A stretch of 58,137 nt of DNA from positions 1-58,137 of the forward strand of contig CAMOXU010000004.1 of the NCBI GenBank assembly GCA_946629525.1, given 5' to 3'. Shown in pieces: positions 1-58,137 of this stretch. Each line of letters starts with the position of its first letter. Positions within the stretch are counted from its first letter, which is position 1. The translations under genes and the position numbers were made by a program. Source of the stretch: an uncultured Clostridia bacterium. Lineage in GTDB: Bacteria; Bacillota; Clostridia; Lachnospirales; Lachnospiraceae. The notes beneath the pieces are model-generated. The model was not told where the DNA came from. It saw nothing but the letters and a program-made list of their open reading frames with translations, and ran no database searches.

Positions 1-1
1 G

Positions 2-346
2 GTCGATCCCGAGACCAGCCACTCCACGATCGAGATGCGCCGCGTGATCTGCGGGTTCAACGTGGAACTCTTCGGATTTTCCAACGTGCGCTTCGAGGGA
101 TCGCATGCCTTTATTCAGGGCCATTACGACAACTACACGGTCCAGTTGGGCAGCGGCGTGATCCACAGGGAACGCGGAGGCATGGTGAACATTGTGCCGG
201 TGCACTCCCAGCAGCGCGGGAAGATCTTCCTGCCCTTTGTGGACGAGGATCCGAAGACGGCGGAGATCCTCTCGAAGATCCTCATGCTCGCGGAGGATCA
301 GAAGATCAGGGATCCGTATATTTTGAGCCAGATCACCTCGGGGTGA
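2..346 (+). CDS. C-terminal end of a DUF4132-type protein (partial)
   Basis: Open from the window edge in frame 2 to a TGA at 344-346, so only the last 114 residues are visible and the true start lies outside. The fragment carries a compact C-terminal domain with the segment YTVQLGSGVIHRERGG, then an LPFVDEDPKTAEILSKIL stretch and a final DPYILSQI. From memory this pattern is the C-terminal domain (DUF7737-like) of long DUF4132/MolR-related proteins; their biochemical role is not established. No terminator directly follows the stop. The family call rests on recalled motif similarity, so it is moderately sure; the reading frame itself is clear. Confidence 0.65.
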   Translation, partial: VDPETSHSTIEMRRVICGFNVELFGFSNVRFEGSHAFIQGHYDNYTVQLGSGVIHRERGGMVNIVPVHSQQRGKIFLPFVDEDPKTAEILSKILMLAEDQKIRDPYILSQITSG

Positions 347-407
347 GCGGAACGCCGGATATACAGGAAGTTTTGGTAAGGTGTTGCGTCCCCGGTGGAA
401 AAGAATT

Positions 408-544
408 ATGATTGCTGAAATCTGAAGGATGACGAGCACTATGTCCTCCTCACAAGGGAGCAGTTCGACGATCTCTCCGTCCTCGTGAAGTATGCCGGGA
501 GCTTCTGGCACTATGCAGAGGACGGCGTGGGATATCGCTGGTGA
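408..544 (+). pseudogene. Decayed small-gene fragment
   Basis: An ATG at 408 gives only five codons (MIAEI, then TGA). In another frame, 419-544 encodes a protein-like stretch without a start codon, containing EHYVLLTREQFDDLSVLV and ending in a Trp codon and TGA. The EHYVLLT-x-EQ-x-DL pattern resembles the N-terminus of small proteins common on phages and conjugative elements of Clostridia. A single-base shift near 417-424 would join the two parts, so this may be the frameshifted remnant of such a gene. Short length makes this tentative. The rest of 347-850 holds no other convincing gene. Confidence 0.3.
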
Positions 545-662
545 GAGAACAGCCGCAGGCGGATCGCAGCTTTGTGCAGCGGAGGATACATCCTGCCGCA
601 CGCATCGCTGCAGGAACGTCATGGTGTTCCTGAGAAATCTTCGCAGCAGAAAAAGAAACAGG

Positions 663-758
663 GGGCTGCCGCATTGAGATGAGTATACACTGCATATAGC
701 AGAGGTTCTATGTAATGAATGCTGTATGCAGTGCAGTCATTGTCTGATGCGGCAGCCC
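663..758. repeat. 96-bp interrupted palindrome
   Basis: Outer arms 663-674 (GGGCTGCCGCAT) and 747-758 are perfect 12-bp complements. Inner arms 688-700 and 721-733 pair at 12 of 13 positions. The unpaired segments between the arms are 13 nt on each side, so the element is positionally symmetric with a 20-nt apical loop. No T-run follows the 3' arm. The GGGCTGCCGCAT arm recurs in the hairpin at 37304-37346, and a GGCTGCCG core in the terminator at 6790. Confidence 0.6.
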
Positions 759-810
759 GCTGGCCGTTAAGAGGATCCGGAAGCTTCGGCGGATCGGGCT
801 TTATTTTCTT

Positions 811-838
811 TTGACCACTACCTCAATTGTGTTATACT
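811..838 (+). promoter_or_regulatory. Promoter of the M15 peptidase gene
   Basis: TTGACC at 811-816 and TATACT at 833-838 with a 16-bp spacer. The predicted start near 845 lies just ahead of the structured element at 852-940, which would therefore sit at the 5' end of the transcript. Confidence 0.6.
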
Positions 839-851
839 GATAAATAGTATT

Positions 852-940
852 CTTATCGGAAGTTCCGAAAGGAACCCCGATAAGAAGGCCGATTTATCGG
901 CCGAAGTATGATTATGGGTTCGCGAACCGGTTTTCATGCA
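852..940 (+). ncRNA. Structured leader RNA, copy A
   Basis: Three successive hairpins. P1 pairs 852-858 with 878-884 and continues as 862-866/871-875, capped by the GNRA loop GAAA. P2 pairs 887-893 with 896-902. After the linker GAAGTATGAT, P3 pairs about 913-918 with 933-938. Copy B at 42489-42580 has the same order, nearly the same lengths and compensatory base changes. I do not recognise it as a known riboswitch. It lies between the promoter and the start of the M15 peptidase gene. Confidence 0.6.
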
Positions 941-1009
941 GAGCTTTTTATGCAGAACCGGGACCGGCTTCGTTATGCCGGGCAGAAGAAGTCCCCATGG
1001 GAGGATGAA

Positions 1010-1975
1010 TTGAAAAAGAAAAATCATAAAAGCAGCCTGCCGCCCGCAGGAATCTGGGCAGGCGTTGTCCTGGTCTTCCTGATCGGGATCCTGCTCGGGT
1101 TTCTTCTCGGGCGAAGGACCGGGACAGACCGCAGGGCGGAGACGGAATCAGCACCGGCATCTGCCTCTCCGACGGAGGGGGCATCGGAGATTCCTTCCGT
1201 TACGGTGACGCCCGAAGCGGTAGTGACGGCTTCACCGACTCCGGAGGTGACAGCGGTCCCGACGGAGGAGCCGATCCCGACGCCGCTCACAGATATTACG
1301 GCGCTGCCTGCCGGATATGTTTTTGCGGACGGGGAGTTCGATTTCGGGGCTGTCGAGGGTTACTTCGTGAGCAGGGAGATCACTCCGGGAGACGGGATCT
1401 TTGAGCGGATCAACGGAAAGTCCTATTATGAGAATGACAACGTCGCTCTCTCGGATCTGCGGTATCTGATGGTCCCGCATTATAATTTCGACGGGAAGAT
1501 ACAGGTAGGGGAGATCATCGTCAATACCCGGCTTGCGGAGGAGTTCCTTCAGATCTTCAGAGAGCTCTTTGATATACAGTATCAGATAAGATCCATGTAT
1601 CTGATCGACAACTACTGGCAGCCGAGCGGGGATCCCGATGACGCGGATACCGCCTCGATCGACGCGGACAACACGTCCGCCTTCAGCTACCGTGTCATCA
1701 CATACGGGACGACGCTGTCCCGCCATGCATACGGCTGTGCGATCGATCTCAATCCCCTTGAGAATCCCTATGCAACGCTCGGAGAGGACGGGAGCTATTA
1801 CACGATCCACGAGGGATCAAGGCAGTATCTCTACAACAGGACGACTGAGATGCCCCATGTGATCACTTATGAGGACCCCGCCTATCAGATATTTACCGTC
1901 GAGCACGGGTTCACCTGGGGAGGAGACTGGGGGAATCCGGTGGATTATCAGCATTTTGAGAAAATGGTCCAGTAA
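1010..1975 (+). CDS. Membrane-anchored M15-family D,D-carboxypeptidase-like protein
   Basis: Probably trims or cleaves peptidoglycan peptides outside the membrane (VanY/VanX superfamily, zinc-dependent). I chose the TTG start at 1010: GGAGG lies 5-9 bases upstream and the N-terminus becomes a short Lys-rich head followed by a transmembrane helix (residues about 15-34). The in-frame ATG at 908 would begin inside the leader RNA. Next comes a Thr/Pro/Ser-rich linker (to about residue 95), then the catalytic domain. Zinc ligands are visible as H239 and D246 in SRHAYGCAIDLNP and H315 in the terminal NPVDYQHFEK. All needed residues are present, so it should be active. Whether the activity is D,D or L,D is not determined. 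The gene sits under its own promoter and is followed after 21 bp by the Zn-ribbon gene. Confidence 0.8.
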   Translation: MKKKNHKSSLPPAGIWAGVVLVFLIGILLGFLLGRRTGTDRRAETESAPASASPTEGASEIPSVTVTPEAVVTASPTPEVTAVPTEEPIPTPLTDITALPAGYVFADGEFDFGAVEGYFVSREITPGDGIFERINGKSYYENDNVALSDLRYLMVPHYNFDGKIQVGEIIVNTRLAEEFLQIFRELFDIQYQIRSMYLIDNYWQPSGDPDDADTASIDADNTSAFSYRVITYGTTLSRHAYGCAIDLNPLENPYATLGEDGSYYTIHEGSRQYLYNRTTEMPHVITYEDPAYQIFTVEHGFTWGGDWGNPVDYQHFEKMVQ

Positions 1976-1996
1976 TGGTCCAATGAGGAGAGAGTT

Positions 1997-2971
1997 ATGA
2001 AGTGTCCTTATTGCGGTGGAGAGACAGATGCGAACAGGCCCTTCTGCAGGCACTGCGGAAAGCGGATCGATTCCATGCAGGTCGAGCCTGTGCCGAACAG
2101 CCGGCCGGGCGGGGATCTGCCGCCCTACGGAGCGGGAGGAAACAGCTCCGCTCCCTACAGCGGCCGCGGAAAGGAGAGCAGGTCCCGCGGGGATATACTG
2201 ATGATCGTTATCGGGGTGATCCTTGCTGCCGCGGCAGTCGGGATTGCAGTATTTATCCTGACCCACATGGTCGGAAGCGATACTACGGTCCGGAGAAAGG
2301 ATTCTTCGGTCTCTGCGGAGAGCAGGAAGACCGAGTCGAAGAAAACAGAGAGCCCGGCAGCGGCGAACAGCGGAACCGAATCGAAAGAGTCCGGAACGGA
2401 AGCTGTGGCTCCGTCAGGAGATGCGGCGGCGACGCAGGCACCGACCGAGACTCCGACCCCTGTTCCGACCGAGACCCCGATCCCGGCACTTGCCGCAGCG
2501 TACTCCTACGGGAGCATGCCCGGAGAGATCGCTTCGCTCTTCAGGGTCACGATCACAGACGGCGAGGCCACTTCGGAGCTCCACCAGAAGGAAGGAATTT
2601 ATGATAATTCCCCGCAGATGGTGTACGATGGGGATCCTGTCACATCCTGGCAGCACGGAACGGAGGGCAACGGGACCGGCCAGCAGCTCCGGTTCACGTT
2701 CAACACAGCCAACATCCGGGCGATCTGCCTGAAGCTCGGCAACTGGCGGACTCCGGACCTGTATCGGCAGAACAGCAGGCCGAGCAGGATGCAGCTGACG
2801 CTGGGCGGAGAGACGGTGGATGTCTCCTTTACGGACAACATGCAGAATCATTATATCGTCTTTAACAGACCGGTCCCCGCGGCGGACATTCTGATCACGA
2901 TCACGGCAGCCTATGACGGTGCCGACTACAATGACTGCTGTATCTCCGAGATGGAACTTTATGCGGAGTGA
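1997..2971 (+). CDS. Zn-ribbon, single-helix protein with C-terminal discoidin/NADase-type glycan-binding-like domain
   Basis: A 324-residue protein in three parts. Residues 1-26 form a zinc ribbon (CPYCGG ... CRHCGK). Residues about 66-88 are a transmembrane helix, preceded by a Gly/Pro/Ser-rich stretch and followed by a Ser/Lys/Glu/Thr linker with KTES-like repeats. The last about 150 residues form a beta-rich domain with DGDPVTSWQHGTEGNG and a terminal CCISEMELYAE, which resembles the F5/8-type fold annotated as NADase-type glycan-binding domain. The ribbon should be cytoplasmic and the binding domain outside. RBS GAGGAGAG precedes the ATG. Co-transcription with the M15 peptidase (21-bp gap) suggests an envelope role, possibly sugar binding at the wall; the ligand is unknown. 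Confidence 0.65.
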   Translation: MKCPYCGGETDANRPFCRHCGKRIDSMQVEPVPNSRPGGDLPPYGAGGNSSAPYSGRGKESRSRGDILMIVIGVILAAAAVGIAVFILTHMVGSDTTVRRKDSSVSAESRKTESKKTESPAAANSGTESKESGTEAVAPSGDAAATQAPTETPTPVPTETPIPALAAAYSYGSMPGEIASLFRVTITDGEATSELHQKEGIYDNSPQMVYDGDPVTSWQHGTEGNGTGQQLRFTFNTANIRAICLKLGNWRTPDLYRQNSRPSRMQLTLGGETVDVSFTDNMQNHYIVFNRPVPAADILITITAAYDGADYNDCCISEMELYAE

Positions 2972-3053
2972 TTGATCTGCCCTGTCTCTTTGAAGGCTCT
3001 CCCGAGGAGAGTTTTCCGGACGATGAGGAAGCGAAGACCGGCTGCTCTTTATG

Positions 3054-3263
3054 ATCAGGGTATGGACAGAGCTTCTGAGTTATAGATCAGGGTACGGACA
3101 GAGCTCCTGAGCTGTGTATCAGGATATAGACAGAGCTCCTGAGCTGTGTATCAGGATATGGACAGAGCTCCTGAGTTATTGATCAGGATATGGACAGAGC
3201 TCCTGCGTTACAGATCGGGATATGAGCAGGACTTCCTGAGCTGTGGATCAGGATAAGGGCGCG
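3054..3263 (+). repeat. 32-bp tandem repeat, about 6.5 units
   Basis: Units start at 3054, 3086, 3118, 3150, 3182, 3214 (33 bp) and a partial one at 3247. The consensus opens ATCAGGATATGGACAGAGCT and continues with CCTGAG plus a variable end. The junction of neighbouring units can form a CCTGA/TCAGG hairpin with an 8-nt loop, so the array would fold as a row of small stem-loops. 32 is not a multiple of 3 and the array interrupts no gene. There are no unique spacers, so it is not CRISPR. It ends just before the PAP2 gene. Confidence 0.85.
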
Positions 3264-3290
3264 GTCACTCAGACGGAATGGAGAATAATC

Positions 3291-3863
3291 ATGGCATATA
3301 TACAGCAAATCGACGACAGCATCATGCTGTTCCTGCAGAGCATCCGCAATCCGGTGCTCTCGGCGGTCCTTCTGCCGGTCACGAACAGCGGGAATCACGG
3401 CATCATCGTGATCGCGCTGATCCTTCTGACCCTGTTCTTTAAATCGGAGCGGAAGACGTTCTTCACCGCTGCCCTGGGGCTTATACTGGCATCGCTCGTC
3501 ACGCTTGTCTTCCTGAAGCCGCTTATTATGCGGCCCCGTCCCTATGTGACGGTCGAAGGTCTGACAGCGCTCGTCGATATGTCCCGGGACCCGAATTCTT
3601 TCCCGTCCGGCCATACGACCGCGGTATTTGCCATGGCCATGGGATGGCAGCTTGCGTCGGACAGAAGGTGGATGAAGATCTTCGGATGGATCCTTGCGGT
3701 CCTTATGGCGTTCTCAAGGCTGTATGTGGGTGTTCATTTTCCGACGGACGTGCTTGCCGGAGCCATCATCGGAACGGTGGGATCGTTCATCGCTTGGCAG
3801 ATCGTCCTGAGAGCGTATGCATTATATGAGAAGCGAAAGAGTGAGAAAAATGAAAGCATATAA
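3291..3863 (+). CDS. PAP2-family membrane phosphatase
   Basis: Integral membrane acid phosphatase of 190 residues, probably dephosphorylating a lipid such as undecaprenyl diphosphate or phosphatidic acid at the outer face. The three PAP2 motifs are all present: K76-x4-RPRP (to residue 84), PSGHT at 105-109 and SRLYVGVHFPTD at 142-153, with five or six hydrophobic helices around them. I chose the ATG at 3291 with GGAG 9 bases upstream; the upstream GTG at 3243 lies inside the tandem repeat. The end overlaps the next gene by 14 bp, so the two are translationally coupled. The substrate cannot be told from sequence; a BacA-independent undecaprenyl-PP phosphatase is a reasonable guess. Confidence 0.8.
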   Translation: MAYIQQIDDSIMLFLQSIRNPVLSAVLLPVTNSGNHGIIVIALILLTLFFKSERKTFFTAALGLILASLVTLVFLKPLIMRPRPYVTVEGLTALVDMSRDPNSFPSGHTTAVFAMAMGWQLASDRRWMKIFGWILAVLMAFSRLYVGVHFPTDVLAGAIIGTVGSFIAWQIVLRAYALYEKRKSEKNESI

Positions 3864-5451
3864 GATCCTTTCCGGAATTCTCGCTGCCGCCCTTTTATCC
3901 GGATGCGGGATGCCGGAGATGTCCTTCGACAATGCCGATTCCCCGATCCTTAATAAAAGGGAATCCGGGACGGAGAGTGCACCGGAAAATGTTTCCTCAA
4001 AGCCTGTGACGGCCGACAGCGGGGCGAGCTCCGGCGGAACGGCAAATTCCGGAGAATCCGGGAAAACGGAGTCCCGGAAGGCTGAGAGCGGAAAAACAGA
4101 CAGCGAAAAGACAGAGAGTGCAAAAACAGAAAGCACAAAGACAGAGAGTGTAAAAACAGAGCCTTCGAAGGTCTATGAAGATCCGAAAAGCGCATCCGCG
4201 ATCTCTCTTTCGAGGACCGTCACGGTGAAAGACGGTAAGAGTTCTACAGAGATCACCGCAATCGCTGTGGAGACGAACGAGGCTTCTCCGGAATATGAAA
4301 AGCTGAATGCGGCGCTTAAGAAGATCCCCGAGGGGGAAGCCCTTCCGGTTCGTGCGGACAGCAATGTCGTGAGCCTGATCATCCGGGAGGAGACGGGGAG
4401 CGCGGAGATCTCATCCGTCAATATTGATGTGGAGACAGGGGATCTCCTTACGATTTCCGATCTTTTTTCCGATACGGAAAAGCTTGCTTCCGCGATCGGG
4501 ACACAGTATGGAAAGGATCATCCGGAGCTTCCGGCCCTCACGGCGGAGGAGCTCGACCCGGAGAAGTTCGTGTGGGCGCTCAGTCCGGACGGGTGCGTCT
4601 TTTATTTTCCGGATCCGGAGGATGCTGACGCGGTAAATGAAACGCTCCTGCTCCGTTCCGCCAATGCGGGGCTGTTCAGAGAGAAAGGTACGACTGTTCC
4701 GGAATCCTACACACAGGTCTTTTCGGTCAATGAAGACTTTTTCTGTGATTGCAACGGTGACGGAACAAGCGACCGGATCCGTGTTTCCGCAAGCCCCGAG
4801 AACGGGAAATACCGGAAGGCGGAGGTGTCTCTGAACGGACGGACCGTCCAGTGTTATGCCGCGGCGGACAGGTTCGCCCCGATGCTCATGAAGACGGGCG
4901 GAAGATGCGTTCTGTATCTTGCCTGTGAAGACGATAAGGTGCCGGGGGATATCGCCGTGATCGATCTTTCGAAGGATGATCCGGCGTATATGGGGATCCC
5001 GACGCAGAGCACAGGCATACCGTATGCCGCGGATGAGGACGGATGGACGGAGACGCTGCCCGGAGATCCGGAGGCCTTCCTTCTGGAGTCGACGGTGGAG
5101 CTCATTACTTCCTTCCCGGCAGTCTCCGAATACAAAGTCGGAACGGACGGCGTGCCGGAGCAGAGCGGTGAAGTCTATCTGGCAGCCGGCGAGACGGTCC
5201 TTAAGTCCCTCACCAGGATGAAGGCGGATCTGATCGATCCCGAAACAGGGGATCCGGTGGAGAAAGACAGGACTTTTGAAGCGGGCTCTGAGTGGACGGT
5301 CTTCCGTTCTGACGGGGAGACGTATATTGATTTCAGTGTGAACGGAGAGGGCCTGGTGCGGCTCTCCGGAGATCCTTCCGGAACGTGGCCGGAGAAGATC
5401 GGCGGAGTCGCGGCCGACAGGCTCTTTGAGAAAAAATCAGACAGATCCTGA
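3850..5451 (+). CDS. Lipoprotein with RsiV/DUF3298-like domain
   Basis: A predicted lipoprotein of 533 residues. The signal peptide ends in a clear lipobox LLSGC (Cys at about residue 19), so the mature protein would be lipid-anchored outside. A disordered linker follows, with five-residue KTES-type repeats (about residues 75-112). The next domain, with SSVNIDVETGDLLTISDLF, matches the pattern of DUF3298/RsiV-type extracellular domains. The rest is beta-rich and unassigned, with a DCNGDGTSDRIRV stretch that resembles an EF-hand-like calcium loop. The ATG at 3850 overlaps the PAP2 gene. The function is unknown; an envelope sensor or binding role is an inference from the domain only. Confidence 0.6.
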   Translation: MKAYKILSGILAAALLSGCGMPEMSFDNADSPILNKRESGTESAPENVSSKPVTADSGASSGGTANSGESGKTESRKAESGKTDSEKTESAKTESTKTESVKTEPSKVYEDPKSASAISLSRTVTVKDGKSSTEITAIAVETNEASPEYEKLNAALKKIPEGEALPVRADSNVVSLIIREETGSAEISSVNIDVETGDLLTISDLFSDTEKLASAIGTQYGKDHPELPALTAEELDPEKFVWALSPDGCVFYFPDPEDADAVNETLLLRSANAGLFREKGTTVPESYTQVFSVNEDFFCDCNGDGTSDRIRVSASPENGKYRKAEVSLNGRTVQCYAAADRFAPMLMKTGGRCVLYLACEDDKVPGDIAVIDLSKDDPAYMGIPTQSTGIPYAADEDGWTETLPGDPEAFLLESTVELITSFPAVSEYKVGTDGVPEQSGEVYLAAGETVLKSLTRMKADLIDPETGDPVEKDRTFEAGSEWTVFRSDGETYIDFSVNGEGLVRLSGDPSGTWPEKIGGVAADRLFEKKSDRS

Positions 5452-5473
5452 ATTGGTAGGAGGAGAACAGTAC

Positions 5474-5818
5474 ATGGCACAGTATGATGAGAGAAGAAGA
5501 AGACCGCAGGGCACGGCAGCCCGTTACAGGGAGCCCGATTATATGAGAGACCAGATGTCCGAGGAGGAGGAACGCGCAAGAAGGGCGGAACGCCGCAGAA
5601 GAAAGAGGGAGCAGGAGCGGATCAGGGCTGAGAGACAGCGCAACCGCGTGATCTTCATCAGTGTTCTGGTCGTCATCTTCATTCTTGCCGTCATTATCGG
5701 GTATGTCGTCGGCAGCAGAGAAGTGAGCAGCGCGGGGACGGCTTTTCTTTCAGCAGGGAATTTTTTCAAGACTCGGATTCTTTCTTATAGCAGTGCTTTC
5801 CTGCGTATGCTATACTGA
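5474..5818 (+). CDS. Small basic single-pass membrane protein, unknown function
   Basis: A 114-residue protein I do not recognise. The N-terminal 55 residues are extremely Arg/Glu-rich (a likely charged helix or coiled coil), followed by one transmembrane helix (FISVLVVIFILAVIIGYVVG, about residues 58-77) and a short Ser/Phe-rich tail. The basic half should be cytoplasmic. AGGAGG lies about 9 bases before the ATG, and the gap after the lipoprotein gene is only 22 bp, so it probably belongs to the same operon. Its last codons contain the extended -10 box of the next promoter. Confidence 0.6.
   Translation: MAQYDERRRRPQGTAARYREPDYMRDQMSEEEERARRAERRRRKREQERIRAERQRNRVIFISVLVVIFILAVIIGYVVGSREVSSAGTAFLSAGNFFKTRILSYSSAFLRMLY
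5808..5816 (+). promoter_or_regulatory. Extended -10 promoter ahead of the XRE regulator
   Basis: TGC TATACT at 5808-5816 is an extended -10 element without a good -35 box. It would give a leader of about 185 nt for the gene at 6011. That leader (5819-6010) has no convincing gene but holds hairpins, for example GCCTGC/GCAGGC at 883-888 and 892-897 of the 5-kb block (5883-5897). Confidence 0.4.
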
Positions 5819-6010
5819 TAAGAGCCGGTTCATATTTATGATGATTTTTCAGGAAGCTCCGCAGGATGCTACCGGGAAAAGGGCCTGCATGGCAGGCATG
5901 CAAACGGCGTCTGGAAAATAAAGCCGGTTCGGGGAGAGCCGGAGCTTCGTCAGGTCAGGGGAGGGCATGGCGAAGATATATAGTCGGGTAATTAGTCGGG
6001 GGAAGTACAG

Positions 6011-6346
6011 ATGATTATAAGTGAGCGAATCTTTGAGCTCTTGAAGGAGCGCGGCATGTCTCAGCGTGAGTTTTCGATCCGAACCGACATTTCGCAGAGC
6101 GCGATCAGCGACTGGAAGAGGAAGAAGACCAATCCGTCTGCTGAGAAGATCATGCTGATCTGCAATGTTCTGGAGGTCACGCCGTATGAACTGCTTGGGG
6201 AGACGGAATCGAGAAAGGAATCGAAGACAGATCATGTTCTGATCGATACGGAGTCTGAGGAATATGATCTCATCCAGAGATATCACAGGTTGTCGAAATC
6301 TAAGCGCGCGAGGCTTCTGGGGTATGTTGATGCGCTTCTGGAATAA
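6011..6346 (+). CDS. XRE-family helix-turn-helix regulator
   Basis: A 111-residue DNA-binding protein. Residues about 5-60 form a Cro/C1-type HTH: ERIFELLKERGMSQREFS, then DISQSAISDWKRKKTNPS, in which QSAISDWKRKK is the recognition helix. The remainder is a short charged helical tail that probably dimerises; there is no peptidase or sensor domain. It starts 12 bp ahead of the UPF0158 gene and they are likely co-transcribed. Its target is unknown; it may control its own long leader. It could be a phage-derived repressor, but no other phage gene is near. Confidence 0.8.
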   Translation: MIISERIFELLKERGMSQREFSIRTDISQSAISDWKRKKTNPSAEKIMLICNVLEVTPYELLGETESRKESKTDHVLIDTESEEYDLIQRYHRLSKSKRARLLGYVDALLE

Positions 6347-6358
6347 CGGAGGAATTGA

Positions 6359-6784
6359 ATGAAGGTCAGACTGCAGGACGTCGTGGACGGTATCCTGTAC
6401 GCGAACGCTGAGACACAATTTTATTATCACACAGAGAGCGAGTCGGTCGTGATGCTTCTGGACTCCATCTACGGGGTGGGAAAGGATAAGAAGCTGAATG
6501 CGGATATCGATGCCCATCCGGATCAGTACCTGCCGCTGCCCAATGAATACGAAGTGGACGAGACGGCGATGATGGCTGACTTTGTCGACCGCGTCGATGA
6601 CTCTACGATCGCCTCCGCACTCTTCAGGGTCCTGGAGGAGGACGGGAACAGTGCCTCGAGACAGTTCAAGCAGATGATCCGGTCCTTTGAGATGGAGGAC
6701 GAGTGGACGGAATTTCGCGATGAGTGCTATGAGGAGATCGCACGGATGTGGTGCGACGAGAACGAAATAGAAGTGATAAAGTGA
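6359..6784 (+). CDS. UPF0158 family protein
   Basis: A 141-residue protein of unknown function matching the UPF0158 pattern: an LPNEYEVDETAMMADFVD segment in the middle, and the C-terminal RQFKQMIRSF, EWTEFRDECYEEIARMWCDENEIE block typical of the family. It is acidic and soluble, with no signal peptide. GGAGG stands 8 bases before the ATG. It lies 12 bp after the XRE regulator and is followed by a GC-rich hairpin terminator, so these two genes form a compact unit. Family members sometimes sit next to regulators or stress genes; no activity is established. Confidence 0.8.
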   Translation: MKVRLQDVVDGILYANAETQFYYHTESESVVMLLDSIYGVGKDKKLNADIDAHPDQYLPLPNEYEVDETAMMADFVDRVDDSTIASALFRVLEEDGNSASRQFKQMIRSFEMEDEWTEFRDECYEEIARMWCDENEIEVIK

Positions 6785-6789
6785 CGACG

Positions 6790-6831
6790 AGGGGCTGCCG
6801 GAGGGGCTGATATGATCCGGCAGCCTCTTTG
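6790..6831 (+). terminator. Hairpin terminator after the UPF0158 gene
   Basis: A 13-bp stem pairs 6790-6802 with 6816-6828 (one G-T pair), followed only by a short TTT. The core GGCTGCCGGA is related to the palindromes at 663 and 37304. Confidence 0.6.
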
Positions 6832-6924
6832 CGGCTCTGAAAGCGCATGGAGAAGGGCCGGCAGGCTCAGGCGTTCCGGATGCGGGAAGCTTTGGCAGGC
6901 GGTGATGTATGGAGGAGAAAGGGC

Positions 6925-7218
6925 ATGACGGTCGACGAGATACTCACGAAGGTGAGAGAGATGGCAGAACAGGATGAGGAGCTTCTTAATAAGATCCTCG
7001 CGACAGCTTCCGGTGAGCATCCTGTGGATTCGTTCTGCTCGCTCTGCCGGGAACTCGGCTTTTCGCTTTATGCGATGGACCTTGTGGATGCCGGGGAGGA
7101 AGCGTATGCGGCGATCCGCAGGAGCACCAATGGGGGAGGTGAGAATTCACCGATGCTTGCGGGAGCGGACGACTATTACGGGATGTTCCTCGCCGAGCTG
7201 AAGGAGAGAGCTCTCTGA
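6925..7218 (+). CDS. Nif11-like small protein
   Basis: A 97-residue acidic protein starting at the ATG at 6925, 8 bases after GGAGGA; the upstream in-frame ATG at 6847 lacks a good site. The N-terminal half (MTVDEILTKVREMAEQDEEL, then a Cys-containing segment and LGFSLYAMDLVDAGEE) has the helical Nif11 pattern. The second half contains RRSTNGGGENSPMLAG followed by an aromatic-acidic end. Nif11 domains act as leader peptides for some RiPPs, but many Nif11-like proteins are stand-alone and of unknown role. No RiPP-modifying enzyme or exporter lies nearby, so a natural-product role is only a possibility. Confidence 0.5.
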   Translation: MTVDEILTKVREMAEQDEELLNKILATASGEHPVDSFCSLCRELGFSLYAMDLVDAGEEAYAAIRRSTNGGGENSPMLAGADDYYGMFLAELKERAL

Positions 7219-7233
7219 GTTTATTCCTGCTGC

Positions 7234-7263
7234 TTGCTATGCGCAGAAGCAGTATGGTATACT
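7234..7263 (+). promoter_or_regulatory. Promoter of the acidic repeat protein
   Basis: TTGCTA at 7234-7239 and TATACT at 7258-7263, 18-bp spacer, with a TGG extension ahead of the -10 box. Transcription would start near 7270. Confidence 0.5.
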
Positions 7264-7413
7264 TTACGAATTGAGGTGGGATTCGGCGGAAAAAGGCTGC
7301 ACATGGACCTGCAATTCGACAAAAAAGAACGCCGGAAAAGCAATAGGCGGATACTTCCATCCGCTGGGGAAAGAGGAAGGAGACCGGGGCGGGAAATGCG
7401 CCGGAGAAAAGTC

Positions 7414-7791
7414 ATGAGCAGAGTGAACGAAGATGTGTCGGAAATCTCCGGAGGGCAGATGCCGGAACTGGAAGACGGATTTTTTGATGAAGATTTGTTT
7501 GATGAAGATGAGTTCAGGAACCGTTTCAGCGTTATGAGCGGGGAAGAGCTCGACCGGGAGGCTGCCGGCGAAGATGCATTTTCCTGGGATTACGGGCTGG
7601 AATGGGAGGAAGATTTCGAACCGGAAGATTTTCATCCTCTGACCGGGGAAGAGCTTGACCGGGAAGCTGCCTTCGAGGACAGTTTTGAGATCGGGGAGGA
7701 TGAAGAGGAGGAATTCGAACCGGAGGATTTCCATCCTCTCTCGAAGGAAGAGTTAATGACAGAGGGGGGCCGGTACTTCGAGGAGGACTGA
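7414..7791 (+). CDS. Acidic repeat protein, unknown function
   Basis: A strongly acidic 125-residue protein built from repeats: GEELDREAA-x-ED occurs twice, and EPEDFHPL occurs twice, in register about 45 residues apart. There is no signal peptide or membrane helix, so it is probably cytoplasmic. Start choice is uncertain: the ATG at 7414 has GGAGA 8 bases upstream, while in-frame ATGs at 7396 and 7303 would add a very basic N-terminus. It lies 43 bp upstream of the M14-like gene, which also has an acidic N-terminus. I do not recognise the family. Confidence 0.5.
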   Translation: MSRVNEDVSEISGGQMPELEDGFFDEDLFDEDEFRNRFSVMSGEELDREAAGEDAFSWDYGLEWEEDFEPEDFHPLTGEELDREAAFEDSFEIGEDEEEEFEPEDFHPLSKEELMTEGGRYFEED

Positions 7792-7834
7792 GCCTACGAG
7801 CATCATGTGAAACGGTATAATGGGGGAGACTAAA

Positions 7835-9760
7835 GTGGCAGACAACCCGCAAAAGCGTGATCTGTTCGCAGAATTATCTGAGATGTCTGTCCGGGAGGTG
7901 GAGTCGCAGCTCCCGGGGGCAACAGAGAGATATATAGAAGAGACAGAAGGGTCCGGGCAGAGATCGTGGAAGAATTCGATCAGGACGATCTCACAGAGGA
8001 AGCCTGCACGGACACAGGAGGCACCGGACGTATCCGAAGATACGACGGAGATGCTCCCTGCTGAAAAGGAATATGAGAAAAAAGAGAGTGCTGCCGTAAA
8101 GGAGAACGTTGCGGCAGATGATCGCGGCGTGGTCGTACAGAAGAAAGATCCTGCCGGCTCAGGGCTCAGTGCGCTTGAGATGGAGCTTCTCGGGGTGACC
8201 GGAAATTATGCCGAAGAAGAGACGGCAGCGGATTCTTCGCTCGATCTGGAGCGGGAGCTTCTGTCTGTCAGGGCAGAGTCATCCCGGGCTGAGGGGAAGG
8301 ACGTACATCCGGATCCCGATGCGATCAGTCTGGAATTTGAGAAGAATAAAAAGAGTGCATCTGAGAGCAGCTCTGAGACAAAGGGTCCGGAATCAGACGA
8401 AGATACCTTTTATGCGGACATCACCGTGCCGAAGACCGAACCTAAGGGCCCGGTCAACGAACCGCTCAAGGGCGAGCGCTACGATCCCATGGAGGAGGAG
8501 CTCGAGAGAAAGGAGAAGAGGGACCGTCTTATACGGATCATATTGTTCTCCGCTCTTATGCTGGTGGCGGGAATCCTGATGACGTATGTCACATTTATCC
8601 GCGATCCGGGAAAAGGCGGCTCCGCTTCCTCGAAGGCAGCGTCTTCCGGGAGCACGGCAAAGAGTGAGAGCGCAGCTTCCGGGACAGCGTCCGCGGAAAG
8701 CGGCACCGCTTCGACCTCAAGTGTCCCGGCTGAGACCGTGGAGGATATCAGCACGGAGGATCTTTCGGCCTATCTTGCAGAGATGCCCGCGGAGGGAGAC
8801 GAGATCGTCAGCACAGCCGATGCGGTCTATACGTATGAGCAGATGGTGAAGGATCTGTATTTCCTGACGACAAGGTATCCGGATATTATCAGCGCGAATA
8901 TCGCCGCGACGACGCTCGACGGGCGTGCGGTGTATGAGGTGCTCATCGGAAATCCCGAAGGCTCCATGCATGTCGTCGTGCAGTACGGAATGCGCGGGAA
9001 CGAGTATATTACGAGCCTTCTTGCGATGCGCCAGCTGGAATATTACTGCGAGGAGCGCACAGCGGGAAATGTATACAGGAACCACAACTACAAGGAGATC
9101 TTCGCGGACGTCTGCATCCATGTCCTTCCGATGGTGAACCCGGACGGGGTGTCGGTCTGCCAGTTCGGGATGGATGCGCTCAGGACGAAGGCGGCAAGGG
9201 ATTCCGTGAAGGCCTGCTATGAGTATGACAAGGCGGCTGGTCTCACGAAGCAGCCCCTCGAGTCATATCTCCTGACCTTCGGGGCCAATGCCTCCGGTGT
9301 CGATATCAGCAAGAACTTCCCGGCCGGCTGGAGCAAATATACCGGCGGGGCTGTGCAGCCTTCCTTCGAGGGCTACAAGGGTCCTTCCGCGGGGAGCGAA
9401 CCGGAGACGCAGGCAGTCATGAATGCGGCAGATGACCGGACGAAGGGCGTCGTCATATACCGGGCGACAGGGAATCTGATCTACTGGGATTACGGTTCGG
9501 AGGGGACCGTGCACGAGGACGCGGAGCATCTCGCCGAGTCGCTCTCCACGAGGTCGGGATATCCGCTCACGGCTCTGCCGAAGTATGATTCGACGGATGC
9601 GGGCGGATGCGCGGACTACTTTATTGAGGCGGGGATCCCCGCGGTCAGTGTGGTCGTCGGGGAGGGAACGTCCCCGGTCGACATCTCGGCATTCCCGGAT
9701 ATCTGGACCGCGAATCTCAACATCCTTCCGATGCTTGCGAATTTGTACACTAATGGCTGA
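7835..9760 (+). CDS. Membrane-anchored M14 carboxypeptidase-like protein, predicted inactive
   Basis: A 641-residue protein. Residues 1-230 are an acidic, low-complexity cytoplasmic region. A transmembrane helix follows (LIRIILFSALMLVAGILMTY), then a Ser/Ala/Thr linker, then an M14 domain (from about residue 325). The fold markers are intact (LDGRAVYEVLIGN, PMVNPDGV, SEPETQAV, LIYWDYG). The catalytic residues are not: the H-G-x-E zinc motif reads GMRGNEY (Arg at about residue 387), the second zinc His is Arg in YRATGNLIYW (about 543), and the general-base Glu is Val in SVVVGEG (about 607). It may therefore bind wall peptides without cleaving them. I prefer the GTG at 7835 (GGGGGAG upstream) to the ATG at 7820, which overlaps a TATAAT box. 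Confidence 0.75.
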   Translation: MADNPQKRDLFAELSEMSVREVESQLPGATERYIEETEGSGQRSWKNSIRTISQRKPARTQEAPDVSEDTTEMLPAEKEYEKKESAAVKENVAADDRGVVVQKKDPAGSGLSALEMELLGVTGNYAEEETAADSSLDLERELLSVRAESSRAEGKDVHPDPDAISLEFEKNKKSASESSSETKGPESDEDTFYADITVPKTEPKGPVNEPLKGERYDPMEEELERKEKRDRLIRIILFSALMLVAGILMTYVTFIRDPGKGGSASSKAASSGSTAKSESAASGTASAESGTASTSSVPAETVEDISTEDLSAYLAEMPAEGDEIVSTADAVYTYEQMVKDLYFLTTRYPDIISANIAATTLDGRAVYEVLIGNPEGSMHVVVQYGMRGNEYITSLLAMRQLEYYCEERTAGNVYRNHNYKEIFADVCIHVLPMVNPDGVSVCQFGMDALRTKAARDSVKACYEYDKAAGLTKQPLESYLLTFGANASGVDISKNFPAGWSKYTGGAVQPSFEGYKGPSAGSEPETQAVMNAADDRTKGVVIYRATGNLIYWDYGSEGTVHEDAEHLAESLSTRSGYPLTALPKYDSTDAGGCADYFIEAGIPAVSVVVGEGTSPVDISAFPDIWTANLNILPMLANLYTNG

Positions 9761-9874
9761 AGTGTCCGGAAACGGTCACAGTGAGTTGAAAAAGCCGGAT
9801 CAATCGGCTAAGATGGTGCTGTTCCGCAGTGAACAGTCGATAAAAACCTTTAAGAATTTAGGAGGAAAAGACAG

Positions 9875-10099
9875 ATGCTGCAGGAAATTATCGATGTGCT
9901 GGCACAGTATACAGATGTACCGGCGGAGGAGATCAATGAGAGCTCTGATCTCATTGAAGACCTCGAACTGAATTCATTCGATGTCATCACGATCGTCAGT
10001 GATTTCGAGGATCAGTACGGGATCCGGATCCCGGACGACCAGATCATGGAATTCCACACGGTCGCGGATATCGAAGCATATCTGGAGAAGGAAAAATGA
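9875..10099 (+). CDS. acpP: Acyl carrier protein
   Basis: A 74-residue acidic carrier protein. The phosphopantetheine site is S34 in DLELNSFDVI, where the usual DSL reads NSF; this is common in specialised carriers but not in housekeeping AcpP. AGGAGG lies 8 bases before the ATG. The stop overlaps the start of the ligase gene by 4 bp (ATGA), so the carrier and the ligase are made together and the ligase probably loads this carrier. There is no fatty-acid-synthesis gene nearby, so a dedicated acyl or aminoacyl transfer role is likely. The symbol is used generically; this need not be the main AcpP. A 114-bp leader with hairpins precedes it. Confidence 0.8.
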   Translation: MLQEIIDVLAQYTDVPAEEINESSDLIEDLELNSFDVITIVSDFEDQYGIRIPDDQIMEFHTVADIEAYLEKEK

Positions 10100-11658
10100 A
10101 AAACTACCCACCTTATAACCCGCCGGCAGTTGAAGATCTGCGGCAGATGATCGTTTCAAAGGCAGAGAGCAATCCGGACGGCATCGCCTTCATGTACACA
10201 GGGGATGACGGAACGGTGCAGACAGTCACATATGCGCGGTTCCGCGCCGATGTGGACGCGGTCGGAACGTATTTCCACTCACAGGGGATCGTTGAGGGAA
10301 AGCATGTCGCCCTCCTCGGCGTTAATTCCTACGAATGGCTCGCGACATTTTTCGCAATTGTAAACGGCGGAAATGTAGTGCTTCCGCTGGATGCGCGCCA
10401 GCCCGCGGAGAATCTGATCCGCCTGCTCTGGGACGGAGACTGCGCAGTGCTCGCCTACTCAAAGGAATTCGAGCCTGCGATCCCGGCCTTTAAGGCCTCC
10501 CTGAATGACAGCCCGGCTGCAGACGCGAGAGGGTTCCTTGCGCTCCCGCTCACTTCATTTTCCGACTGGGTCAGAGAGGGTGAGAAGCTGATCGCGCAGG
10601 GTGACAGATCGTTCACGGACTGCGAGATCGATGTGCACGATATGTGTGCTCTGGTCTTTACGTCAGGGACGACCGGAAGGCCGAAGGGCGTTATGCTGAG
10701 TCAGGATAATATCGCGGCGAACATCGTTCAGGCGAGCCAGAGCTATGATCTCGTCGGCACGGGACTCTCACCGCTTCCGATGCATCATATGTTCGGCCTG
10801 ATCGTCGGCCACCTGATGGTATTCAATTACAACAGGCCCTGCTATATTGTGAGAAATATCCGGAACGTCATGAAGGATATCCAGATCGCGAAGCCGACCT
10901 GCATCTTTGTCGTTCCGATGATCATCGAGACGTTCGCGAAGCAGTTCCGCATCATGGCGAAGCGCACGGGAGCTCAGATGACCCCGGAGATGGTGAAGAC
11001 CGCTCTCGGAGGGAACCTGACGGATATCATCTGCGGCGGTGCTCCGCTTCCGGTCGGATATGTGCTGATGTTCCGCCAGTTCGGCATCAATCTGCTGAAC
11101 GGATACGGCATCACGGAATGCTCGCCGGTCCTCGCTGTCAACAGAGTCATGGATTATTGCGACGGATCTGTCGGCCCCGCACTTTTTGACACGGAGGTCA
11201 TGATCGACGAGGACGGAGAGATCCTTGCCCGCGGCCGCAACGTCATGCTCGGCTACTATAAGAATCCCGAGGCGACGGCGGAAGCTATGAAGGGCGGCTG
11301 GTTCCACACCGGCGATCTGGGAAAGATCGACGATCACTATATCTTCATCACGGGCCGTGCGAAGAATCTGATCATCACGTCTTCCGGTGAGAACATTTCC
11401 CCGGAGGAGCTGGAGGATAAATTCCTCGCGGATCCCGCTGTTGCGGAGGCGGTCGTCTACGAGAAGGACAATAATCTGGCGGTCCAGATCTTCCCCGAGA
11501 AGGAAGCCGGTGCCCCGGAGGAATATTTCAAGGCGCTTCTTAAGAAGATCAATTCCGGAGAGCCGGGCTACAGACAGATCCGCAGTCTCGTCATGAGGGC
11601 GGAGCCGTTCGTCCGCAACTCGACCGGTAAGATCGTCCGTGCACTGATCGAAAAGTAA
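10096..11658 (+). CDS. Class I adenylate-forming ligase (acyl-ACP/acyl-CoA synthetase-like)
   Basis: A 520-residue ANL-family enzyme that activates a carboxylic acid as acyl-AMP. The core motifs are present: A3 FTSGTTGRPKGVMLS, A5 NGYGITECSPV, the A7-A8 region GWFHTGDLGKIDD and TGRAKNLIITSSGENISP, and the A10 lysine in NSTGKIVRALI. It looks like a fatty-acid-type ligase more than an amino-acid adenylating domain. The 4-bp overlap with the upstream carrier gene suggests that it transfers the acyl group to that ACP. No acyltransferase follows, so the acceptor of the acyl group is unknown. A long hairpin terminator lies downstream at 11777-11844. Confidence 0.8.
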   Translation: MKNYPPYNPPAVEDLRQMIVSKAESNPDGIAFMYTGDDGTVQTVTYARFRADVDAVGTYFHSQGIVEGKHVALLGVNSYEWLATFFAIVNGGNVVLPLDARQPAENLIRLLWDGDCAVLAYSKEFEPAIPAFKASLNDSPAADARGFLALPLTSFSDWVREGEKLIAQGDRSFTDCEIDVHDMCALVFTSGTTGRPKGVMLSQDNIAANIVQASQSYDLVGTGLSPLPMHHMFGLIVGHLMVFNYNRPCYIVRNIRNVMKDIQIAKPTCIFVVPMIIETFAKQFRIMAKRTGAQMTPEMVKTALGGNLTDIICGGAPLPVGYVLMFRQFGINLLNGYGITECSPVLAVNRVMDYCDGSVGPALFDTEVMIDEDGEILARGRNVMLGYYKNPEATAEAMKGGWFHTGDLGKIDDHYIFITGRAKNLIITSSGENISPEELEDKFLADPAVAEAVVYEKDNNLAVQIFPEKEAGAPEEYFKALLKKINSGEPGYRQIRSLVMRAEPFVRNSTGKIVRALIEK

Positions 11659-11776
11659 AGTGCAGCTGAACCGCGATTCACACTGCCGCAGGAGGCAGGA
11701 TTTTGTGCGGCTGCAGACAGCAGTGTCGGAACGATTACAGTAAAATAAAGTACGCACCGCCTTATCGGTGCAGGAT

Positions 11777-11844
11777 AACGCTCCTGCCGGGGCCGTTCGC
11801 GCAGATTTTAAGTGCGGACTGCCCGGTGGGGGCGTTACTTTTTT
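11777..11844 (+). terminator. Long intrinsic terminator after the ligase gene
   Basis: A 15-bp stem pairs 11777-11791 with 11822-11836 (two or three G-T pairs) and encloses a smaller hairpin; T6 follows at 11839-11844. A separate small hairpin GCACCG/CGGTGC lies just upstream at 11754-11771. Confidence 0.75.
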
Positions 11845-11852
11845 CAGAAACC

Positions 11853-11881
11853 TTGTTTGATTTGTCAAATTCGTTTATACT
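11853..11881 (+). promoter_or_regulatory. Promoter of the giant acidic protein gene
   Basis: TTGTTT at 11853-11858 and TATACT at 11876-11881 with a 17-bp spacer. A start near 11888 excludes the in-frame ATG at 11885 and supports translation from 11954. Confidence 0.6.
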
Positions 11882-11953
11882 TAGATGGAGTACGATGTCA
11901 GGACTGCCGCTTTTTGCGGCATCTTATCAACATTTATTCGTGAGGCGGAGGAA

Positions 11954-14900
11954 ATGGCGAAATCACTGATTTTATACGATGGAAAATTGAGCACAACAGA
12001 GCGTGTTGCCACCACGATCGGACATATCGTGGGCAACGTCCGGATCTGCGAGATAGCGGAAGCTCCGTCGGACATATCCATGTATGACGGCTTCTGTTTT
12101 ATTTTCAATTTTTACGGTGCGCTCACTGCGGGTAAGACAAAGTCCTTCCTGAACACCAGGAAAGAGCAGCTTATCGGCAAAAGGATCGCTTTCGTCGGCC
12201 TCGGTTTTTCCGATAAGGGCTTCACGAAGTATGTCGTCGACATGGAATTCGCGCTGGGCGGAGACCTGTCGATCACAGGCATGTTCATAGAAAATGAAAA
12301 GACGACGACGGAGGTCGGCTATCAGATCGCCAAGAAGCTGCGTGAGCCGGTGAAGCGCATGGATGAGGCGGAGCTCATGGCGGAAGTCGGGAAGTTCATT
12401 GAAAATCATCAGGTCCTTGTCATGGCGACGGGAACAGATGATTTTGTGCGCGCGACCCCGCTTGAATATATCTACAGGAACGGTGTTTTTTATGTGATCA
12501 CCGAGGGCGGTCTGAAGTACCGGTCCGTTCTGGAGAACGGCAATGCGTCCGTGACGATCTTTGATCCCTTCGACGGGACGTTTCAGCATGTTAAAAGCCT
12601 GCAGGTCTTCGGGAAGGTGGAATCCGTCAAACCCGGGACGCAGGAGTACGCCAATATTCTGGCGGTCAAAGGAATTACGGAGAGTACGCTTGCCGCTATG
12701 GACGTATCCCTCTTCGTGCTCCGTATCATGCCCCTCACCATTGAATTCCTGAATCCGGATTTTAAGGCGCGGGGATACGATGCGCGCCAGCTTACGGATA
12801 CGGTCTTCAGGAAGAAGCTGTGGGAGCAGGGGAGCGCGTTCGTACGCGACAGTTTCGAGAATACAGGAAGTATCCTGACAGGAATACAGGGACAGATGAC
12901 GGATCCCGGCCTGCAGGGAAGTGCGTCGGAAGCAGACAGCAGAGCTGCCGATGAGGCATCTCCCAAGGAGCGGATCAATGCGTATCCGGATTTGAAGGAA
13001 GGGTGGGAAATCACCGATACGGATCCGGAAGAGGGCACCGGAGAGTCAGATGCGGTTTCGGAAGAGAGCCTGGAGACGGAAGCGGCAGATGTCCGGGAAA
13101 TTTTCTCTGATCAGGACAGTGCGGACGGAGAGCCGGAAGAGAAGGGTGTCCGGAAATACAGCGCATTTGATTTTGGCGGAGGACTTCTCGGGGAAGAGGA
13201 GGAAGCAGAGGAAGAGGAAGCTCCGGAAGAAGCGGCGGAGGAGCCGGACGGGGATGAGGAAGATGCTTCTTATGAGGAGGAAGAGCCTGTTTCCGAAGGG
13301 CTTGCTGCTGAAAGCCGGAACATGGCGGAGGAAGTCCGCCGCATGATGGAGCTCCGCAGCACGGAAGAAGCTCCGTCGGAGGAGAAAGAGGAGAACGTTC
13401 CTGACGAGGAGGAACTGGAGGAATATCGTGATCTCTTCGGAGGTGTGGAAGATCTGCATCGGAGCGGAGAGAAAGAGAAGAAGACGCCGCTGATCGAGCG
13501 GGAGGGAAGGGTCGACCTTCGGGAATATCTGGATGAGATGGATATCGACGAGGAGGATCTCGACGACGAAGAGGAAGAATACGAGGAAGAGGAAGAAGAG
13601 GAAGAAGAGGATTATCTGGAGAGAAAGCGTCCTAAGAAAGACAGAAGACGAGGCTTCTTCGCCACAGGATTCGGGAAGGGTCTGAGCCGTTTCCTCGGCA
13701 TCGACGATGAGGAAGAGGATGAGGACGAAGACGAGGACGAGGACGACGAGGAAGACGGCTATGACGAAGCCGAGACAGAGGAGGAAGTGACCTACAGGAA
13801 GTCCTGGATGGAGCGCTTCCGGGCCCGGAGAGACGATGAGGAGCTGATGGACGAGCTGCGCGCGGACCGCGAAGAGGAGCCCGACGAGCTTGATGAGCTG
13901 CTTCTGAAATACGGGTCAGATGAGGATGATTCGTATGATGAGGATGACGGGGAACCGGATTCTCTCGACGCTGAGTATGAGGACGACGGTGAATATGACG
14001 ATGAGGAGAGCTCCGGAACGGTAATGAAGTCCGGGGCGGCGGATGTGTCCGGGAACACGACGGATTCGGATGAAGAGGAATTCGGGGATCCGGATGACTT
14101 CTCTGACGGGGACGAGGACTGGTATGATGAGTCCGACGATTCCGACGAAGAGTATGATGAGGACGCAGAGTACGACGAGGACGAAGAAGAGTACGACGAT
14201 TCCGATGAAGAAGAGTATGAGGAGGATGAAGAACCTGCCGGACGATCAGCGAAAAAATCCGGTGAAAGCTGGATAAAGAGGATCATAAGACTCGGACTTG
14301 GCGGAAAGAATGCAGCCGATGAGGATGACGAGTACGACGAATCCGACGATGAAGAAGAATCGGAAGAGTACGAGTACGAGGGTTCCGATGAGGAAGAATC
14401 GGAAGAGTACGAGTACGAAGATTCTGATGAGGAAGAATCGGACGAGTATGAGTACGAGGACTCCGATGAGGAAGAATCGGAAGAGTACGAGTACGAAGAT
14501 TCTGATGAGGAAGAATCGGACGAGTATGAGTACGAGGACTCCGATGAGGAAGAATCGGAAGAGTACGAGTACGAAGATTCTGATGAGGAAGAATCGGAAG
14601 AGTACGAGTACGAATATTCTGATGAGGAAGAATCGGATGAGTATGAGTACGAGGACTCCGATGAAGAAGATTCGGATGCATACGAATATGAGATCTCCGA
14701 TGACGAGGCAGAATCGGACGAGTACGCTGGTGAAGACGCAGATGAGGCTGAAGACGCGGCTGAATATGTGTTTGAAGAAGTTGACGAATCCGAGATCAGC
14801 TCAGGAGCTTATGCGAAGGCGTCTGAAGAGGAGCTCGCGCAGCCGGCAGAGCCTGAAGAGAAAGTTGAACTGACGGAGGAGATATCTGAGCCGGAAGCGG

Positions 14901-17098
14901 CTGCGGAGCCTGAGGAGGAGCCTGAACTGGCGGAAGAGCCGGAAGAACCTGAGGCAGAAGTCGAACCGGTTGAGGAGATACCGGAGCCGGAAGAGACAGC
15001 AGAGCCTGAAGAAGAACCCGAACCGGTTAAGGAGATACCGGAGCCGGAAGAGACAGCAGAGCCTGAAGAAGAACCCGAACCGGTTGAGGAGATACCGGAG
15101 CCGGAAGAGACCGCGGAGCCTGAAGAAGAACTTGAACCGGTTGAGGAGATATTAGAGCCGGAAGAGACAGCAGAGCCCGAAGAAGAGCCCGAACCGGCTG
15201 AGGAGATATTAGAGCCGGCAGAAGCATCAGAGACTGAAGAGGAGATCGAACAGTCCGAAGAAGTATCAGAACCCGAAGAAATCTTTGCCTCTGAGATGGA
15301 GGAAGATGTACCTGTCAAAAAGACCATTCCTGAAAGGAAAGAATCGGTCGAGAGATTCTGGTGGGACGCTGATTTTGCGGATCATGCCGGGGAGGAGATC
15401 ACGGACTTCCGGGAAGTCATTGAGGAGGATGAGATCGTTCGCGGACCCGGCGCCGTTCAGACTTCGGAGCCGGCCGATGAAGGATATGACCTGGATGAGG
15501 CAGACGCTGGGGACGAGGCAGATTCATACGAAGATGATGTCGACGAGAATGAGGATGACGAGTACGAATCCGACGGGTACGAGGACGATGATGAGTACGA
15601 ATCCGACGAGTATGAAGAAGATGACGAGTATGAATCGGATGAGGACGATGAGTACGAAGACGATGATGAGTACGAAGAAGAGGAGCCGGACAGGGTCTCT
15701 GATCTCAGCGAACGAATAAGAGGTGTCTTCGGTCGTCTTTTTGGCCGGGGACCTGCAAGGTCTTCGGACGACTACGATGACGACGAGTATGACGACGAAG
15801 AGGACGAATACGCAGACGACGAAGTCGATGATGAGTACGAAGATGGCGAGTACGAGTATATCGATGACGAAGACGACGAGTACGAAGATGGCGAGTACGA
15901 GTATGTCGATGACGAAGACGATGAGTACGAAGATGCTGAGTACGAGGATGATGATGCGTATGAGGATGAAAGCGGGTATGGGGACAGTGAGACCGCTGCA
16001 GTTAAGCAGCCGGACATCGCTGCCTCTGCAGCCGCAGACCGTGTGGAGCCGGACGAATATGATGAATCCGACGAATATGATGAATCCGACGAATATGATG
16101 AATCCGACGAATACGATGAATCCGACGAGTACGGTGAAGCGGACAAATACGATGAGCCGGACGAATACGATGAATCCGACGAGTACGATGAAACGGATGC
16201 GTACGATGATTCTGAAGAATACGACGAAGACGAGTACGATGATTCCGATGAATCCGACGAAGACGATGATTCGGATGAGTATGACGAAGACGAGTATGAA
16301 GAGGACGAGGACAGAGGCAGTGCATTCTCCGCTGTGAAAGGCTGGTTCGGTCGTCTGAAGGAGCGCTTCTCTTCGGATAAGGATGAGGACGACGAGGACG
16401 AAGACGAGGAAGAGTACGACGAAGACGGGGACGACGAAGACGGGTATGACGATGAGGAAGATGCGGACGATGAGGACGCGGAATCCGAAGATGCAGACGA
16501 CACGGATTCGTATGAAGACGATCTTTACGACGAGGATGCCTGGGACGATACGGACGAGGATGAAGAAGGACAGGGATCTGTTCTCGGGAGGCTTTTTGGC
16601 GGCAGGCTCGGCCGTAAGAAATCCGGATCCGGCAGATCCGCATCGATCGATGAGCCCGAAGAAGAGCCGGACTTCGATGAGATGGAGGACGAGGATGTTT
16701 TCTTCGCTGATCTGGGAGACGATGAGCGGGTTCGCAGATCCGGACGGACCAGAACGGCCGCGCGGAAAAAGGACCGGACAGACATCTCCAGAGAGGACAG
16801 CTATTACTCCGACATCCGTACGTCGAGCCGGTATTCGGAATCTCAATACAACGACGATCTTTCCATGGAGGAGATTCCCGACAATATGACCATCCGGGGA
16901 GAGGACTTTACGCAGATGCTCCGCAAGGCTGTGCGCGATGTGCGGAACGGCGGTGAAGCGGCTTCCGGCACCTCACGCGGCAGAAACAGCGATGAGGCGG
17001 ATGATCCGTACGACGGAGAGATCATACCGGGCAGCGCATATGACGCCTCCCGGGGCATGACGATCGCAGGGTTCGATGAGGACTCGGAAAATGGCTAA
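11954..17098 (+). CDS. Giant flavodoxin / FMN split-barrel protein with about 1350-residue acidic repeat tail
   Basis: A 1714-residue cytoplasmic protein starting at the ATG at 11954 (GGAGGAA upstream). Residues 1 to about 140 are flavodoxin-like (MAKSLILYDGKLSTTERVA at the N-terminus, and RIAFVGLGFSDKG). Residues about 155-275 resemble a pyridoxamine-phosphate-oxidase-type FMN split barrel (VMATGTDDFVRATPLEYIYR). Both could bind FMN and suggest redox function. From about residue 340 the chain is Asp/Glu/Tyr/Ser-rich low complexity with several repeat families. It is broken by short basic, aromatic segments such as KGWFGRLKERFSS and RIRGVFGRLFGRG. The C-terminus returns to normal composition (EDFTQMLRKAVRDVRNGGEA). 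The reading frame is open throughout, so selection keeps it. It overlaps the DUF3810 gene by 8 bp. I know no characterised protein of this architecture. Confidence 0.8.
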   Translation: MAKSLILYDGKLSTTERVATTIGHIVGNVRICEIAEAPSDISMYDGFCFIFNFYGALTAGKTKSFLNTRKEQLIGKRIAFVGLGFSDKGFTKYVVDMEFALGGDLSITGMFIENEKTTTEVGYQIAKKLREPVKRMDEAELMAEVGKFIENHQVLVMATGTDDFVRATPLEYIYRNGVFYVITEGGLKYRSVLENGNASVTIFDPFDGTFQHVKSLQVFGKVESVKPGTQEYANILAVKGITESTLAAMDVSLFVLRIMPLTIEFLNPDFKARGYDARQLTDTVFRKKLWEQGSAFVRDSFENTGSILTGIQGQMTDPGLQGSASEADSRAADEASPKERINAYPDLKEGWEITDTDPEEGTGESDAVSEESLETEAADVREIFSDQDSADGEPEEKGVRKYSAFDFGGGLLGEEEEAEEEEAPEEAAEEPDGDEEDASYEEEEPVSEGLAAESRNMAEEVRRMMELRSTEEAPSEEKEENVPDEEELEEYRDLFGGVEDLHRSGEKEKKTPLIEREGRVDLREYLDEMDIDEEDLDDEEEEYEEEEEEEEEDYLERKRPKKDRRRGFFATGFGKGLSRFLGIDDEEEDEDEDEDEDDEEDGYDEAETEEEVTYRKSWMERFRARRDDEELMDELRADREEEPDELDELLLKYGSDEDDSYDEDDGEPDSLDAEYEDDGEYDDEESSGTVMKSGAADVSGNTTDSDEEEFGDPDDFSDGDEDWYDESDDSDEEYDEDAEYDEDEEEYDDSDEEEYEEDEEPAGRSAKKSGESWIKRIIRLGLGGKNAADEDDEYDESDDEEESEEYEYEGSDEEESEEYEYEDSDEEESDEYEYEDSDEEESEEYEYEDSDEEESDEYEYEDSDEEESEEYEYEDSDEEESEEYEYEYSDEEESDEYEYEDSDEEDSDAYEYEISDDEAESDEYAGEDADEAEDAAEYVFEEVDESEISSGAYAKASEEELAQPAEPEEKVELTEEISEPEAAAEPEEEPELAEEPEEPEAEVEPVEEIPEPEETAEPEEEPEPVKEIPEPEETAEPEEEPEPVEEIPEPEETAEPEEELEPVEEILEPEETAEPEEEPEPAEEILEPAEASETEEEIEQSEEVSEPEEIFASEMEEDVPVKKTIPERKESVERFWWDADFADHAGEEITDFREVIEEDEIVRGPGAVQTSEPADEGYDLDEADAGDEADSYEDDVDENEDDEYESDGYEDDDEYESDEYEEDDEYESDEDDEYEDDDEYEEEEPDRVSDLSERIRGVFGRLFGRGPARSSDDYDDDEYDDEEDEYADDEVDDEYEDGEYEYIDDEDDEYEDGEYEYVDDEDDEYEDAEYEDDDAYEDESGYGDSETAAVKQPDIAASAAADRVEPDEYDESDEYDESDEYDESDEYDESDEYGEADKYDEPDEYDESDEYDETDAYDDSEEYDEDEYDDSDESDEDDDSDEYDEDEYEEDEDRGSAFSAVKGWFGRLKERFSSDKDEDDEDEDEEEYDEDGDDEDGYDDEEDADDEDAESEDADDTDSYEDDLYDEDAWDDTDEDEEGQGSVLGRLFGGRLGRKKSGSGRSASIDEPEEEPDFDEMEDEDVFFADLGDDERVRRSGRTRTAARKKDRTDISREDSYYSDIRTSSRYSESQYNDDLSMEEIPDNMTIRGEDFTQMLRKAVRDVRNGGEAASGTSRGRNSDEADDPYDGEIIPGSAYDASRGMTIAGFDEDSENG
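14342..14735 (+). repeat. 39-bp coding tandem repeat (SDEEES-E/D-EYEYED)
   Basis: About ten in-frame units of 13 codons (the first is 42 bp), with starts at 14342, 14384, 14423 and then every 39 bp. Alternating E/D versions create a 78-bp higher-order repeat, a sign of recent expansion by slippage or unequal crossing-over. Confidence 0.9.
14963..15247 (+). repeat. 57-bp coding tandem repeat (Glu/Pro-rich)
   Basis: Five in-frame units of 19 codons starting at 14963, 15020, 15077, 15134 and 15191. The unit reads EPVEEIPEPEETAEPEEEP. It differs from the Asp/Tyr repeats on either side and probably forms an extended, stiff acidic spacer. Confidence 0.9.
15830..15964 (+). repeat. 45-bp coding tandem repeat (DEYEDGEYEY type)
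   Basis: Three in-frame units of 15 codons starting at 15830, 15875 and 15920, unit DEYEDGEYEYIDDED with small changes. Confidence 0.85.
16052..16213 (+). repeat. 18-bp coding tandem repeat (DEYDES)
   Basis: Nine in-frame six-codon units from 16052; the first four are almost identical at the DNA level and later ones vary (DEYGEA, DKYDEP, DEYDET, DAYDDS). Confidence 0.9.
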
Positions 17099-18194
17099 AC
17101 GACATTTTTTTGCAGCGCTGCTCCTTACTGCGGCAGCGCTGCTTTTACGTGCAGGGGCCAGATATTCGGACGGCTTCGCGGACGCTTACGCCGGCATCTT
17201 CAACCGGCTGTGGGTCATGACTCTGGGCAGGGTGAACTCATTTTTTCCCTTTTCGGTGGTCGAATTCCTGATCTATGGACTGGTCCTGTTCCTCCTTTTC
17301 CGGCTCGGACGCCTGTTAGCTGCGTGGATGCGCCGGAAAGAGGAGAACGGAGGGGAGGGATTCAGGAAAATGGCCGGACTCCTGCTCGGAAGAGTGCTGG
17401 TCCTTGTATCCCTCATTTTCTTTCTCTTCGAGGCAAATGAAGACATCTATTTTTACTGTACTCCCTTCTCCGTGCGGGAGGGGTACGGCGAGGGAGGGTA
17501 TTCTACGGAGGATCTTGCCGCCTGCTGTGCCTGGCTCGCGGAGGAAGCCGGAATGTACGCGGATCTTGTGGAGCGGGACGCAGACGGGATCATGGTGATG
17601 AGCGCGGACGCGGACGAACGGATCCGGCGGGCCATGACGGATCTCGGCACATCCTGCGGGGAACTGTCGGGATGGTATCCGTGCGCGAAGCCCGTATTTT
17701 TTTCCAGACTGATGTCCCTTACCAATATGGCGGGAATCTATTCGGCCTACACGATCGAGGCCAATTATAACAGGGAGATGACGGAGTATAATCACGCGTT
17801 CTGCGCGGCGCATGAGCTGTCGCACCTTAAGGGTATCCTGCAGGAAAATGAAGCCAACTTTATTGCATATCTCTGCTGCATGCGTTCCGCCGAAGCGGAT
17901 ATCCGCTACTCCGGGCTCCTTTCCGGATGGGTCTACTGCGGAAATGAACTCTATAAGAGGGACCGGGACCGCTGGGCAGAGATATACGGGACGCTGGATG
18001 AGCGCTGCACTGCGGATCTGCATGCAAACAATGTGTTCTGGGCGAAATTTAAAGGGAAAATCGCGGACGCTGCGGAATCGTTCAACGATTCGTATCTGAA
18101 GGGAAGAGGCCAGGAGGACGGCACGAAATCTTACGACAGGGTCGTCGATCTGATCGTTTCTTATGAGAAAAAGCGCGGTGAGGTATTGCAATGA
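17091..18194 (+). CDS. DUF3810 family membrane protein with HExxH motif
   Basis: A 367-residue protein with two or three N-terminal transmembrane helices (residues about 5-22, 50-70 and 95-112), followed by a soluble domain facing outward. HELSH at residues 241-245 is an HExxH zinc motif, and [11 protein letters not shown] supplies a likely third ligand Glu, as in DUF3810 proteins (a putative metalloprotease family of unknown substrate). Translation probably starts at the ATG at 17091 (GAGGA 9 bases upstream), inside the end of the giant acidic gene. The alternative ATG is at 17076. The overlap means coupled expression, so the two proteins may act together. The gene is followed within 60 bp by asnA. 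Confidence 0.75.
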
Positions 18195-18204
18195 ACACGC
18201 CGCA

Positions 18205-18235
18205 GGGTGTACTATCACCCATTATGAAAGTAATG
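18205..18235 (+). promoter_or_regulatory. Two adjacent hairpins before asnA
   Basis: GGGTG (18205-18209) pairs with CACCC (18216-18220), and CATTA (18220-18224) with TAATG (18231-18235). They share base 18220 and end next to the GAGGAGG site of asnA. They may tune asnA translation or stop read-through; no T-run is present. Confidence 0.35.
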
Positions 18236-18249
18236 AGGAGGGAAAAACG

Positions 18250-19257
18250 ATGAGTCTTATACTGCCCCGGAATTATGATCCCCACATGACTGTGCGGGAG
18301 ACACAGGATGCGATCAAGTTCATCCGCGATACATTCCAGAAAGAATTCGGACGCGAGATGAACCTTGAGCGCATTTCCGCCCCGCTGTTCGTCGATCAGG
18401 CTTCCGGTCTGAATGACAACCTGAACGGCGTTGAGCGTCCTGTCCAGTTCGATATCAAGGCGATGCCGGGGCAGACCTATGAGGTCGTCCAGTCCCTCGC
18501 GAAGTGGAAGAGAAGCGCCCTCAAAAGATACGGATTTGCGCCGGGGGAAGGTCTCTATACGAATATGAACGCCATCAGAAGGGATGAGGATCTCGACAAT
18601 CTGCACTCCTGCTATGTCGATCAGTGGGACTGGGAGATGGTGATCCGCAAGGCGGACCGCACACCGCAGGTCCTTCATACGGTCGTGGAGTCCATTTTCA
18701 AGATCATAAAGCATATGGAGCATGAAGTCTGGTACAAGTGGCCGGATGCCGTCTACAGACTTCCGGATTCGATCACCTTTGTGACGACTGCGGAGCTCGA
18801 GGAGAGATGGCCGGATAAGACCCGGAAGGAGAGAGAGAATCTCATCACGAAGGAGAAGGGTGCGGTCTTTGTCGAGAAGATCGGCTGGCCGCTTGCGGAC
18901 GGAGAGCCGCATGACGGGCGTGCGCCGGACTACGATGACTGGGATCTGAACGGAGATATCATTTTCTGGTTCGAGCCGCTGCAGTGCGCACTCGAGATCT
19001 CTTCCATGGGCATCCGCGTAGACGAGAAGTCGATGCTTGCACAGCTTGAGCACAGCAACTGCCAGTACAGGAAGAAGCTTCCGTATCACAAGGCGCTTCT
19101 CGCCGGTGAGCTTCCGTACACGATCGGAGGAGGAATCGGACAGTCCAGGCTCTGCATGCTGCTCCTCGGAAGAGTGCATGTCGGTGAAGTGCAGGCTTCG
19201 GTCTGGCCGGAGGAGATGCGGGAGGAGTGCCGTAAGGCGAATGTGATCCTGCTTTGA
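18250..19257 (+). CDS. asnA: Aspartate-ammonia ligase (asparagine synthetase A)
   Basis: Makes L-asparagine from aspartate, ammonia and ATP in the cytosol. The 335-residue length and the segments [33 protein letters not shown] and the C-terminal [16 protein letters not shown] are typical of AsnA, a class II aminoacyl-tRNA-synthetase-like fold. The ATG at 18250 has GAGGAGGG about 8 bases upstream; the in-frame ATG at 18163 lies inside the previous gene. It follows the DUF3810 gene by 55 bp and has no clear promoter of its own, but two small hairpins precede it. A strong terminator follows. Confidence 0.95.
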
Positions 19258-19321
19258 CCGGGAACACGAAGAATCCTCTGTCTCTGCAGGCGGGGGAGAA
19301 ATCGAATGACCTGAAAACAAA

Positions 19322-19378
19322 AAAGTTCTCTGAGGATGCCTTTTAACGGGCTGATCCGCAGAGAGCTTTCTTTTTTTC
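19322..19378 (+). terminator. Terminator after asnA
   Basis: A stem of about 15 bp pairs 19322-19337 with 19354-19369 (one mismatch), followed by a T-rich run at 19367-19377. Confidence 0.8.
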
Positions 19379-19448
19379 ACAGGAATCCGGCCTGAAAAGA
19401 GGTAAATTTGGCAAATGTGAAGATTTTTGGAAACTTGAACGGCAAAGG

Positions 19449-19476
19449 TTGAAAGAGGCTTTTTTATGATTATAAT
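19449..19476 (+). promoter_or_regulatory. Promoter of the GDPD-acylphosphatase gene
   Basis: TTGAAA at 19449-19454 and a perfect TATAAT at 19471-19476, spacer 16 bp. Confidence 0.65.
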
Positions 19477-19516
19477 ACAGGTTGGAAAGGAATGTTCCTG
19501 ACAGGACGGAGTAAAA

Positions 19517-20662
19517 ATGAGTATAGCGGGCATAATTATTACAGTGATCGCCGCCTTCGTGTTCTTTTTGCTGTACGCAGCCTGGCCGTATAACGGCCGG
19601 AAAGAGAGGATGCGCGAATTCAGCGGCTGGTATTACGCGCACAGGGGATTGCACGACAAAGAGGATGCGCCTGAGAATTCAATGCTCGCTTTTGAGCGTG
19701 CGGTGGAGAAGGGTTACGGAATTGAGCTGGATGTGCGGATGACCGGAGACAATCAGCTGGTCATCATGCATGATCCGGATCTTATGAGGGCCGCGGGTGT
19801 TCCGAAGAAGATCAGCGACATGAGCCTTCGCGAGGCGACAGAATATACGCTCTTCGGAACGGAGGAGCATGTTCCGATCTTCTGGGAGGTCTTAAAGACA
19901 GTCGACGGGAAGGTCCCGCTGATCATCGAGATCAAGGCGGAGCGGGGAGACGATGTAAAGGAGATCTGCGGGGAGACCGCATTTATCCTGGACGGGTACG
20001 AGGGACAGTACTGTATTGAGTCCTTTCATCCCGGAGTCGTGCGCTGGTTCCGGAAGAACCGGCCCCAGACGCTGAGAGGCCAGCTTTCGGAGTGCATGGA
20101 TCCGAAGACACAGGGCTTTTTCAGCTTCTCTCTCTCGGCATGTCTCTTCAACTTCCTCACGAAGCCGGATTTTATCGCCTATAATCTTCGGGATATGTAT
20201 AAGCTGCCCTATGTTTATATGCGGAAGGCGGCGGATGCGTTCGGGGCTGCATGGACGGTCCGGTCGGAGGAAGCTCTTCTCGATGCGAAGATGATGTACG
20301 ATGTGTTCATTTTCGAGAATTTTCTGCCGGACCCGCTGGAGAAAGCGCGTCTTCGAAGCGGGGGGCAGACGGAAGGAAAAACTATGGAAGGAATCGTCCG
20401 GAGACATCTGATCTTCTCGGGAGATGTTCAGGGAGTCGGTTTCCGGTATCATGCGAATTATATTTCGCAGCATCTGGGCGTGACCGGCTGGGTGAAGAAC
20501 CTGTATGACGGCCGCGTTGAGATGGAAGCGCAGGGGACAGAGGCCCAGATCGAATCGCTGATCTCACAGCTCAAAGCCCAGCGGTTCGTGGAAATAAATG
20601 ATATTGAATCTGAACTGATCAAAGTGGATCCCAGGTCCTACGAGTTCAAAGTGCGGTACTGA
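19517..20662 (+). CDS. Glycerophosphodiester phosphodiesterase fused to acylphosphatase
   Basis: One open frame of 381 residues. Residues 1-20 form a membrane anchor. Residues about 38-280 are a GDPD domain with H42-R43 (YYAHRGLHDKEDAPENS), IELDVRMTGD and MHDPDL, which would split glycerophosphodiesters into glycerol-3-phosphate and an alcohol. Residues about 290-381 are a complete acylphosphatase with VQGVGFRYHANY (catalytic Arg) and GWVKNLYDGRVEM (catalytic Asn). An internal ATG at 20384, with GGAAGGA upstream, could start a separate 92-residue acylphosphatase, so the frame may yield both a fusion and a free domain. Fusion of these families is unusual to my knowledge. The gene has its own promoter and precedes PAP2 by 20 bp, suggesting phospholipid or teichoic-acid turnover. 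Confidence 0.85.
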   Translation: MSIAGIIITVIAAFVFFLLYAAWPYNGRKERMREFSGWYYAHRGLHDKEDAPENSMLAFERAVEKGYGIELDVRMTGDNQLVIMHDPDLMRAAGVPKKISDMSLREATEYTLFGTEEHVPIFWEVLKTVDGKVPLIIEIKAERGDDVKEICGETAFILDGYEGQYCIESFHPGVVRWFRKNRPQTLRGQLSECMDPKTQGFFSFSLSACLFNFLTKPDFIAYNLRDMYKLPYVYMRKAADAFGAAWTVRSEEALLDAKMMYDVFIFENFLPDPLEKARLRSGGQTEGKTMEGIVRRHLIFSGDVQGVGFRYHANYISQHLGVTGWVKNLYDGRVEMEAQGTEAQIESLISQLKAQRFVEINDIESELIKVDPRSYEFKVRY

Positions 20663-20682
20663 TCCGGAGGGAACGTGCACAT

Positions 20683-21405
20683 ATGACATTTACAAATATT
20701 GAGGAAAAACTCAGAGGTACAAAGTTATCGAAGTTTGCGAAGGATCAGAATCTCTCGCAGATCATTCCGTTCATGCTGTATCTCGTTTTTTACATGGTCT
20801 GGTTCACGATCCTCGAGCGGCTTCCGCGCACCAGGTTTTTCGACCTGAGCACGGAGCTCGACACATATATTCCTTTTATCGTCGAATTTATCATTCCGTA
20901 TCTTTCGTGGTTCCTGTTCCAGGCAGTCTGGGTCATCTTCGTCTTTTTTGTAGACAGAAAGACATATGAGCAGCTCACGACGATGCTCATGATCGGGATG
21001 ACGGTATTCCTGGTCGTCTCCACCTTTCTGCCCACCAAGATCAGCCTGCGCCCGTATTACATCGAGAGCCACGGAATCTGCGCGTTTCTGGTAAGAAGAC
21101 TGTGGGCTGTCGATACGCCGACCAACGTCTGGCCGAGTATTCACGTGTTCAATACAACGGCCCTTATGATGACGCTCTTCACTTCGGAGCATCCGCTCCT
21201 CAAGAAGAGAGCGGTCCGGATCCCGGTGGTATTCTGGTGCGGCATGATCATTCTGTCGACCATGTTCCTGAAGCAGCACTCCGTCGGGGATGTGCTCGCG
21301 GCGCTCGCGCTGAACGGCGTGGCCTATGTGCTTGTCTATAACTGGGGATTTGTCGTCCACGTAATGAAGTCGAAGAAGAGGGTCCATCGAAGAAGGGTGA
21401 TGTGA
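20683..21405 (+). CDS. PAP2-superfamily membrane protein (lipid phosphatase/phosphotransferase-like)
   Basis: A 240-residue polytopic membrane protein with about six helices. The second half carries PAP2-type catalytic motifs: WPSIHVFNT (PSxxH) and LKQHSVGDVLAALAL (a His in the third motif). The first KxxxxxxRP motif is not obvious, as in the inositol-phosphorylceramide-synthase-like branch. The tail is very basic. GGAGGG precedes the ATG. It lies 20 bp after the GDPD fusion, so the two are probably co-transcribed and act on membrane lipids. The substrate is unknown. No terminator is obvious directly downstream, but the tRNA terminator at 21541 is symmetrical and could stop it too. Confidence 0.7.
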   Translation: MTFTNIEEKLRGTKLSKFAKDQNLSQIIPFMLYLVFYMVWFTILERLPRTRFFDLSTELDTYIPFIVEFIIPYLSWFLFQAVWVIFVFFVDRKTYEQLTTMLMIGMTVFLVVSTFLPTKISLRPYYIESHGICAFLVRRLWAVDTPTNVWPSIHVFNTTALMMTLFTSEHPLLKKRAVRIPVVFWCGMIILSTMFLKQHSVGDVLAALALNGVAYVLVYNWGFVVHVMKSKKRVHRRRVM

Positions 21406-21540
21406 GAGATCCGGAAAATGTATTCTCATGGAATCTGAGGCAGATGACCGGGACTGCGGGATCATACTCACGATGGAGCGCATTCTGCGCACGAATCTCA
21501 TAATGAATTCACGGGTACTGCCCGATGAAGAATATACGCA

Positions 21541-21573
21541 AAAAAAAGACATCCAATCACGGATGTCTTTTTT
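21541..21573 (-). terminator. Bidirectional terminator between PAP2 and tRNA-Val
   Basis: AAAAAAGACATCC (21542-21554) pairs with GGATGTCTTTTTT (21561-21573). A and T runs on both sides let it work in either direction; it ends the tRNA transcript on the minus strand. Confidence 0.85.
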
Positions 21574-21575
21574 GA

Positions 21576-21647
21576 TGGACGATGCAGGGCTCGAACCTGT
21601 AACCCCTCACACGTGAAGCGAGTGCTCTCCCATTGAGCTAATCGTCC
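21576..21647 (-). tRNA. tRNA-Val (anticodon CAC)
   Basis: On the minus strand, acceptor GGACGAT pairs with ATCGTCC and the discriminator is A. The D stem is GCTC/GAGC. The anticodon stem CTCGC/GTGAG encloses the loop TTCACGT with anticodon CAC, which reads GUG. The T stem ACAGG/CCTGC has one A-C mismatch at its base and the loop is TTCGAGC. No CCA is encoded. It is a single isolated tRNA gene with its own promoter and terminator. Confidence 0.95.
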
Positions 21648-21654
21648 GTAGAGT

Positions 21655-21683
21655 ATTATAGCACTGCCTTTCGGATGCCGCAA
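21655..21683 (-). promoter_or_regulatory. tRNA-Val promoter
   Basis: On the minus strand TTGCGG (21683-21678) and TATAAT (21660-21655) with a 17-bp spacer, directly ahead of the tRNA. Confidence 0.75.
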
Positions 21684-21733
21684 GTCGAAATTTCACCATT
21701 CCGGAAAAGCTGAGTTGATTTTTGACGAAGAAA

Positions 21734-21860
21734 TGTTAATATTTCATTATGTAGTTAATTAAATTGTAACAATCTCGCCGAATCAGTTGAAAATATGTTA
21801 AGGCTGTGGTATAGTACACAACATAAGTTGAAAATGTTACGCATTTATTAACTTTGTTAC
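21734..21860 (+). promoter_or_regulatory. Array of TGTTA/TGTAA half-sites upstream of the NlpC/P60 gene
   Basis: Five half-sites start at 21734, 21765, 21796, 21835 and 21855. The first three are exactly 31 bp apart (about three helical turns), and the third lies between the -35 and -10 boxes. The second is part of the palindrome ATTGTAACAAT. They resemble WalR/YycF half-sites (TGTWAH), but no pair has the classical 5-bp gap. Confidence 0.4.
21787..21815 (+). promoter_or_regulatory. Promoter of the NlpC/P60 gene
   Basis: TTGAAA at 21787-21792 and TATAGT at 21810-21815, 17-bp spacer. It predicts a leader of about 160 nt. Confidence 0.65.
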
Positions 21861-21984
21861 GATTTGTTTGTATTATCAAGACCGCTTTGTGAACCCGATG
21901 ATCCGGATCCGGCCGGTCGAACGGCCTGACCGCCGGCAGTTCCTGCGGATTTTCTGATAAGAAGTATTGTATCGAGGTGGATGT

Positions 21985-23580
21985 ATGAAGAAGAAATTAC
22001 TCGGCATACTGCTTGCCGGAGTGCTCGTGGTATCCTCTATTTCACCGGCTTTCGCTGATGAGGAAAGTGATCTGCGCGCACAGAAAGCGCAGTCAGAGGA
22101 AGAGTTATCGAGCACGCAGGAAGCCCTGAATGACCTTGCCATAAGACAGCAGCAGATCCAGTCTGAGATCAGTGATCTGAATCTTGACATCGTGGACCTC
22201 ATGGTCCAGATCGATCAGGCGCAGATCAGCATCGATGAGACCCAGGGTCAGATCGATGCGACGCAGGTCCAGATCGATGCGACGCAGACGCAGCTTACGG
22301 CATCTGAGGCCACTCGTGACAAGCAGTATCAGGATATGAAGAAGCGTATCCAGTACATTTATGAGAACGGCGGATCCATCGGATGGGTCTCAATGATCCT
22401 GAACGCTACGGATATCCAGTCCTTCATCAATAAGGCCGAGTACGCAAAGGAACTTCATGAGGCGGATCGTACGGCACTTCAGAATTATATTGAGACTGTC
22501 AATCAGGTCTCGGCTCTGAAGGGACAGCTCGAGGGACAGAAAGCAGAGCTCGAAGGAGAGAAGGCTTCGCTGGAAGTCCAGCAGGCTTCTCTGGAAGAGC
22601 AGAATGCGGAGCTGAATGTACAGCTCGAAGAGAAGAAGCTGACAGATGCTGATTATGAGAATCAGATCGAGATCGCCCGTCAGCAGGCGGAGGAGATCAG
22701 CTCGCTGATCACACAGCAGCAGAACAGACTGGATGAGATCGAGGCTGAGAAGCAGGCGGCCGCAGCAGCGGCGGCAGCGGAAGCGGCCAGAATCGCAGCG
22801 GAAGAGGAAGCAGCCAGAATAGCGGCTGAGCAGGCGGCGGCAGAGGCCGCAGCAGCGCAGGCGGCAGCGGAAGCACAGGCGGCAGCCGAGGCAGCGGCGG
22901 CGGAAGCGGCAGCTCAGCAGGCGGCAGCGGAAGCAGCGGCTCAGCAGGCTGCAGAAGCGCAGGCTCAGGCAGAAGCGCAGGCGGCAGCAGACGCAGCGGC
23001 AGCGGAAGCCCAGGCGCAGGCAGCGGCAGCCCAGGCGGCAGCGGAAGCGCAGGCCCAGGCAGCAGCGGAGCAGGCGGCGGCAGCTCAGGCAGCGGCGGAA
23101 GCACAGGCGGCCGCAGCAGCTCAGGCAGCGGCGGAACAGGCGGCGGCAGCTCAGGCAGCAGCTGAGGCTCAGGCGGCGGCAGAAGCCCAGGCAGCAGCTC
23201 AGGTGCAGGTGAGCGCACCTTCCAGCTCGACAGGGAACGCCGTTATCGCCTATGCGGATCAGTTCGTGGGATGCCCGTATGTATGGGGCGGATCTTCACT
23301 GACCAACGGCTGTGACTGCTCTCACTTTGTATGGCTCGTCCTCCGCGACTGCGGAGTATACTCCGGCGGCTACAGGACATCCGGGAACTGGGCGTCCGTA
23401 GGAAGCCCGGTCGGCAGTCTTGCGGAAGCACAGGCCGGTGACGTCATCGTCTACTCAGGTCACGTCGCACTGTATGACGGAAACGGATATATCGTTGAAG
23501 CCAAGGGCAGCGCATGGGGAATCACCCATGACAGACGCGCCGACAGCAAGGCGATCGTGGCAATCAGACGTCTGATCTGA
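21985..23580 (+). CDS. Secreted coiled-coil NlpC/P60 peptidoglycan hydrolase (PcsB-like)
   Basis: A 531-residue secreted protein. The signal peptide is MKKKLLGILLAGVLVVSSIS, ending at SPAFA. Residues about 27-250 are a long Gln/Glu-rich coiled coil like that of PcsB/CwlO, which in such proteins gates the enzyme through FtsEX. Residues about 250-410 are an Ala-rich AAAEAQA-type linker coded by GC-rich repeats. The C-terminal NlpC/P60 domain has the catalytic Cys445 in NGCDCSHFVW and His493 in SGHVALYDGNGY. It should cut the D-gamma-Glu to diamino-acid bond of stem peptides. The ATG at 21985 follows GAGGTGG. The long AT-rich upstream region with repeated half-sites suggests tight control, possibly by a WalR-type regulator. 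Confidence 0.9.
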   Translation: MKKKLLGILLAGVLVVSSISPAFADEESDLRAQKAQSEEELSSTQEALNDLAIRQQQIQSEISDLNLDIVDLMVQIDQAQISIDETQGQIDATQVQIDATQTQLTASEATRDKQYQDMKKRIQYIYENGGSIGWVSMILNATDIQSFINKAEYAKELHEADRTALQNYIETVNQVSALKGQLEGQKAELEGEKASLEVQQASLEEQNAELNVQLEEKKLTDADYENQIEIARQQAEEISSLITQQQNRLDEIEAEKQAAAAAAAAEAARIAAEEEAARIAAEQAAAEAAAAQAAAEAQAAAEAAAAEAAAQQAAAEAAAQQAAEAQAQAEAQAAADAAAAEAQAQAAAAQAAAEAQAQAAAEQAAAAQAAAEAQAAAAAQAAAEQAAAAQAAAEAQAAAEAQAAAQVQVSAPSSSTGNAVIAYADQFVGCPYVWGGSSLTNGCDCSHFVWLVLRDCGVYSGGYRTSGNWASVGSPVGSLAEAQAGDVIVYSGHVALYDGNGYIVEAKGSAWGITHDRRADSKAIVAIRRLI

Positions 23581-23633
23581 GAAGGATCGGCACGCAGCCG
23601 GAATACGGCATGAGAAGTCAATAAAAGAATGAA

Positions 23634-23671
23634 AAGCGCCGGGAGACAGCAGATAGTTCTCCCGGCGCTTC
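23634..23671 (+). terminator. Terminator after the NlpC/P60 gene
   Basis: A perfect 13-bp stem pairs 23634-23646 with 23658-23670, followed by TTCTTAT. Confidence 0.75.
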
Positions 23672-23712
23672 TTATCGTACGGGAAATTCCTCCGGATCTC
23701 CGGGATACATTA

Positions 23713-23740
23713 TTGACACTTTCTTTAAATTTGGTATGAT
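23713..23740 (+). promoter_or_regulatory. Promoter of the SDR gene, with downstream dyad
   Basis: Perfect TTGACA at 23713-23718 and TATGAT at 23735-23740, spacer 16 bp. A dyad with arms TCAGT (23745-23749) and ACTGA (23762-23766) lies at the expected transcription start and could be an operator. Confidence 0.7.
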
Positions 23741-23799
23741 TATTTCAGTTAGTACCGTAATACTGACTTACAGTGTTTACTTGGATACAGGAGGAAACT

Positions 23800-24573
23800 A
23801 TGAAGAATTATTTTGATCTCAAGGGACAGGTCGCTGTTGTTACAGGGTGCTCAAGCGGACTCGGTGTTCAGATGGCGAAAGCGCTTGCGAATCAGGGCTG
23901 CAATATCGTTGCTGTTGCCCGCCGTCAGAACCTGATCGAGGAAGTAGCGAAGGAAATCGCCGATGAATTCGGCGTCGAGACAATGGCAGTCCGCTGCGAT
24001 ATTACGGATACAGAGAATGTCAATGCAGCTGTTGACGCCGTTCTCGAGAAATTCGGCCGCATCGACATCGTGATCAACAATGCCGGTACAGGCGCTGTTG
24101 CTCCGGCGGAAGATATCACGGACCCGCAGTTTGAAAATGAAATGCAGATCGACCTCTTCGGAACCTTCCGCGTTGCCCGCGCGATCGCGAAGAAGGCCAT
24201 GATCCCGGCGAAGTACGGCCGCGTCATCAACATCGCTTCCATGTACGGTCTGGTAGGCAACAAGATCGCCGGTTCCGCACCGTATCATGCTGCGAAGGGC
24301 GGTGTTGTCAATCTGACACGCGCTCTTGCCGCTGAGTGGGGCAAGTACGGCATCACAGTCAACTCGATCTGCCCGGGCTATTTCTATACGCCGCTGACAG
24401 TCGACACTCTGAACTCTGATTTCTTCCAGCAGAATGCTAAGACCATGATCCCGGAAGAAAGATACGGAAATGAAGGCGAGCTGGATACCGCTGCGATATT
24501 CCTGGCTTCCCCGGCATCCTCTTATGTGACAGGCGTCAACCTTCCGGTAGACGGCGGATATACCTGCATGTAA
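23800..24573 (+). CDS. Short-chain dehydrogenase/reductase
   Basis: A classical SDR of 257 residues, NAD(P)(H)-dependent. The Rossmann motif VTGCSSGLG is at residues 14-22, NNAG follows in the middle, and the catalytic Tyr162 and Lys166 are in YHAAKGG, with the usual Ser in INIASMYG upstream. The ending PVDGGYTCM is typical. It resembles the gluconate-5-dehydrogenase / 3-oxoacyl-ACP-reductase-like group, but the substrate cannot be fixed from sequence. AGGAGG lies 7 bases before the ATG at 23800; the in-frame ATG at 23773 is weaker. It is a single-gene unit with a near-consensus promoter, a possible operator and its own terminator, so it is probably strongly and conditionally expressed. Confidence 0.85.
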   Translation: MKNYFDLKGQVAVVTGCSSGLGVQMAKALANQGCNIVAVARRQNLIEEVAKEIADEFGVETMAVRCDITDTENVNAAVDAVLEKFGRIDIVINNAGTGAVAPAEDITDPQFENEMQIDLFGTFRVARAIAKKAMIPAKYGRVINIASMYGLVGNKIAGSAPYHAAKGGVVNLTRALAAEWGKYGITVNSICPGYFYTPLTVDTLNSDFFQQNAKTMIPEERYGNEGELDTAAIFLASPASSYVTGVNLPVDGGYTCM

Positions 24574-24680
24574 GAAGAGCGTGTTCCGGCTCTGGCCGTG
24601 AGCACGTGTAAGAAGACAGTATTCCGGTCCCGCGGGAGAGCGCAGAAAGTCAGCGCTCACACCGCGGCCGTGAGAGAAAG

Positions 24681-24713
24681 AGCCCTTCCGCAGATGCGGA
24701 GGGGCTTTTTCTT
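24681..24713 (+). terminator. Terminator after the SDR gene
   Basis: An 11-bp stem pairs 24681-24691 with 24696-24706 around a 4-nt loop, followed by TTTTTCTTT. Confidence 0.85.
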
Positions 24714-24821
24714 TCGGGGGAGTATGCTTTCGGGGATCCGGTCCGGAAAATGACGGCCGCACAGACCTGAAATCCCAATGTTTTCGTCCTTCGGGGGACT
24801 GAAATCGTCCCGCAGAGTCTA

Positions 24822-24850
24822 TTGATTATTTTTTCCGGATGGATTATGAT
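24822..24850 (+). promoter_or_regulatory. Promoter of the deacetylase gene
   Basis: TTGATT at 24822-24827 and TATGAT at 24845-24850, spacer 17 bp. The rest of the 360-bp gap holds only the SDR terminator; I see nothing else in it. Confidence 0.65.
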
Positions 24851-24934
24851 TAGAAACTGGTGTGGTCTAAAAGTATATCAGTCGGTATACTTACTTATAT
24901 CAGATAGCTTCATGCAGTCAGGAAAGGGAAGAAA

Positions 24935-26164
24935 ATGACCAGAGAAGAGCTGTTTGCGAAACGGGAACAAAAGCTGAAAGAGCAGAAGAGGCGGAGACTG
25001 ATCATGATCGGAGGCGTCATCGCCGCGCTTCTTCTTGTATTTCTTATTGTAAAGATCGCGACGGGCCGGGTGTCAAAGAAGAACGGACCGGATTCATCCG
25101 TACAGACGACGAATGAGGTCGGGGCATCCGCAGGTACGACAGTCAGCCGCACGACGGAATCACAGACTCCGGCGCCAACGCAGGCAGCCACAGATCCTGC
25201 CGGGCAGACAGCGGACGTTACGGCCGCTCCTGCCGCTCAGACGGTCGATGAGACTGCTTCGGCCGATGACACCGCGGTGCAGGGCATGACGGAATATACA
25301 GAGCAGGGCGCTGCCGGCTGGAATGACGGGGAAGCGGGACGCTGGTATAAGACGGCGAGCGGTCAGCAGTATATGAACGGCTGGAAGATGCTGGGCGGAA
25401 GCCGCTATTTCTTCAAAGCGGACGGATATGCCGCCGTCGGCTGGGAGATGGCGGACGACGGAAATATGTATTATTTCAACGAGGACGGCACGTGGGACTC
25501 CACAAAGAAGCAGAAGCTCGTAGCGCTGACATATGACGACGGGCCGTCATGGAACACGGACCTTATTCTGGACACGCTTGCCCAGTATAACGCGAAGGCG
25601 ACATTCTTCGTCGTCGGTGTGAATCAGGCGGATTTCTATACCTCCGAGCTTCTTCGCGAATACAACGAGGGAATGGAAATTGCGAATCATACCTACGAGC
25701 ACGTCGTCCTGTCCCACTCTGACGCGGATACGATCGTTCATCAGGTGTCTGCCAACGACGAGCTGATCATGAGCCTTACCGGCGGCTATCAGCCGACGCT
25801 GCTGAGAGCCCCCGGCGGCGGGACCAATGACGTCGTGCACCAGTATGTCAACAAACCGCTCATCCAGTGGGATGTCGATACTCTTGACTGGCAGACGCGG
25901 GATGCTGCAAACACGCTTGCGGTCATAACGGAGAACGTGCGGGACGGATCCGTCATCCTTATGCATGACCTTTATCAGGCGACTGCCGAGGCAACGGTGG
26001 ATGTGGTCCCGACCCTGTACAGTATGGGTTATAAGATGGTCACGGTCTCGGAGCTGGCCGAAGCGTACGGCTACACACTGGAGAACGGCGTCGAGTACTA
26101 TTCATTTTATCCGGAGGAGTCTCCGGATCCGGCGATCCGCGCTGCCTACGGCGGGGAAGGCTGA
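24935..26164 (+). CDS. Membrane-anchored polysaccharide deacetylase with cell-wall-binding repeats
   Basis: A 409-residue protein. A basic cytoplasmic head (residues 1-24) and one transmembrane helix (25-44) are followed by a Thr/Ala linker. Two or three choline-binding-type repeats come next (WYKTASGQQYMNGWKMLG, RYFFKADGYAAVGWE, MYYFNEDGTW, residues about 125-190). The NodB catalytic domain has TYDDGP with Asp201/202, metal ligands His252 and His256 in NHTYEH, RAPGGG, DVDTLDW and LMHD. All catalytic elements are present, so it should deacetylate peptidoglycan GlcNAc/MurNAc or another wall glycan, outside the cell. It forms a single-gene unit between its promoter and terminator. Confidence 0.9.
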   Translation: MTREELFAKREQKLKEQKRRRLIMIGGVIAALLLVFLIVKIATGRVSKKNGPDSSVQTTNEVGASAGTTVSRTTESQTPAPTQAATDPAGQTADVTAAPAAQTVDETASADDTAVQGMTEYTEQGAAGWNDGEAGRWYKTASGQQYMNGWKMLGGSRYFFKADGYAAVGWEMADDGNMYYFNEDGTWDSTKKQKLVALTYDDGPSWNTDLILDTLAQYNAKATFFVVGVNQADFYTSELLREYNEGMEIANHTYEHVVLSHSDADTIVHQVSANDELIMSLTGGYQPTLLRAPGGGTNDVVHQYVNKPLIQWDVDTLDWQTRDAANTLAVITENVRDGSVILMHDLYQATAEATVDVVPTLYSMGYKMVTVSELAEAYGYTLENGVEYYSFYPEESPDPAIRAAYGGEG

Positions 26165-26194
26165 GAGAAAGACATATAGTAATAATGACTGAGC

Positions 26195-26220
26195 AAGCCC
26201 GGTTTCTGACCGGGCTTTTC
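26195..26220 (+). terminator. Terminator after the deacetylase gene
   Basis: A perfect 9-bp stem AAGCCCGGT/ACCGGGCTT (26195-26203, 26209-26217), then TTTTC. Confidence 0.8.
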
Positions 26221-26223
26221 TCA

Positions 26224-26252
26224 TTTACACCCGCAAAAAAACATGCTATATT
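26224..26252 (+). promoter_or_regulatory. Promoter of typA
   Basis: TTTACA at 26224-26229 and TATATT at 26247-26252, spacer 17 bp, with a TGC extension. The leader of about 255 nt (26260-26513) contains hairpins such as CGGGC-GAA-GCCCG near 26408 and CCCGGC/GCCGGG near 26440, but no convincing gene. Confidence 0.5.
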
Positions 26253-26513
26253 TTTTTATTGTGCAAAGCAGGATCTGTGCATTTGCTTTGAGCCGTGCGG
26301 GACGTTCTGTGAATGGATTCCGGAAGCGCCGCGTATGATCGGGCAGAAAGACGGATACAGGGCGGATACCGCAGGGCAGACGCTTTTACAGCGTGCATCG
26401 GGCGAAGCCCGAATCGATAAAGAACGATCCGGAAGACCCGGCCTGCAAAGCCGGGACCGATGGAGAACGATCCGGAGAAAATGAGATCCGGATACCTGAA
26501 TGAGGAAGAAAAA

Positions 26514-28343
26514 ATGAGTTTGATGAAGAGAGAAGATATCCGAAACGTAGCCATTATAGCGCATGTAGATCACGGCAAGACGACGCTTGTTGACGGAATG
26601 CTCCGCCAGAGCGGCGTGTTCCGCGATAACCAGGAGGTCCGTGAGCGCGTCATGGACTCCGGAGCGATCGAGCGCGAGCGCGGGATCACGATTCTCTCCA
26701 AGAATACTGCGATCGAATACAAGGGGGTCAAGATCAATATCGTTGACACCCCTGGCCACGCGGATTTCGGCGGTGAGGTCGAGCGTGTCCTGAAGATGGT
26801 CAACGGCGTTATTCTTCTCGTCGATGCTTTTGAGGGAACGATGCCGCAGACGAAGTTCGTCCTGAAGAAGGCCCTCGCACTGAATCTGCCGGTCATCGTC
26901 TGCATCAACAAGATCGACCGTCCGGAAGCCAGACCCGAGGAGGTCGTGGACGAGGTCCTCGAGCTGTTCATGGATCTGGATGCCTCGGACGAACAGCTGG
27001 AGTGTCCGTTCCTCTACGCATCCGCGCGCGAGGGAACATGCTCCCGCGATCCCTATGAGAACGGCACGAACCTGGAGCCGCTCTTCGAGACTATTCTCGA
27101 CTATATTCCGGCGCCGGAAGGAGATCCGGAGAAGGGGACGCAGGTGCTCATTTCCACGATCGATTATAATGAATATGTCGGAAGGATCGGAATCGGCAAG
27201 GTCGAGAACGGTAAGATCTACGTAGGCCAGGAGATCGTCCGCGTGAATTATCACGATCCGGAGATCAGGGAGAAGACGAGGATCACGAAGCTCTATGAGT
27301 TCGACGGCCTGAAGAAGGTCGATGTGCGGGAGGCGGAAGTCGGATCGATCGTCGCGGTCTCCGGGATCGCGGGACTCCAGATCGGCGATACGATCTGCCA
27401 GCCGGGCGAGGAGGATGCTATTCCGTTCCAGAAGATCTCCGAGCCGACCATTTCCATGAATTTTATTGTCAATGACAGCCCGTTCGCCGGCCGCGAAGGG
27501 GAATACTGCACGTCCAGACAGATCCGGGAGAGACTTCTGCGGGAGCTGAATACGGACGTATCGCTGCGGGTGGAGGATACGGAGAATACGGATACCTTTA
27601 AGGTCAGCGGACGAGGAGAACTGCATCTTTCCGTCCTGATCGAGACCATGCGGCGCGAAGGGTATGAATTTGCGGTATCGAAGGCGGAGGTCATTTTCAA
27701 GAAGGACGAAGCCGGCCATCTCCTCGAGCCGATCGAGAGCGCGACCGTTGACGTGGCGGCGGATTACTCCGGTACGGTCATCAGCATGCTCTCCGAGAGG
27801 AAGGGAGAGCTCCTCAGCATGGATACGCTTTCCGACGGGACGACGCGTCTTGAGTTCACCATCCCGGCGAGAGGTCTGATCGGTATCCACGGGAATCTGC
27901 TGACCGCGACCCGCGGGACGGCAGTGCTGAATTCGGTATTTGAGAAATATGCTCCCTATAAGGGAGATATCAGCTTCAGAAAGAACGGATCGCTGGTCGC
28001 GTTCGAGGACGGAGAGGCTGTCACGTACGGGCTTTTTGCCGCTCAGGAGCGCGGTGCGCTTTTTATTTCTCCGGGAACGAAGGTCTACGCCGGAATGGTC
28101 GTCGGAGAGAGCGCGAAGCCCGAGGAGATCGAGATCAACGTCTGCAAGACGAAGCACCTGACCAACACGCGCTCGTCAAGTGCGGATGAGGCCCTCATCC
28201 TGACACCGCCGAAGATCTTCTCTCTCGAGCAGGCGCTCGACTATATCGACAATGACGAGCTCCTGGAAGTGACGCCGAAGAGCCTCCGCATCCGCAAGAG
28301 GATCCTTGACTCGAGGCTTCGCAAGAGGGCGAATATGAAGTGA
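26514..28343 (+). CDS. typA: Ribosome-associated GTPase TypA/BipA
   Basis: A translational GTPase of the EF-G family, 609 residues, that binds the ribosome and helps 50S assembly and growth at low temperature or under stress. G1 AHVDHGKTTL, the switch region with RERGITILSKN, G3 DTPGHADFGGE, G4 NKIDRPEA, then an EF-G-like domain II. The BipA-specific C-terminal region contains PARGLIGIHGNLLTATRGTA and KNGSLVAFEDGEA. The ATG at 26514 has GAGGA upstream and gives the normal family N-terminus; the in-frame start at 26460 would add 18 residues. It is followed by ybaK after 28 bp. Confidence 0.95.
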   Translation: MSLMKREDIRNVAIIAHVDHGKTTLVDGMLRQSGVFRDNQEVRERVMDSGAIERERGITILSKNTAIEYKGVKINIVDTPGHADFGGEVERVLKMVNGVILLVDAFEGTMPQTKFVLKKALALNLPVIVCINKIDRPEARPEEVVDEVLELFMDLDASDEQLECPFLYASAREGTCSRDPYENGTNLEPLFETILDYIPAPEGDPEKGTQVLISTIDYNEYVGRIGIGKVENGKIYVGQEIVRVNYHDPEIREKTRITKLYEFDGLKKVDVREAEVGSIVAVSGIAGLQIGDTICQPGEEDAIPFQKISEPTISMNFIVNDSPFAGREGEYCTSRQIRERLLRELNTDVSLRVEDTENTDTFKVSGRGELHLSVLIETMRREGYEFAVSKAEVIFKKDEAGHLLEPIESATVDVAADYSGTVISMLSERKGELLSMDTLSDGTTRLEFTIPARGLIGIHGNLLTATRGTAVLNSVFEKYAPYKGDISFRKNGSLVAFEDGEAVTYGLFAAQERGALFISPGTKVYAGMVVGESAKPEEIEINVCKTKHLTNTRSSSADEALILTPPKIFSLEQALDYIDNDELLEVTPKSLRIRKRILDSRLRKRANMK

Positions 28344-28371
28344 TGGACGGAACGGCCCGGAGGGAGGCGTT

Positions 28372-28854
28372 ATGGCGAAAGAGAAGACCGTGAAGACGAA
28401 TGCGATGCGGATCCTCGACCGGATGAAGATCGGGTACGAGGTGCTCACGGTGGATATTCCGGAGTTCGTCGACGGAGTGCAGATGGCGGAGCTCGAGGGA
28501 GTTCCGGCGGAGGAGTCCTTCAAGACGCTGGTGCTCCAGGGGAAGAGCCGGGAATATTATGTGTTCGTACTTCCTGTGGAGAAGGAAGTCGATCTGAAAG
28601 CGGCCGCGGCGTGCGTGGGCGAGAAGAATGTCGAGATGATCCACGTGAAGGATATCACGAAGATCACGGGATATGTCCGCGGAGGCTGCAGCCCTCTCGG
28701 GATGAAGAAAAAGTTCCGCACGGTGATCGCGGAGGAGTGCCGGGAGCATGAGAAGATCTATGTGAGCGCCGGGAAGATCGGCACGAGCATGCATCTTCTG
28801 ACGGAGGACCTGATCAGGGCTTCTGAGGCGTCCGTCGCGAAGTTCACGGTGTGA
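28372..28854 (+). CDS. ybaK: Cys-tRNA(Pro)/aminoacyl-tRNA deacylase YbaK
   Basis: A 160-residue editing enzyme that frees mischarged Cys from tRNA-Pro. Family features: KTNAMRILDRMKIGYEV at the N-terminus, ESFKTLVLQGK (with the catalytic-site Lys), the GYVRGGCSPLGMKKKF block, and KIYVSAGKIGTSMHL. Length matches the family. GGAGG lies 7 bases before the ATG. It follows typA by 28 bp, so both are probably co-transcribed, pairing two translation-quality factors. No terminator is clear after it; the dapA promoter begins 26 bp downstream. Confidence 0.9.
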   Translation: MAKEKTVKTNAMRILDRMKIGYEVLTVDIPEFVDGVQMAELEGVPAEESFKTLVLQGKSREYYVFVLPVEKEVDLKAAAACVGEKNVEMIHVKDITKITGYVRGGCSPLGMKKKFRTVIAEECREHEKIYVSAGKIGTSMHLLTEDLIRASEASVAKFTV

Positions 28855-28880
28855 GACGGGACGCCCGCCGGGTGCCGTGG

Positions 28881-28909
28881 TTGACATACGCGGGCAGGAA
28901 ATGTACAAT
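28881..28909 (+). promoter_or_regulatory. Promoter of dapA-dapB-hisA
   Basis: Perfect TTGACA at 28881-28886 and TACAAT at 28904-28909, spacer 17 bp. Confidence 0.75.
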
Positions 28910-28972
28910 TGTCTGAACACGTGAATTACCGGCAGCAGCTTTCGTTACGGTACGCCCCGGTGTTCCAGCCGC

Positions 28973-28999
28973 GGCCTGTGAAACAGGCCGAATCATGAT
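28973..28999 (+). promoter_or_regulatory. Hairpin plus GGCCGAA-ATGAT motif in the dapA leader
   Basis: GGCCTGT (28973-28979) pairs with ACAGGCC (28983-28989) around GAA, followed by GAATCATGAT. The P2-linker part matches the leader RNAs at 887-912 and 42525-42550; the third hairpin is missing. It may be a shortened relative. Confidence 0.35.
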
Positions 29000-29027
29000 A
29001 TAAGCTTTACAGAGGAGGAGAATAAAT

Positions 29028-29915
29028 ATGTCTATCTTCAGAGGTTCCGGTGTCGCCCTCGTGACGCCGATGAAAGAAAATGGAGAAGTGAATTACGACT
29101 CGCTCGAAGCCCTTCTCGAAGATCAGATCAGGAACCATACGGATGCCGTCATCAGCGTCGGGACATCGGGCGAAGCTCCGACACTCGAGGACGATGAACA
29201 TCTGGAAGTCATTAAGTTCACGGTCGACGTCGTCCGCGGAAGAATCCCGGTCATTGCCGGCACAGGCTCCAACAATACGGCGCACGCGATCATGATGAGC
29301 GAGGAGGCGGAGAAGCTCGGTGCGGACGGCCTTCTGCTCGTGACTCCTTACTATAATAAAGCGACGCAGGACGGTCTGGTGGACCACTACACGGCGATCG
29401 CCCGGAGCACAAAGCTCCCCTGCATCGTCTATAATGTCCCTTCGAGGACAGGCACGACGGTCCAGCCGGAGACGATGATCCGGATCGCGAATAAGAATCC
29501 CAATGTCCGGGCGATCAAGGAGGCGAGCGGCAATTTCAGCGCGATCGCCCATCTCGCGGATCTCGCGGACGGGAAGATCGATATCTATTCGGGAAATGAC
29601 GATCAGGTCGTGCCGCTCTGTTCGCTCGGCGGTGCAGGCGTGATCTCGGTCCTCGCAAATGTCGCCCCGCAGGCCACGCATGATATGGTGCAGTACTGCT
29701 TTGACGGGGAGTACGAAAAAGCGGCGAAGATCCAGCTGGCAGCATGCGATCTGATCACAGCCCTCTTCATGGAGGTAAATCCGATCCCCGTGAAGGCGGC
29801 CCTCAACATGCAGGGATTTAACGTCGGAAAGCCGAGGCTTCCGCTGACCGAGATGAGGCCGGAGCATCAGGAAGTCCTGAGAGAGGCCATGATAAAGTTC
29901 GGCTGCCTTCAGTAA
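29028..29915 (+). CDS. dapA: 4-hydroxy-tetrahydrodipicolinate synthase
   Basis: The first committed step of lysine and diaminopimelate synthesis: condenses pyruvate with aspartate semialdehyde. 295 residues, TIM barrel. SVGTSGEAPTL holds the Thr pair of the active site, YYNKATQDGLVDHY carries the catalytic Tyr, YNVPSRTG is typical, and the Schiff-base lysine is in IKEASGN. AGAGGAGG precedes the ATG. It leads a dapA-dapB-hisA operon under a near-consensus promoter. The leader is only about 110 nt, too short for a lysine riboswitch, so lysine feedback would act on the enzyme or elsewhere. Confidence 0.95.
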   Translation: MSIFRGSGVALVTPMKENGEVNYDSLEALLEDQIRNHTDAVISVGTSGEAPTLEDDEHLEVIKFTVDVVRGRIPVIAGTGSNNTAHAIMMSEEAEKLGADGLLLVTPYYNKATQDGLVDHYTAIARSTKLPCIVYNVPSRTGTTVQPETMIRIANKNPNVRAIKEASGNFSAIAHLADLADGKIDIYSGNDDQVVPLCSLGGAGVISVLANVAPQATHDMVQYCFDGEYEKAAKIQLAACDLITALFMEVNPIPVKAALNMQGFNVGKPRLPLTEMRPEHQEVLREAMIKFGCLQ

Positions 29916-29981
29916 CGAAACAAAACTGTGTTTTCCGCGCGGCGGGTGCCGCCGGTCGTACCCCAAAAAGAGAGGTGTAAG

Positions 29982-30737
29982 ATGGTAAGTGTTATTTTAC
30001 ATGGATGCAGCGGCCATATGGGCCAGGTCGTGACAGATATTATCGCGGCGGATCCGGATATTCAGATCGTGGCAGGCATCGATGCGGTCGACCGCGGCAA
30101 CAGGGACTACCCGGTATTCACGGATGCGGCGGAGTGCTCGGTCCCGGCGGATGCGATCATTGATTTTTCCACGGCGAAGGCGGTGGACGTGCTCCTCGCC
30201 TATGCTGTCGAGAGAAATATTCCGGTCGTTCTCTGCACGACAGGTCTTTCGGACAGACAGATCGCGTCTGTCGGCGAGGCGGCTGAAAAGATCGCCATTC
30301 TCCGCTCCGCGAACATGTCTCTGGGCGTAAATCTTCTTCTGAAGCTTCTCAGGGAGGCGTCCGGAATACTGACAGCGAACGGATTTGATCCGGAGATCAT
30401 CGAGATGCACCACCGCCGGAAGATCGATGCTCCGAGCGGAACGGCGATCGCTCTGGCGGATGCGGTCAATGAGGGAACCGGCAATCAGTATCACTATGTA
30501 TACGACCGTACGGAGCGCCGCGAACCCAGAGACGATAAGGAGATGGGGATCTCCGCTGTCCGCGGAGGCACGATCGTAGGCGTTCACGACGTCCTCTTCG
30601 CGGGACAGGACGAGGTCATTGAATTTACCCATACAGCCTATTCCCGTGCGATCTTTGCAAAAGGTGCGGTCGCGGCCGCAAAGTTCCTCGCAGGCCGGGG
30701 AGCAGGGCTTTATGATATGGCCGATGTGATCGGCTGA
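29982..30737 (+). CDS. dapB: 4-hydroxy-tetrahydrodipicolinate reductase
   Basis: The second step of the DAP pathway, NAD(P)H-dependent. 251 residues, normal for Firmicutes. The nucleotide site is HGCSGHMGQ at the N-terminus, IDFSTA follows, and the active-site block is EMHHRRKIDAPSGTA with the catalytic His and Lys. The ATG at 29982 has AGAGGTG upstream; the open frame extends to 29928 but lacks a site there. It follows dapA by 66 bp and precedes hisA by 10 bp, so all three are co-transcribed. Confidence 0.95.
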   Translation: MVSVILHGCSGHMGQVVTDIIAADPDIQIVAGIDAVDRGNRDYPVFTDAAECSVPADAIIDFSTAKAVDVLLAYAVERNIPVVLCTTGLSDRQIASVGEAAEKIAILRSANMSLGVNLLLKLLREASGILTANGFDPEIIEMHHRRKIDAPSGTAIALADAVNEGTGNQYHYVYDRTERREPRDDKEMGISAVRGGTIVGVHDVLFAGQDEVIEFTHTAYSRAIFAKGAVAAAKFLAGRGAGLYDMADVIG

Positions 30738-30747
30738 GAGGTGCGGC

Positions 30748-31536
30748 ATGGAATTTCGGCCCTGTATTGATATTCATAACGGGAAGGTCAAGCAGATCGT
30801 CGGCAGTACGCTGTCTGACAGCGGAGACTATGCCGGAGAAAATTTTGTGAGTGAGAAGAGCGGCGCGGATTTCGCGGCGCTCTTTCGCACTGACGGGCTC
30901 ACAGGCGGTCACGTGATCCTTCTCAATCCGCATTCGTCGCCATACTATGAGGCTACCCTCGCTCAGGCGCTCTCGGCGCTCAGGGAATGGCCCGGCGGGC
31001 TCATGATCGGAGGGGGGATCAATGCGGACAATGCAAAAGAATTCCTGGACGGCGGAGCAAGCCATGTGATCGTGACGTCCTATGTATTCCGGGACGGAAA
31101 GATCGTGATGGACAATCTGAGGAAGCTTACCCGGGCAGTCGGGCGGGATCATGTGGTACTCGACCTCTCCTGCAGGAGAAGGGACGGACGCTATTATATC
31201 TGCACCGACCGCTGGCAGAAATTCACGGATACGGAGCTTACAGCAGAGCTTTTTGACCGGCTTTCCGGGTATGCCGATGAGTTCCTGATCCACGGGATCG
31301 ACGTGGAGGGGAAGGGGCACGGGGCGGACCGTGCACTTGTGGAGCTCCTCGCCGATGTGAACGGATATCCCATCACCTATGCGGGAGGGCTCCGTAGCCT
31401 TTCGGATCTTCAGGAGCTTCGGCAGCTCGGGAAAAACAGGATCCACGCGACGGTCGGTTCCGCCCTCGATATCTACGGAGGCGCGCTTCCCTACCGGGAC
31501 GTGGTGAACTTCTGCCGGGAAGGATCTTCCTTATGA
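30748..31536 (+). CDS. hisA: HisA, eukaryotic (HIS6) type: ProFAR isomerase
   Basis: Predicted phosphoribosylformimino-5-aminoimidazole carboxamide ribotide isomerase of histidine synthesis, 262 residues, TIM barrel. The N-terminus FRPCIDIHNGKVKQIVG, the GGGINADNA segment and the HGIDVEGKGHG ending of a beta strand match the eukaryotic HIS6-like subfamily rather than the usual bacterial HisA. The catalytic Asp pair would be the Asp in CIDIHNG and the Asp in HGIDVEG. It sits as the third gene of a dapA-dapB operon, not in a his cluster. The start ATG at 30748 follows GAGAGG. That placement suggests an acquired replacement; the family assignment is from remembered motifs. Confidence 0.8.
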   Translation: MEFRPCIDIHNGKVKQIVGSTLSDSGDYAGENFVSEKSGADFAALFRTDGLTGGHVILLNPHSSPYYEATLAQALSALREWPGGLMIGGGINADNAKEFLDGGASHVIVTSYVFRDGKIVMDNLRKLTRAVGRDHVVLDLSCRRRDGRYYICTDRWQKFTDTELTAELFDRLSGYADEFLIHGIDVEGKGHGADRALVELLADVNGYPITYAGGLRSLSDLQELRQLGKNRIHATVGSALDIYGGALPYRDVVNFCREGSSL

Positions 31537-31694
31537 CTTTCTCCATGCGGTGCGGCAGCTTTTGCGGATGCGGTACGGCAGTCTCTGCGGAGGCTGCGCT
31601 CACGCCTCTTTACGTTCACGGAAGAGTTTTCTATCATGATAAAGCTCAAAACGTAAATGCAATTTGTAAAAACTGTATTAAATTGTTTGAATAC

Positions 31695-31723
31695 TTGATT
31701 TGAGTTTATGCAAACGTTATAAT
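31695..31723 (+). promoter_or_regulatory. Promoter of hpf
   Basis: TTGATT at 31695-31700 and a perfect TATAAT at 31718-31723, spacer 17 bp, in an AT-rich stretch. Confidence 0.75.
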
Positions 31724-31779
31724 ATATGGCAGGAGAAGTCTTTCATTTTCTCCGAGTAAACCGTAAAGGATGTGACCAT

Positions 31780-32310
31780 ATGAAGTTTGTAATCAGTGGA
31801 AAAAATCTGGAAGTCAGTGACGGGCTGCGGGCAGCGGTCGAAGAGAAGCTTGGAAAACTTGAAAAGTATTTTACGCCGGATACGAAGTGCGTCGTCAGAC
31901 TGTCGGTCGAGAAGGAACGCCAGAAAGTGGAGGTGACCATTCCTGTCAAGGGCAATATTATCCGCTCCGAGCAGGTGAGCAACGATATGTATGTGTCCAT
32001 CGACCTGGTCGAGGAGGTCATAGAGCGGCAGCTTAAGAAGTATAAAAAGAAGATCATTGCGAAACACCAGAATTCCGAGAATTTCCAGAAGGCCTTCATC
32101 GAGAAGGATTACGATTCCTTCGAGGATGATCTTCCGATCATCCGGACGAAGAAGTTCGAGATCAAGCCGATGTATCCCGAGGATGCATGCGTGCAGATGG
32201 AGCTTCTGGGACACGCGTTCTATGTATTCGTGAACGCGGAGACGGATCAGACGAGTGTGGTCTACAGGAGAAAAGACGGAACGTACGGCATGATCGAGCC
32301 GGATGTATGA
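31780..32310 (+). CDS. hpf: Long-form ribosome hibernation promoting factor
   Basis: A 176-residue protein that binds 30S subunits in resting cells and, in its long form, pairs 70S ribosomes into 100S particles. The N-terminal S30AE domain (MKFVISGKNLEVSDGLRAAV, then EEKLGKLEKYF) covers about 1-105. A charged linker follows. The C-terminal dimerisation domain has FEIKPMYPEDACVQMELLGH and ends in the usual YRRKDGTYGMIEP. The ATG at 31780 follows AAAGGATG; the frame extends upstream to 31726, but that lies at the -10 box. It is a single gene with a strong promoter and a perfect terminator. Confidence 0.95.
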   Translation: MKFVISGKNLEVSDGLRAAVEEKLGKLEKYFTPDTKCVVRLSVEKERQKVEVTIPVKGNIIRSEQVSNDMYVSIDLVEEVIERQLKKYKKKIIAKHQNSENFQKAFIEKDYDSFEDDLPIIRTKKFEIKPMYPEDACVQMELLGHAFYVFVNAETDQTSVVYRRKDGTYGMIEPDV

Positions 32311-32328
32311 TAAGGATCGTACCCTGTG

Positions 32329-32363
32329 AGAGGGCGGATGCGCAGGCATCCGCCCTCTTTTTT
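32329..32363 (+). terminator. Terminator after hpf
   Basis: A perfect 13-bp stem pairs 32329-32341 with 32346-32358 around GCAG, followed by T6. Confidence 0.9.
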
Positions 32364-32387
32364 CGACGGAAGATGCCAACTGTCTCA

Positions 32388-32416
32388 TTGTTTTCATTTT
32401 CACGGCGTGCTATTAT
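32388..32416 (+). promoter_or_regulatory. Promoter of secA
   Basis: TTGTTT at 32388-32393 and TATTAT at 32411-32416, spacer 17 bp. It predicts a leader of about 300 nt before secA. Confidence 0.6.
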
Positions 32417-32570
32417 AGAACGAGGTATCTGCCGCAGGCACTGGCCCGGGAGCAGATATCATCGTATATACTGTATGTGGGGTGCACTGCATTTCCCGCA
32501 GACCGTTCCGGCAGCACAGGCCGGGCGGGGAGAGAGAAGAGAGAGAACCCTTTCTCAGGACACAAGAGGG

Positions 32571-32683
32571 AATTGCGAAATCATGTGCGGGACTTCCGTA
32601 TAGTACAGCGTTTCGCGATCGTCCGTCAGGGCAGAAAGCTCCTGCGGAACTCAGTGCGGAAGGAGTTACACAGTTTCGCAATT
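32571..32683 (+). repeat. Two related hairpin repeats forming one large stem-loop in the secA leader
   Basis: The 5' arm AATTGCGAAA (32571-32580) and the 3' arm TTTCGCAATT (32674-32683) are perfect complements. Each half is also an element of its own: 32572-32617 (TTGCGAAA ... ACAGCGTTTCGCGA) and 32642-32683 (TGCGGAAC ... TTTCGCAATT). Related copies lie at 41009-41050 and 52510-52560. The leader has no other recognisable gene. Confidence 0.5.
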
Positions 32684-32722
32684 ACCTGGTCAGGGCATAA
32701 GTATACGAGGAGAGAAGATACA

Positions 32723-35311
32723 ATGGGTTTTTTTACTAAAATTTTTGGCACACACAGTGATCACGAGCTGAAGCGGATCGAGCCGATCGTAAAGAAGATC
32801 GAGGCTCTGAGACCGGAGATGCAGGCGCTCACGGACGAGGAGCTCAAGGCGAAGACGCCCGAGTTCAAGGAGAGACTTTCGAAGGGCGAGACCCTCGACG
32901 ATCTTCTTCCGGAGGCGTTCGCGGTCTGCAGGGAGGCGGCGAAGCGTACGCTCGGCATGGAGCATTTCCGCGTACAGCTGATGGGCGGCATCATCCTGCA
33001 TCAGGGCCGTATCGCCGAGATGAAGACAGGTGAAGGAAAGACGCTCGTCTGTACGCTCCCGGCGTACCTGAACGCGCTTGAGGGAAAGGGCGTGTGCGTC
33101 GTCACCGTCAACGACTACCTGGCAAAGCGTGACGCGGAGTGGATGGGAGAAGTCCACCGCTTCCTGGGGCTCACCGTAGGCTGCGTACTTCAGCCGATGA
33201 AGTCCGATGAGAGACGTGAGCAGTACAACTGCGATATCACGTATATTACGAACAATGAGCTCGGATTCGACTATCTGAGAGACAATATGGTCATCTACAA
33301 GGAGCAGCTCGTTCAGAGAGGCCTCCATTACTGCATCATCGACGAGGTCGACTCGGTCCTGATCGACGAGGCCAGAACGCCGCTGATCATCTCCGGCCAG
33401 AGCGGGAAGTCCACCAAGATCTACGAGGTCTGCGACATCCTTGCACGTCAGCTCGAGCGCGGTGAGGCATCCGGAGAGATGACCAAGATGACCGCCATCA
33501 TGGGTGAGGAGATCACTGAGACCGGTGATTTCATCGTCAATGAGAAAGATAAGATCGTCACGCTCACGGAGCGCGGCGTTGAGAAGGTCGAGAAGTTCTT
33601 CCATATCGAGAATCTCTCCGACGCGGAGAACCTGGAGATCCAGCACAATGTGGATCTTGCGCTGCGCGCGAACTATCTCATGCATATTGATCAGGACTAC
33701 GTCGTGAAGGACGACCAGGTCCTCATCGTTGACGACTTCACGGGCCGTATCATGCCCGGCCGCCGCTATTCGGACGGTCTGCATCAGGCGATCGAGGCCA
33801 AGGAGCATGTCAAGGTCAAGCAGGAGAGCCGTACCCTTGCGACGATCACGTTCCAGAACTTCTTCAACAAGTTCGAGAAGAAGGGCGGCATGACCGGTAC
33901 CGCGCTCACAGAGGAGCAGGAATTCCGTGATATTTACGGCATGGACGTTGTCACCATCCCGACCAATGTTCCGGTACAGCGTGTCGACCTCGACGATGCC
34001 GTATTCAAGACGAAGAAAGAGAAGTACCATGCAGTCGTGGAGGCTGTCCGGGAAGCGCACGAGAAGAATCAGCCGGTCCTTGTCGGCACGATCACGATCG
34101 ACGTATCCGAGCATGTCTCGAAGCTGCTGAAGCGCGAGGGCATCCCGCACACGGTCCTGAATGCCAAGTTCCATGAGATGGAAGCGGAGATCGTCGCGCA
34201 CGCGGGCGAAGCGGGCGCTGTCACCATCGCGACCAATATGGCCGGCCGTGGTACCGACATCAAGCTCGACGAGGTCGCGAAGGCTGCCGGCGGTCTCAAG
34301 ATCATCGGCACGGAGCGCCACGAGTCCAGACGAATCGACAATCAGCTCCGCGGCCGTTCCGGTCGTCAGGGAGACCCGGGTGAATCGAGGTTCTACATTT
34401 CCCTTGAGGACGACCTGATGCGTCTCTTCGGATCTGAGCGTCTGATCGCGACGTTCGAAGCCCTCGGTGTTCCGGAAAATGAACAGATCGAGCACAGAAT
34501 GCTCAGCTCCGCGATCGAGAAGGCACAGAAGAAGATCGAGAGCAATAACTTCGGAATCCGTAAAAATCTTCTCGAGTTCGACCGCGTCAACAACGATCAG
34601 CGCGAGGTCATCTATGAGGAGCGCCGCCGCGTCCTTGACGGCGAGAATATGCGCGATGTGATCTTCCAGATGATGGATGCCGTCGTGGACCGGAAGGTAG
34701 ACATGTGCCTCGGCGAAGATCTGGATCCGGAAGATGCTCCGGAGAACCTTCAGGAGCTGAACCGCGTGCTGATCCCGATCATCCCGGTCAAGCCGCTTAC
34801 GCCTGAATCCGTGCACGGCATGAGCAGGAACAAGATCAAGCAGGCTCTCAAGGAGGAGGCCGGAAAGCTCTACGAGGCCAAGGAGGCTGAGTTCCCGGAT
34901 ATCGAGAAGATCCGTGAGCTGGAGCGCGTCGTCCTTCTGAAGGTCATCGACGCCCGCTGGATGAACCAGATCGACGATATGGAGCAGCTCCGCCAGGGCA
35001 TCGGACTCGCAGCCTACGGGCAGCAGGATCCGAAGGTCGAGTACCGCATGATCGGTTTCGATATGTTCGACGAGATGACCAGCAACATCCAGGAGGAGAC
35101 CCTGCGGATCATGTACCATGTCCGCATCGAGCAGAAGATCGAGCGGGAAGAGCAGGCGAAGCCCATCTCGACCAACAAGGAGGAAGAGGGACCGAAGAAA
35201 CCGGTACAGCGCAAGAAGGCGAAGGTCTATCCGAATGATCCGTGCCCGTGCGGAAGCGGCAAGAAGTATAAGAACTGCCACGGCAGACCGGGCAGCGCGC
35301 CGCTTGAGTAA
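32723..35311 (+). CDS. secA: Preprotein translocase ATPase SecA
   Basis: The ATPase motor that drives proteins through SecYEG; cytoplasm and membrane periphery. 862 residues with the expected parts: Walker [11 protein letters not shown], the [15 protein letters not shown] Walker B region, the preprotein cross-linking domain, [12 protein letters not shown] and [14 protein letters not shown] in the second nucleotide-binding domain, and a C-terminal zinc finger [14 protein letters not shown] that binds SecB or lipids. The ATG at 32723 has GAGGAGAG upstream and gives the standard N-terminus; the open frame extends far upstream through the leader and should not be used. The leader of about 300 nt with nested hairpins hints at translational control, but no SecM-like peptide is evident. 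Confidence 0.97.
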
Positions 35312-35417
35312 GAGGTCCCGATCAGGCAGCGGAGATATGGCTTTACAGGAATCGGCAGCGGCCGGTCGTCAGCTGTCTTTGAGCGGCCGGACGTGCCGTG
35401 AGGGATAAGGGATATAA

Positions 35418-35933
35418 ATGAAAGTATTGATCGTATATGCGACCCGCACAGGCTCGGCTGCGAAGGCAGCCGAGCTCCTGGCGGGCTATTTCAGTGATGC
35501 AAGAGTCTCGAATCTGGAAAATGAAAACCCGGATCCGGAAGGCTACGATGTTGTGATCTTCGGGAGCGGGATCCGGTTCGGAAGGATCCTTCCTCCGCTC
35601 GAGCGCTGGCTGGACCAGTACTGGGACAAGGTCAGGCCGATGTCGAAAGCCGTTTACATCTGCAATGCCCTGATCGACGAGGCGCCGAAGATCTTAAGAG
35701 ACAATTTTTCGCTGCAGCTCCGGAATTCCTCCATCGTTGTGGAGAGCCTCGGAGGCGAATTCGATCCGGAAAAACTCTCCCAGAAGGACCGGCTGATGCT
35801 CAAGCTGAAGAAGAAAGAGCTTCTGGGAAAGCAGATCAGGAGCTTTGTCCCCTGTCTGCTCACGGACAGGATCGAAGCTTTTGCCGGGGAGATCCGGGAC
35901 GCGGTGAGAGAGAAGAACATCCTTAAAATCTGA
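35418..35933 (+). CDS. Flavodoxin-domain protein (HemG/flavodoxin_5-like)
   Basis: A 171-residue FMN-binding electron carrier or oxidoreductase. The phosphate loop is YATRTGSAAKAAE at residues about 7-19; YDVVIFGSGIRFGRI follows. It belongs to the branch that includes menaquinone-dependent protoporphyrinogen oxidase (HemG), but no haem gene is near. The N-terminal domain of the giant protein at 11954 is of the same broad fold. AAGGGA precedes the ATG. It sits between secA and hydF; the 43-bp gap to hydF suggests co-transcription and an electron-carrier role is plausible. Confidence 0.75.
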   Translation: MKVLIVYATRTGSAAKAAELLAGYFSDARVSNLENENPDPEGYDVVIFGSGIRFGRILPPLERWLDQYWDKVRPMSKAVYICNALIDEAPKILRDNFSLQLRNSSIVVESLGGEFDPEKLSQKDRLMLKLKKKELLGKQIRSFVPCLLTDRIEAFAGEIRDAVREKNILKI

Positions 35934-35976
35934 AAGGAGACCGGATCCGCCGGAAGGCTACCGGTACATAAGAAAA

Positions 35977-37179
35977 ATGAGCATGAATGAAACCCCATCG
36001 GGTGACCGCCTCGTGATCGGTCTTTTCGGACCGAGGAACGCAGGAAAGTCCTCGATCATCAATGCGCTGACTTCCCAGGAGCTGGCTGTGACCAGTCCCG
36101 TGGCGGGTACGACGACCGATCCGGTAAGAAAGGCCATGGAGCTTCTGCCGATCGGCCCGGTCGTTCTCATCGATACGGCGGGACTCGGGGATCAGGGGGA
36201 GCTGGGAGAGCTGCGCGTCAAAAAGACTCTGGAAGAGCTCAGACGATGCGATCTGGCCGTGGTCGTGACCAGAGTGACCGACGAACCGGATGCGGAGATC
36301 GGGATCCTCGAACTTATGCAGAAGAGAGGGATCCCTGTCGTGCGCGCGCTGAATTTCTGCGATGAGGGCGAGCCGCCGGAGGCGGTGCGCAGGGCCGTGG
36401 AAGAGCGCTCTGTCATTCCGCCGTGCTATGTATCCGCCCGCACCGGCTTCGGGATCGAGGAACTGAAGCAGCGGATCATAGAGACTGCTCCGAAGGAGGA
36501 GGAGAAGAATCTTCTTGCAGGACTTCTTCTTCCCGGAGAGACTGTCGTATTCGTCGTCCCGATCGATAAGGCCGCGCCGAAGGGAAGGCTGATCCTTCCC
36601 CAGCAGCAGGCGATCCGGGCAGCCCTCGATATGGGGGCGGTCTCGTGCGTCTGCCAGCCGGAGACTCTGGCGGATACCCTCGGGAATATGCGGACACCGC
36701 CTGCCCTTGTCGTCACGGATTCGCAGGCGTTCTCAAAAGTTTCGGAGATCGTGCCTTCAGAGACACCGCTCACTTCATTTTCGATCCTCTTTGCGAGAAA
36801 AAAGGGTGATTTTGAAGCCCTCTGCGAGGGTGCGGGAGCCATCGGAAGACTTCCGGAGAACGGGAAGGTGCTGATCCTGGAAGGCTGTACCCATCACAGA
36901 CAGGAGGACGATATCGGGACGGTGAAGATCCCGCGGCTCATAAGGAAAGTGCGCGGGGAAGGCATACAGTTCTTCTGGGGACACGGGCGGACGATGCCGG
37001 AGGAGCTGGCAGAGTACGATCTCATCGTCCACTGCGGCGCGTGCATGCTGAACCGCCGGGAGATGCAGTACCGGATCGACGCGGCAAAAGAAGCCGGTGT
37101 TCCGATCACGAATTACGGGATGACGATCGCCTCTGTGCTGGGAATCCTGCCCAGAGCGCTTGAACCTTTTCGTCTTTGA
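35977..37179 (+). CDS. hydF: [FeFe]-hydrogenase H-cluster maturation GTPase HydF
   Basis: Scaffold GTPase on which the 2Fe subcluster of [FeFe] hydrogenase is assembled before transfer to the apo-enzyme; marks a fermentative anaerobe. 400 residues: a G domain with GPRNAGKSSIINAL (P loop), AGTTTDPV and IDTAGLGDQG, then the dimerisation domain, then the cluster-binding domain with the ligands in EGCTHHRQ and HCGACM near the C-terminus. All three Cys/His ligand sites are present. hydE and hydG are not in the window. The Shine-Dalgarno site is weak; an ATG two codons later (35983) is possible. It is followed by a hairpin shared with rpsA on the other strand. Confidence 0.95.
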   Translation: MSMNETPSGDRLVIGLFGPRNAGKSSIINALTSQELAVTSPVAGTTTDPVRKAMELLPIGPVVLIDTAGLGDQGELGELRVKKTLEELRRCDLAVVVTRVTDEPDAEIGILELMQKRGIPVVRALNFCDEGEPPEAVRRAVEERSVIPPCYVSARTGFGIEELKQRIIETAPKEEEKNLLAGLLLPGETVVFVVPIDKAAPKGRLILPQQQAIRAALDMGAVSCVCQPETLADTLGNMRTPPALVVTDSQAFSKVSEIVPSETPLTSFSILFARKKGDFEALCEGAGAIGRLPENGKVLILEGCTHHRQEDDIGTVKIPRLIRKVRGEGIQFFWGHGRTMPEELAEYDLIVHCGACMLNRREMQYRIDAAKEAGVPITNYGMTIASVLGILPRALEPFRL

Positions 37180-37303
37180 TACAGAACGGATGTGACGAAG
37201 CTGAAGAATAAGCCTCCGGCGGGCCGCAGCCGCGCGGATCGGAAGGTGCTTTGCACCCCGCGCGGCGCGGGCAGAACGCCGAGGTGTTCCTGAATGCACA
37301 ACA

Positions 37304-37346
37304 AAAGGGCTGACGCATATTTGAGAAGAATATGCGGCAGCCCTTT
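37304..37346. terminator. Convergent hairpin between hydF and rpsA
   Basis: An 18-bp stem with one mismatch pairs 37304-37321 with 37329-37346. It lies between convergent genes and could serve both, though its T-runs are short. Its arm GGGCTG-CGCAT matches the palindrome at 663-758. The rest of 37180-37381 shows no gene. Confidence 0.65.
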
Positions 37347-37381
37347 GCTGATTCTTATCCGGTTTTTATGCGATTTACTTC

Positions 37382-38338
37382 TTAGTCGAGCTTGATTCCC
37401 TTCAGAAGAGAGCCGAGGCTTGTCGTGAGCTTCTCAGCCTTCGGGATCTGAACGTGCTCTTCCTCGACGCGCTTCGGAGCTTCAGTCGTCTCCTCGCATG
37501 CCTTCATGGACAGAGAGATCTTGCCGTCCTTGATGCCGGTCACTTTGACTTTGACCTTGTCACCCACGGAGAGCATTTCCTTCGGATGCTTCAGTCTCTT
37601 CGTGTTCGTGATCTGGGAGATATGTACAAGACCGTCGATGCCGTTGCCGAGACCTACGAAAGCGCCGTATGTCTGCAGGGATTCAACGGTTCCTTCCGTC
37701 ACGAGACCGACCTTCAGGTTGGAGATCATATTGGCCTTCTCCTCGTCGCGGCGGTCGCGGAGCACGTCGCGGCTTGAGAGCACAAGGCGCTTGCCGTCCT
37801 TCTCAGCCTGGATGACATACGCCGGAATGGTCTGTCCGACAAATGTAGAGAGATCTTCCACATACTCGAGGGCGAGCTTGGATGCCGGGATGAATGCGCG
37901 GACGCCGTTCAGGAAAGCGACGACGCCTCCCTTGACAGCTTCCTTGACGGTGACGTCAACCGCTGTCTTCTCGTCCATGAGAGTCTTGAAATTATCCCAT
38001 GCAAGCTCTTCTTCCGCAGCCTTGCGGGAGAGCAGGATGTTCCCGTTGCCGTCGTCGAGCTTCAGGACGGTCGCCTTTACGACATCTCCGGGATGAACGT
38101 TCTCCTTGATCGAGAAAGACGGATCTCCCGAATAATCCTGTGCGCGGATGATTCCCTCGGCAGCATACTGAAGATCTACCGTGACTTCGGAGTCTGTGAG
38201 GCCAACGACAGTCCCTTCGAGGATATCTCCTACGTTGATCACGCGCATGGAGGATTCGATTTCGCCGGCATAGTCCGCCATAGACTCCGCCGGTGCTGTT
38301 TCTTCAATGTTCTGGGTGGTTACGTTTACTTCTTCCAT
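37382..38338 (-). CDS. rpsA: Ribosomal protein S1-type RNA-binding protein
   Basis: An S1-domain protein of 318 residues with three S1 repeats (starting near GDILEGTVVGLTDSEV, about residue 37; DVTVKEAVKGGVVAFL, about 128; and GLVTEGTVESLQTYGAFVG, about 212). An acidic N-terminal extension and a short tail complete it. Firmicutes S1 homologues are shorter than the six-domain E. coli S1, and this length fits. It helps mRNA binding to the 30S subunit. The RBS AAAGGAGAAGGG precedes the start on the minus strand. A TATGAT box at 38390-38385 could be its -10, but the -35 is weak. It is divergent from the 4-TM transporter pair. Confidence 0.85.
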   Translation of the reverse strand: MEEVNVTTQNIEETAPAESMADYAGEIESSMRVINVGDILEGTVVGLTDSEVTVDLQYAAEGIIRAQDYSGDPSFSIKENVHPGDVVKATVLKLDDGNGNILLSRKAAEEELAWDNFKTLMDEKTAVDVTVKEAVKGGVVAFLNGVRAFIPASKLALEYVEDLSTFVGQTIPAYVIQAEKDGKRLVLSSRDVLRDRRDEEKANMISNLKVGLVTEGTVESLQTYGAFVGLGNGIDGLVHISQITNTKRLKHPKEMLSVGDKVKVKVTGIKDGKISLSMKACEETTEAPKRVEEEHVQIPKAEKLTTSLGSLLKGIKLD

Positions 38339-38551
38339 GTCCCTTCTCCTTTTTCGAAATCGGCCACTGGCCTCTTCCTAGTGTATCATATTTTTGTAAG
38401 AAGAGAGTAAGTATTTTTCTTTTTTTGAAAATGTGATATGATATGCCTGATTACTAAAATTTCCGAATATATAAGTGCGGCGGGCAGGCGGGCGCGTCAG
38501 AAGTCCGGAAGCGGGAGTTTTTAGTCAAGTACATTTTAGAAAGGAACAGAT

Positions 38552-38938
38552 ATGTCTGCTGAAAAGAAAAGCACGGGCAGTGCATCTCCTGCAAAGAAGA
38601 TCACGCTGCTTTCGATTTTGATCATTCAGCTGGGAGTCGTCATCTACACGGGCTCGGGAATCTGCTCAAAGATGACGTCCAACTATCCGGCGTTGTCCTT
38701 CATGTGGCTTTTCTGGCTCGGACTTGAGGTCGTCTTCCTCGGAGTGTACGCGATCTTCTGGCAGCAGATCATCAAGAGATTCGATCTGTCCATAGCGTAT
38801 GCCAACAGGGCTTTCGCGATCTTCTGGTCGACTCTCTGGGCGATGCTGATCTTTCGCGAAAAGGTCACGCCGGCCAACACGATCGGCGTGATCGTGATCT
38901 TTGCGGGCATCATGTTGGTGAATCAGGATGCTAAGTAG
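38552..38938 (+). CDS. Small 4-TM SMR/EamA-type transporter subunit A
   Basis: A 128-residue membrane protein with four helices (residues about 18-40, 50-70, 80-98 and 104-122) and a Ser/Lys-rich cytoplasmic head. The segment AYANRAFAIFWSTLWAMLIF followed by REKVTPANTIGVIVIFAGI is typical of half-size DMT/EamA or SMR-like proteins. Its stop overlaps the start of a second 4-TM gene by 11 bp, so the two probably form a heterodimer, as ArnE/ArnF do. The substrate is unknown; a lipid-linked sugar or a small cation are both possible. A GAAAGGAAC site precedes the ATG. Confidence 0.7.
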   Translation: MSAEKKSTGSASPAKKITLLSILIIQLGVVIYTGSGICSKMTSNYPALSFMWLFWLGLEVVFLGVYAIFWQQIIKRFDLSIAYANRAFAIFWSTLWAMLIFREKVTPANTIGVIVIFAGIMLVNQDAK

Positions 38939-39365
38939 CGGGATAAATCCATGGATCCTTCTGATCGCGCTTTCGTCGACCATTGCATCCTTCGCACAGG
39001 TGCTGCTGAAGATGAGCGCGAATGAAGAGCATAAGAACGTCATAGAAGAATACCTGAACTGGAAAGTCATCGTCGGATACGGTCTGATGTTTGCCGGTAT
39101 GGGCCTCACGATCGTCGCCTATGCGAAGGGCGTACAGTATAAGAACGGGCCGATCATGGAGTCGATCGCCAATATCTGGGTCGTCATCCTCAGCTGGTAT
39201 TTCTTCAGGGAACCGGTCACGAAGAAGAAAGTGATCGGCAATATACTGATTCTCATCGGAATCGCGGTCTTTTATCTGGACTGGGCGGAAATTTCGGATT
39301 CCCTTGCGTTCCTGAACACGGACTGGGGAACACTGATCTCCGGCCTGATGGGAACCGCTTCGTGA
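38928..39365 (+). CDS. Small 4-TM SMR/EamA-type transporter subunit B
   Basis: A 145-residue partner of the preceding gene, starting inside its last codons (11-bp overlap). It has four helices (WILLIALSSTIASFAQVLLK, VIVGYGLMFAGMGLTIVAYA, IMESIANIWVVILSWYFF, and VIGNILILIGIAVFYLDW) and the FFREPVTKKKVIGN loop seen in DMT-family proteins. A C-terminal tail of about 25 residues follows the last helix. The two products differ clearly in sequence, so they are not a recent duplication. Joint translation supports a heterodimer. Substrate unknown. Confidence 0.7.
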   Translation: MLSSGINPWILLIALSSTIASFAQVLLKMSANEEHKNVIEEYLNWKVIVGYGLMFAGMGLTIVAYAKGVQYKNGPIMESIANIWVVILSWYFFREPVTKKKVIGNILILIGIAVFYLDWAEISDSLAFLNTDWGTLISGLMGTAS

Positions 39366-39483
39366 ACCCGGTCGGCAGAATCGGAAAGTGCTGCGCGCGT
39401 TGTGCGGCACGGCAGGAGCGGAGCGTTCCGGAAGTCAGGTCCTTTCGCTGAACAGTCGATAAGATCTTGGAAGAGGTGGTCAA

Positions 39484-40896
39484 ATGGGCAGTACGGACAA
39501 TTTTTTCTCGGGAATTGACAGAGTCCTCGATATTGTGGACGAAGCAATCAGTACCAATAACTATTCGAATCTGACAGATCAGATCCAGAAATTCGTCAAG
39601 CCCTATTCGAAGAAGGAACTCACCCCGGAGGAGAGGGAGAGGCTGCTGAAAGAGCTTGAAAAGTGGAATGCCAGGGGCAGGAATGACCGCAGCAGGAACC
39701 TCTATAAGGAGGGCGCGGGAAGGACCTACAACGGCGGACATATGGAAGGGCGCGGAAACGCATTTTACGGGAGCTATAAGGCAGGCACAGGACAGCCCGG
39801 GACCCGTTCCGCCGGGGCAGCTGCTCCGCAGACCAATGCGCTCGCTGCGGATGACGAATACTTCCGGCCGACGGAGAGCACGGTCGGCAGCAATGTCATG
39901 TTCGGGCTCGGGGCTGCAGGCACAGCGATGTCCGCTCTCCCGTCGATCGGCTTTCTGACCTTTACGCTCATGTCCAACGGATCCGTCCAGACGGGCAGCG
40001 CGGTCCTCACATCCATGATGCTTGCGATCACGGCCGGATTCGGCGTCCTGACGTATTTCGGAAAGAGCGGCGCCAACAAGAAGAAGCGCTATGCGCTCTA
40101 CAAGGAGGTCCTTCTTAAGAATCACTACGCGGATATCTCGGATCTGTCGAAGAAGGTCGGGATCCCGGAGGAGAAAGTCGTAAAGGAACTCAGGGATCTG
40201 ACGAACAAGGGCTTCTTCAAGCAGGGACATTTCGACGATCAGGAGAAGACCTTTATTGCGGATGACAGGATCTACCAGCAGTATCTGGAGACGCAGGCGA
40301 ACGCGGCCGTCGTGCGGCGCGAGGCGGAACAGAGAGCGCGGGAGGAGAATACCATTGATCCTGAAGTCATGGAGGTCCTGGAGCGTGGAAATGAATACAT
40401 CGCCGAGATCCACAGGCTGAACGATCAGATCCCGGGAGACGAGGTGAGCAAAAAGCTTGCCCGCATGGAGAACATCGTCACGAAGATCTTCGCGGAGGTC
40501 CGTGTGAAACCGTCTCTGGCCTCCAATCTGAGCATGTTCATGGATTATTATCTTCCGACCACGGCAAAACTGATCAACGCGTACGCGGAGATGGACGCAC
40601 AGCCGGTCCAGGGGGAGAATATTCAGAACGCGAAGAAGGAGATTGAAAATTCGCTGGATACGATCAATGATGCCTATGAAAACCTTCTGGACAGCTTCTT
40701 CAAGGATCAGGCACTGGATGTCGCGACGGATATCTCTGTCATGAAGACGATGATGAAGCAGGAGGGACTGGCTCCGGACGATCTCGAGGAGCTCCGCAGG
40801 AAGGAAGAGATGCGGAAGGAGATCGAGGAGGGACCGACGCTCGAGGAAATGCAGGGCGCCATGCAGGCGTACGCATATATGAAGGAAGGCGAGTGA
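39484..40896 (+). CDS. XpaC-like 5-bromo-4-chloroindolyl phosphate hydrolysis family protein
   Basis: A 470-residue membrane-associated protein of the XpaC family, almost always found next to telA, as here. Residues 1-60 are charged. A Gly/Ala linker follows, and two hydrophobic helices lie at about 140-190 (GLGAAGTAMSALPSIGFLTF, MMLAITAGFGVLTYFG). A helix-turn-helix-like segment (LYKEVLLKNHYADISDLSKK, then VGIPEEKVVKELRDL) and a long helical C-terminal domain complete it. The biochemical role is unknown; the family name comes from a colony phenotype. GAAGAGGTGG precedes the ATG. The gap to telA is 193 bp and holds a hairpin repeat at 41009-41050. Confidence 0.75.
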   Translation: MGSTDNFFSGIDRVLDIVDEAISTNNYSNLTDQIQKFVKPYSKKELTPEERERLLKELEKWNARGRNDRSRNLYKEGAGRTYNGGHMEGRGNAFYGSYKAGTGQPGTRSAGAAAPQTNALAADDEYFRPTESTVGSNVMFGLGAAGTAMSALPSIGFLTFTLMSNGSVQTGSAVLTSMMLAITAGFGVLTYFGKSGANKKKRYALYKEVLLKNHYADISDLSKKVGIPEEKVVKELRDLTNKGFFKQGHFDDQEKTFIADDRIYQQYLETQANAAVVRREAEQRAREENTIDPEVMEVLERGNEYIAEIHRLNDQIPGDEVSKKLARMENIVTKIFAEVRVKPSLASNLSMFMDYYLPTTAKLINAYAEMDAQPVQGENIQNAKKEIENSLDTINDAYENLLDSFFKDQALDVATDISVMKTMMKQEGLAPDDLEELRRKEEMRKEIEEGPTLEEMQGAMQAYAYMKEGE

Positions 40897-41008
40897 CAGG
40901 ATCCGGGCCGCCTGGCTGCGGCAGGAATGCCGGGGCCGCTCCCGACAGCCTGCACAGCTCCCGCGGAGCAAAAGCGGTTCACGAACACGTATCTAAAGAG
41001 AGAAAGGT

Positions 41009-41050
41009 AATTGCGGAACTACATATTGAATGGAGCACAGCGGTTCGCAA
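41009..41050 (+). repeat. Hairpin repeat copy upstream of telA
   Basis: AATTGCGGAAC at the 5' side and GGTTCGCAA at the 3' side form a stem (TTGCG-AAC with GTTCGCAA). Sequence and spacing match the two elements in the secA leader; ACAGCG precedes the 3' arm in both. It ends 24 bp before the telA ribosome site. Confidence 0.45.
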
Positions 41051-41089
41051 AATGTCTGCGTAAGAGATAACATAAAGGAGGAAGAGATC

Positions 41090-42295
41090 ATGGATGAAAA
41101 CCAGATGGGCGGAGTGATGGTCGACACAGCCGAATATGCATCTGACCTGAAGGCAGCGGAAGTCCCGCAGCTCGTGTTCGGGGCGGAGCCCGAAGCCGCG
41201 CCGGAAGTGGAAGCGCAGCCGGTGGAGGTCAAGCCGGCACAGAGCGCAGCTGAGGCGATCGTGAACAACGATATTCTCACGGAGGCGGAGAAGAAGGCTG
41301 TGCAGCAGCTGCAGAAGCAGATCAATGTATCGGATACGAACGCGATCCTGCAGTATGGTGTCGGCACACAGAAGAAAATGTCTGAGTTTTCCGATGCCGC
41401 GCTTCAGACTGTCCGCACCAGAGACCTCGGAGAGGTCGGCGATATGCTGACGGGAGTCATCTCGAATCTTGAGACGTTCAATGACGAGGACAATAAGGAA
41501 GGCGGATTCTTCGGTCTCTTCAAGAAGCCGAAAAAGAAGCTCGTCGAGATGCAGGCGGAGTATGACAAGGCCAACAACAATGTCGAGCGTGTCGCAAAAG
41601 CTCTGCAGGCGCATCAGGTGACACTGATGAAGGACATCGCGACGCTGGATAAGATGTACGCGTCGAACCTCACCTATTATAAGGAATTGACGATGTACAT
41701 TCTGGCCGGCAAGGCCAAGATCGAGGAGATCATGAATACGGAGCTTGCCGCGAAGCGTGCGAAGGCCGAGAAGTCCGGACTTTCCGAGGACGCGCAGGCA
41801 GTTAAGGATCTGGAAGATCAGCTCAACCGCTTTGAGAAGAAGATCCATGATCTGGAGCTCACCCGCATGATCGCGATCCAGACAGCGCCGCAGATCAGAC
41901 TGATCCAGAGCTCCGACACCATGATGGTCGAGAAGATCCAGTCCACTCTGGTCAATACGATCCCCCTCTGGAAGAACCAGATGGTCCTTGCACTTGGAAT
42001 CGAGGATTCCACGAAGGCTGCCCGTGCGGAAGCAGCGGTGACTGAGATGACCAACAAGCTGCTGAACGCCAACGCCGAGAAGCTGAAACAGGCTACGATC
42101 GAGACGGCACAGGCTTCCGAACGCGGAATTGTCGATATGGAGACCCTCCGCAAGACCAATGAGACGCTGATCTCGACGCTCGATGAGGTCGCAAGGATCC
42201 AGAGCGAGGGACGCGAGAAGAGAGCTGCCGCGGAGACAGAGCTTCGTCAGCTGGAGAAGGATCTGAAGGACAGACTCCTCAATATGAGACGCTGA
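41090..42295 (+). CDS. telA: TelA-family toxic anion resistance protein
   Basis: A 401-residue, mostly helical soluble protein of the TelA family (PF05816). Members were linked to tellurite or other toxic-anion and envelope-stress resistance; the mechanism is unknown. Family features: the NDILTEAEKKAVQQLQKQI start of the helical core, FGLFKKPKKKLVEMQAEYDK, YKELTMYILAGKAKIEE, and a final long coiled coil ending in RRLEKD-type repeats (ELRQLEKDLKDRLLNMRR). An acidic Ala/Pro head of about 60 residues precedes the core. AAAGGAGG lies 9 bases before the ATG at 41090. It pairs with the XpaC gene upstream. Confidence 0.85.
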   Translation: MDENQMGGVMVDTAEYASDLKAAEVPQLVFGAEPEAAPEVEAQPVEVKPAQSAAEAIVNNDILTEAEKKAVQQLQKQINVSDTNAILQYGVGTQKKMSEFSDAALQTVRTRDLGEVGDMLTGVISNLETFNDEDNKEGGFFGLFKKPKKKLVEMQAEYDKANNNVERVAKALQAHQVTLMKDIATLDKMYASNLTYYKELTMYILAGKAKIEEIMNTELAAKRAKAEKSGLSEDAQAVKDLEDQLNRFEKKIHDLELTRMIAIQTAPQIRLIQSSDTMMVEKIQSTLVNTIPLWKNQMVLALGIEDSTKAARAEAAVTEMTNKLLNANAEKLKQATIETAQASERGIVDMETLRKTNETLISTLDEVARIQSEGREKRAAAETELRQLEKDLKDRLLNMRR

Positions 42296-42311
42296 GAACG
42301 ATAAAAACTTA

Positions 42312-42342
42312 TAGCCGCCCGCTTGCAAAAGCCGGGCGGCTA
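42312..42342 (+). terminator. Terminator-like hairpin after telA
   Basis: A perfect 10-bp stem TAGCCGCCCG/CGGGCGGCTA (42312-42321, 42333-42342). The following sequence GTGTATTG is not a T-run, so termination may be weak. A possible promoter (TTGTTA, TATAGT) follows near 42350-42376. Confidence 0.5.
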
Positions 42343-42488
42343 GTGTATTGTTACTGCATATGACGAAATATAGTAACTGCCTTGTTTCTGCCGGATCAGA
42401 TCCGGCGGGATGCGGAGCGGCTGCGGCCGCGCTGCCGGGCAGTTGCGGATATACGGGTGCCGGGGTCTGTGCGACGCCGGCAGCGGAT

Positions 42489-42580
42489 CTTATCGGATGT
42501 TCCGTGAGGAGCTGCCGATAAAAAAGCCGGTTTTCCGGCCGAATTATGATCATCGGGCCCGCGAAGCGGTTCCGATGACG
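42489..42580 (+). ncRNA. Structured leader RNA, copy B (valS leader)
   Basis: The same three-hairpin order as copy A. P1: TTATCGG (42490-42496) with CCGATAA (42515-42521), and GTTCC/GGAGC capped by the GNRA loop GTGA (42504-42507). P2: GCCGG (42526-42530) with CCGGC (42535-42539). Linker GAATTATGAT. P3: CATCGG (42551-42556) with CCGATG (42572-42577), enclosing CCGC-GAA-GCGG. No T-box motif is seen anywhere in the valS leader. It lies about 35 nt before the valS start. Confidence 0.65.
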
Positions 42581-42612
42581 TAAGATATGTCGCAAAACGC
42601 TACGGAGGAATT

Positions 42613-45270
42613 ATGAAAAAGGAACTTGCCAGGACATACGACCCGAAGGGAATTGAAGACCGCCTCTATCAGAAGTGGCTGGACGGCGGATATTTTCACG
42701 CTGAGGTGAATAAGGATAAGAAGCCGTTCACGATCGTCATGCCGCCGCCCAATATTACGGGCCAGCTGCATATGGGGCATGCTCTCGACAACACCATGCA
42801 GGACATCCTGATCCGCTGGAAGAGAATGCAGGGATATGAAGCCCTGTGGCAGCCCGGCACAGACCACGCCGCCATTGCGACGGAAGTCAAGGTCATCGAC
42901 CACCTGAGAAAGCAGGGGATCGATAAGAATGAGATCGGCCGGGAAAAGTTCCTTGAGTACTGCTGGGACTGGCGGAAAGATTACGGCAGCCGCATCATAA
43001 ACCAGCTTCATAAGCTCGGAAGCTCCGCAGACTGGGACCGCGAGCGGTTCACAATGGACGAGGGATGCTCCGACGCTGTCCTGGAGGTCTTCCAGAGACT
43101 GTATGAGAAGGGCTACATTTACAAGGGATCGAAGATCATTAACTGGTGCCCGGTCTGCCAGACGACGATCTCCGACGCGGAAGTTGAGCATGAAGATCAG
43201 AACGGATTCTTCTGGCACATCAACTATCCGGTCATCGGGGAGGAAGGCCGGTTCGTCGAGATCGCGACGACGCGTCCGGAGACAATGCTCGGCGATACCG
43301 CGGTTGCGGTCAACCCCAATGACGAGCGCTATACGGATATCGTAGGGAAAATGCTCGAGCTCCCGCTCACGGGCAGACAGATCCCGGTGATCGCGGATGA
43401 GTACGTCGACATGGAATTCGGGACGGGCTGCGTGAAGATCACGCCGGCACATGACCCCAACGACTTTGAGGTCGGAAAACGCCACGATCTCCCGGAGATC
43501 AATATCCTGAATGACGATGGGACGATGAACGAGCTCTGCGGAAAGTACACGGGGATGGACCGCTATGAAGCCAGACGGCAGATGGTCGAAGACCTCGAGA
43601 AGCTGGGCCTTCTCGTGAAGGTCGTCCCGCATACGCATGCGGTCGGCACCCATGACCGCTGCCACACGACCGTCGAGCCGATGATCAAGCAGCAGTGGTT
43701 CGTCGCGATGGAGGAGATGGCGAAGCCGGCCATCGAAGCCATTAAGAACGGCGATCTCACATTTGTTCCGGAGCGCTTTGACAAGATCTATCTGCACTGG
43801 CTCACGAATATCCGCGACTGGTGTATCTCCAGACAGCTGTGGTGGGGCCACAGGATCCCCGCGTATTACTGCGGAGACTGCAAGCGGACGATCGTCTCCA
43901 AGAAAGCACCGGAGAAGTGTCCGGACTGCGGACAGACGCACATCACACAGGATCCGGATACGCTGGATACCTGGTTCTCCTCCGCCCTCTGGCCGTTCTC
44001 CACGCTCGGCTGGCCGGAGAAGACACCGGAGATGGACTACTTCTATCCGACGGATGTCCTTGTGACGGGATATGATATCATTTTCTTCTGGGTCATCCGA
44101 ATGGTCTTCTCGGGATATGAGCAGACCGGGAAGAGCCCGTTCCACCATGTCCTGATTCACGGACTTGTCCGCGATGAGCTCGGAAGAAAGATGAGCAAAT
44201 CGCTCGGCAACGGTATCGATCCGCTCGAGATCATCGACAAATACGGCGCGGATGCGCTCCGCCTCACCCTCATGACGGGCAATGCCCCGGGCAATGATAT
44301 GCGCTTCTACATGGGACAGGTCGAGGCCAGCCGTAATTTTGCGAACAAGATCTGGAACGCCAGCCGGTTCATCATGATGAACCTTCCGGACGGCGAGATC
44401 CGTGAGCCCTCCCGCGATGAGCTCCTCTTCGCGGACCGCTGGATCCTCTCAAGGATCAATACGGTCACGAAGGAGGTCACGGACAATCTGGAGCGGTATG
44501 AGCTCGGCATCGCAGTTCAGAAGATCCACGACTTCCTGTGGGATGAATTCTGCGACTGGTATATCGAGATCGCAAAGATGCGCTTTAATAAGGAAAATGC
44601 GGATGAGGCCAGCGCCAACGCAGCTCTCTGGACGCTCCGTACGGTCCTCACGCAGGCACTGAAGCTCCTGCATCCGTACATGCCGTTCGTCACGGAGGAG
44701 ATCTACTGCACGCTCCTGCCGGAGGAGGAGACGATCATGACGTCTCCGTGGCCGGAGTACCGGGAAGACATGAATTTCCCGGAGGAGGAAGCGCTGATCG
44801 AATCCTTCAAGGAGCTTGTCCGCGGTATCCGCAATCTCCGCATGGAGATGAGTGTTCCGGCCGGGACGAAGACAGAGCTCTTCATCGTCGGAAGGGATGC
44901 AAAGACCGCAGAGGAATTCGGCGCTGTGCTCGAGTCCATGAAGGGAATCGAGAGAATGCTCTTCGCGAAGGAGATCAAGGTCCGCGCTCTTGCGGAAGGG
45001 ATCGCTGCCGATGCGGCCACGGTCGTGACGGGCAGAGTCACCGCATACATTCCGCTCGACGAACTTGTCGATAAGGAAAAGGAAATTCAGAGACTCACTG
45101 CTGAGAGTGAGAAGATGGATCGCGAGATCGCCAGGGCGGAGGGAATGCTCCGCAACCCGAATTTCGTGAACAAGGCTCCTGCCGCGAAGGTGGAGGCTGA
45201 ACGCACGAAGCTTTTGAAGTACAGATCCATCAAGCAGCAGGTCGAGGAACAGCTTAAGAGATACAGGTAA
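42613..45270 (+). CDS. valS: Valyl-tRNA synthetase
   Basis: Charges tRNA-Val with valine; class I synthetase of 885 residues, normal for bacteria. HIGH motif as HMGHAL in PPPNITGQLHMGHALDNT, the CP1 editing domain with TTRPETMLGDTAVAVNP, DTWFSSALWPFSTLGWP, and the KMSKS motif as KMSKSLGNGIDP. The C-terminal coiled-coil arm begins near EIQRLTAESEKMDREI. GGAGG lies 6 bases before the ATG. The leader has the structured element at 42489 instead of the T-box expected for many Firmicutes valS genes. It heads a long run of same-strand genes up to crh. Confidence 0.97.
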   Translation: MKKELARTYDPKGIEDRLYQKWLDGGYFHAEVNKDKKPFTIVMPPPNITGQLHMGHALDNTMQDILIRWKRMQGYEALWQPGTDHAAIATEVKVIDHLRKQGIDKNEIGREKFLEYCWDWRKDYGSRIINQLHKLGSSADWDRERFTMDEGCSDAVLEVFQRLYEKGYIYKGSKIINWCPVCQTTISDAEVEHEDQNGFFWHINYPVIGEEGRFVEIATTRPETMLGDTAVAVNPNDERYTDIVGKMLELPLTGRQIPVIADEYVDMEFGTGCVKITPAHDPNDFEVGKRHDLPEINILNDDGTMNELCGKYTGMDRYEARRQMVEDLEKLGLLVKVVPHTHAVGTHDRCHTTVEPMIKQQWFVAMEEMAKPAIEAIKNGDLTFVPERFDKIYLHWLTNIRDWCISRQLWWGHRIPAYYCGDCKRTIVSKKAPEKCPDCGQTHITQDPDTLDTWFSSALWPFSTLGWPEKTPEMDYFYPTDVLVTGYDIIFFWVIRMVFSGYEQTGKSPFHHVLIHGLVRDELGRKMSKSLGNGIDPLEIIDKYGADALRLTLMTGNAPGNDMRFYMGQVEASRNFANKIWNASRFIMMNLPDGEIREPSRDELLFADRWILSRINTVTKEVTDNLERYELGIAVQKIHDFLWDEFCDWYIEIAKMRFNKENADEASANAALWTLRTVLTQALKLLHPYMPFVTEEIYCTLLPEEETIMTSPWPEYREDMNFPEEEALIESFKELVRGIRNLRMEMSVPAGTKTELFIVGRDAKTAEEFGAVLESMKGIERMLFAKEIKVRALAEGIAADAATVVTGRVTAYIPLDELVDKEKEIQRLTAESEKMDREIARAEGMLRNPNFVNKAPAAKVEAERTKLLKYRSIKQQVEEQLKRYR

Positions 45271-45339
45271 ACGAAACGATGGCGGACGGACAGGTTGGAC
45301 CGTCCGCTGTCCGCACACAGCGGGAGAAAAAGCTTAAGA

Positions 45340-47571
45340 ATGAGTAAAGCGCCGGAAAAAAGTCTCCTGAAGAAGATCAGGGGATTCCTGAAGAAAATTG
45401 AGGGGGATCATGACAGAGAGCTGAGCCCCGAAAGACAGAAGGCGGTCGATTTCTGCAACAGATTTGCGGTCCCAATTCATCTCGTCGTGTGTGTTCTTCT
45501 GTATTTCTGCATTGAATGGATGTCCCGCAGGTCCTTCACTCAGGCGGCGGCCTTCGTGAACGACAGGACGAAGGTATTCCTGTACAATGCCCTGCTGATT
45601 TTTATGACGACGCTGCCGGCATTTCTTCTTCGGCGGAGGGCTTTTTTCCGATGCCTGATCGGGGTGATCTGGCTCACCCTCGGAATCGCGAACGGGATCA
45701 TCCTGAGCAACCGGGTGACGCCGCTGACCGGGCCGGATATGACGACGATCGGCGAGGCGATGAGCGTCCTGACCAAATACGTCTCTCTGCCGATACAGAT
45801 CCTGATCGTTGCGGGGCTGATTCTCGCAGTCCTTTTTCTGATAGTAATGTCTTTCAGGGCACCGCGCTATCGGGGGAAACGGTCCTTTAAGGTGATCGTT
45901 CCGTGCCTTCTGCTGGCCGGCGCTGCATTTTTCGGACTGACAAGATATCTTCTCGATGCGAGACAGCTGTCCTCATATTTCGGGAATATCGCATTTGCGT
46001 ATCAGGATTACGGATTTCCGTACTGCCTTGCGGTCACGATCCTCGATACGGGGATCGATGAGCCGGAGGATTATTCCGCCCGGCTGATCGATGAGATCCT
46101 CTCTGAGGCCGGGGAGGCGGAGCCTGATGAGCTTACCGAATACCCGGATATTATTGTCGTCCAGCTCGAATCTTTCTTTGACGCCACCAATGTTGGGTGG
46201 CTGAAATTCTCCGAGGATCCGTATCCGAACTGGCATGCGCTCACCAAAGAATATACGTCCGGTCTCTATACGGTCCCGACGGTCGGGGCCGGAACGGTCA
46301 ATACGGAATTTGAGACGCTTACGGGAATGTCCCTGCGCTATTTCGGAGCAGGGGAGTATCCCTTCAAGGGGGTCCTCCGGAAACAGACCTGTGAGTCCGC
46401 TCCGTATGTCCTCGGAAATCTCGGATACACGGCCCATGCGGTCCACAATAATTACGCGACATTCTACTCGCGGAAGACCGTCTACGCGAATCTGGGCTTT
46501 AACGATTTCACGTCCAGCGAGTATATGAGCGAGCAGGAAGACGTCAACGAGATCGGATGGATGCGCGATAAGAATCTCATCCCTCATATAGGAGCGGCGC
46601 TGGATTCCACGGAGAATCAGGACTTTGTGTTCGCCGTCTCCGTTCAGGGGCACGGAGCTTATCCGACGGAGGATGTGATCGAGGATCCTGCGATCACGGT
46701 GACCGGCGCTCCGACGGCGGAGAAGAACAGCCAGTGGGAGTACTATGTCAATTCCACGCACGAGATGGATGCCTTCGTGAAGGAACTCATCGATTATGTG
46801 GACGGGAGGGGAAAGCCTGCCGTGATCATGTTCTACGGAGATCATATTCCGACGATGGGCCTTACCGATGCGGATCTCAAAAAGGGCACGACCTATCAGA
46901 CGTGCTACCTCATGTGGGATAATATCGGACTGAAGCATAAGAAGAATCACAATATCACGTCCTATCAGGCGATGTCGGAGCTTCTCGGCCGGATCGGGAT
47001 CCATGAGGGCACGGTCTTTCATTTCCATCGGAAAATGAAGAACAAAGAGCTCTACCAGTTTGACCTGCAGACGCTTCAGTATGATATACTGTACGGGAAG
47101 CAGTACGTATACGGGGAGTCGAATCCGTTCCCCCCGAAGATCATGGCGATGGGAGTCACAACGATCACGCTCGACTCTGTCCAGGAAGTATCGGAAGGGA
47201 CTTACTACCTGCACGGGAAAAATTTTACCCAGTCGAGCAAGCTGATGATCAACGACGACTGGGTGGAGACGTCTTTCGTCAATACGGAGACGCTGCTTGC
47301 CACCGGCGTCACTTTCTCCGAGGGTGACAGGATCAGAGTGGGGCAGCTCAGCAACTCGAATTCCGGAAAGATCCTGAGCAACACGAGATCGATCGTCTGG
47401 CACGTCCCGGAGGGCGCGGAAAGCCTGAATACGGCTTCTCAGGCTGCGTCGGGCACGGAAGGGGCGAATTCCTCCGCGCAGGCCGCAGCGACGCCGGCAC
47501 CTTCCGGAGCGGAGCAGACAGTGAATAACGGGACTGAGAAGGCGGAAACAGCGCAGGCGGCAGGCGCCTGA
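45340..47571 (+). CDS. LTA-synthase-like membrane sulfatase/phosphotransferase with extra C-terminal domain
   Basis: A 743-residue membrane enzyme of the alkaline-phosphatase superfamily. About five transmembrane helices (residues about 45-220) lead to an extracellular catalytic domain. PDIIVVQLESFFD gives the first metal site, GAGTVNTEFETLTG the likely nucleophile Thr322, and FYGDHIP (about residue 500) another metal-site segment. It would transfer glycerol-phosphate from phosphatidylglycerol to a lipoteichoic-acid-like polymer, or a related phosphoryl group. After the catalytic domain comes an IPT/TIG-like beta domain (TLDSVQEVSEGTYYLHGKNF) and an Ala/Ser tail, which ordinary LtaS lacks. 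Start ATG at 45340 with GGGAGA upstream. It lies 69 bp after valS. Confidence 0.8.
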   Translation: MSKAPEKSLLKKIRGFLKKIEGDHDRELSPERQKAVDFCNRFAVPIHLVVCVLLYFCIEWMSRRSFTQAAAFVNDRTKVFLYNALLIFMTTLPAFLLRRRAFFRCLIGVIWLTLGIANGIILSNRVTPLTGPDMTTIGEAMSVLTKYVSLPIQILIVAGLILAVLFLIVMSFRAPRYRGKRSFKVIVPCLLLAGAAFFGLTRYLLDARQLSSYFGNIAFAYQDYGFPYCLAVTILDTGIDEPEDYSARLIDEILSEAGEAEPDELTEYPDIIVVQLESFFDATNVGWLKFSEDPYPNWHALTKEYTSGLYTVPTVGAGTVNTEFETLTGMSLRYFGAGEYPFKGVLRKQTCESAPYVLGNLGYTAHAVHNNYATFYSRKTVYANLGFNDFTSSEYMSEQEDVNEIGWMRDKNLIPHIGAALDSTENQDFVFAVSVQGHGAYPTEDVIEDPAITVTGAPTAEKNSQWEYYVNSTHEMDAFVKELIDYVDGRGKPAVIMFYGDHIPTMGLTDADLKKGTTYQTCYLMWDNIGLKHKKNHNITSYQAMSELLGRIGIHEGTVFHFHRKMKNKELYQFDLQTLQYDILYGKQYVYGESNPFPPKIMAMGVTTITLDSVQEVSEGTYYLHGKNFTQSSKLMINDDWVETSFVNTETLLATGVTFSEGDRIRVGQLSNSNSGKILSNTRSIVWHVPEGAESLNTASQAASGTEGANSSAQAAATPAPSGAEQTVNNGTEKAETAQAAGA

Positions 47572-47600
47572 GATCACCGCACCGACCATAAGGAGAAGAA

Positions 47601-47756
47601 ATGATTAATTACGAAGAGGAACTGAAAAAATTCAAACCCAGCCTCGACGTGGATGAGGCCGAGGGAGCTATTTATTCCAGAGATCTTACGGACGTTATCG
47701 ATATCCTTCAGGAGATGCTGAAGGAGACATCTGTCAGCAAGAGGGATTCAGAATGA
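47601..47756 (+). CDS. Small 51-residue protein between ltaS-like and TPR genes
   Basis: ATG at 47601 (AAGGAG 8 bases upstream) to TGA at 47754-47756, 51 codons. It begins MINYEEELKKFKPSLDVDEA and ends in KETSVSKRDSE; acidic, probably helical, no membrane segment. The stop overlaps the start of the TPR gene by 4 bp (ATGA), a strong sign of real translation and coupling. Codon use is like the neighbours. I do not recognise it; it might be a partner or modulator of the Zn-ribbon/TPR protein. Confidence 0.65.
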   Translation: MINYEEELKKFKPSLDVDEAEGAIYSRDLTDVIDILQEMLKETSVSKRDSE

Positions 47757-49315
47757 AATGTATGAACTGCGGGGCGGAGCTCACGGAGTCCGCTTACTGT
47801 CCGAACTGCGGCTGCGATGTTTCCGTGCAGAAGCAGGCGATCGTGCTGTCCGGACTATACTATAATCAGGGGCTCGAGAAGGCTGAGGTCAGAGATCTCT
47901 CCGGTGCGATCGACATGCTCCGGAGGAGCCTGAAATTCAACAAGCTGAATATTTCCGCCCGGAATCTGCTCGGCCTCGTCTATTTTGAGATGGGAGAGGT
48001 CGTGGCGGCGCTCTCGGAGTGGGTCATTTCCAAGAATATCCAGCCTGACGACAATATCGCCGCCCAGTATATCGAGAACCTGCAGAAGGATGCGAACCGC
48101 CTGGACGTCATCAACCAGACGATCAAAAAGTATAATCTGGCGCTGGAGAACTGCTACAACGGGAATGAAGACGTCGCGATGATCCAGCTCAAGAAGATCC
48201 TTGCCCAGAACCCGAAGCTGATCAAGGGATACCACCTCCTCTCTCTGCTCTACCTGAAGAACGGGGAGTATGAGAAGGCGAGAAAACTCTTAAAGAAGGC
48301 GGTCCGGATCGATAAGACGAACACGACGACCCTGCGCTTTCTGCAGGAAGTGGATGAACAGACGGGCCTCGCGACGACCCTCGAGCCCAGATTCTCTATC
48401 TGGGGGAACAGGGAAAAGGAAGAGAGCGGAGATGCCGCACTCGTCAACGCAGGCAGTGTCCAGACGGTCCACGCTTTCCGGGAGACCAATGTCGGTGCGA
48501 CGGTGTTCAATCTGCTTGCAGGCGTCCTGATCGGCGCTGCGGCCATCTGGTTCCTTTTTATGCCCGCCAGAACGAAGGCGATCCGCGATGAGGCGAACCA
48601 GAAGATCGCGTCCTATTCTTCCAATATGGCCGTGGATGAAGCGCAGGTGGCAGCTCTTCGGGCTGAGATCGAACAGTCTCAGGAGACAGTGGATAACGCC
48701 AATGCCAGGATCGATGAGGCGAATACAAAGGCGACGACCTACGAGAACCTGATCAAGGCGGTCAACGCCTACAATAACGGCGCTACGGACCAGGCGGCCA
48801 ATGCCCTGAGCGCGGTCGACGTGGAGCTTCTCTCCGTGGAGGCGAGAGCGATCTACGACACGGTTTCGACCGGGGCGAATACATCGCTGCTCGGACAGTA
48901 TAAAGAGACGGGCATCGCCGCATTCGGGAACGGTGACTATGCGACCGCGGTGAATAATCTTGAGATGGCGAAGTCGATCGATCCCACGGACTATGAGACG
49001 CTCGATTATCTGGCGCATGCGTACAGATTCCTCGGGGACACGGCCAATGCCGACGCAGCCTTCCAGTATATTATCGATACATTCCCGAACACGGCCCGCG
49101 CGGAGAACGCGAGAATGTTCCTGAGCTGGAATCAGGGCGGAGGAAATTCGAACTGGAACAGCGGATCTGACTGGAATGCTGAGGCCGAGGCGGCACAGGC
49201 TGCGGAGGCGGAAGCTGCGGCCGCGGCGGAAGCGGCAGCACAGCAGGCAGCAGCGGAAGCGGCAGCGGCGCAGGCCGCGGCAGAAGCTGCAGCTGCTGAA
49301 AATCCCGCCGGCTGA
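47753..49315 (+). CDS. Zn-ribbon, TPR-repeat single-pass membrane protein
   Basis: A 520-residue protein. Residues 1-23 form a zinc ribbon (CMNCGAELTESAYCPNCGC). Residues about 30-200 are TPR repeats (QGLEKAEVRDLSGAIDMLRR, LLGLVYFEMGEVVAALSEW, LLSLLYLKNGEYEKARKLLK). A transmembrane helix follows (VFNLLAGVLIGAAAIWFLF, about 250-268), then an external coiled coil, a second TPR-like set (TGIAAFGNGDYATAVNNLEM) and an Ala/Glu-rich C-terminal tail. So TPR modules lie on both sides of the membrane, suggesting a scaffold that links cytoplasmic and outside partners. Function unknown. It overlaps the 51-residue gene and is 11 bp ahead of murB, which suggests a wall-assembly context. Confidence 0.7.
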   Translation: MKCMNCGAELTESAYCPNCGCDVSVQKQAIVLSGLYYNQGLEKAEVRDLSGAIDMLRRSLKFNKLNISARNLLGLVYFEMGEVVAALSEWVISKNIQPDDNIAAQYIENLQKDANRLDVINQTIKKYNLALENCYNGNEDVAMIQLKKILAQNPKLIKGYHLLSLLYLKNGEYEKARKLLKKAVRIDKTNTTTLRFLQEVDEQTGLATTLEPRFSIWGNREKEESGDAALVNAGSVQTVHAFRETNVGATVFNLLAGVLIGAAAIWFLFMPARTKAIRDEANQKIASYSSNMAVDEAQVAALRAEIEQSQETVDNANARIDEANTKATTYENLIKAVNAYNNGATDQAANALSAVDVELLSVEARAIYDTVSTGANTSLLGQYKETGIAAFGNGDYATAVNNLEMAKSIDPTDYETLDYLAHAYRFLGDTANADAAFQYIIDTFPNTARAENARMFLSWNQGGGNSNWNSGSDWNAEAEAAQAAEAEAAAAAEAAAQQAAAEAAAAQAAAEAAAAENPAG

Positions 49316-49326
49316 CAGAGGTGAAT

Positions 49327-50247
49327 ATGACGGACAGGAAGCATTTGACTTTTTTTGAGAGTATATGCGGGGCGGACAGAGCCCTTCCGGATGAGCTGAT
49401 GAGCCGGCATACGACGTTCCGTGTCGGCGGACCGGCGGATTATTTCCTCATGCCGGGGAATTCCGAGGAGCTTTCAAAGATCATCCGGTATTGCAGAGAG
49501 AACGAAATTGATTTTTTCATCCTCGGGAACGGCAGCAACCTTCTGGTCTCCGATGAGGGGTACAGAGGGGCCGTGATCCAGCTTTTCCGGAATATGTCCG
49601 GGATCCGGATCGAGGGGACGGAAATTTATGCGGAGGCGGGCGCGCTTCTTTCTCAGATCGCCGCGAAAGCAGCTGCGGCTTCCCTTACCGGCCTGGAATT
49701 TGCCGGGGGGATCCCGGGGACGCTCGGCGGAGCCTGCGTGATGAATGCGGGAGCCTACGGCGGGGAGATGAAGGATGTGCTCATCTCGGTGACCGTTCTC
49801 ACCCCTTCCGGTGAGGTGGTGACGATCCCTGCCTCCTCGATGGAGCTTGGATATCGGACATCCTGCATACCCGGAAGAGGACTGATCGTCCTGGGGGCTC
49901 TTATGGAGCTTTCGGACGGAGATCCCGAGGAGATCCGGGCCAGAATGGATGCACTGCGGATACAGAGACAGGAAAAGCAGCCGCTCGATCTTCCGAGCGC
50001 CGGCAGTACCTTCAAGAGACCGGAGGGATATTTTGCCGGAAAACTGATCATGGATGCGGGACTTCGCGGATATACGGTCGGAGGCGCGCAGGTGTCGGAA
50101 AAGCACTGCGGCTTTGTTGTGAACCGGGGCGGGGCGACTGCAGCGGACATCAGGACACTGATCCGGGAAGTGCGGGCACAGGTCGAGGAGCAGTTCGGCG
50201 TGAGCCTGGAACCGGAAGTCAGATTTCTCGGAAATTTTGACAGATAA
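49327..50247 (+). CDS. murB: UDP-N-acetylenolpyruvoylglucosamine reductase MurB
   Basis: FAD enzyme that reduces UDP-GlcNAc-enolpyruvate to UDP-MurNAc, the second step of peptidoglycan precursor synthesis. 306 residues. HTTFRVGGPADYF at the N-terminus, LGNGSNLLV in the FAD domain, FAGGIPGTLGGACVMNAGAYG (shortened here) and GSTFKRPEGYFAGKLI with the catalytic Ser; this is the Firmicutes-type (class II) MurB without the Tyr loop. The ATG at 49327 follows AGAGGTG; a GTG two codons upstream is possible. It opens the conserved murB-rapZ-whiA-crh block. Confidence 0.95.
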   Translation: MTDRKHLTFFESICGADRALPDELMSRHTTFRVGGPADYFLMPGNSEELSKIIRYCRENEIDFFILGNGSNLLVSDEGYRGAVIQLFRNMSGIRIEGTEIYAEAGALLSQIAAKAAAASLTGLEFAGGIPGTLGGACVMNAGAYGGEMKDVLISVTVLTPSGEVVTIPASSMELGYRTSCIPGRGLIVLGALMELSDGDPEEIRARMDALRIQRQEKQPLDLPSAGSTFKRPEGYFAGKLIMDAGLRGYTVGGAQVSEKHCGFVVNRGGATAADIRTLIREVRAQVEEQFGVSLEPEVRFLGNFDR

Positions 50248-50282
50248 AAGCTGAAAACAGACACCTATGAGGAGGAGACAGG

Positions 50283-51182
50283 ATGCGTTTTGTGATCGTC
50301 ACGGGAATGTCCGGAGCGGGAAAGGATACCGCGCTTCGCTTTCTGGAAGATATGGACTATTTCTGCGTTGGAAATCTGCCGATTCCTCTGATCAAGCCCT
50401 TCGCTGAGATCGCCCTGGACGGAAAGTCCTCTGAGATGAATAAGATCGCGATCACGGTGGACGTGCGAACCGGGCGCATGCCCGGGGATGTGGAGCAGGC
50501 CCTTCGCGATCTCGAAAAGGTGGGGATCGAATATGAGATCCTTTATCTGGATGCCTCGGACGAGACGCTGATCAAGCGCTATAAGGAGACGAGACGGCCT
50601 CACCCGATGGTAGAGCCGGGAGGGAGAGTCGAGGATGGGATCGCCAGCGACAGGCAGAGAACTGCATTTCTCAAGAAGCGGGCGGACTTTATCATCGATA
50701 CGAGCCAGCTCCTGACCAGAGAGCTGAAAGCGGAGATGAACAGGATCTTTATACAGGATAAGTCCTATAAGAACCTGTATGTGTCGGTCGTGTCCTTCGG
50801 CTTCAAGTACGGAATTCCTTCGGACGCGGACCTTGTATTCGACGTCCGGTTCCTGCCGAATCCCTATTACGATGTGAATCTGCGTCCTTTCACCGGCCTC
50901 GATGAGAATATCCGGAATTACGTCATGTCAAGCGCGGAGAGCAGGATCTTTCTCGACAAACTGGAAGATATGCTGCGTTTCCTGATCCCGAACTATGTAA
51001 AGGAAGGAAAGAACCAGCTTGTCGTGGCGATCGGCTGCACCGGAGGCCGGCACCGGTCCGTGACGCTCGCCCAGGGGATCTATGAGCGCCTGAAGAAGGA
51101 CCCGGACTATGGTATCCGCATAGACCACAGGGACATGGCGAAGGATCCTGTGAAAAAGCAGTCGGACTATGAGGTGAACTGA
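50283..51182 (+). CDS. rapZ: RNase adapter RapZ / nucleotide-binding protein YvcJ
   Basis: A 299-residue P-loop protein. Walker A is GMSGAGKDTALRFLED at residues about 6-21. The C-terminal domain carries KYGIPSDADLVFDVRFLPNP and GCTGGRHRSVTLA, the RapZ/YvcJ signature. In E. coli it binds GlcN6P and steers RNase E; in Bacillus YvcJ hydrolyses nucleotides and affects competence. The role here is likely linked to amino-sugar or wall metabolism. GAGGAGG precedes the ATG. It lies 35 bp after murB, and its stop overlaps the whiA start by one base. The yvcK gene often found between them is absent. Confidence 0.95.
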   Translation: MRFVIVTGMSGAGKDTALRFLEDMDYFCVGNLPIPLIKPFAEIALDGKSSEMNKIAITVDVRTGRMPGDVEQALRDLEKVGIEYEILYLDASDETLIKRYKETRRPHPMVEPGGRVEDGIASDRQRTAFLKKRADFIIDTSQLLTRELKAEMNRIFIQDKSYKNLYVSVVSFGFKYGIPSDADLVFDVRFLPNPYYDVNLRPFTGLDENIRNYVMSSAESRIFLDKLEDMLRFLIPNYVKEGKNQLVVAIGCTGGRHRSVTLAQGIYERLKKDPDYGIRIDHRDMAKDPVKKQSDYEVN

Positions 51183-52195
51183 TGTCTTTTTCGGGAGAGG
51201 TAAAGAGAGAGCTTGCAAAAGCCGAACCGCAGGCGAGACACTGCAGGATCGCTGAGATCGCAGGTCTGTCCGGGGCGCTGGGGATCACATGGGACGGACC
51301 CTTTGCCATCCAGACGGAGAATGAGCAGGCGGCAAGAAAAATCTTTACTTTATTACAAAAAACATATAATATAGAAACTGGTCTGTCTGTTTCAGCCAGA
51401 AACGGCGGACAAAAGCTAGTCTTTCGGATCGCTCTGGAGGATGAAAAAAAGATTCTGGATATACAAAAAGCGGTAAGGCATCCGATGCTTCTTGCGAAAG
51501 ACTGCTGCAGGAAAGCTTTCCTGCGGGGGGCTTTTATCGGATCCGGATCGATCAGCGCACCGGAGAAGTACTATCATCTGGAAATCGTATGCGCTGACCG
51601 GGCTTTTGCCGGTCAGGTCTGCGGCGTGATGCATGAGATGGGACTCGACGGGAAGATCGTTCTTCGCAAGAAGACCTGTGTGGTCTACATCAAGGAAGCA
51701 GATCAGATCGTCATGATGCTCGGGGAAATGGGCGCCGGATATTCTCTCATGAATCTGGAAAATGTCCGGATCCTCAGGGAGATGAGGGGTACGATCAATC
51801 GCCGGGTCAACTGCGAGACCGCCAATATGAACAGGACTGCGGTAATGAGCGCACGCCAGATCAGGGACATAGCGTATATCAGGGATCACGGAGGATTAGG
51901 CCAGCTGAAGCCGCGCCTTAGGGAGGTGGCGGAGGCCAGGCTCATGAACCCGGAAGCGTCACTTGGAGAGCTGGGGATGCTTCTTTCATCTCCGATCGGA
52001 AAATCCGGTGTGAACCACAGACTTCAAAAACTCAGCGCGATCGCGGAAGAGTTGAAGCGGAAAGAAGACTCTCAGGGAGTCAGTTTGATCCTGCAGGAGG
52101 AAAACTATGACAAAGAAGGAGATCACTATTCAGCTGGACAGCGGCCTCAAGACAAGACCGGTAGCGCTTCTGGTGCAGGTCGCCAGTCAGTATGA
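51182..52195 (+). CDS. whiA: Sporulation/division regulator WhiA
   Basis: A DNA-binding protein of 337 residues with the WhiA plan: an N-terminal WhiA domain (SFSGEVKRELAKAEP), a LAGLIDADG homing-endonuclease-like core without nuclease function (FLRGAFIGSGSISAPEKYYH), and a C-terminal HTH (LREVAEARLMNPEASLGELG, then GKSGVNHRLQKL). In Firmicutes it affects cell division and chromosome segregation. The HTH ends near residue 295, yet the frame continues for about 40 more residues and runs 89 bp into crh in another frame. The tail is therefore unusual and may be tolerated read-through. The start is coupled to rapZ (TGATG). Confidence 0.93.
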   Translation: MSFSGEVKRELAKAEPQARHCRIAEIAGLSGALGITWDGPFAIQTENEQAARKIFTLLQKTYNIETGLSVSARNGGQKLVFRIALEDEKKILDIQKAVRHPMLLAKDCCRKAFLRGAFIGSGSISAPEKYYHLEIVCADRAFAGQVCGVMHEMGLDGKIVLRKKTCVVYIKEADQIVMMLGEMGAGYSLMNLENVRILREMRGTINRRVNCETANMNRTAVMSARQIRDIAYIRDHGGLGQLKPRLREVAEARLMNPEASLGELGMLLSSPIGKSGVNHRLQKLSAIAEELKRKEDSQGVSLILQEENYDKEGDHYSAGQRPQDKTGSASGAGRQSV

Positions 52196-52364
52196 CAGCG
52201 ATATCTACATTGAGTCAGACAACAAGTGTATTAACGCGAAGAGTATCATGGGAATGATGGCACTTGGACTCGTTCCGGGAGAGAATGTTATTATCTCTGC
52301 AAACGGAACGGATGAGGACAAGGCGATGGAAGGAATCGAAGCTTATCTGACCCGGAAAAACTGA
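52107..52364 (+). CDS. crh: Crh-like HPr-family regulatory protein (His15 replaced by Lys)
   Basis: An 85-residue HPr fold protein. The phosphotransfer His15 of true HPr is Lys in LDSGLKTRPVALL (position 15 exactly), so it cannot carry phosphate for sugar uptake. The regulatory Ser46 is kept in NAKSIMGMMAL (position 46 exactly). This is the pattern of Crh, which HPr kinase phosphorylates on Ser46 to help CcpA repress catabolic genes; B. subtilis Crh has Gln15. The position after whiA is also where crh lies. AGGAGG precedes the ATG inside whiA, with 89 bp of overlap. A 20-bp perfect terminator follows. The gene symbol is by analogy. Confidence 0.85.
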   Translation: MTKKEITIQLDSGLKTRPVALLVQVASQYDSDIYIESDNKCINAKSIMGMMALGLVPGENVIISANGTDEDKAMEGIEAYLTRKN

Positions 52365-52390
52365 AACGAAAATTTCTTTGTAGAGATTTA

Positions 52391-52438
52391 AGAGAGATAA
52401 GGGGGCACCGTGTTCGGTGCCCCCTTATCTCTCTTTTT
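52391..52438 (+). terminator. Terminator of the murB-rapZ-whiA-crh unit
   Basis: A perfect 20-bp stem pairs 52391-52410 with 52415-52434 around TGTT, followed by TTTT. It is the strongest terminator in the window. Confidence 0.95.
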
Positions 52439-52509
52439 CGATGCCGGCCGAGCTGCGGAACGGTCGATATTGCGCATCTGTCCGATCTTTCTGTATCGGT
52501 CCGGGCTTA

Positions 52510-52560
52510 TGCGGAACTATGTTTTGGAATGAACTGCTTTATGTGAGGCAAAGCGTTCCG
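52510..52560. repeat. Hairpin repeat copy between crh and the GNAT gene
   Basis: CGGAAC (52512-52517) pairs with GTTCCG (52555-52560). The first 24 bases (TGCGGAACTATGTTTTGGAA and on) resemble the element at 41011. Here it lies between convergent genes, so it is not a leader. Confidence 0.35.
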
Positions 52561-52586
52561 AAATCTCCGGCCATATTATATGGAAC

Positions 52587-53393
52587 TTATCGGGATGGCC
52601 CGCTCATGTCCTTCACGCGGAACCAGCAGGAGTAGAACTTGCGGAACCCGAGGGAGCGGTAGAGCCGCTTTGCGGGAAGATTGTCCGTCACGCACTGCAG
52701 ATAGGCTTTCTCAGCCCCGTTCTCTTTCCCCTTCGCAAGGAGCGTCGAACAGATCAGCCGGGCGAGCCCCATGCGGCGGAGATCCTCACGGACATGGATG
52801 GCATATATTCCTATATAATCGCGGTCCAGGATGCCGAGCCCGGTCCCGCCGATCCTGCCTTCCGCGTCGGTGATCGATACGGCGATCTCGTCCATGGGGA
52901 TCGCATCGTACATGGACGGAACGATCCGCAGATGGATGGGGTCTTCGGTGTGCTTCAGACTGAAGAGGCCGTTGATCCACTCCCTGCTGACCCGGTCCCT
53001 GACATTCAGCGCAAGGCCGTGCCGGGAGAGGGCGGCAGATCCTTTTTCCGCCTCCTCTGTCAGATCCACGCCGGGCAGGAGGAGATCGGCGGTCATGTTG
53101 TCGACTCTGTGCTCGACCCGGTAGCCCCGCCCGTCAAGGATCCCGTCCAGGTCGGGATCACAGACCGGACTGATCTTGAAGATACAGGGCGTCTTCCATC
53201 TGCGGTAGAGCTGCTCGCAGTATTCGATCTTCTCGGAGAGCGGAAGCAGGGACATCCCGACCGCCTCGGCGCAGTTGGTCCTGTGCGTGTAGAAGTAGGA
53301 AAAGCGCAGGATCCAGCCGTCGTACATCTGCATCTGGTGGGATGGCCAGGCGTTCAGCGATAAATCTTCGATTTTTTTGATATCAGTGTCCAT
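52587..53393 (-). CDS. GNAT-family N-acetyltransferase
   Basis: A 268-residue protein with an unassigned N-terminal half and a C-terminal GNAT fold: IGIYAIHVREDLRRMGLARL contains the acetyl-CoA-binding Arg/Gly loop, followed by YLQCVTDNLPAKRLYRSLGF, typical of motif B. It probably acetylates a small molecule or protein N-terminus; the substrate is unknown. I chose the start at 53393, which has GGAGGT 5 bases upstream on the minus strand; the open frame extends to 53759 but overlaps the divergent gene. It has its own promoter at 53452-53480 and converges on the crh terminator. Confidence 0.8.
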   Translation of the reverse strand: MDTDIKKIEDLSLNAWPSHQMQMYDGWILRFSYFYTHRTNCAEAVGMSLLPLSEKIEYCEQLYRRWKTPCIFKISPVCDPDLDGILDGRGYRVEHRVDNMTADLLLPGVDLTEEAEKGSAALSRHGLALNVRDRVSREWINGLFSLKHTEDPIHLRIVPSMYDAIPMDEIAVSITDAEGRIGGTGLGILDRDYIGIYAIHVREDLRRMGLARLICSTLLAKGKENGAEKAYLQCVTDNLPAKRLYRSLGFRKFYSCWFRVKDMSGPSR

Positions 53394-53451
53394 AGGGACC
53401 TCCATGAAAATACCTGTGCAGGAAGAACAGCCTGCAGGGCAGGTTAAGGAC

Positions 53452-53480
53452 ATTATAAAAGTCCGCCGGGCTTCCGTAAA
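53452..53480 (-). promoter_or_regulatory. Promoter of the GNAT gene
   Basis: On the minus strand TTTACG (53480-53475) and a perfect TATAAT (53457-53452), spacer 17 bp. Confidence 0.55.
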
Positions 53481-53523
53481 GCGCAAGTTTCCGATTTGTC
53501 GGGCGCTGAGCCCGGAAAAGGTG

Positions 53524-53552
53524 TGTACAGAATCGGCTAAAAATGATAAAAT
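53524..53552 (+). promoter_or_regulatory. Promoter of the S26-like gene
   Basis: TGTACA at 53524-53529 and TAAAAT at 53547-53552, spacer 17 bp. The two divergent promoters occupy most of the 196-bp gap. Confidence 0.4.
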
Positions 53553-53589
53553 TACAAAGGCTATCTCTAAAAATGAGGAGGGATACACT

Positions 53590-54954
53590 ATGTCAAAGTT
53601 TCTTAAATTACTGGTCAATCTCTTTCTGATCTGCGCGATTCTGATCACGGGAGCGATTTTTCTGCCTCCGATGCTCGGCGTCAACACGACCGTAGTTGAT
53701 TCGCAGGAGATGGATACGAATCTTCCGGTAGGATCCATTACGTATTCCAGGACCACCAATGTTCTTGAACTGCAGAGCGGAGATGAGGTGCTGAAGGAAG
53801 TCAGCGCATCGGTACACGCCTATATTATTGAAACGGGTGATGTCAATACCGGCAAGTATACAGTCAGAGACGCGATCGACGGGACGGCCGGGACAACGGA
53901 GATCAGTCTTCGGAATAACGTCTCCAAAGTAGTTCTCACAGTCCCGTATCTGGGCTATGTCGTAATGATCATGCAGACGACGGAGGGCATGATCATAGCG
54001 ATCCTCATCGTAGTCTTCGTGATCATCCTGTTCGTCCTCTCCGAGCTCTGGAAGCATAACGAGGAGGAGGATGAGGCCGACGAGGAGGACGTTGTCGATG
54101 ACGACGGAGAGCAGGTCGAGGAGATCCTCGACGAGGACGAAGCACGGGAAGCCCTTGAAAGCGCAGGAGCTCAGCCGTTCGTCAGCGAACCGGCCGGGGC
54201 GGATGCCGGGACCGGGACCAGCAGAACGGGGGGCGATACGAAGGAAGTGAAGATCGCGGCGGCACCCGACACAAGCGTGGAGGTGAGACGCGGGGACACG
54301 GCCTTCCTGATGAGCGAGCTTGCCTCGCTCGGGACCGTGAAGGATGATTCGATGACGGCGGAGGCTCCTTCGGAAGATGTTCCCGGAGAGCGCGGGACGT
54401 TCTTTGCGGGAGAGCCGGCAGAGAACTCCCCGGAGGAAGAGAAAGCGCCGGAGACAGACGGTGAGGAGCTGCAGGAGGCGGTTCCCGCCGATGCAGCCGG
54501 CACGGAGACGGATCCGGAAGGGCAGAGCGTGAAGACGGAGACGGCGGAAGCTCCGGCCTCTGATAAAGCGGAGGAGAAGGAGGACGGCATCGACTGGACG
54601 AAGTTCGAAGTCGGTGAGCCGCCTGAGGAGAAGGCAGCCGGCATGACGGAGCCCGCACCCGATGCTGCAGGACCCGTATCTGCAGCTGCGGAACCGGCAT
54701 CTGCTCCTGCGGAACCTGCGCCCGCTGACCCTGAGACAGTGAAAAAGTACGCGGAAGCCGCTGCGGCAAAAGTCGGAGAGAAGGCTGTAAAGCCGGCTCC
54801 CGGAAAGCCGGCCAGGAGATTCCGGCCTGTCGAGAGACTTACTCTTGAGGAGATCCTCGAGCATGCAAAGAAGAGCGGCGCTGCGGACGAGACGCAGGCG
54901 AGCAGAGATGAGGTCACGGGAGTCGACTTCGTGGATTACAGCGAGCTGCTGTGA
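53590..54954 (+). CDS. Degenerate S26 signal-peptidase-like protein with acidic Ala/Glu/Pro tail
   Basis: A 454-residue protein. Transmembrane helix 1 (residues about 8-28) is followed by an external domain of about 105 residues, helix 2 (IIAILIVVFVIILFVLSELW, about 137-157) and a cytoplasmic tail of about 295 residues rich in Glu, Asp, Ala and Pro. The external part follows the SipW-type signal peptidase plan: LPVGSITYSR, LQSGDEV, and KVVLTVPYLGYVV before helix 2. The catalytic segment reads VVDSQEMDTNLP where active enzymes have SGSMEP, so the nucleophilic Ser is Glu40. A His in SVHAY may match the general base. It is therefore probably inactive and may act as a scaffold or regulator. GAGGAGGG precedes the ATG at 53590. 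Confidence 0.65.
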   Translation: MSKFLKLLVNLFLICAILITGAIFLPPMLGVNTTVVDSQEMDTNLPVGSITYSRTTNVLELQSGDEVLKEVSASVHAYIIETGDVNTGKYTVRDAIDGTAGTTEISLRNNVSKVVLTVPYLGYVVMIMQTTEGMIIAILIVVFVIILFVLSELWKHNEEEDEADEEDVVDDDGEQVEEILDEDEAREALESAGAQPFVSEPAGADAGTGTSRTGGDTKEVKIAAAPDTSVEVRRGDTAFLMSELASLGTVKDDSMTAEAPSEDVPGERGTFFAGEPAENSPEEEKAPETDGEELQEAVPADAAGTETDPEGQSVKTETAEAPASDKAEEKEDGIDWTKFEVGEPPEEKAAGMTEPAPDAAGPVSAAAEPASAPAEPAPADPETVKKYAEAAAAKVGEKAVKPAPGKPARRFRPVERLTLEEILEHAKKSGAADETQASRDEVTGVDFVDYSELL

Positions 54955-55003
54955 GACTGCGCGGACATGATCCGGGTTTTTAGGCAAAACTTGAAAAATA
55001 ATA

Positions 55004-55033
55004 AAAAACCCCTTGCATTCGCAGGGGGTTTTT
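55004..55033 (+). terminator. Terminator after the S26-like gene
   Basis: A 13-bp stem pairs 55004-55016 with 55021-55033 around the loop ATTC (one G-T pair), with A and T runs at the ends. Confidence 0.85.
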
Positions 55034-55041
55034 AATATAAT
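55013..55041 (+). promoter_or_regulatory. S10-operon promoter overlapping the terminator
   Basis: TTGCAT at 55013-55018 and a perfect TATAAT at 55036-55041, spacer 17 bp. The -35 box lies in the loop and stem of the terminator hairpin. It predicts a leader of about 225 nt before rpsJ; the leader has several possible hairpins but no recognised gene. Confidence 0.65.
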
Positions 55042-55243
55042 GGCAAATGCTGTGACATGATAGCTATGAAGCGTGAAGTTGCTGCACATGCGTTGCAGGT
55101 TCTCCGTGGAGCGAATGTCATGTAAGGATACTGGCGACAAGTCACTGTGCAATTTAGCCTGTCTTATATAGACGGAGCATCGTGCGGAATTCTTATAAAA
55201 AAGAAACGCACGGAGATGTGTACAGTCACCGCTTGTCGTACTC

Positions 55244-55273
55244 AAAAAGTGCGAAAAGGAGGCGACTTTTTTT
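55244..55273 (+). promoter_or_regulatory. Hairpin presenting the rpsJ ribosome site
   Basis: AAAAAGT-CG (55244-55253, one bulged G) pairs with CGACTTTTT (55263-55271). The 9-nt loop AAAAGGAGG is the Shine-Dalgarno site itself, and T7 runs directly into the ATG at 55274. The shape is like an intrinsic terminator placed on the start region. Confidence 0.5.
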
Positions 55274-55591
55274 ATGGCAAGTCAGGTTATGAGAATCACT
55301 CTCAAGGCGTACGATCACACACTCGTGGATGCATCGGCGGCAAAAATCATTGATACTGTAAAGAAGAGCGGAGCAACAGTCAGCGGACCGGTCCCGCTTC
55401 CGACGAAGAAGGAAGTTATCACGATCCTTCGCGCGGTACATAAGTACAAGGATTCCCGCGAGCAGTTCGAGCAGAGAACGCACAAGAGACTGATCGATAT
55501 CGTTTCCCCGACTCAGAAGGTCGTGGATGCGCTGTCCCATCTTGAGATGCCGGCAGGTGTTTACATCGATATCAAGATGAAAACAAAGTAA
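55274..55591 (+). CDS. rpsJ: 30S ribosomal protein S10
   Basis: First gene of the S10 operon, 105 residues; part of the 30S head and, as NusE, of transcription antitermination complexes. [34 protein letters not shown] and [20 protein letters not shown] are family hallmarks. The AAAAGGAGG site lies in a hairpin loop directly upstream. It is transcribed from a promoter overlapping the upstream terminator. Confidence 0.98.
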
Positions 55592-55645
55592 GTATCAAAT
55601 TAGTATGATTGCCGGGAACGGCAATCCGCTGTAAGGAGGTAACAC

Positions 55646-56281
55646 ATGAGCAAACAAATTCTTGCAAAGAAGGTCGGTATGACACAGATCTTCTCAGATG
55701 ACGGAGTACTGACTCCTGTAACTGTTCTTCAGGCCGGACCGTGCTATGTAACACAGGTCAAGACGGTCGAGAAGGAAGGCTACAGCGCTGTCCAGGTCGG
55801 CTTCGAGGATATCCGCGAGAAGCTGGTCTCCAAGGGCGAAAAGGGCGTAACGGCCAAGGCTGGCCTTACACCGAAGCGCTTCATCAGAGAGTTCAAGGTA
55901 GAGAACACTGATGACTACAAGCCGGGTCAGGAAATTAAAGCAGATGTATTCGCAGCCGGCGATCACATTGATGTTACGGCTGTTTCAAAGGGCAAGGGCT
56001 TCCAGGGCACGATCAAGCGTCTGGGACAGCACAGAGGCCCGATGAAGCATGGCTCCAAGTTCCATCGCCATGCAGGTTCCAACGGTACATCCTCGGATCC
56101 GAGCAGGGTTTACAAGGGAAAAGGAATGCCCGGCCAGATGGGCAACAAGCGTGTCACGATCCAGAACCTCGAGATCGTCCGCGTTGATGCCGAGAACAAT
56201 CTGATCCTCGTCAGGGGCGCTGTTCCCGGACCGAAGAAGGGCCTTGTAAACGTCAAAGCAACTGTAAAGATTAAGAAGTAA
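55646..56281 (+). CDS. rplC: 50S ribosomal protein L3
   Basis: 211 residues; an early-assembly 50S protein near the peptidyl-transferase centre. The N-terminus [20 protein letters not shown] and the central [20 protein letters not shown] segment are diagnostic, including the Gln that is often methylated. AAGGAGG precedes the ATG. The gap after rpsJ is 54 bp. Normal length, no anomalies. Confidence 0.98.
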
Positions 56282-56304
56282 CACGGATAGGAGGACGATT
56301 CGAG

Positions 56305-56925
56305 ATGGCTAACGTATCAGTTTACAATATGGATGGCCAGGAAGTCGGCAAGATGGATGTAGCGGATTCCGTATTTGCTGCAGACGTCAAAGAAAACCTG
56401 GTGCATCTTGCTGTTGTACAGCATCTGGCTGCTCTTCGTCAGGGCACACAGAAAGCCAAAACACGCGGAGAGGTTTCCGGAGGCGGAAGAAAGCCGTGGA
56501 GACAGAAGGGAACCGGTCATGCAAGACAGGGTTCGACGAGAGCTCCGCAGTGGACACACGGCGGCGTAGTATTTGCCCCGGTTCCGAGAAGCTATAAGAT
56601 CAGGATGAACAGCAAGGAGAAGAAAGCGGCGATCAGATCCGCGCTTACTTCCAAGCTTCAGTCCGGCGATATGATCGTCGTTGACAAAATCGCGTTCGAC
56701 GGCATCAAGACAAAGAACATGGTCAAGGTCCTTGACAGCCTGAAGGCTGAGAAGGCATATGTCGTTATTAACGGAAATGATAAGAATGTCGTTCTCTCCG
56801 CAAGGAACATCCCGACGATGAAGCTCGCTTCCTCCGGGACGCTCAGCGTATACGACATCGTAAAGTATAAGAAGCTGGTCCTCACACAGGATGCAGTCAA
56901 GACGATCGAGGAGGTGTTTGCATAA
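56305..56925 (+). CDS. rplD: 50S ribosomal protein L4
   Basis: 206 residues; lines the exit tunnel and in some bacteria represses its own S10 operon. The segments [20 protein letters not shown] and [15 protein letters not shown] form the conserved extended loop. GGAGG lies upstream, and its stop overlaps the rplW start by one base (TAATG). Whether it regulates this operon cannot be told from the leader by eye. Confidence 0.98.
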
Positions 56926-57224
56926 TGGCAGATCTTAAATATTATGACATCATTCTTGAGCCGGTCGTCACTGAGAAGAGCATGAACGCCATGGCCGATA
57001 AGAAGTACACATTCTACGTACATGTGGATGCTACAAAGGCTCAGATCAAAGAAGCGGTCGAGAAAATGTTCGAAGGAACAAAGGTTGCACGTGTCAACAC
57101 AATGAACCTTGAAGGCAAGACAAGAAGACGCGGACTTACATTCGGAAAGACCGCGAAGAGAAAGAAAGCAATCGTTTTCCTCACAGAGGAGAGCAAGGAG
57201 ATCGAGATCTTCTCAGGCCTTTAA
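56925..57224 (+). CDS. rplW: 50S ribosomal protein L23
   Basis: 99 residues; sits at the tunnel exit and docks trigger factor and [21 protein letters not shown] at the N-terminus, and [18 protein letters not shown] followed by the KRKKAIVFL strand are typical. Translation is coupled to rplD by the TAATG overlap; a GGAGGTG site lies within the end of rplD. The gap to rplB is 83 bp. Confidence 0.98.
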
Positions 57225-57307
57225 TTAATGAGGCGGCAGGTGCCGCCGGACTTGACTGACCAACTATACGTCCCTTGAGGACGTGATGAACAAAAGGAGA
57301 TAGAACA

Positions 57308-58137
57308 ATGGCTATTAAAACATATAAGCCGTATACACCGTCCAGAAGACATATGACGGGCTCTGATTTCTCTGAGATCACAAAGAAGTCTCCCGAGAAA
57401 TCACTCACAGTAAGCCTGAAGAAGACTTCCGGCCGCAATAACCAGGGCAAGATCACAAGCCGTCATCGCGGCGGCGGAGCAAGACGCAGATACAGACTCA
57501 TCGATTTCAAGCGCAACGGCAAGGACGGGATCCCGGCAGTTGTCAAGGCGATCGAGTATGATCCGAACAGAACAGCCAACATCGCACTGATCTGCTACGC
57601 AGACGGCGAGAAGGCTTACATCCTTGCACCGCAGGGCCTTACGGTCGGTATGACGATCGAGAATGGTCCGGAAGCTGAAGTTAAAGTCGGGAACTGCCTC
57701 CCGCTCTCCTGCATTCCGATCGGTACCATGGTACACAATATCGAGATGCATCCGGGCAAGGGCGGACAGATGGTCCGTGCGGCCGGCAACGGCGCGCAGC
57801 TCATGGCGAAGGAAGGCAAGTACGCTACTCTGCGTCTTCCGTCCGGCGAGATGAGAATGGTCCCGATGGAATGCCGCGCGACAGTCGGTGTCGTAGGCAA
57901 TGGCGAACACAACCTGATCAATATCGGCAAAGCAGGCCGCAAGAGACATATGGGAATCCGTCCGCATGTACGCGGAAGTGTCATGAACCCGAACGATCAT
58001 CCGCACGGCGGCGGCGAGGGCAGATCTCCGGTCGGACGTCCTGGCCCGAGCACACCGTGGGGCAAGCCGGCTCTCGGTTACAAGACAAGAAAGCATCATA
58101 AGCAGTCTGATAAGCTGATCGTAAGAAGAAGAAACGG
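57308..58137 (+). CDS. rplB: 50S ribosomal protein L2 (partial, cut by window end)
   Basis: ATG at 57308 with AAAGGAG upstream; the frame is open for 276 codons to the window edge, so no stop is seen. The complete protein is usually about 276-280 residues, so only a few codons are missing. [20 protein letters not shown] at the start, [18 protein letters not shown] in the RNA-binding domain, and [20 protein letters not shown] with the conserved His near the peptidyl-transferase centre confirm it. The operon should continue with rpsS, rplV and rpsC beyond the window. Confidence 0.97.

Follow-up and report, generated by a model that had tools for sequence, protein, structure and literature searches.

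A 93-bp Three-hairpin Sequence Upstream of an M15 Peptidase Gene and valS Is Probably a Structured, Non-autonomous Mobile Repeat of Lachnospiraceae

Results

Features of the Window

The window is the whole 58,137-nucleotide stretch analyzed here and belongs to a Lachnospiraceae genome, designated G000 (2.73 Mb in 163 contigs, 82% complete). A gene for an M15 peptidase and valS are each preceded by a copy of the same short element, and a third copy, beyond the two described in an earlier note on this DNA, lies before an NlpC/P60 gene. Copies were scored with a covariance model (R1) made from 41 copies of G000. The relevant features are as follows.

811 to 838, plus strand: sigma-70-like promoter (TTGACC, 16 nt, TATACT), immediately preceding copy 1 and belonging to the host site
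850 to 886, plus strand: P1 hairpin of copy 1, GAAA loop at 867-870 (from the fold and from covariation of the same helix)
851 to 941, plus strand: copy 1, leader of the M15 peptidase gene (70.4 bits with R1), with no target duplication of its own
887 to 902, plus strand: P2 hairpin of copy 1; read as 902-887 on the minus strand, it scored as terminator-like
911 to 937, plus strand: P3 hairpin of copy 1, one base of the 5' arm missing (from alignment and fold)
21871 to 21962, minus strand: copy 3, decayed, antisense before the NlpC/P60 gene (21967-23580, plus strand); 35.2 bits with R1, E = 6.6e-7
42484 to 42485, plus strand: left CG of the apparent 2-bp target duplication at copy 2 (flank comparison)
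42488 to 42580, plus strand: copy 2, leader of valS (90.3 bits with R1), absent from the orthologous leader of genome G035
42579 to 42580, plus strand: right CG of the same duplication (flank comparison)

The promoter upstream of copy 1 matches at 10 of 12 positions, with 0.3 such sites expected in shuffles of the region. Elsewhere, the window contains an S10-Clostridia ribosomal protein leader (55058-55140, 79.7 bits) and an open frame of 1737 codons (11885-17098). Synthetase genes of Clostridia often carry a T-box; none was found at gathering score in the valS leader (42300-42612).

The earlier note had presented positions 852-940 and 42489-42580 as two versions of one structured RNA. Direct reading and alignment of the sequence confirmed that both stretches exist and can be aligned from TCTTATCGG to the end of P3, and that each comprises P1 with a GAAA or GTGA loop, P2, P3 and the common linker GGCCGAA-TATGAT. 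Two of the pair changes that it listed, A-T to G-C in P2 and G-C to C-G in P3, were likewise found in the alignment. The complete element is 93 bp long, runs from KA-TCTTATCGG to CTCATAA and consists of three separate hairpins. In single-strand folding, both copies lie far below dinucleotide shuffles, with z values of -6.1 and -4.2. When the valS copy is folded together with its flanks, part of P1 is paired to sequence farther upstream in the minimum-energy structure; the assignment of P1 in this copy therefore rests on the family and not on its own fold.

A search of the window and eight further loci against Rfam at gathering scores returned only the S10-Clostridia leader and a tRNA, both elsewhere in the window, and the best sub-threshold score for the element was at chance level. 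The statement that it belongs to no known riboswitch or Rfam class was thereby upheld.

Fold and Covariation

Pairing was assessed in three sets of copies. Among 41 copies of G000, 91.0% of cells were paired, compared with 84.8% in shuffles; 85 cells had changed on both sides (23.0 in shuffles), such changes affected 18 of the 34 pairs (9.4 in shuffles), and the covariation score was 0.230, with no slid version above 0.065. The congener set of 43 copies (42 distinct), aligned by sequence only, gave 92.8% paired cells (83.7% in shuffles), both-side changes in 14 pairs (10.1) and in 113 cells (29.7) and a covariation score of 0.273 (0.112 for comparison). Further pair types in this set numbered 36 as against 32.7, a value reached by 32 of 500 shuffles. 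In the cross-genus set (29 copies from eight genera, 14 of them from the window's genus), the alignment was fitted to the model and leans towards structure; here, 24 of the 34 pairs had changed on both sides, in 146 cells compared with 38.6, and the score was 0.461 compared with 0.182.

The linker is conserved in the family, and the AAT at the right end of the element pairs with the foot of P3 and covaries with it. These alignments lend good support to the view that compensatory change has maintained the helices throughout the family, and the selection on folded structure that the earlier note had proposed draws on far more than two copies. The family keeps its fold as RNA or single-stranded DNA. 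Both strands fold, as DNA and as RNA, and either may be the folded one.

Copy Number, Arrays and Distribution

Used as a BLAST query against its own genome, copy 1 returned 60 matches, 57 of them with E < 1e-8. R1 found at least 140 matches at E <= 0.01 in G000 (150 of 1661 candidates scored), a count that includes truncated and opposite-strand echo matches, and an iterated profile over the fetched loci recovered, with fragments counted, at least 118 copies in G000 and a further 49 from nine congeners. The 130 arrays in these ten genomes comprised 100 single, 23 double and seven triple units, arranged head-to-tail. Several contigs of G000 end within the element, so arrays probably break the assembly. 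Identical units were present at unrelated loci (C8:1462 and C75:10977).

Distribution within the genus was patchy: 13 of 37 genomes had matches, copy number in congeners ranged from 1 to at least 50, and some insertions were common to two of them (G020 and G022). No matches were obtained in 24 genomes from other families of the order. A search of 299 genomes of the family with R1 (14 candidates scored per genome) gave 11 genomes at E <= 1e-6, nine of them from other genera. In seven of these nine, P1, the A-run, P2, the linker and P3 were all kept with different stem sequences. The copies in other genera have thus preserved pairing and not sequence, which is the opposite of homologues that keep sequence and lose pairing. 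Head-to-tail units were also present in G258, G210, G260 and G288.

For G115 and G273, the clear units were limited to P3-like tandem ones. P3-only tandem units of ~36 nt were seen at L258 (1120-1300) and L257 (1190-1262), and such units suggest independent multiplication of P3 together with its GATTA/TAATA foot.

An exact core pattern of the element occurred in 13 stretches among 84,980 species genomes, a collection that may omit records close to that of the window. The assemblies concerned are titled Lachnospiraceae or Clostridiales bacterium, and one came from goat ileum. A class-wide search of 391 genomes with a second model (R2) at E 1e-5 found only the window's own genome; given that 11 candidates were scored per genome, this absence is weak evidence. 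Phages, plasmids and viral contigs gave no match, the viral contigs having been searched with the exact core pattern only.

Empty Sites, Target Sequence and Duplication

Empty sites were found for several copies. The element sits within a second dispersed repeat, GCGATGAAGAATAAAAGCCTCCGGCGGATCGCAG, the empty form of which is common, and within a third repeat (C14 of G000), the empty form of which is present in G035 and in G000 itself. The joined flanks at C14, at the second repeat and at the valS copy (compared with G035) were six bases longer than the empty site. If KA and AA are counted as the terminal bases of the element, the gain is TT at C14 and TA at the second repeat. At the GH32 gene, the leader of G035 could not be aligned and no empty site could be read.

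The duplication was examined in a post hoc selection of 43 loci whose ends were intact, out of 86 non-redundant loci with both flanks. The same dinucleotide stood on both sides at 28 of these loci and differed at 15; 20.8 identical pairs were expected, and 2 of 5000 shuffles reached the observed number. A dinucleotide other than TA was matched at five of the 43 loci, where 0.55 were expected and none of 5000 shuffles reached five. These were TG twice, TT twice and CG once, the last at the valS copy. One TG case (C3) is an array, and one TT case (C5:30937) follows an older copy that is truncated; these two are accordingly weaker. The register of the duplication gave a z value of 4.0, compared with 2.2 and 2.7 for the neighboring registers. 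A longer target duplication (4 to 8 bp) was also considered and was narrowed to 2 bp, the longer likeness between flanks being composed of the target consensus and of ends carried by the element.

The left-flank consensus is ATAATA before KA, and the right-flank consensus is AATA. Of 108 first copies, 40 had TATAAT with at most one mismatch at a fixed position, and in 18 the match was perfect; elsewhere in the flanks, the corresponding frequencies were 3.4 and 0.3%. The flank logo showed no -35 signal, columns -45 to -14 all having <=0.10 bit. For first copies with a -10 box and a same-strand gene within 150 nt, a -35 box (at most two mismatches) was present in 9 of 20 cases, compared with 4.1 in shuffles; for the remaining first copies, the values were 7 of 20 and 4.05. 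Promoters as such were rejected as the target because the logo lacks a -35 box. The comparisons of flanks and empty sites indicate insertion with a 2-bp duplication (TA more often than TT, TG or CG) at ATAATA-like sites and, given this target, frequently behind -10 boxes.

No terminal inverted repeats were found, the ends KATCTTATCGG and CTCATAA not being inverted copies of one another. With regard to a MITE in the strict sense, the element has the target-site duplication (2 bp) and lacks the terminal inverted repeats; in the wider sense of a small intergenic mobile repeat, its many copies are dispersed, intergenic, inserted and folded. In the light of these results, the element is very probably a new structured, non-autonomous mobile repeat of 93 bp with three hairpins, inserted at many sites.

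Candidates for the Mobilizing Enzyme

The element could instead be a REP-like or palindromic element moved as single-stranded DNA by a Y1 enzyme (IS200/IS605 or REP-associated), with the foot of P3 as a guide that pairs with the cleavage site. The hairpins fold well as DNA, the terminal AAT pairs and covaries with the P3 foot, and the P3-only tandem units of G115 and G273 would also fit. In the genus (37 genomes), all 10 strong carriers had Y1 as a gene or a fragment, compared with 11 of the 27 others. Against this stands the lack of any Y1 match in four of the nine carriers from other genera (G260, G257, G288 and G210), of which G260 is 99% complete and has near-identical copies, and G210 and G288 are incomplete. 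In addition, the element model found nothing better than E 0.21 at 30 Y1 loci. G000 itself has one IS200-type Y1 gene (L048, 76-552), the ends of which are unlike those of the element in sequence. A 2-bp duplication would not normally be expected of Y1 enzymes. Given the four carriers without a match, the lack of elements beside Y1 loci and the unlike ends, Y1 is not favored as the mobilizer, and we regard this rival account of the element as unlikely.

This IS200 and the hairpin element may have a TATT target in common, as judged from two insertions.

Gene Context

Genes were called by a simple caller trained on the window. Of the 89 arrays in G000, 3 overlapped a called gene by >30 nt, as did 1 of 41 in the congeners. 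The gene downstream was on the same strand as the array in 58 cases and on the other strand in 19, with no call in 12. Between co-directional genes, 25 arrays were sense and 10 antisense; a further 26 lay in divergent and six in convergent gaps. The corresponding figures for the 41 congener arrays were 20 on the same and nine on the other strand, and, with five sense and seven antisense arrays between co-directional genes, the sense bias of G000 was not repeated. Ten neighboring genes were sampled, eight of which had a Pfam family above the cut-off, one a family below the cut-off and one no family. The families had no common theme (M15 peptidase, valS, NlpC/P60, GH32, radical SAM, Ham1, Asp23 and DivIC).

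For valS, 30 loci were available from 41 genomes and gave one full match, that of the window's own genome, and none in the 29 congener loci. G035 and G033, in which ValS is 94% identical, lack the element before valS. Weak, decayed relatives right behind a promoter were found before valS in three genomes: G025 and G017 with the model (18.2 and 11.4 bits) and G003 by eye.

These data bear on the reading of the element as a new and very common class of cis-regulatory RNA, either a riboswitch or a protein-binding leader. Strong covariation, the same-strand gene downstream of 58 of the 77 G000 arrays with a called gene, the start of copy 1 just behind a promoter, the weak relatives that three species have where valS transcripts would start and the pairing largely kept in old-looking copies (below) are all in its favor. 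However, no full match precedes valS in any of the 29 congener loci, the downstream genes are unrelated, copies occur in tandem and antisense, and the insertion sites carry target duplications. Given neighbors with no theme and close relatives whose valS lacks the element, a riboswitch is unlikely, and the probability of a cis-regulatory class of either kind is judged to be very low. The earlier note had left two options, a new cis-regulator and a small structured repeat. Only the second is borne out, the first being at odds with the valS relatives that have no full match, the unrelated genes, the antisense and between-gene copies and the empty sites.

Pairing in Old Copies

The decay of single copies was followed by several measures. 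Rare letters were equally frequent in paired and unpaired columns (1.77 and 1.78%), and rare departures to G-U and to A-C were alike in number (28 versus 24; 15 versus 8 in the congeners), which favors neutral decay. The excess of rare Watson-Crick changes on both sides (39) over non-pairing double changes (21) speaks against plain neutral decay. Pairing also falls with model score, a relation that is partly circular. When age was taken as the divergence of unpaired columns, the paired share in 87 G000 copies was 92.9, 87.5 and 88.7% by thirds (rho -0.42), and that in 42 congener copies was 92.2, 94.1 and 93.3% (rho -0.09); the copies so dated were found with the model, which favors paired ones and may bias these figures. 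Neutral decay is not borne out in the congeners by this independent measure of age, and single copies may be under selection in place or may decay neutrally.

Other Origins and the Terminator-like P2

Descent as a miniature form from a transposon of the IS630/Tc1 type, a kind that duplicates TA, would account for the 2-bp duplication and its preference for TA. The absence of terminal inverted repeats, the duplication of TT, TG and CG as well and the occurrence of IS630-type DDE_3 genes in only 2 of 13 carriers (1 of 12 others, and not in G000) make IS630 unlikely as the mobilizer, and such an origin for the element has very little probability.

In three sets of copies, a terminator-like signal was scored on the bottom strand in 65 of 97, 41 of 44 and 17 of 22 copies, and was located in P2 in 64, 41 and 16 of these; the top strand gave such a signal in 1, 0 and 0 copies. 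In the family, the A-run precedes P2, so that P2 resembles an intrinsic terminator on the minus strand only. For arrays between co-directional genes, P2 was terminator-like in 13 of 17 antisense and 15 of 30 sense cases. With a one-way terminator of this kind, sense insertions behind a promoter could be tolerated. The retention of the signal in antisense copies, at least as often as in sense ones, is no help to this idea, unless P2 terminates the upstream gene.

The conservation of the terminator-like P2 across genera, together with that of the linker, might also point to a dispersed family of bottom-strand sRNA genes (P3 hairpin, AU-rich linker, P2 terminator), a highly improbable reading that leaves P1 with no role and would call for a bottom-strand promoter, and against which the empty sites and target duplications point to insertion.

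Discussion

If the element is a structured, non-autonomous mobile repeat, the following sequence of events would account for its features. Insertion, as the comparisons show, takes place with a 2-bp duplication, preferably of TA, at an ATAATA-like sequence that is often a -10 box, and the sense orientation at such boxes would follow from the directionality of TATAAT. The right end, CATAA-TA, would rebuild the target, so that further copies land in register; this would explain arrays with a spacing of 94-96 nt. A putative enzyme acting in trans would recognize the folded element, which may be why the fold is conserved in an element with no terminal inverted repeats. Copies behind a -10 box would become the 5' end of an mRNA, and P2 with the A-run may stop transcription from the opposite side and let the gene's own transcription pass, by which promoter insertions would be tolerable. 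Effects on the host would be by-products and not the reason for the structure.

A more far-reaching version of this scheme is put forward only tentatively. The repeat might represent a new class of element in which the folded single strand, RNA or DNA, is the enzyme's substrate; its targets would be -10 boxes, perhaps in the form of the melted strand within the open complex, its antisense-only terminator would render landing in promoters harmless, and it would have spread through the Lachnospiraceae with its shape kept and its sequence replaced.

Among known systems, REP/REPIN sequences are short palindromes of high copy number that occur in arrays. The consensus of the present element has no GTAG-type tag, and four of the nine carriers from other genera gave no Y1 match; these two features and the 2-bp duplication set it apart from REP. 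CIR elements have a GANTC methylation motif and two arms, where the present element has three, and occur in a different phylum. CIR of Caulobacter and Brucella is described as two arms and a linker with no terminal inverted repeats and with TA at the termini (PMC2229807), and the present element resembles it in its arms joined by a linker, in the lack of inverted ends and in the TA termini. The same source describes ERIC/IRU of enterobacteria (127 bp) as small, intergenic and folded, with TA termini and target duplication, and its mobilizing enzyme as not shown; it gives ERIC 7-bp terminal inverted repeats and states that most such repeats fold end to end (PMC2229807). Compared by description, the present element is like ERIC as a small, intergenic, folded repeat with TA and a target duplication and differs from it in that its ends are not inverted and its three hairpins are separate. 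In Streptococcus pneumoniae, BOX and RUP have high copy number and RNA-like secondary structure, BOX being built of tandem modules, and both are seen as parasitic rather than host elements; they have inverted ends like those of resident IS elements (PMC3049150). The present element lacks such ends, and its tandem unit is the whole element. No description of the present element was recognized in searches of the open-access literature.

It is common to regard covariation as proof that an RNA has a function in its host. The helices described here belong to an inserting element and may reflect the requirements of its own spread. If transposition acts on the fold as its substrate, the family offers a direct way to a new mobilizing enzyme, and identical copies, empty sites and carriers with no detected Y1 or IS630 gene are already in hand. 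Through insertion behind -10 boxes, unrelated genes acquire a common structured 5' end, with possible consequences for RNA decay and antisense transcription.

The second dispersed repeat also has features of its own. It often occurs as inverted pairs ~87 nt apart (in G000, G016, G020, G022, G033 and G035; for example, at L198 and L200), and its 16-base core is found once in G016, G000 and four congeners having 15 to 73 occurrences each. In G033 (L200), a close copy of the IS200-type Y1 gene is inserted in this repeat, where it occupies the site used by the hairpin element and runs in the opposite direction.
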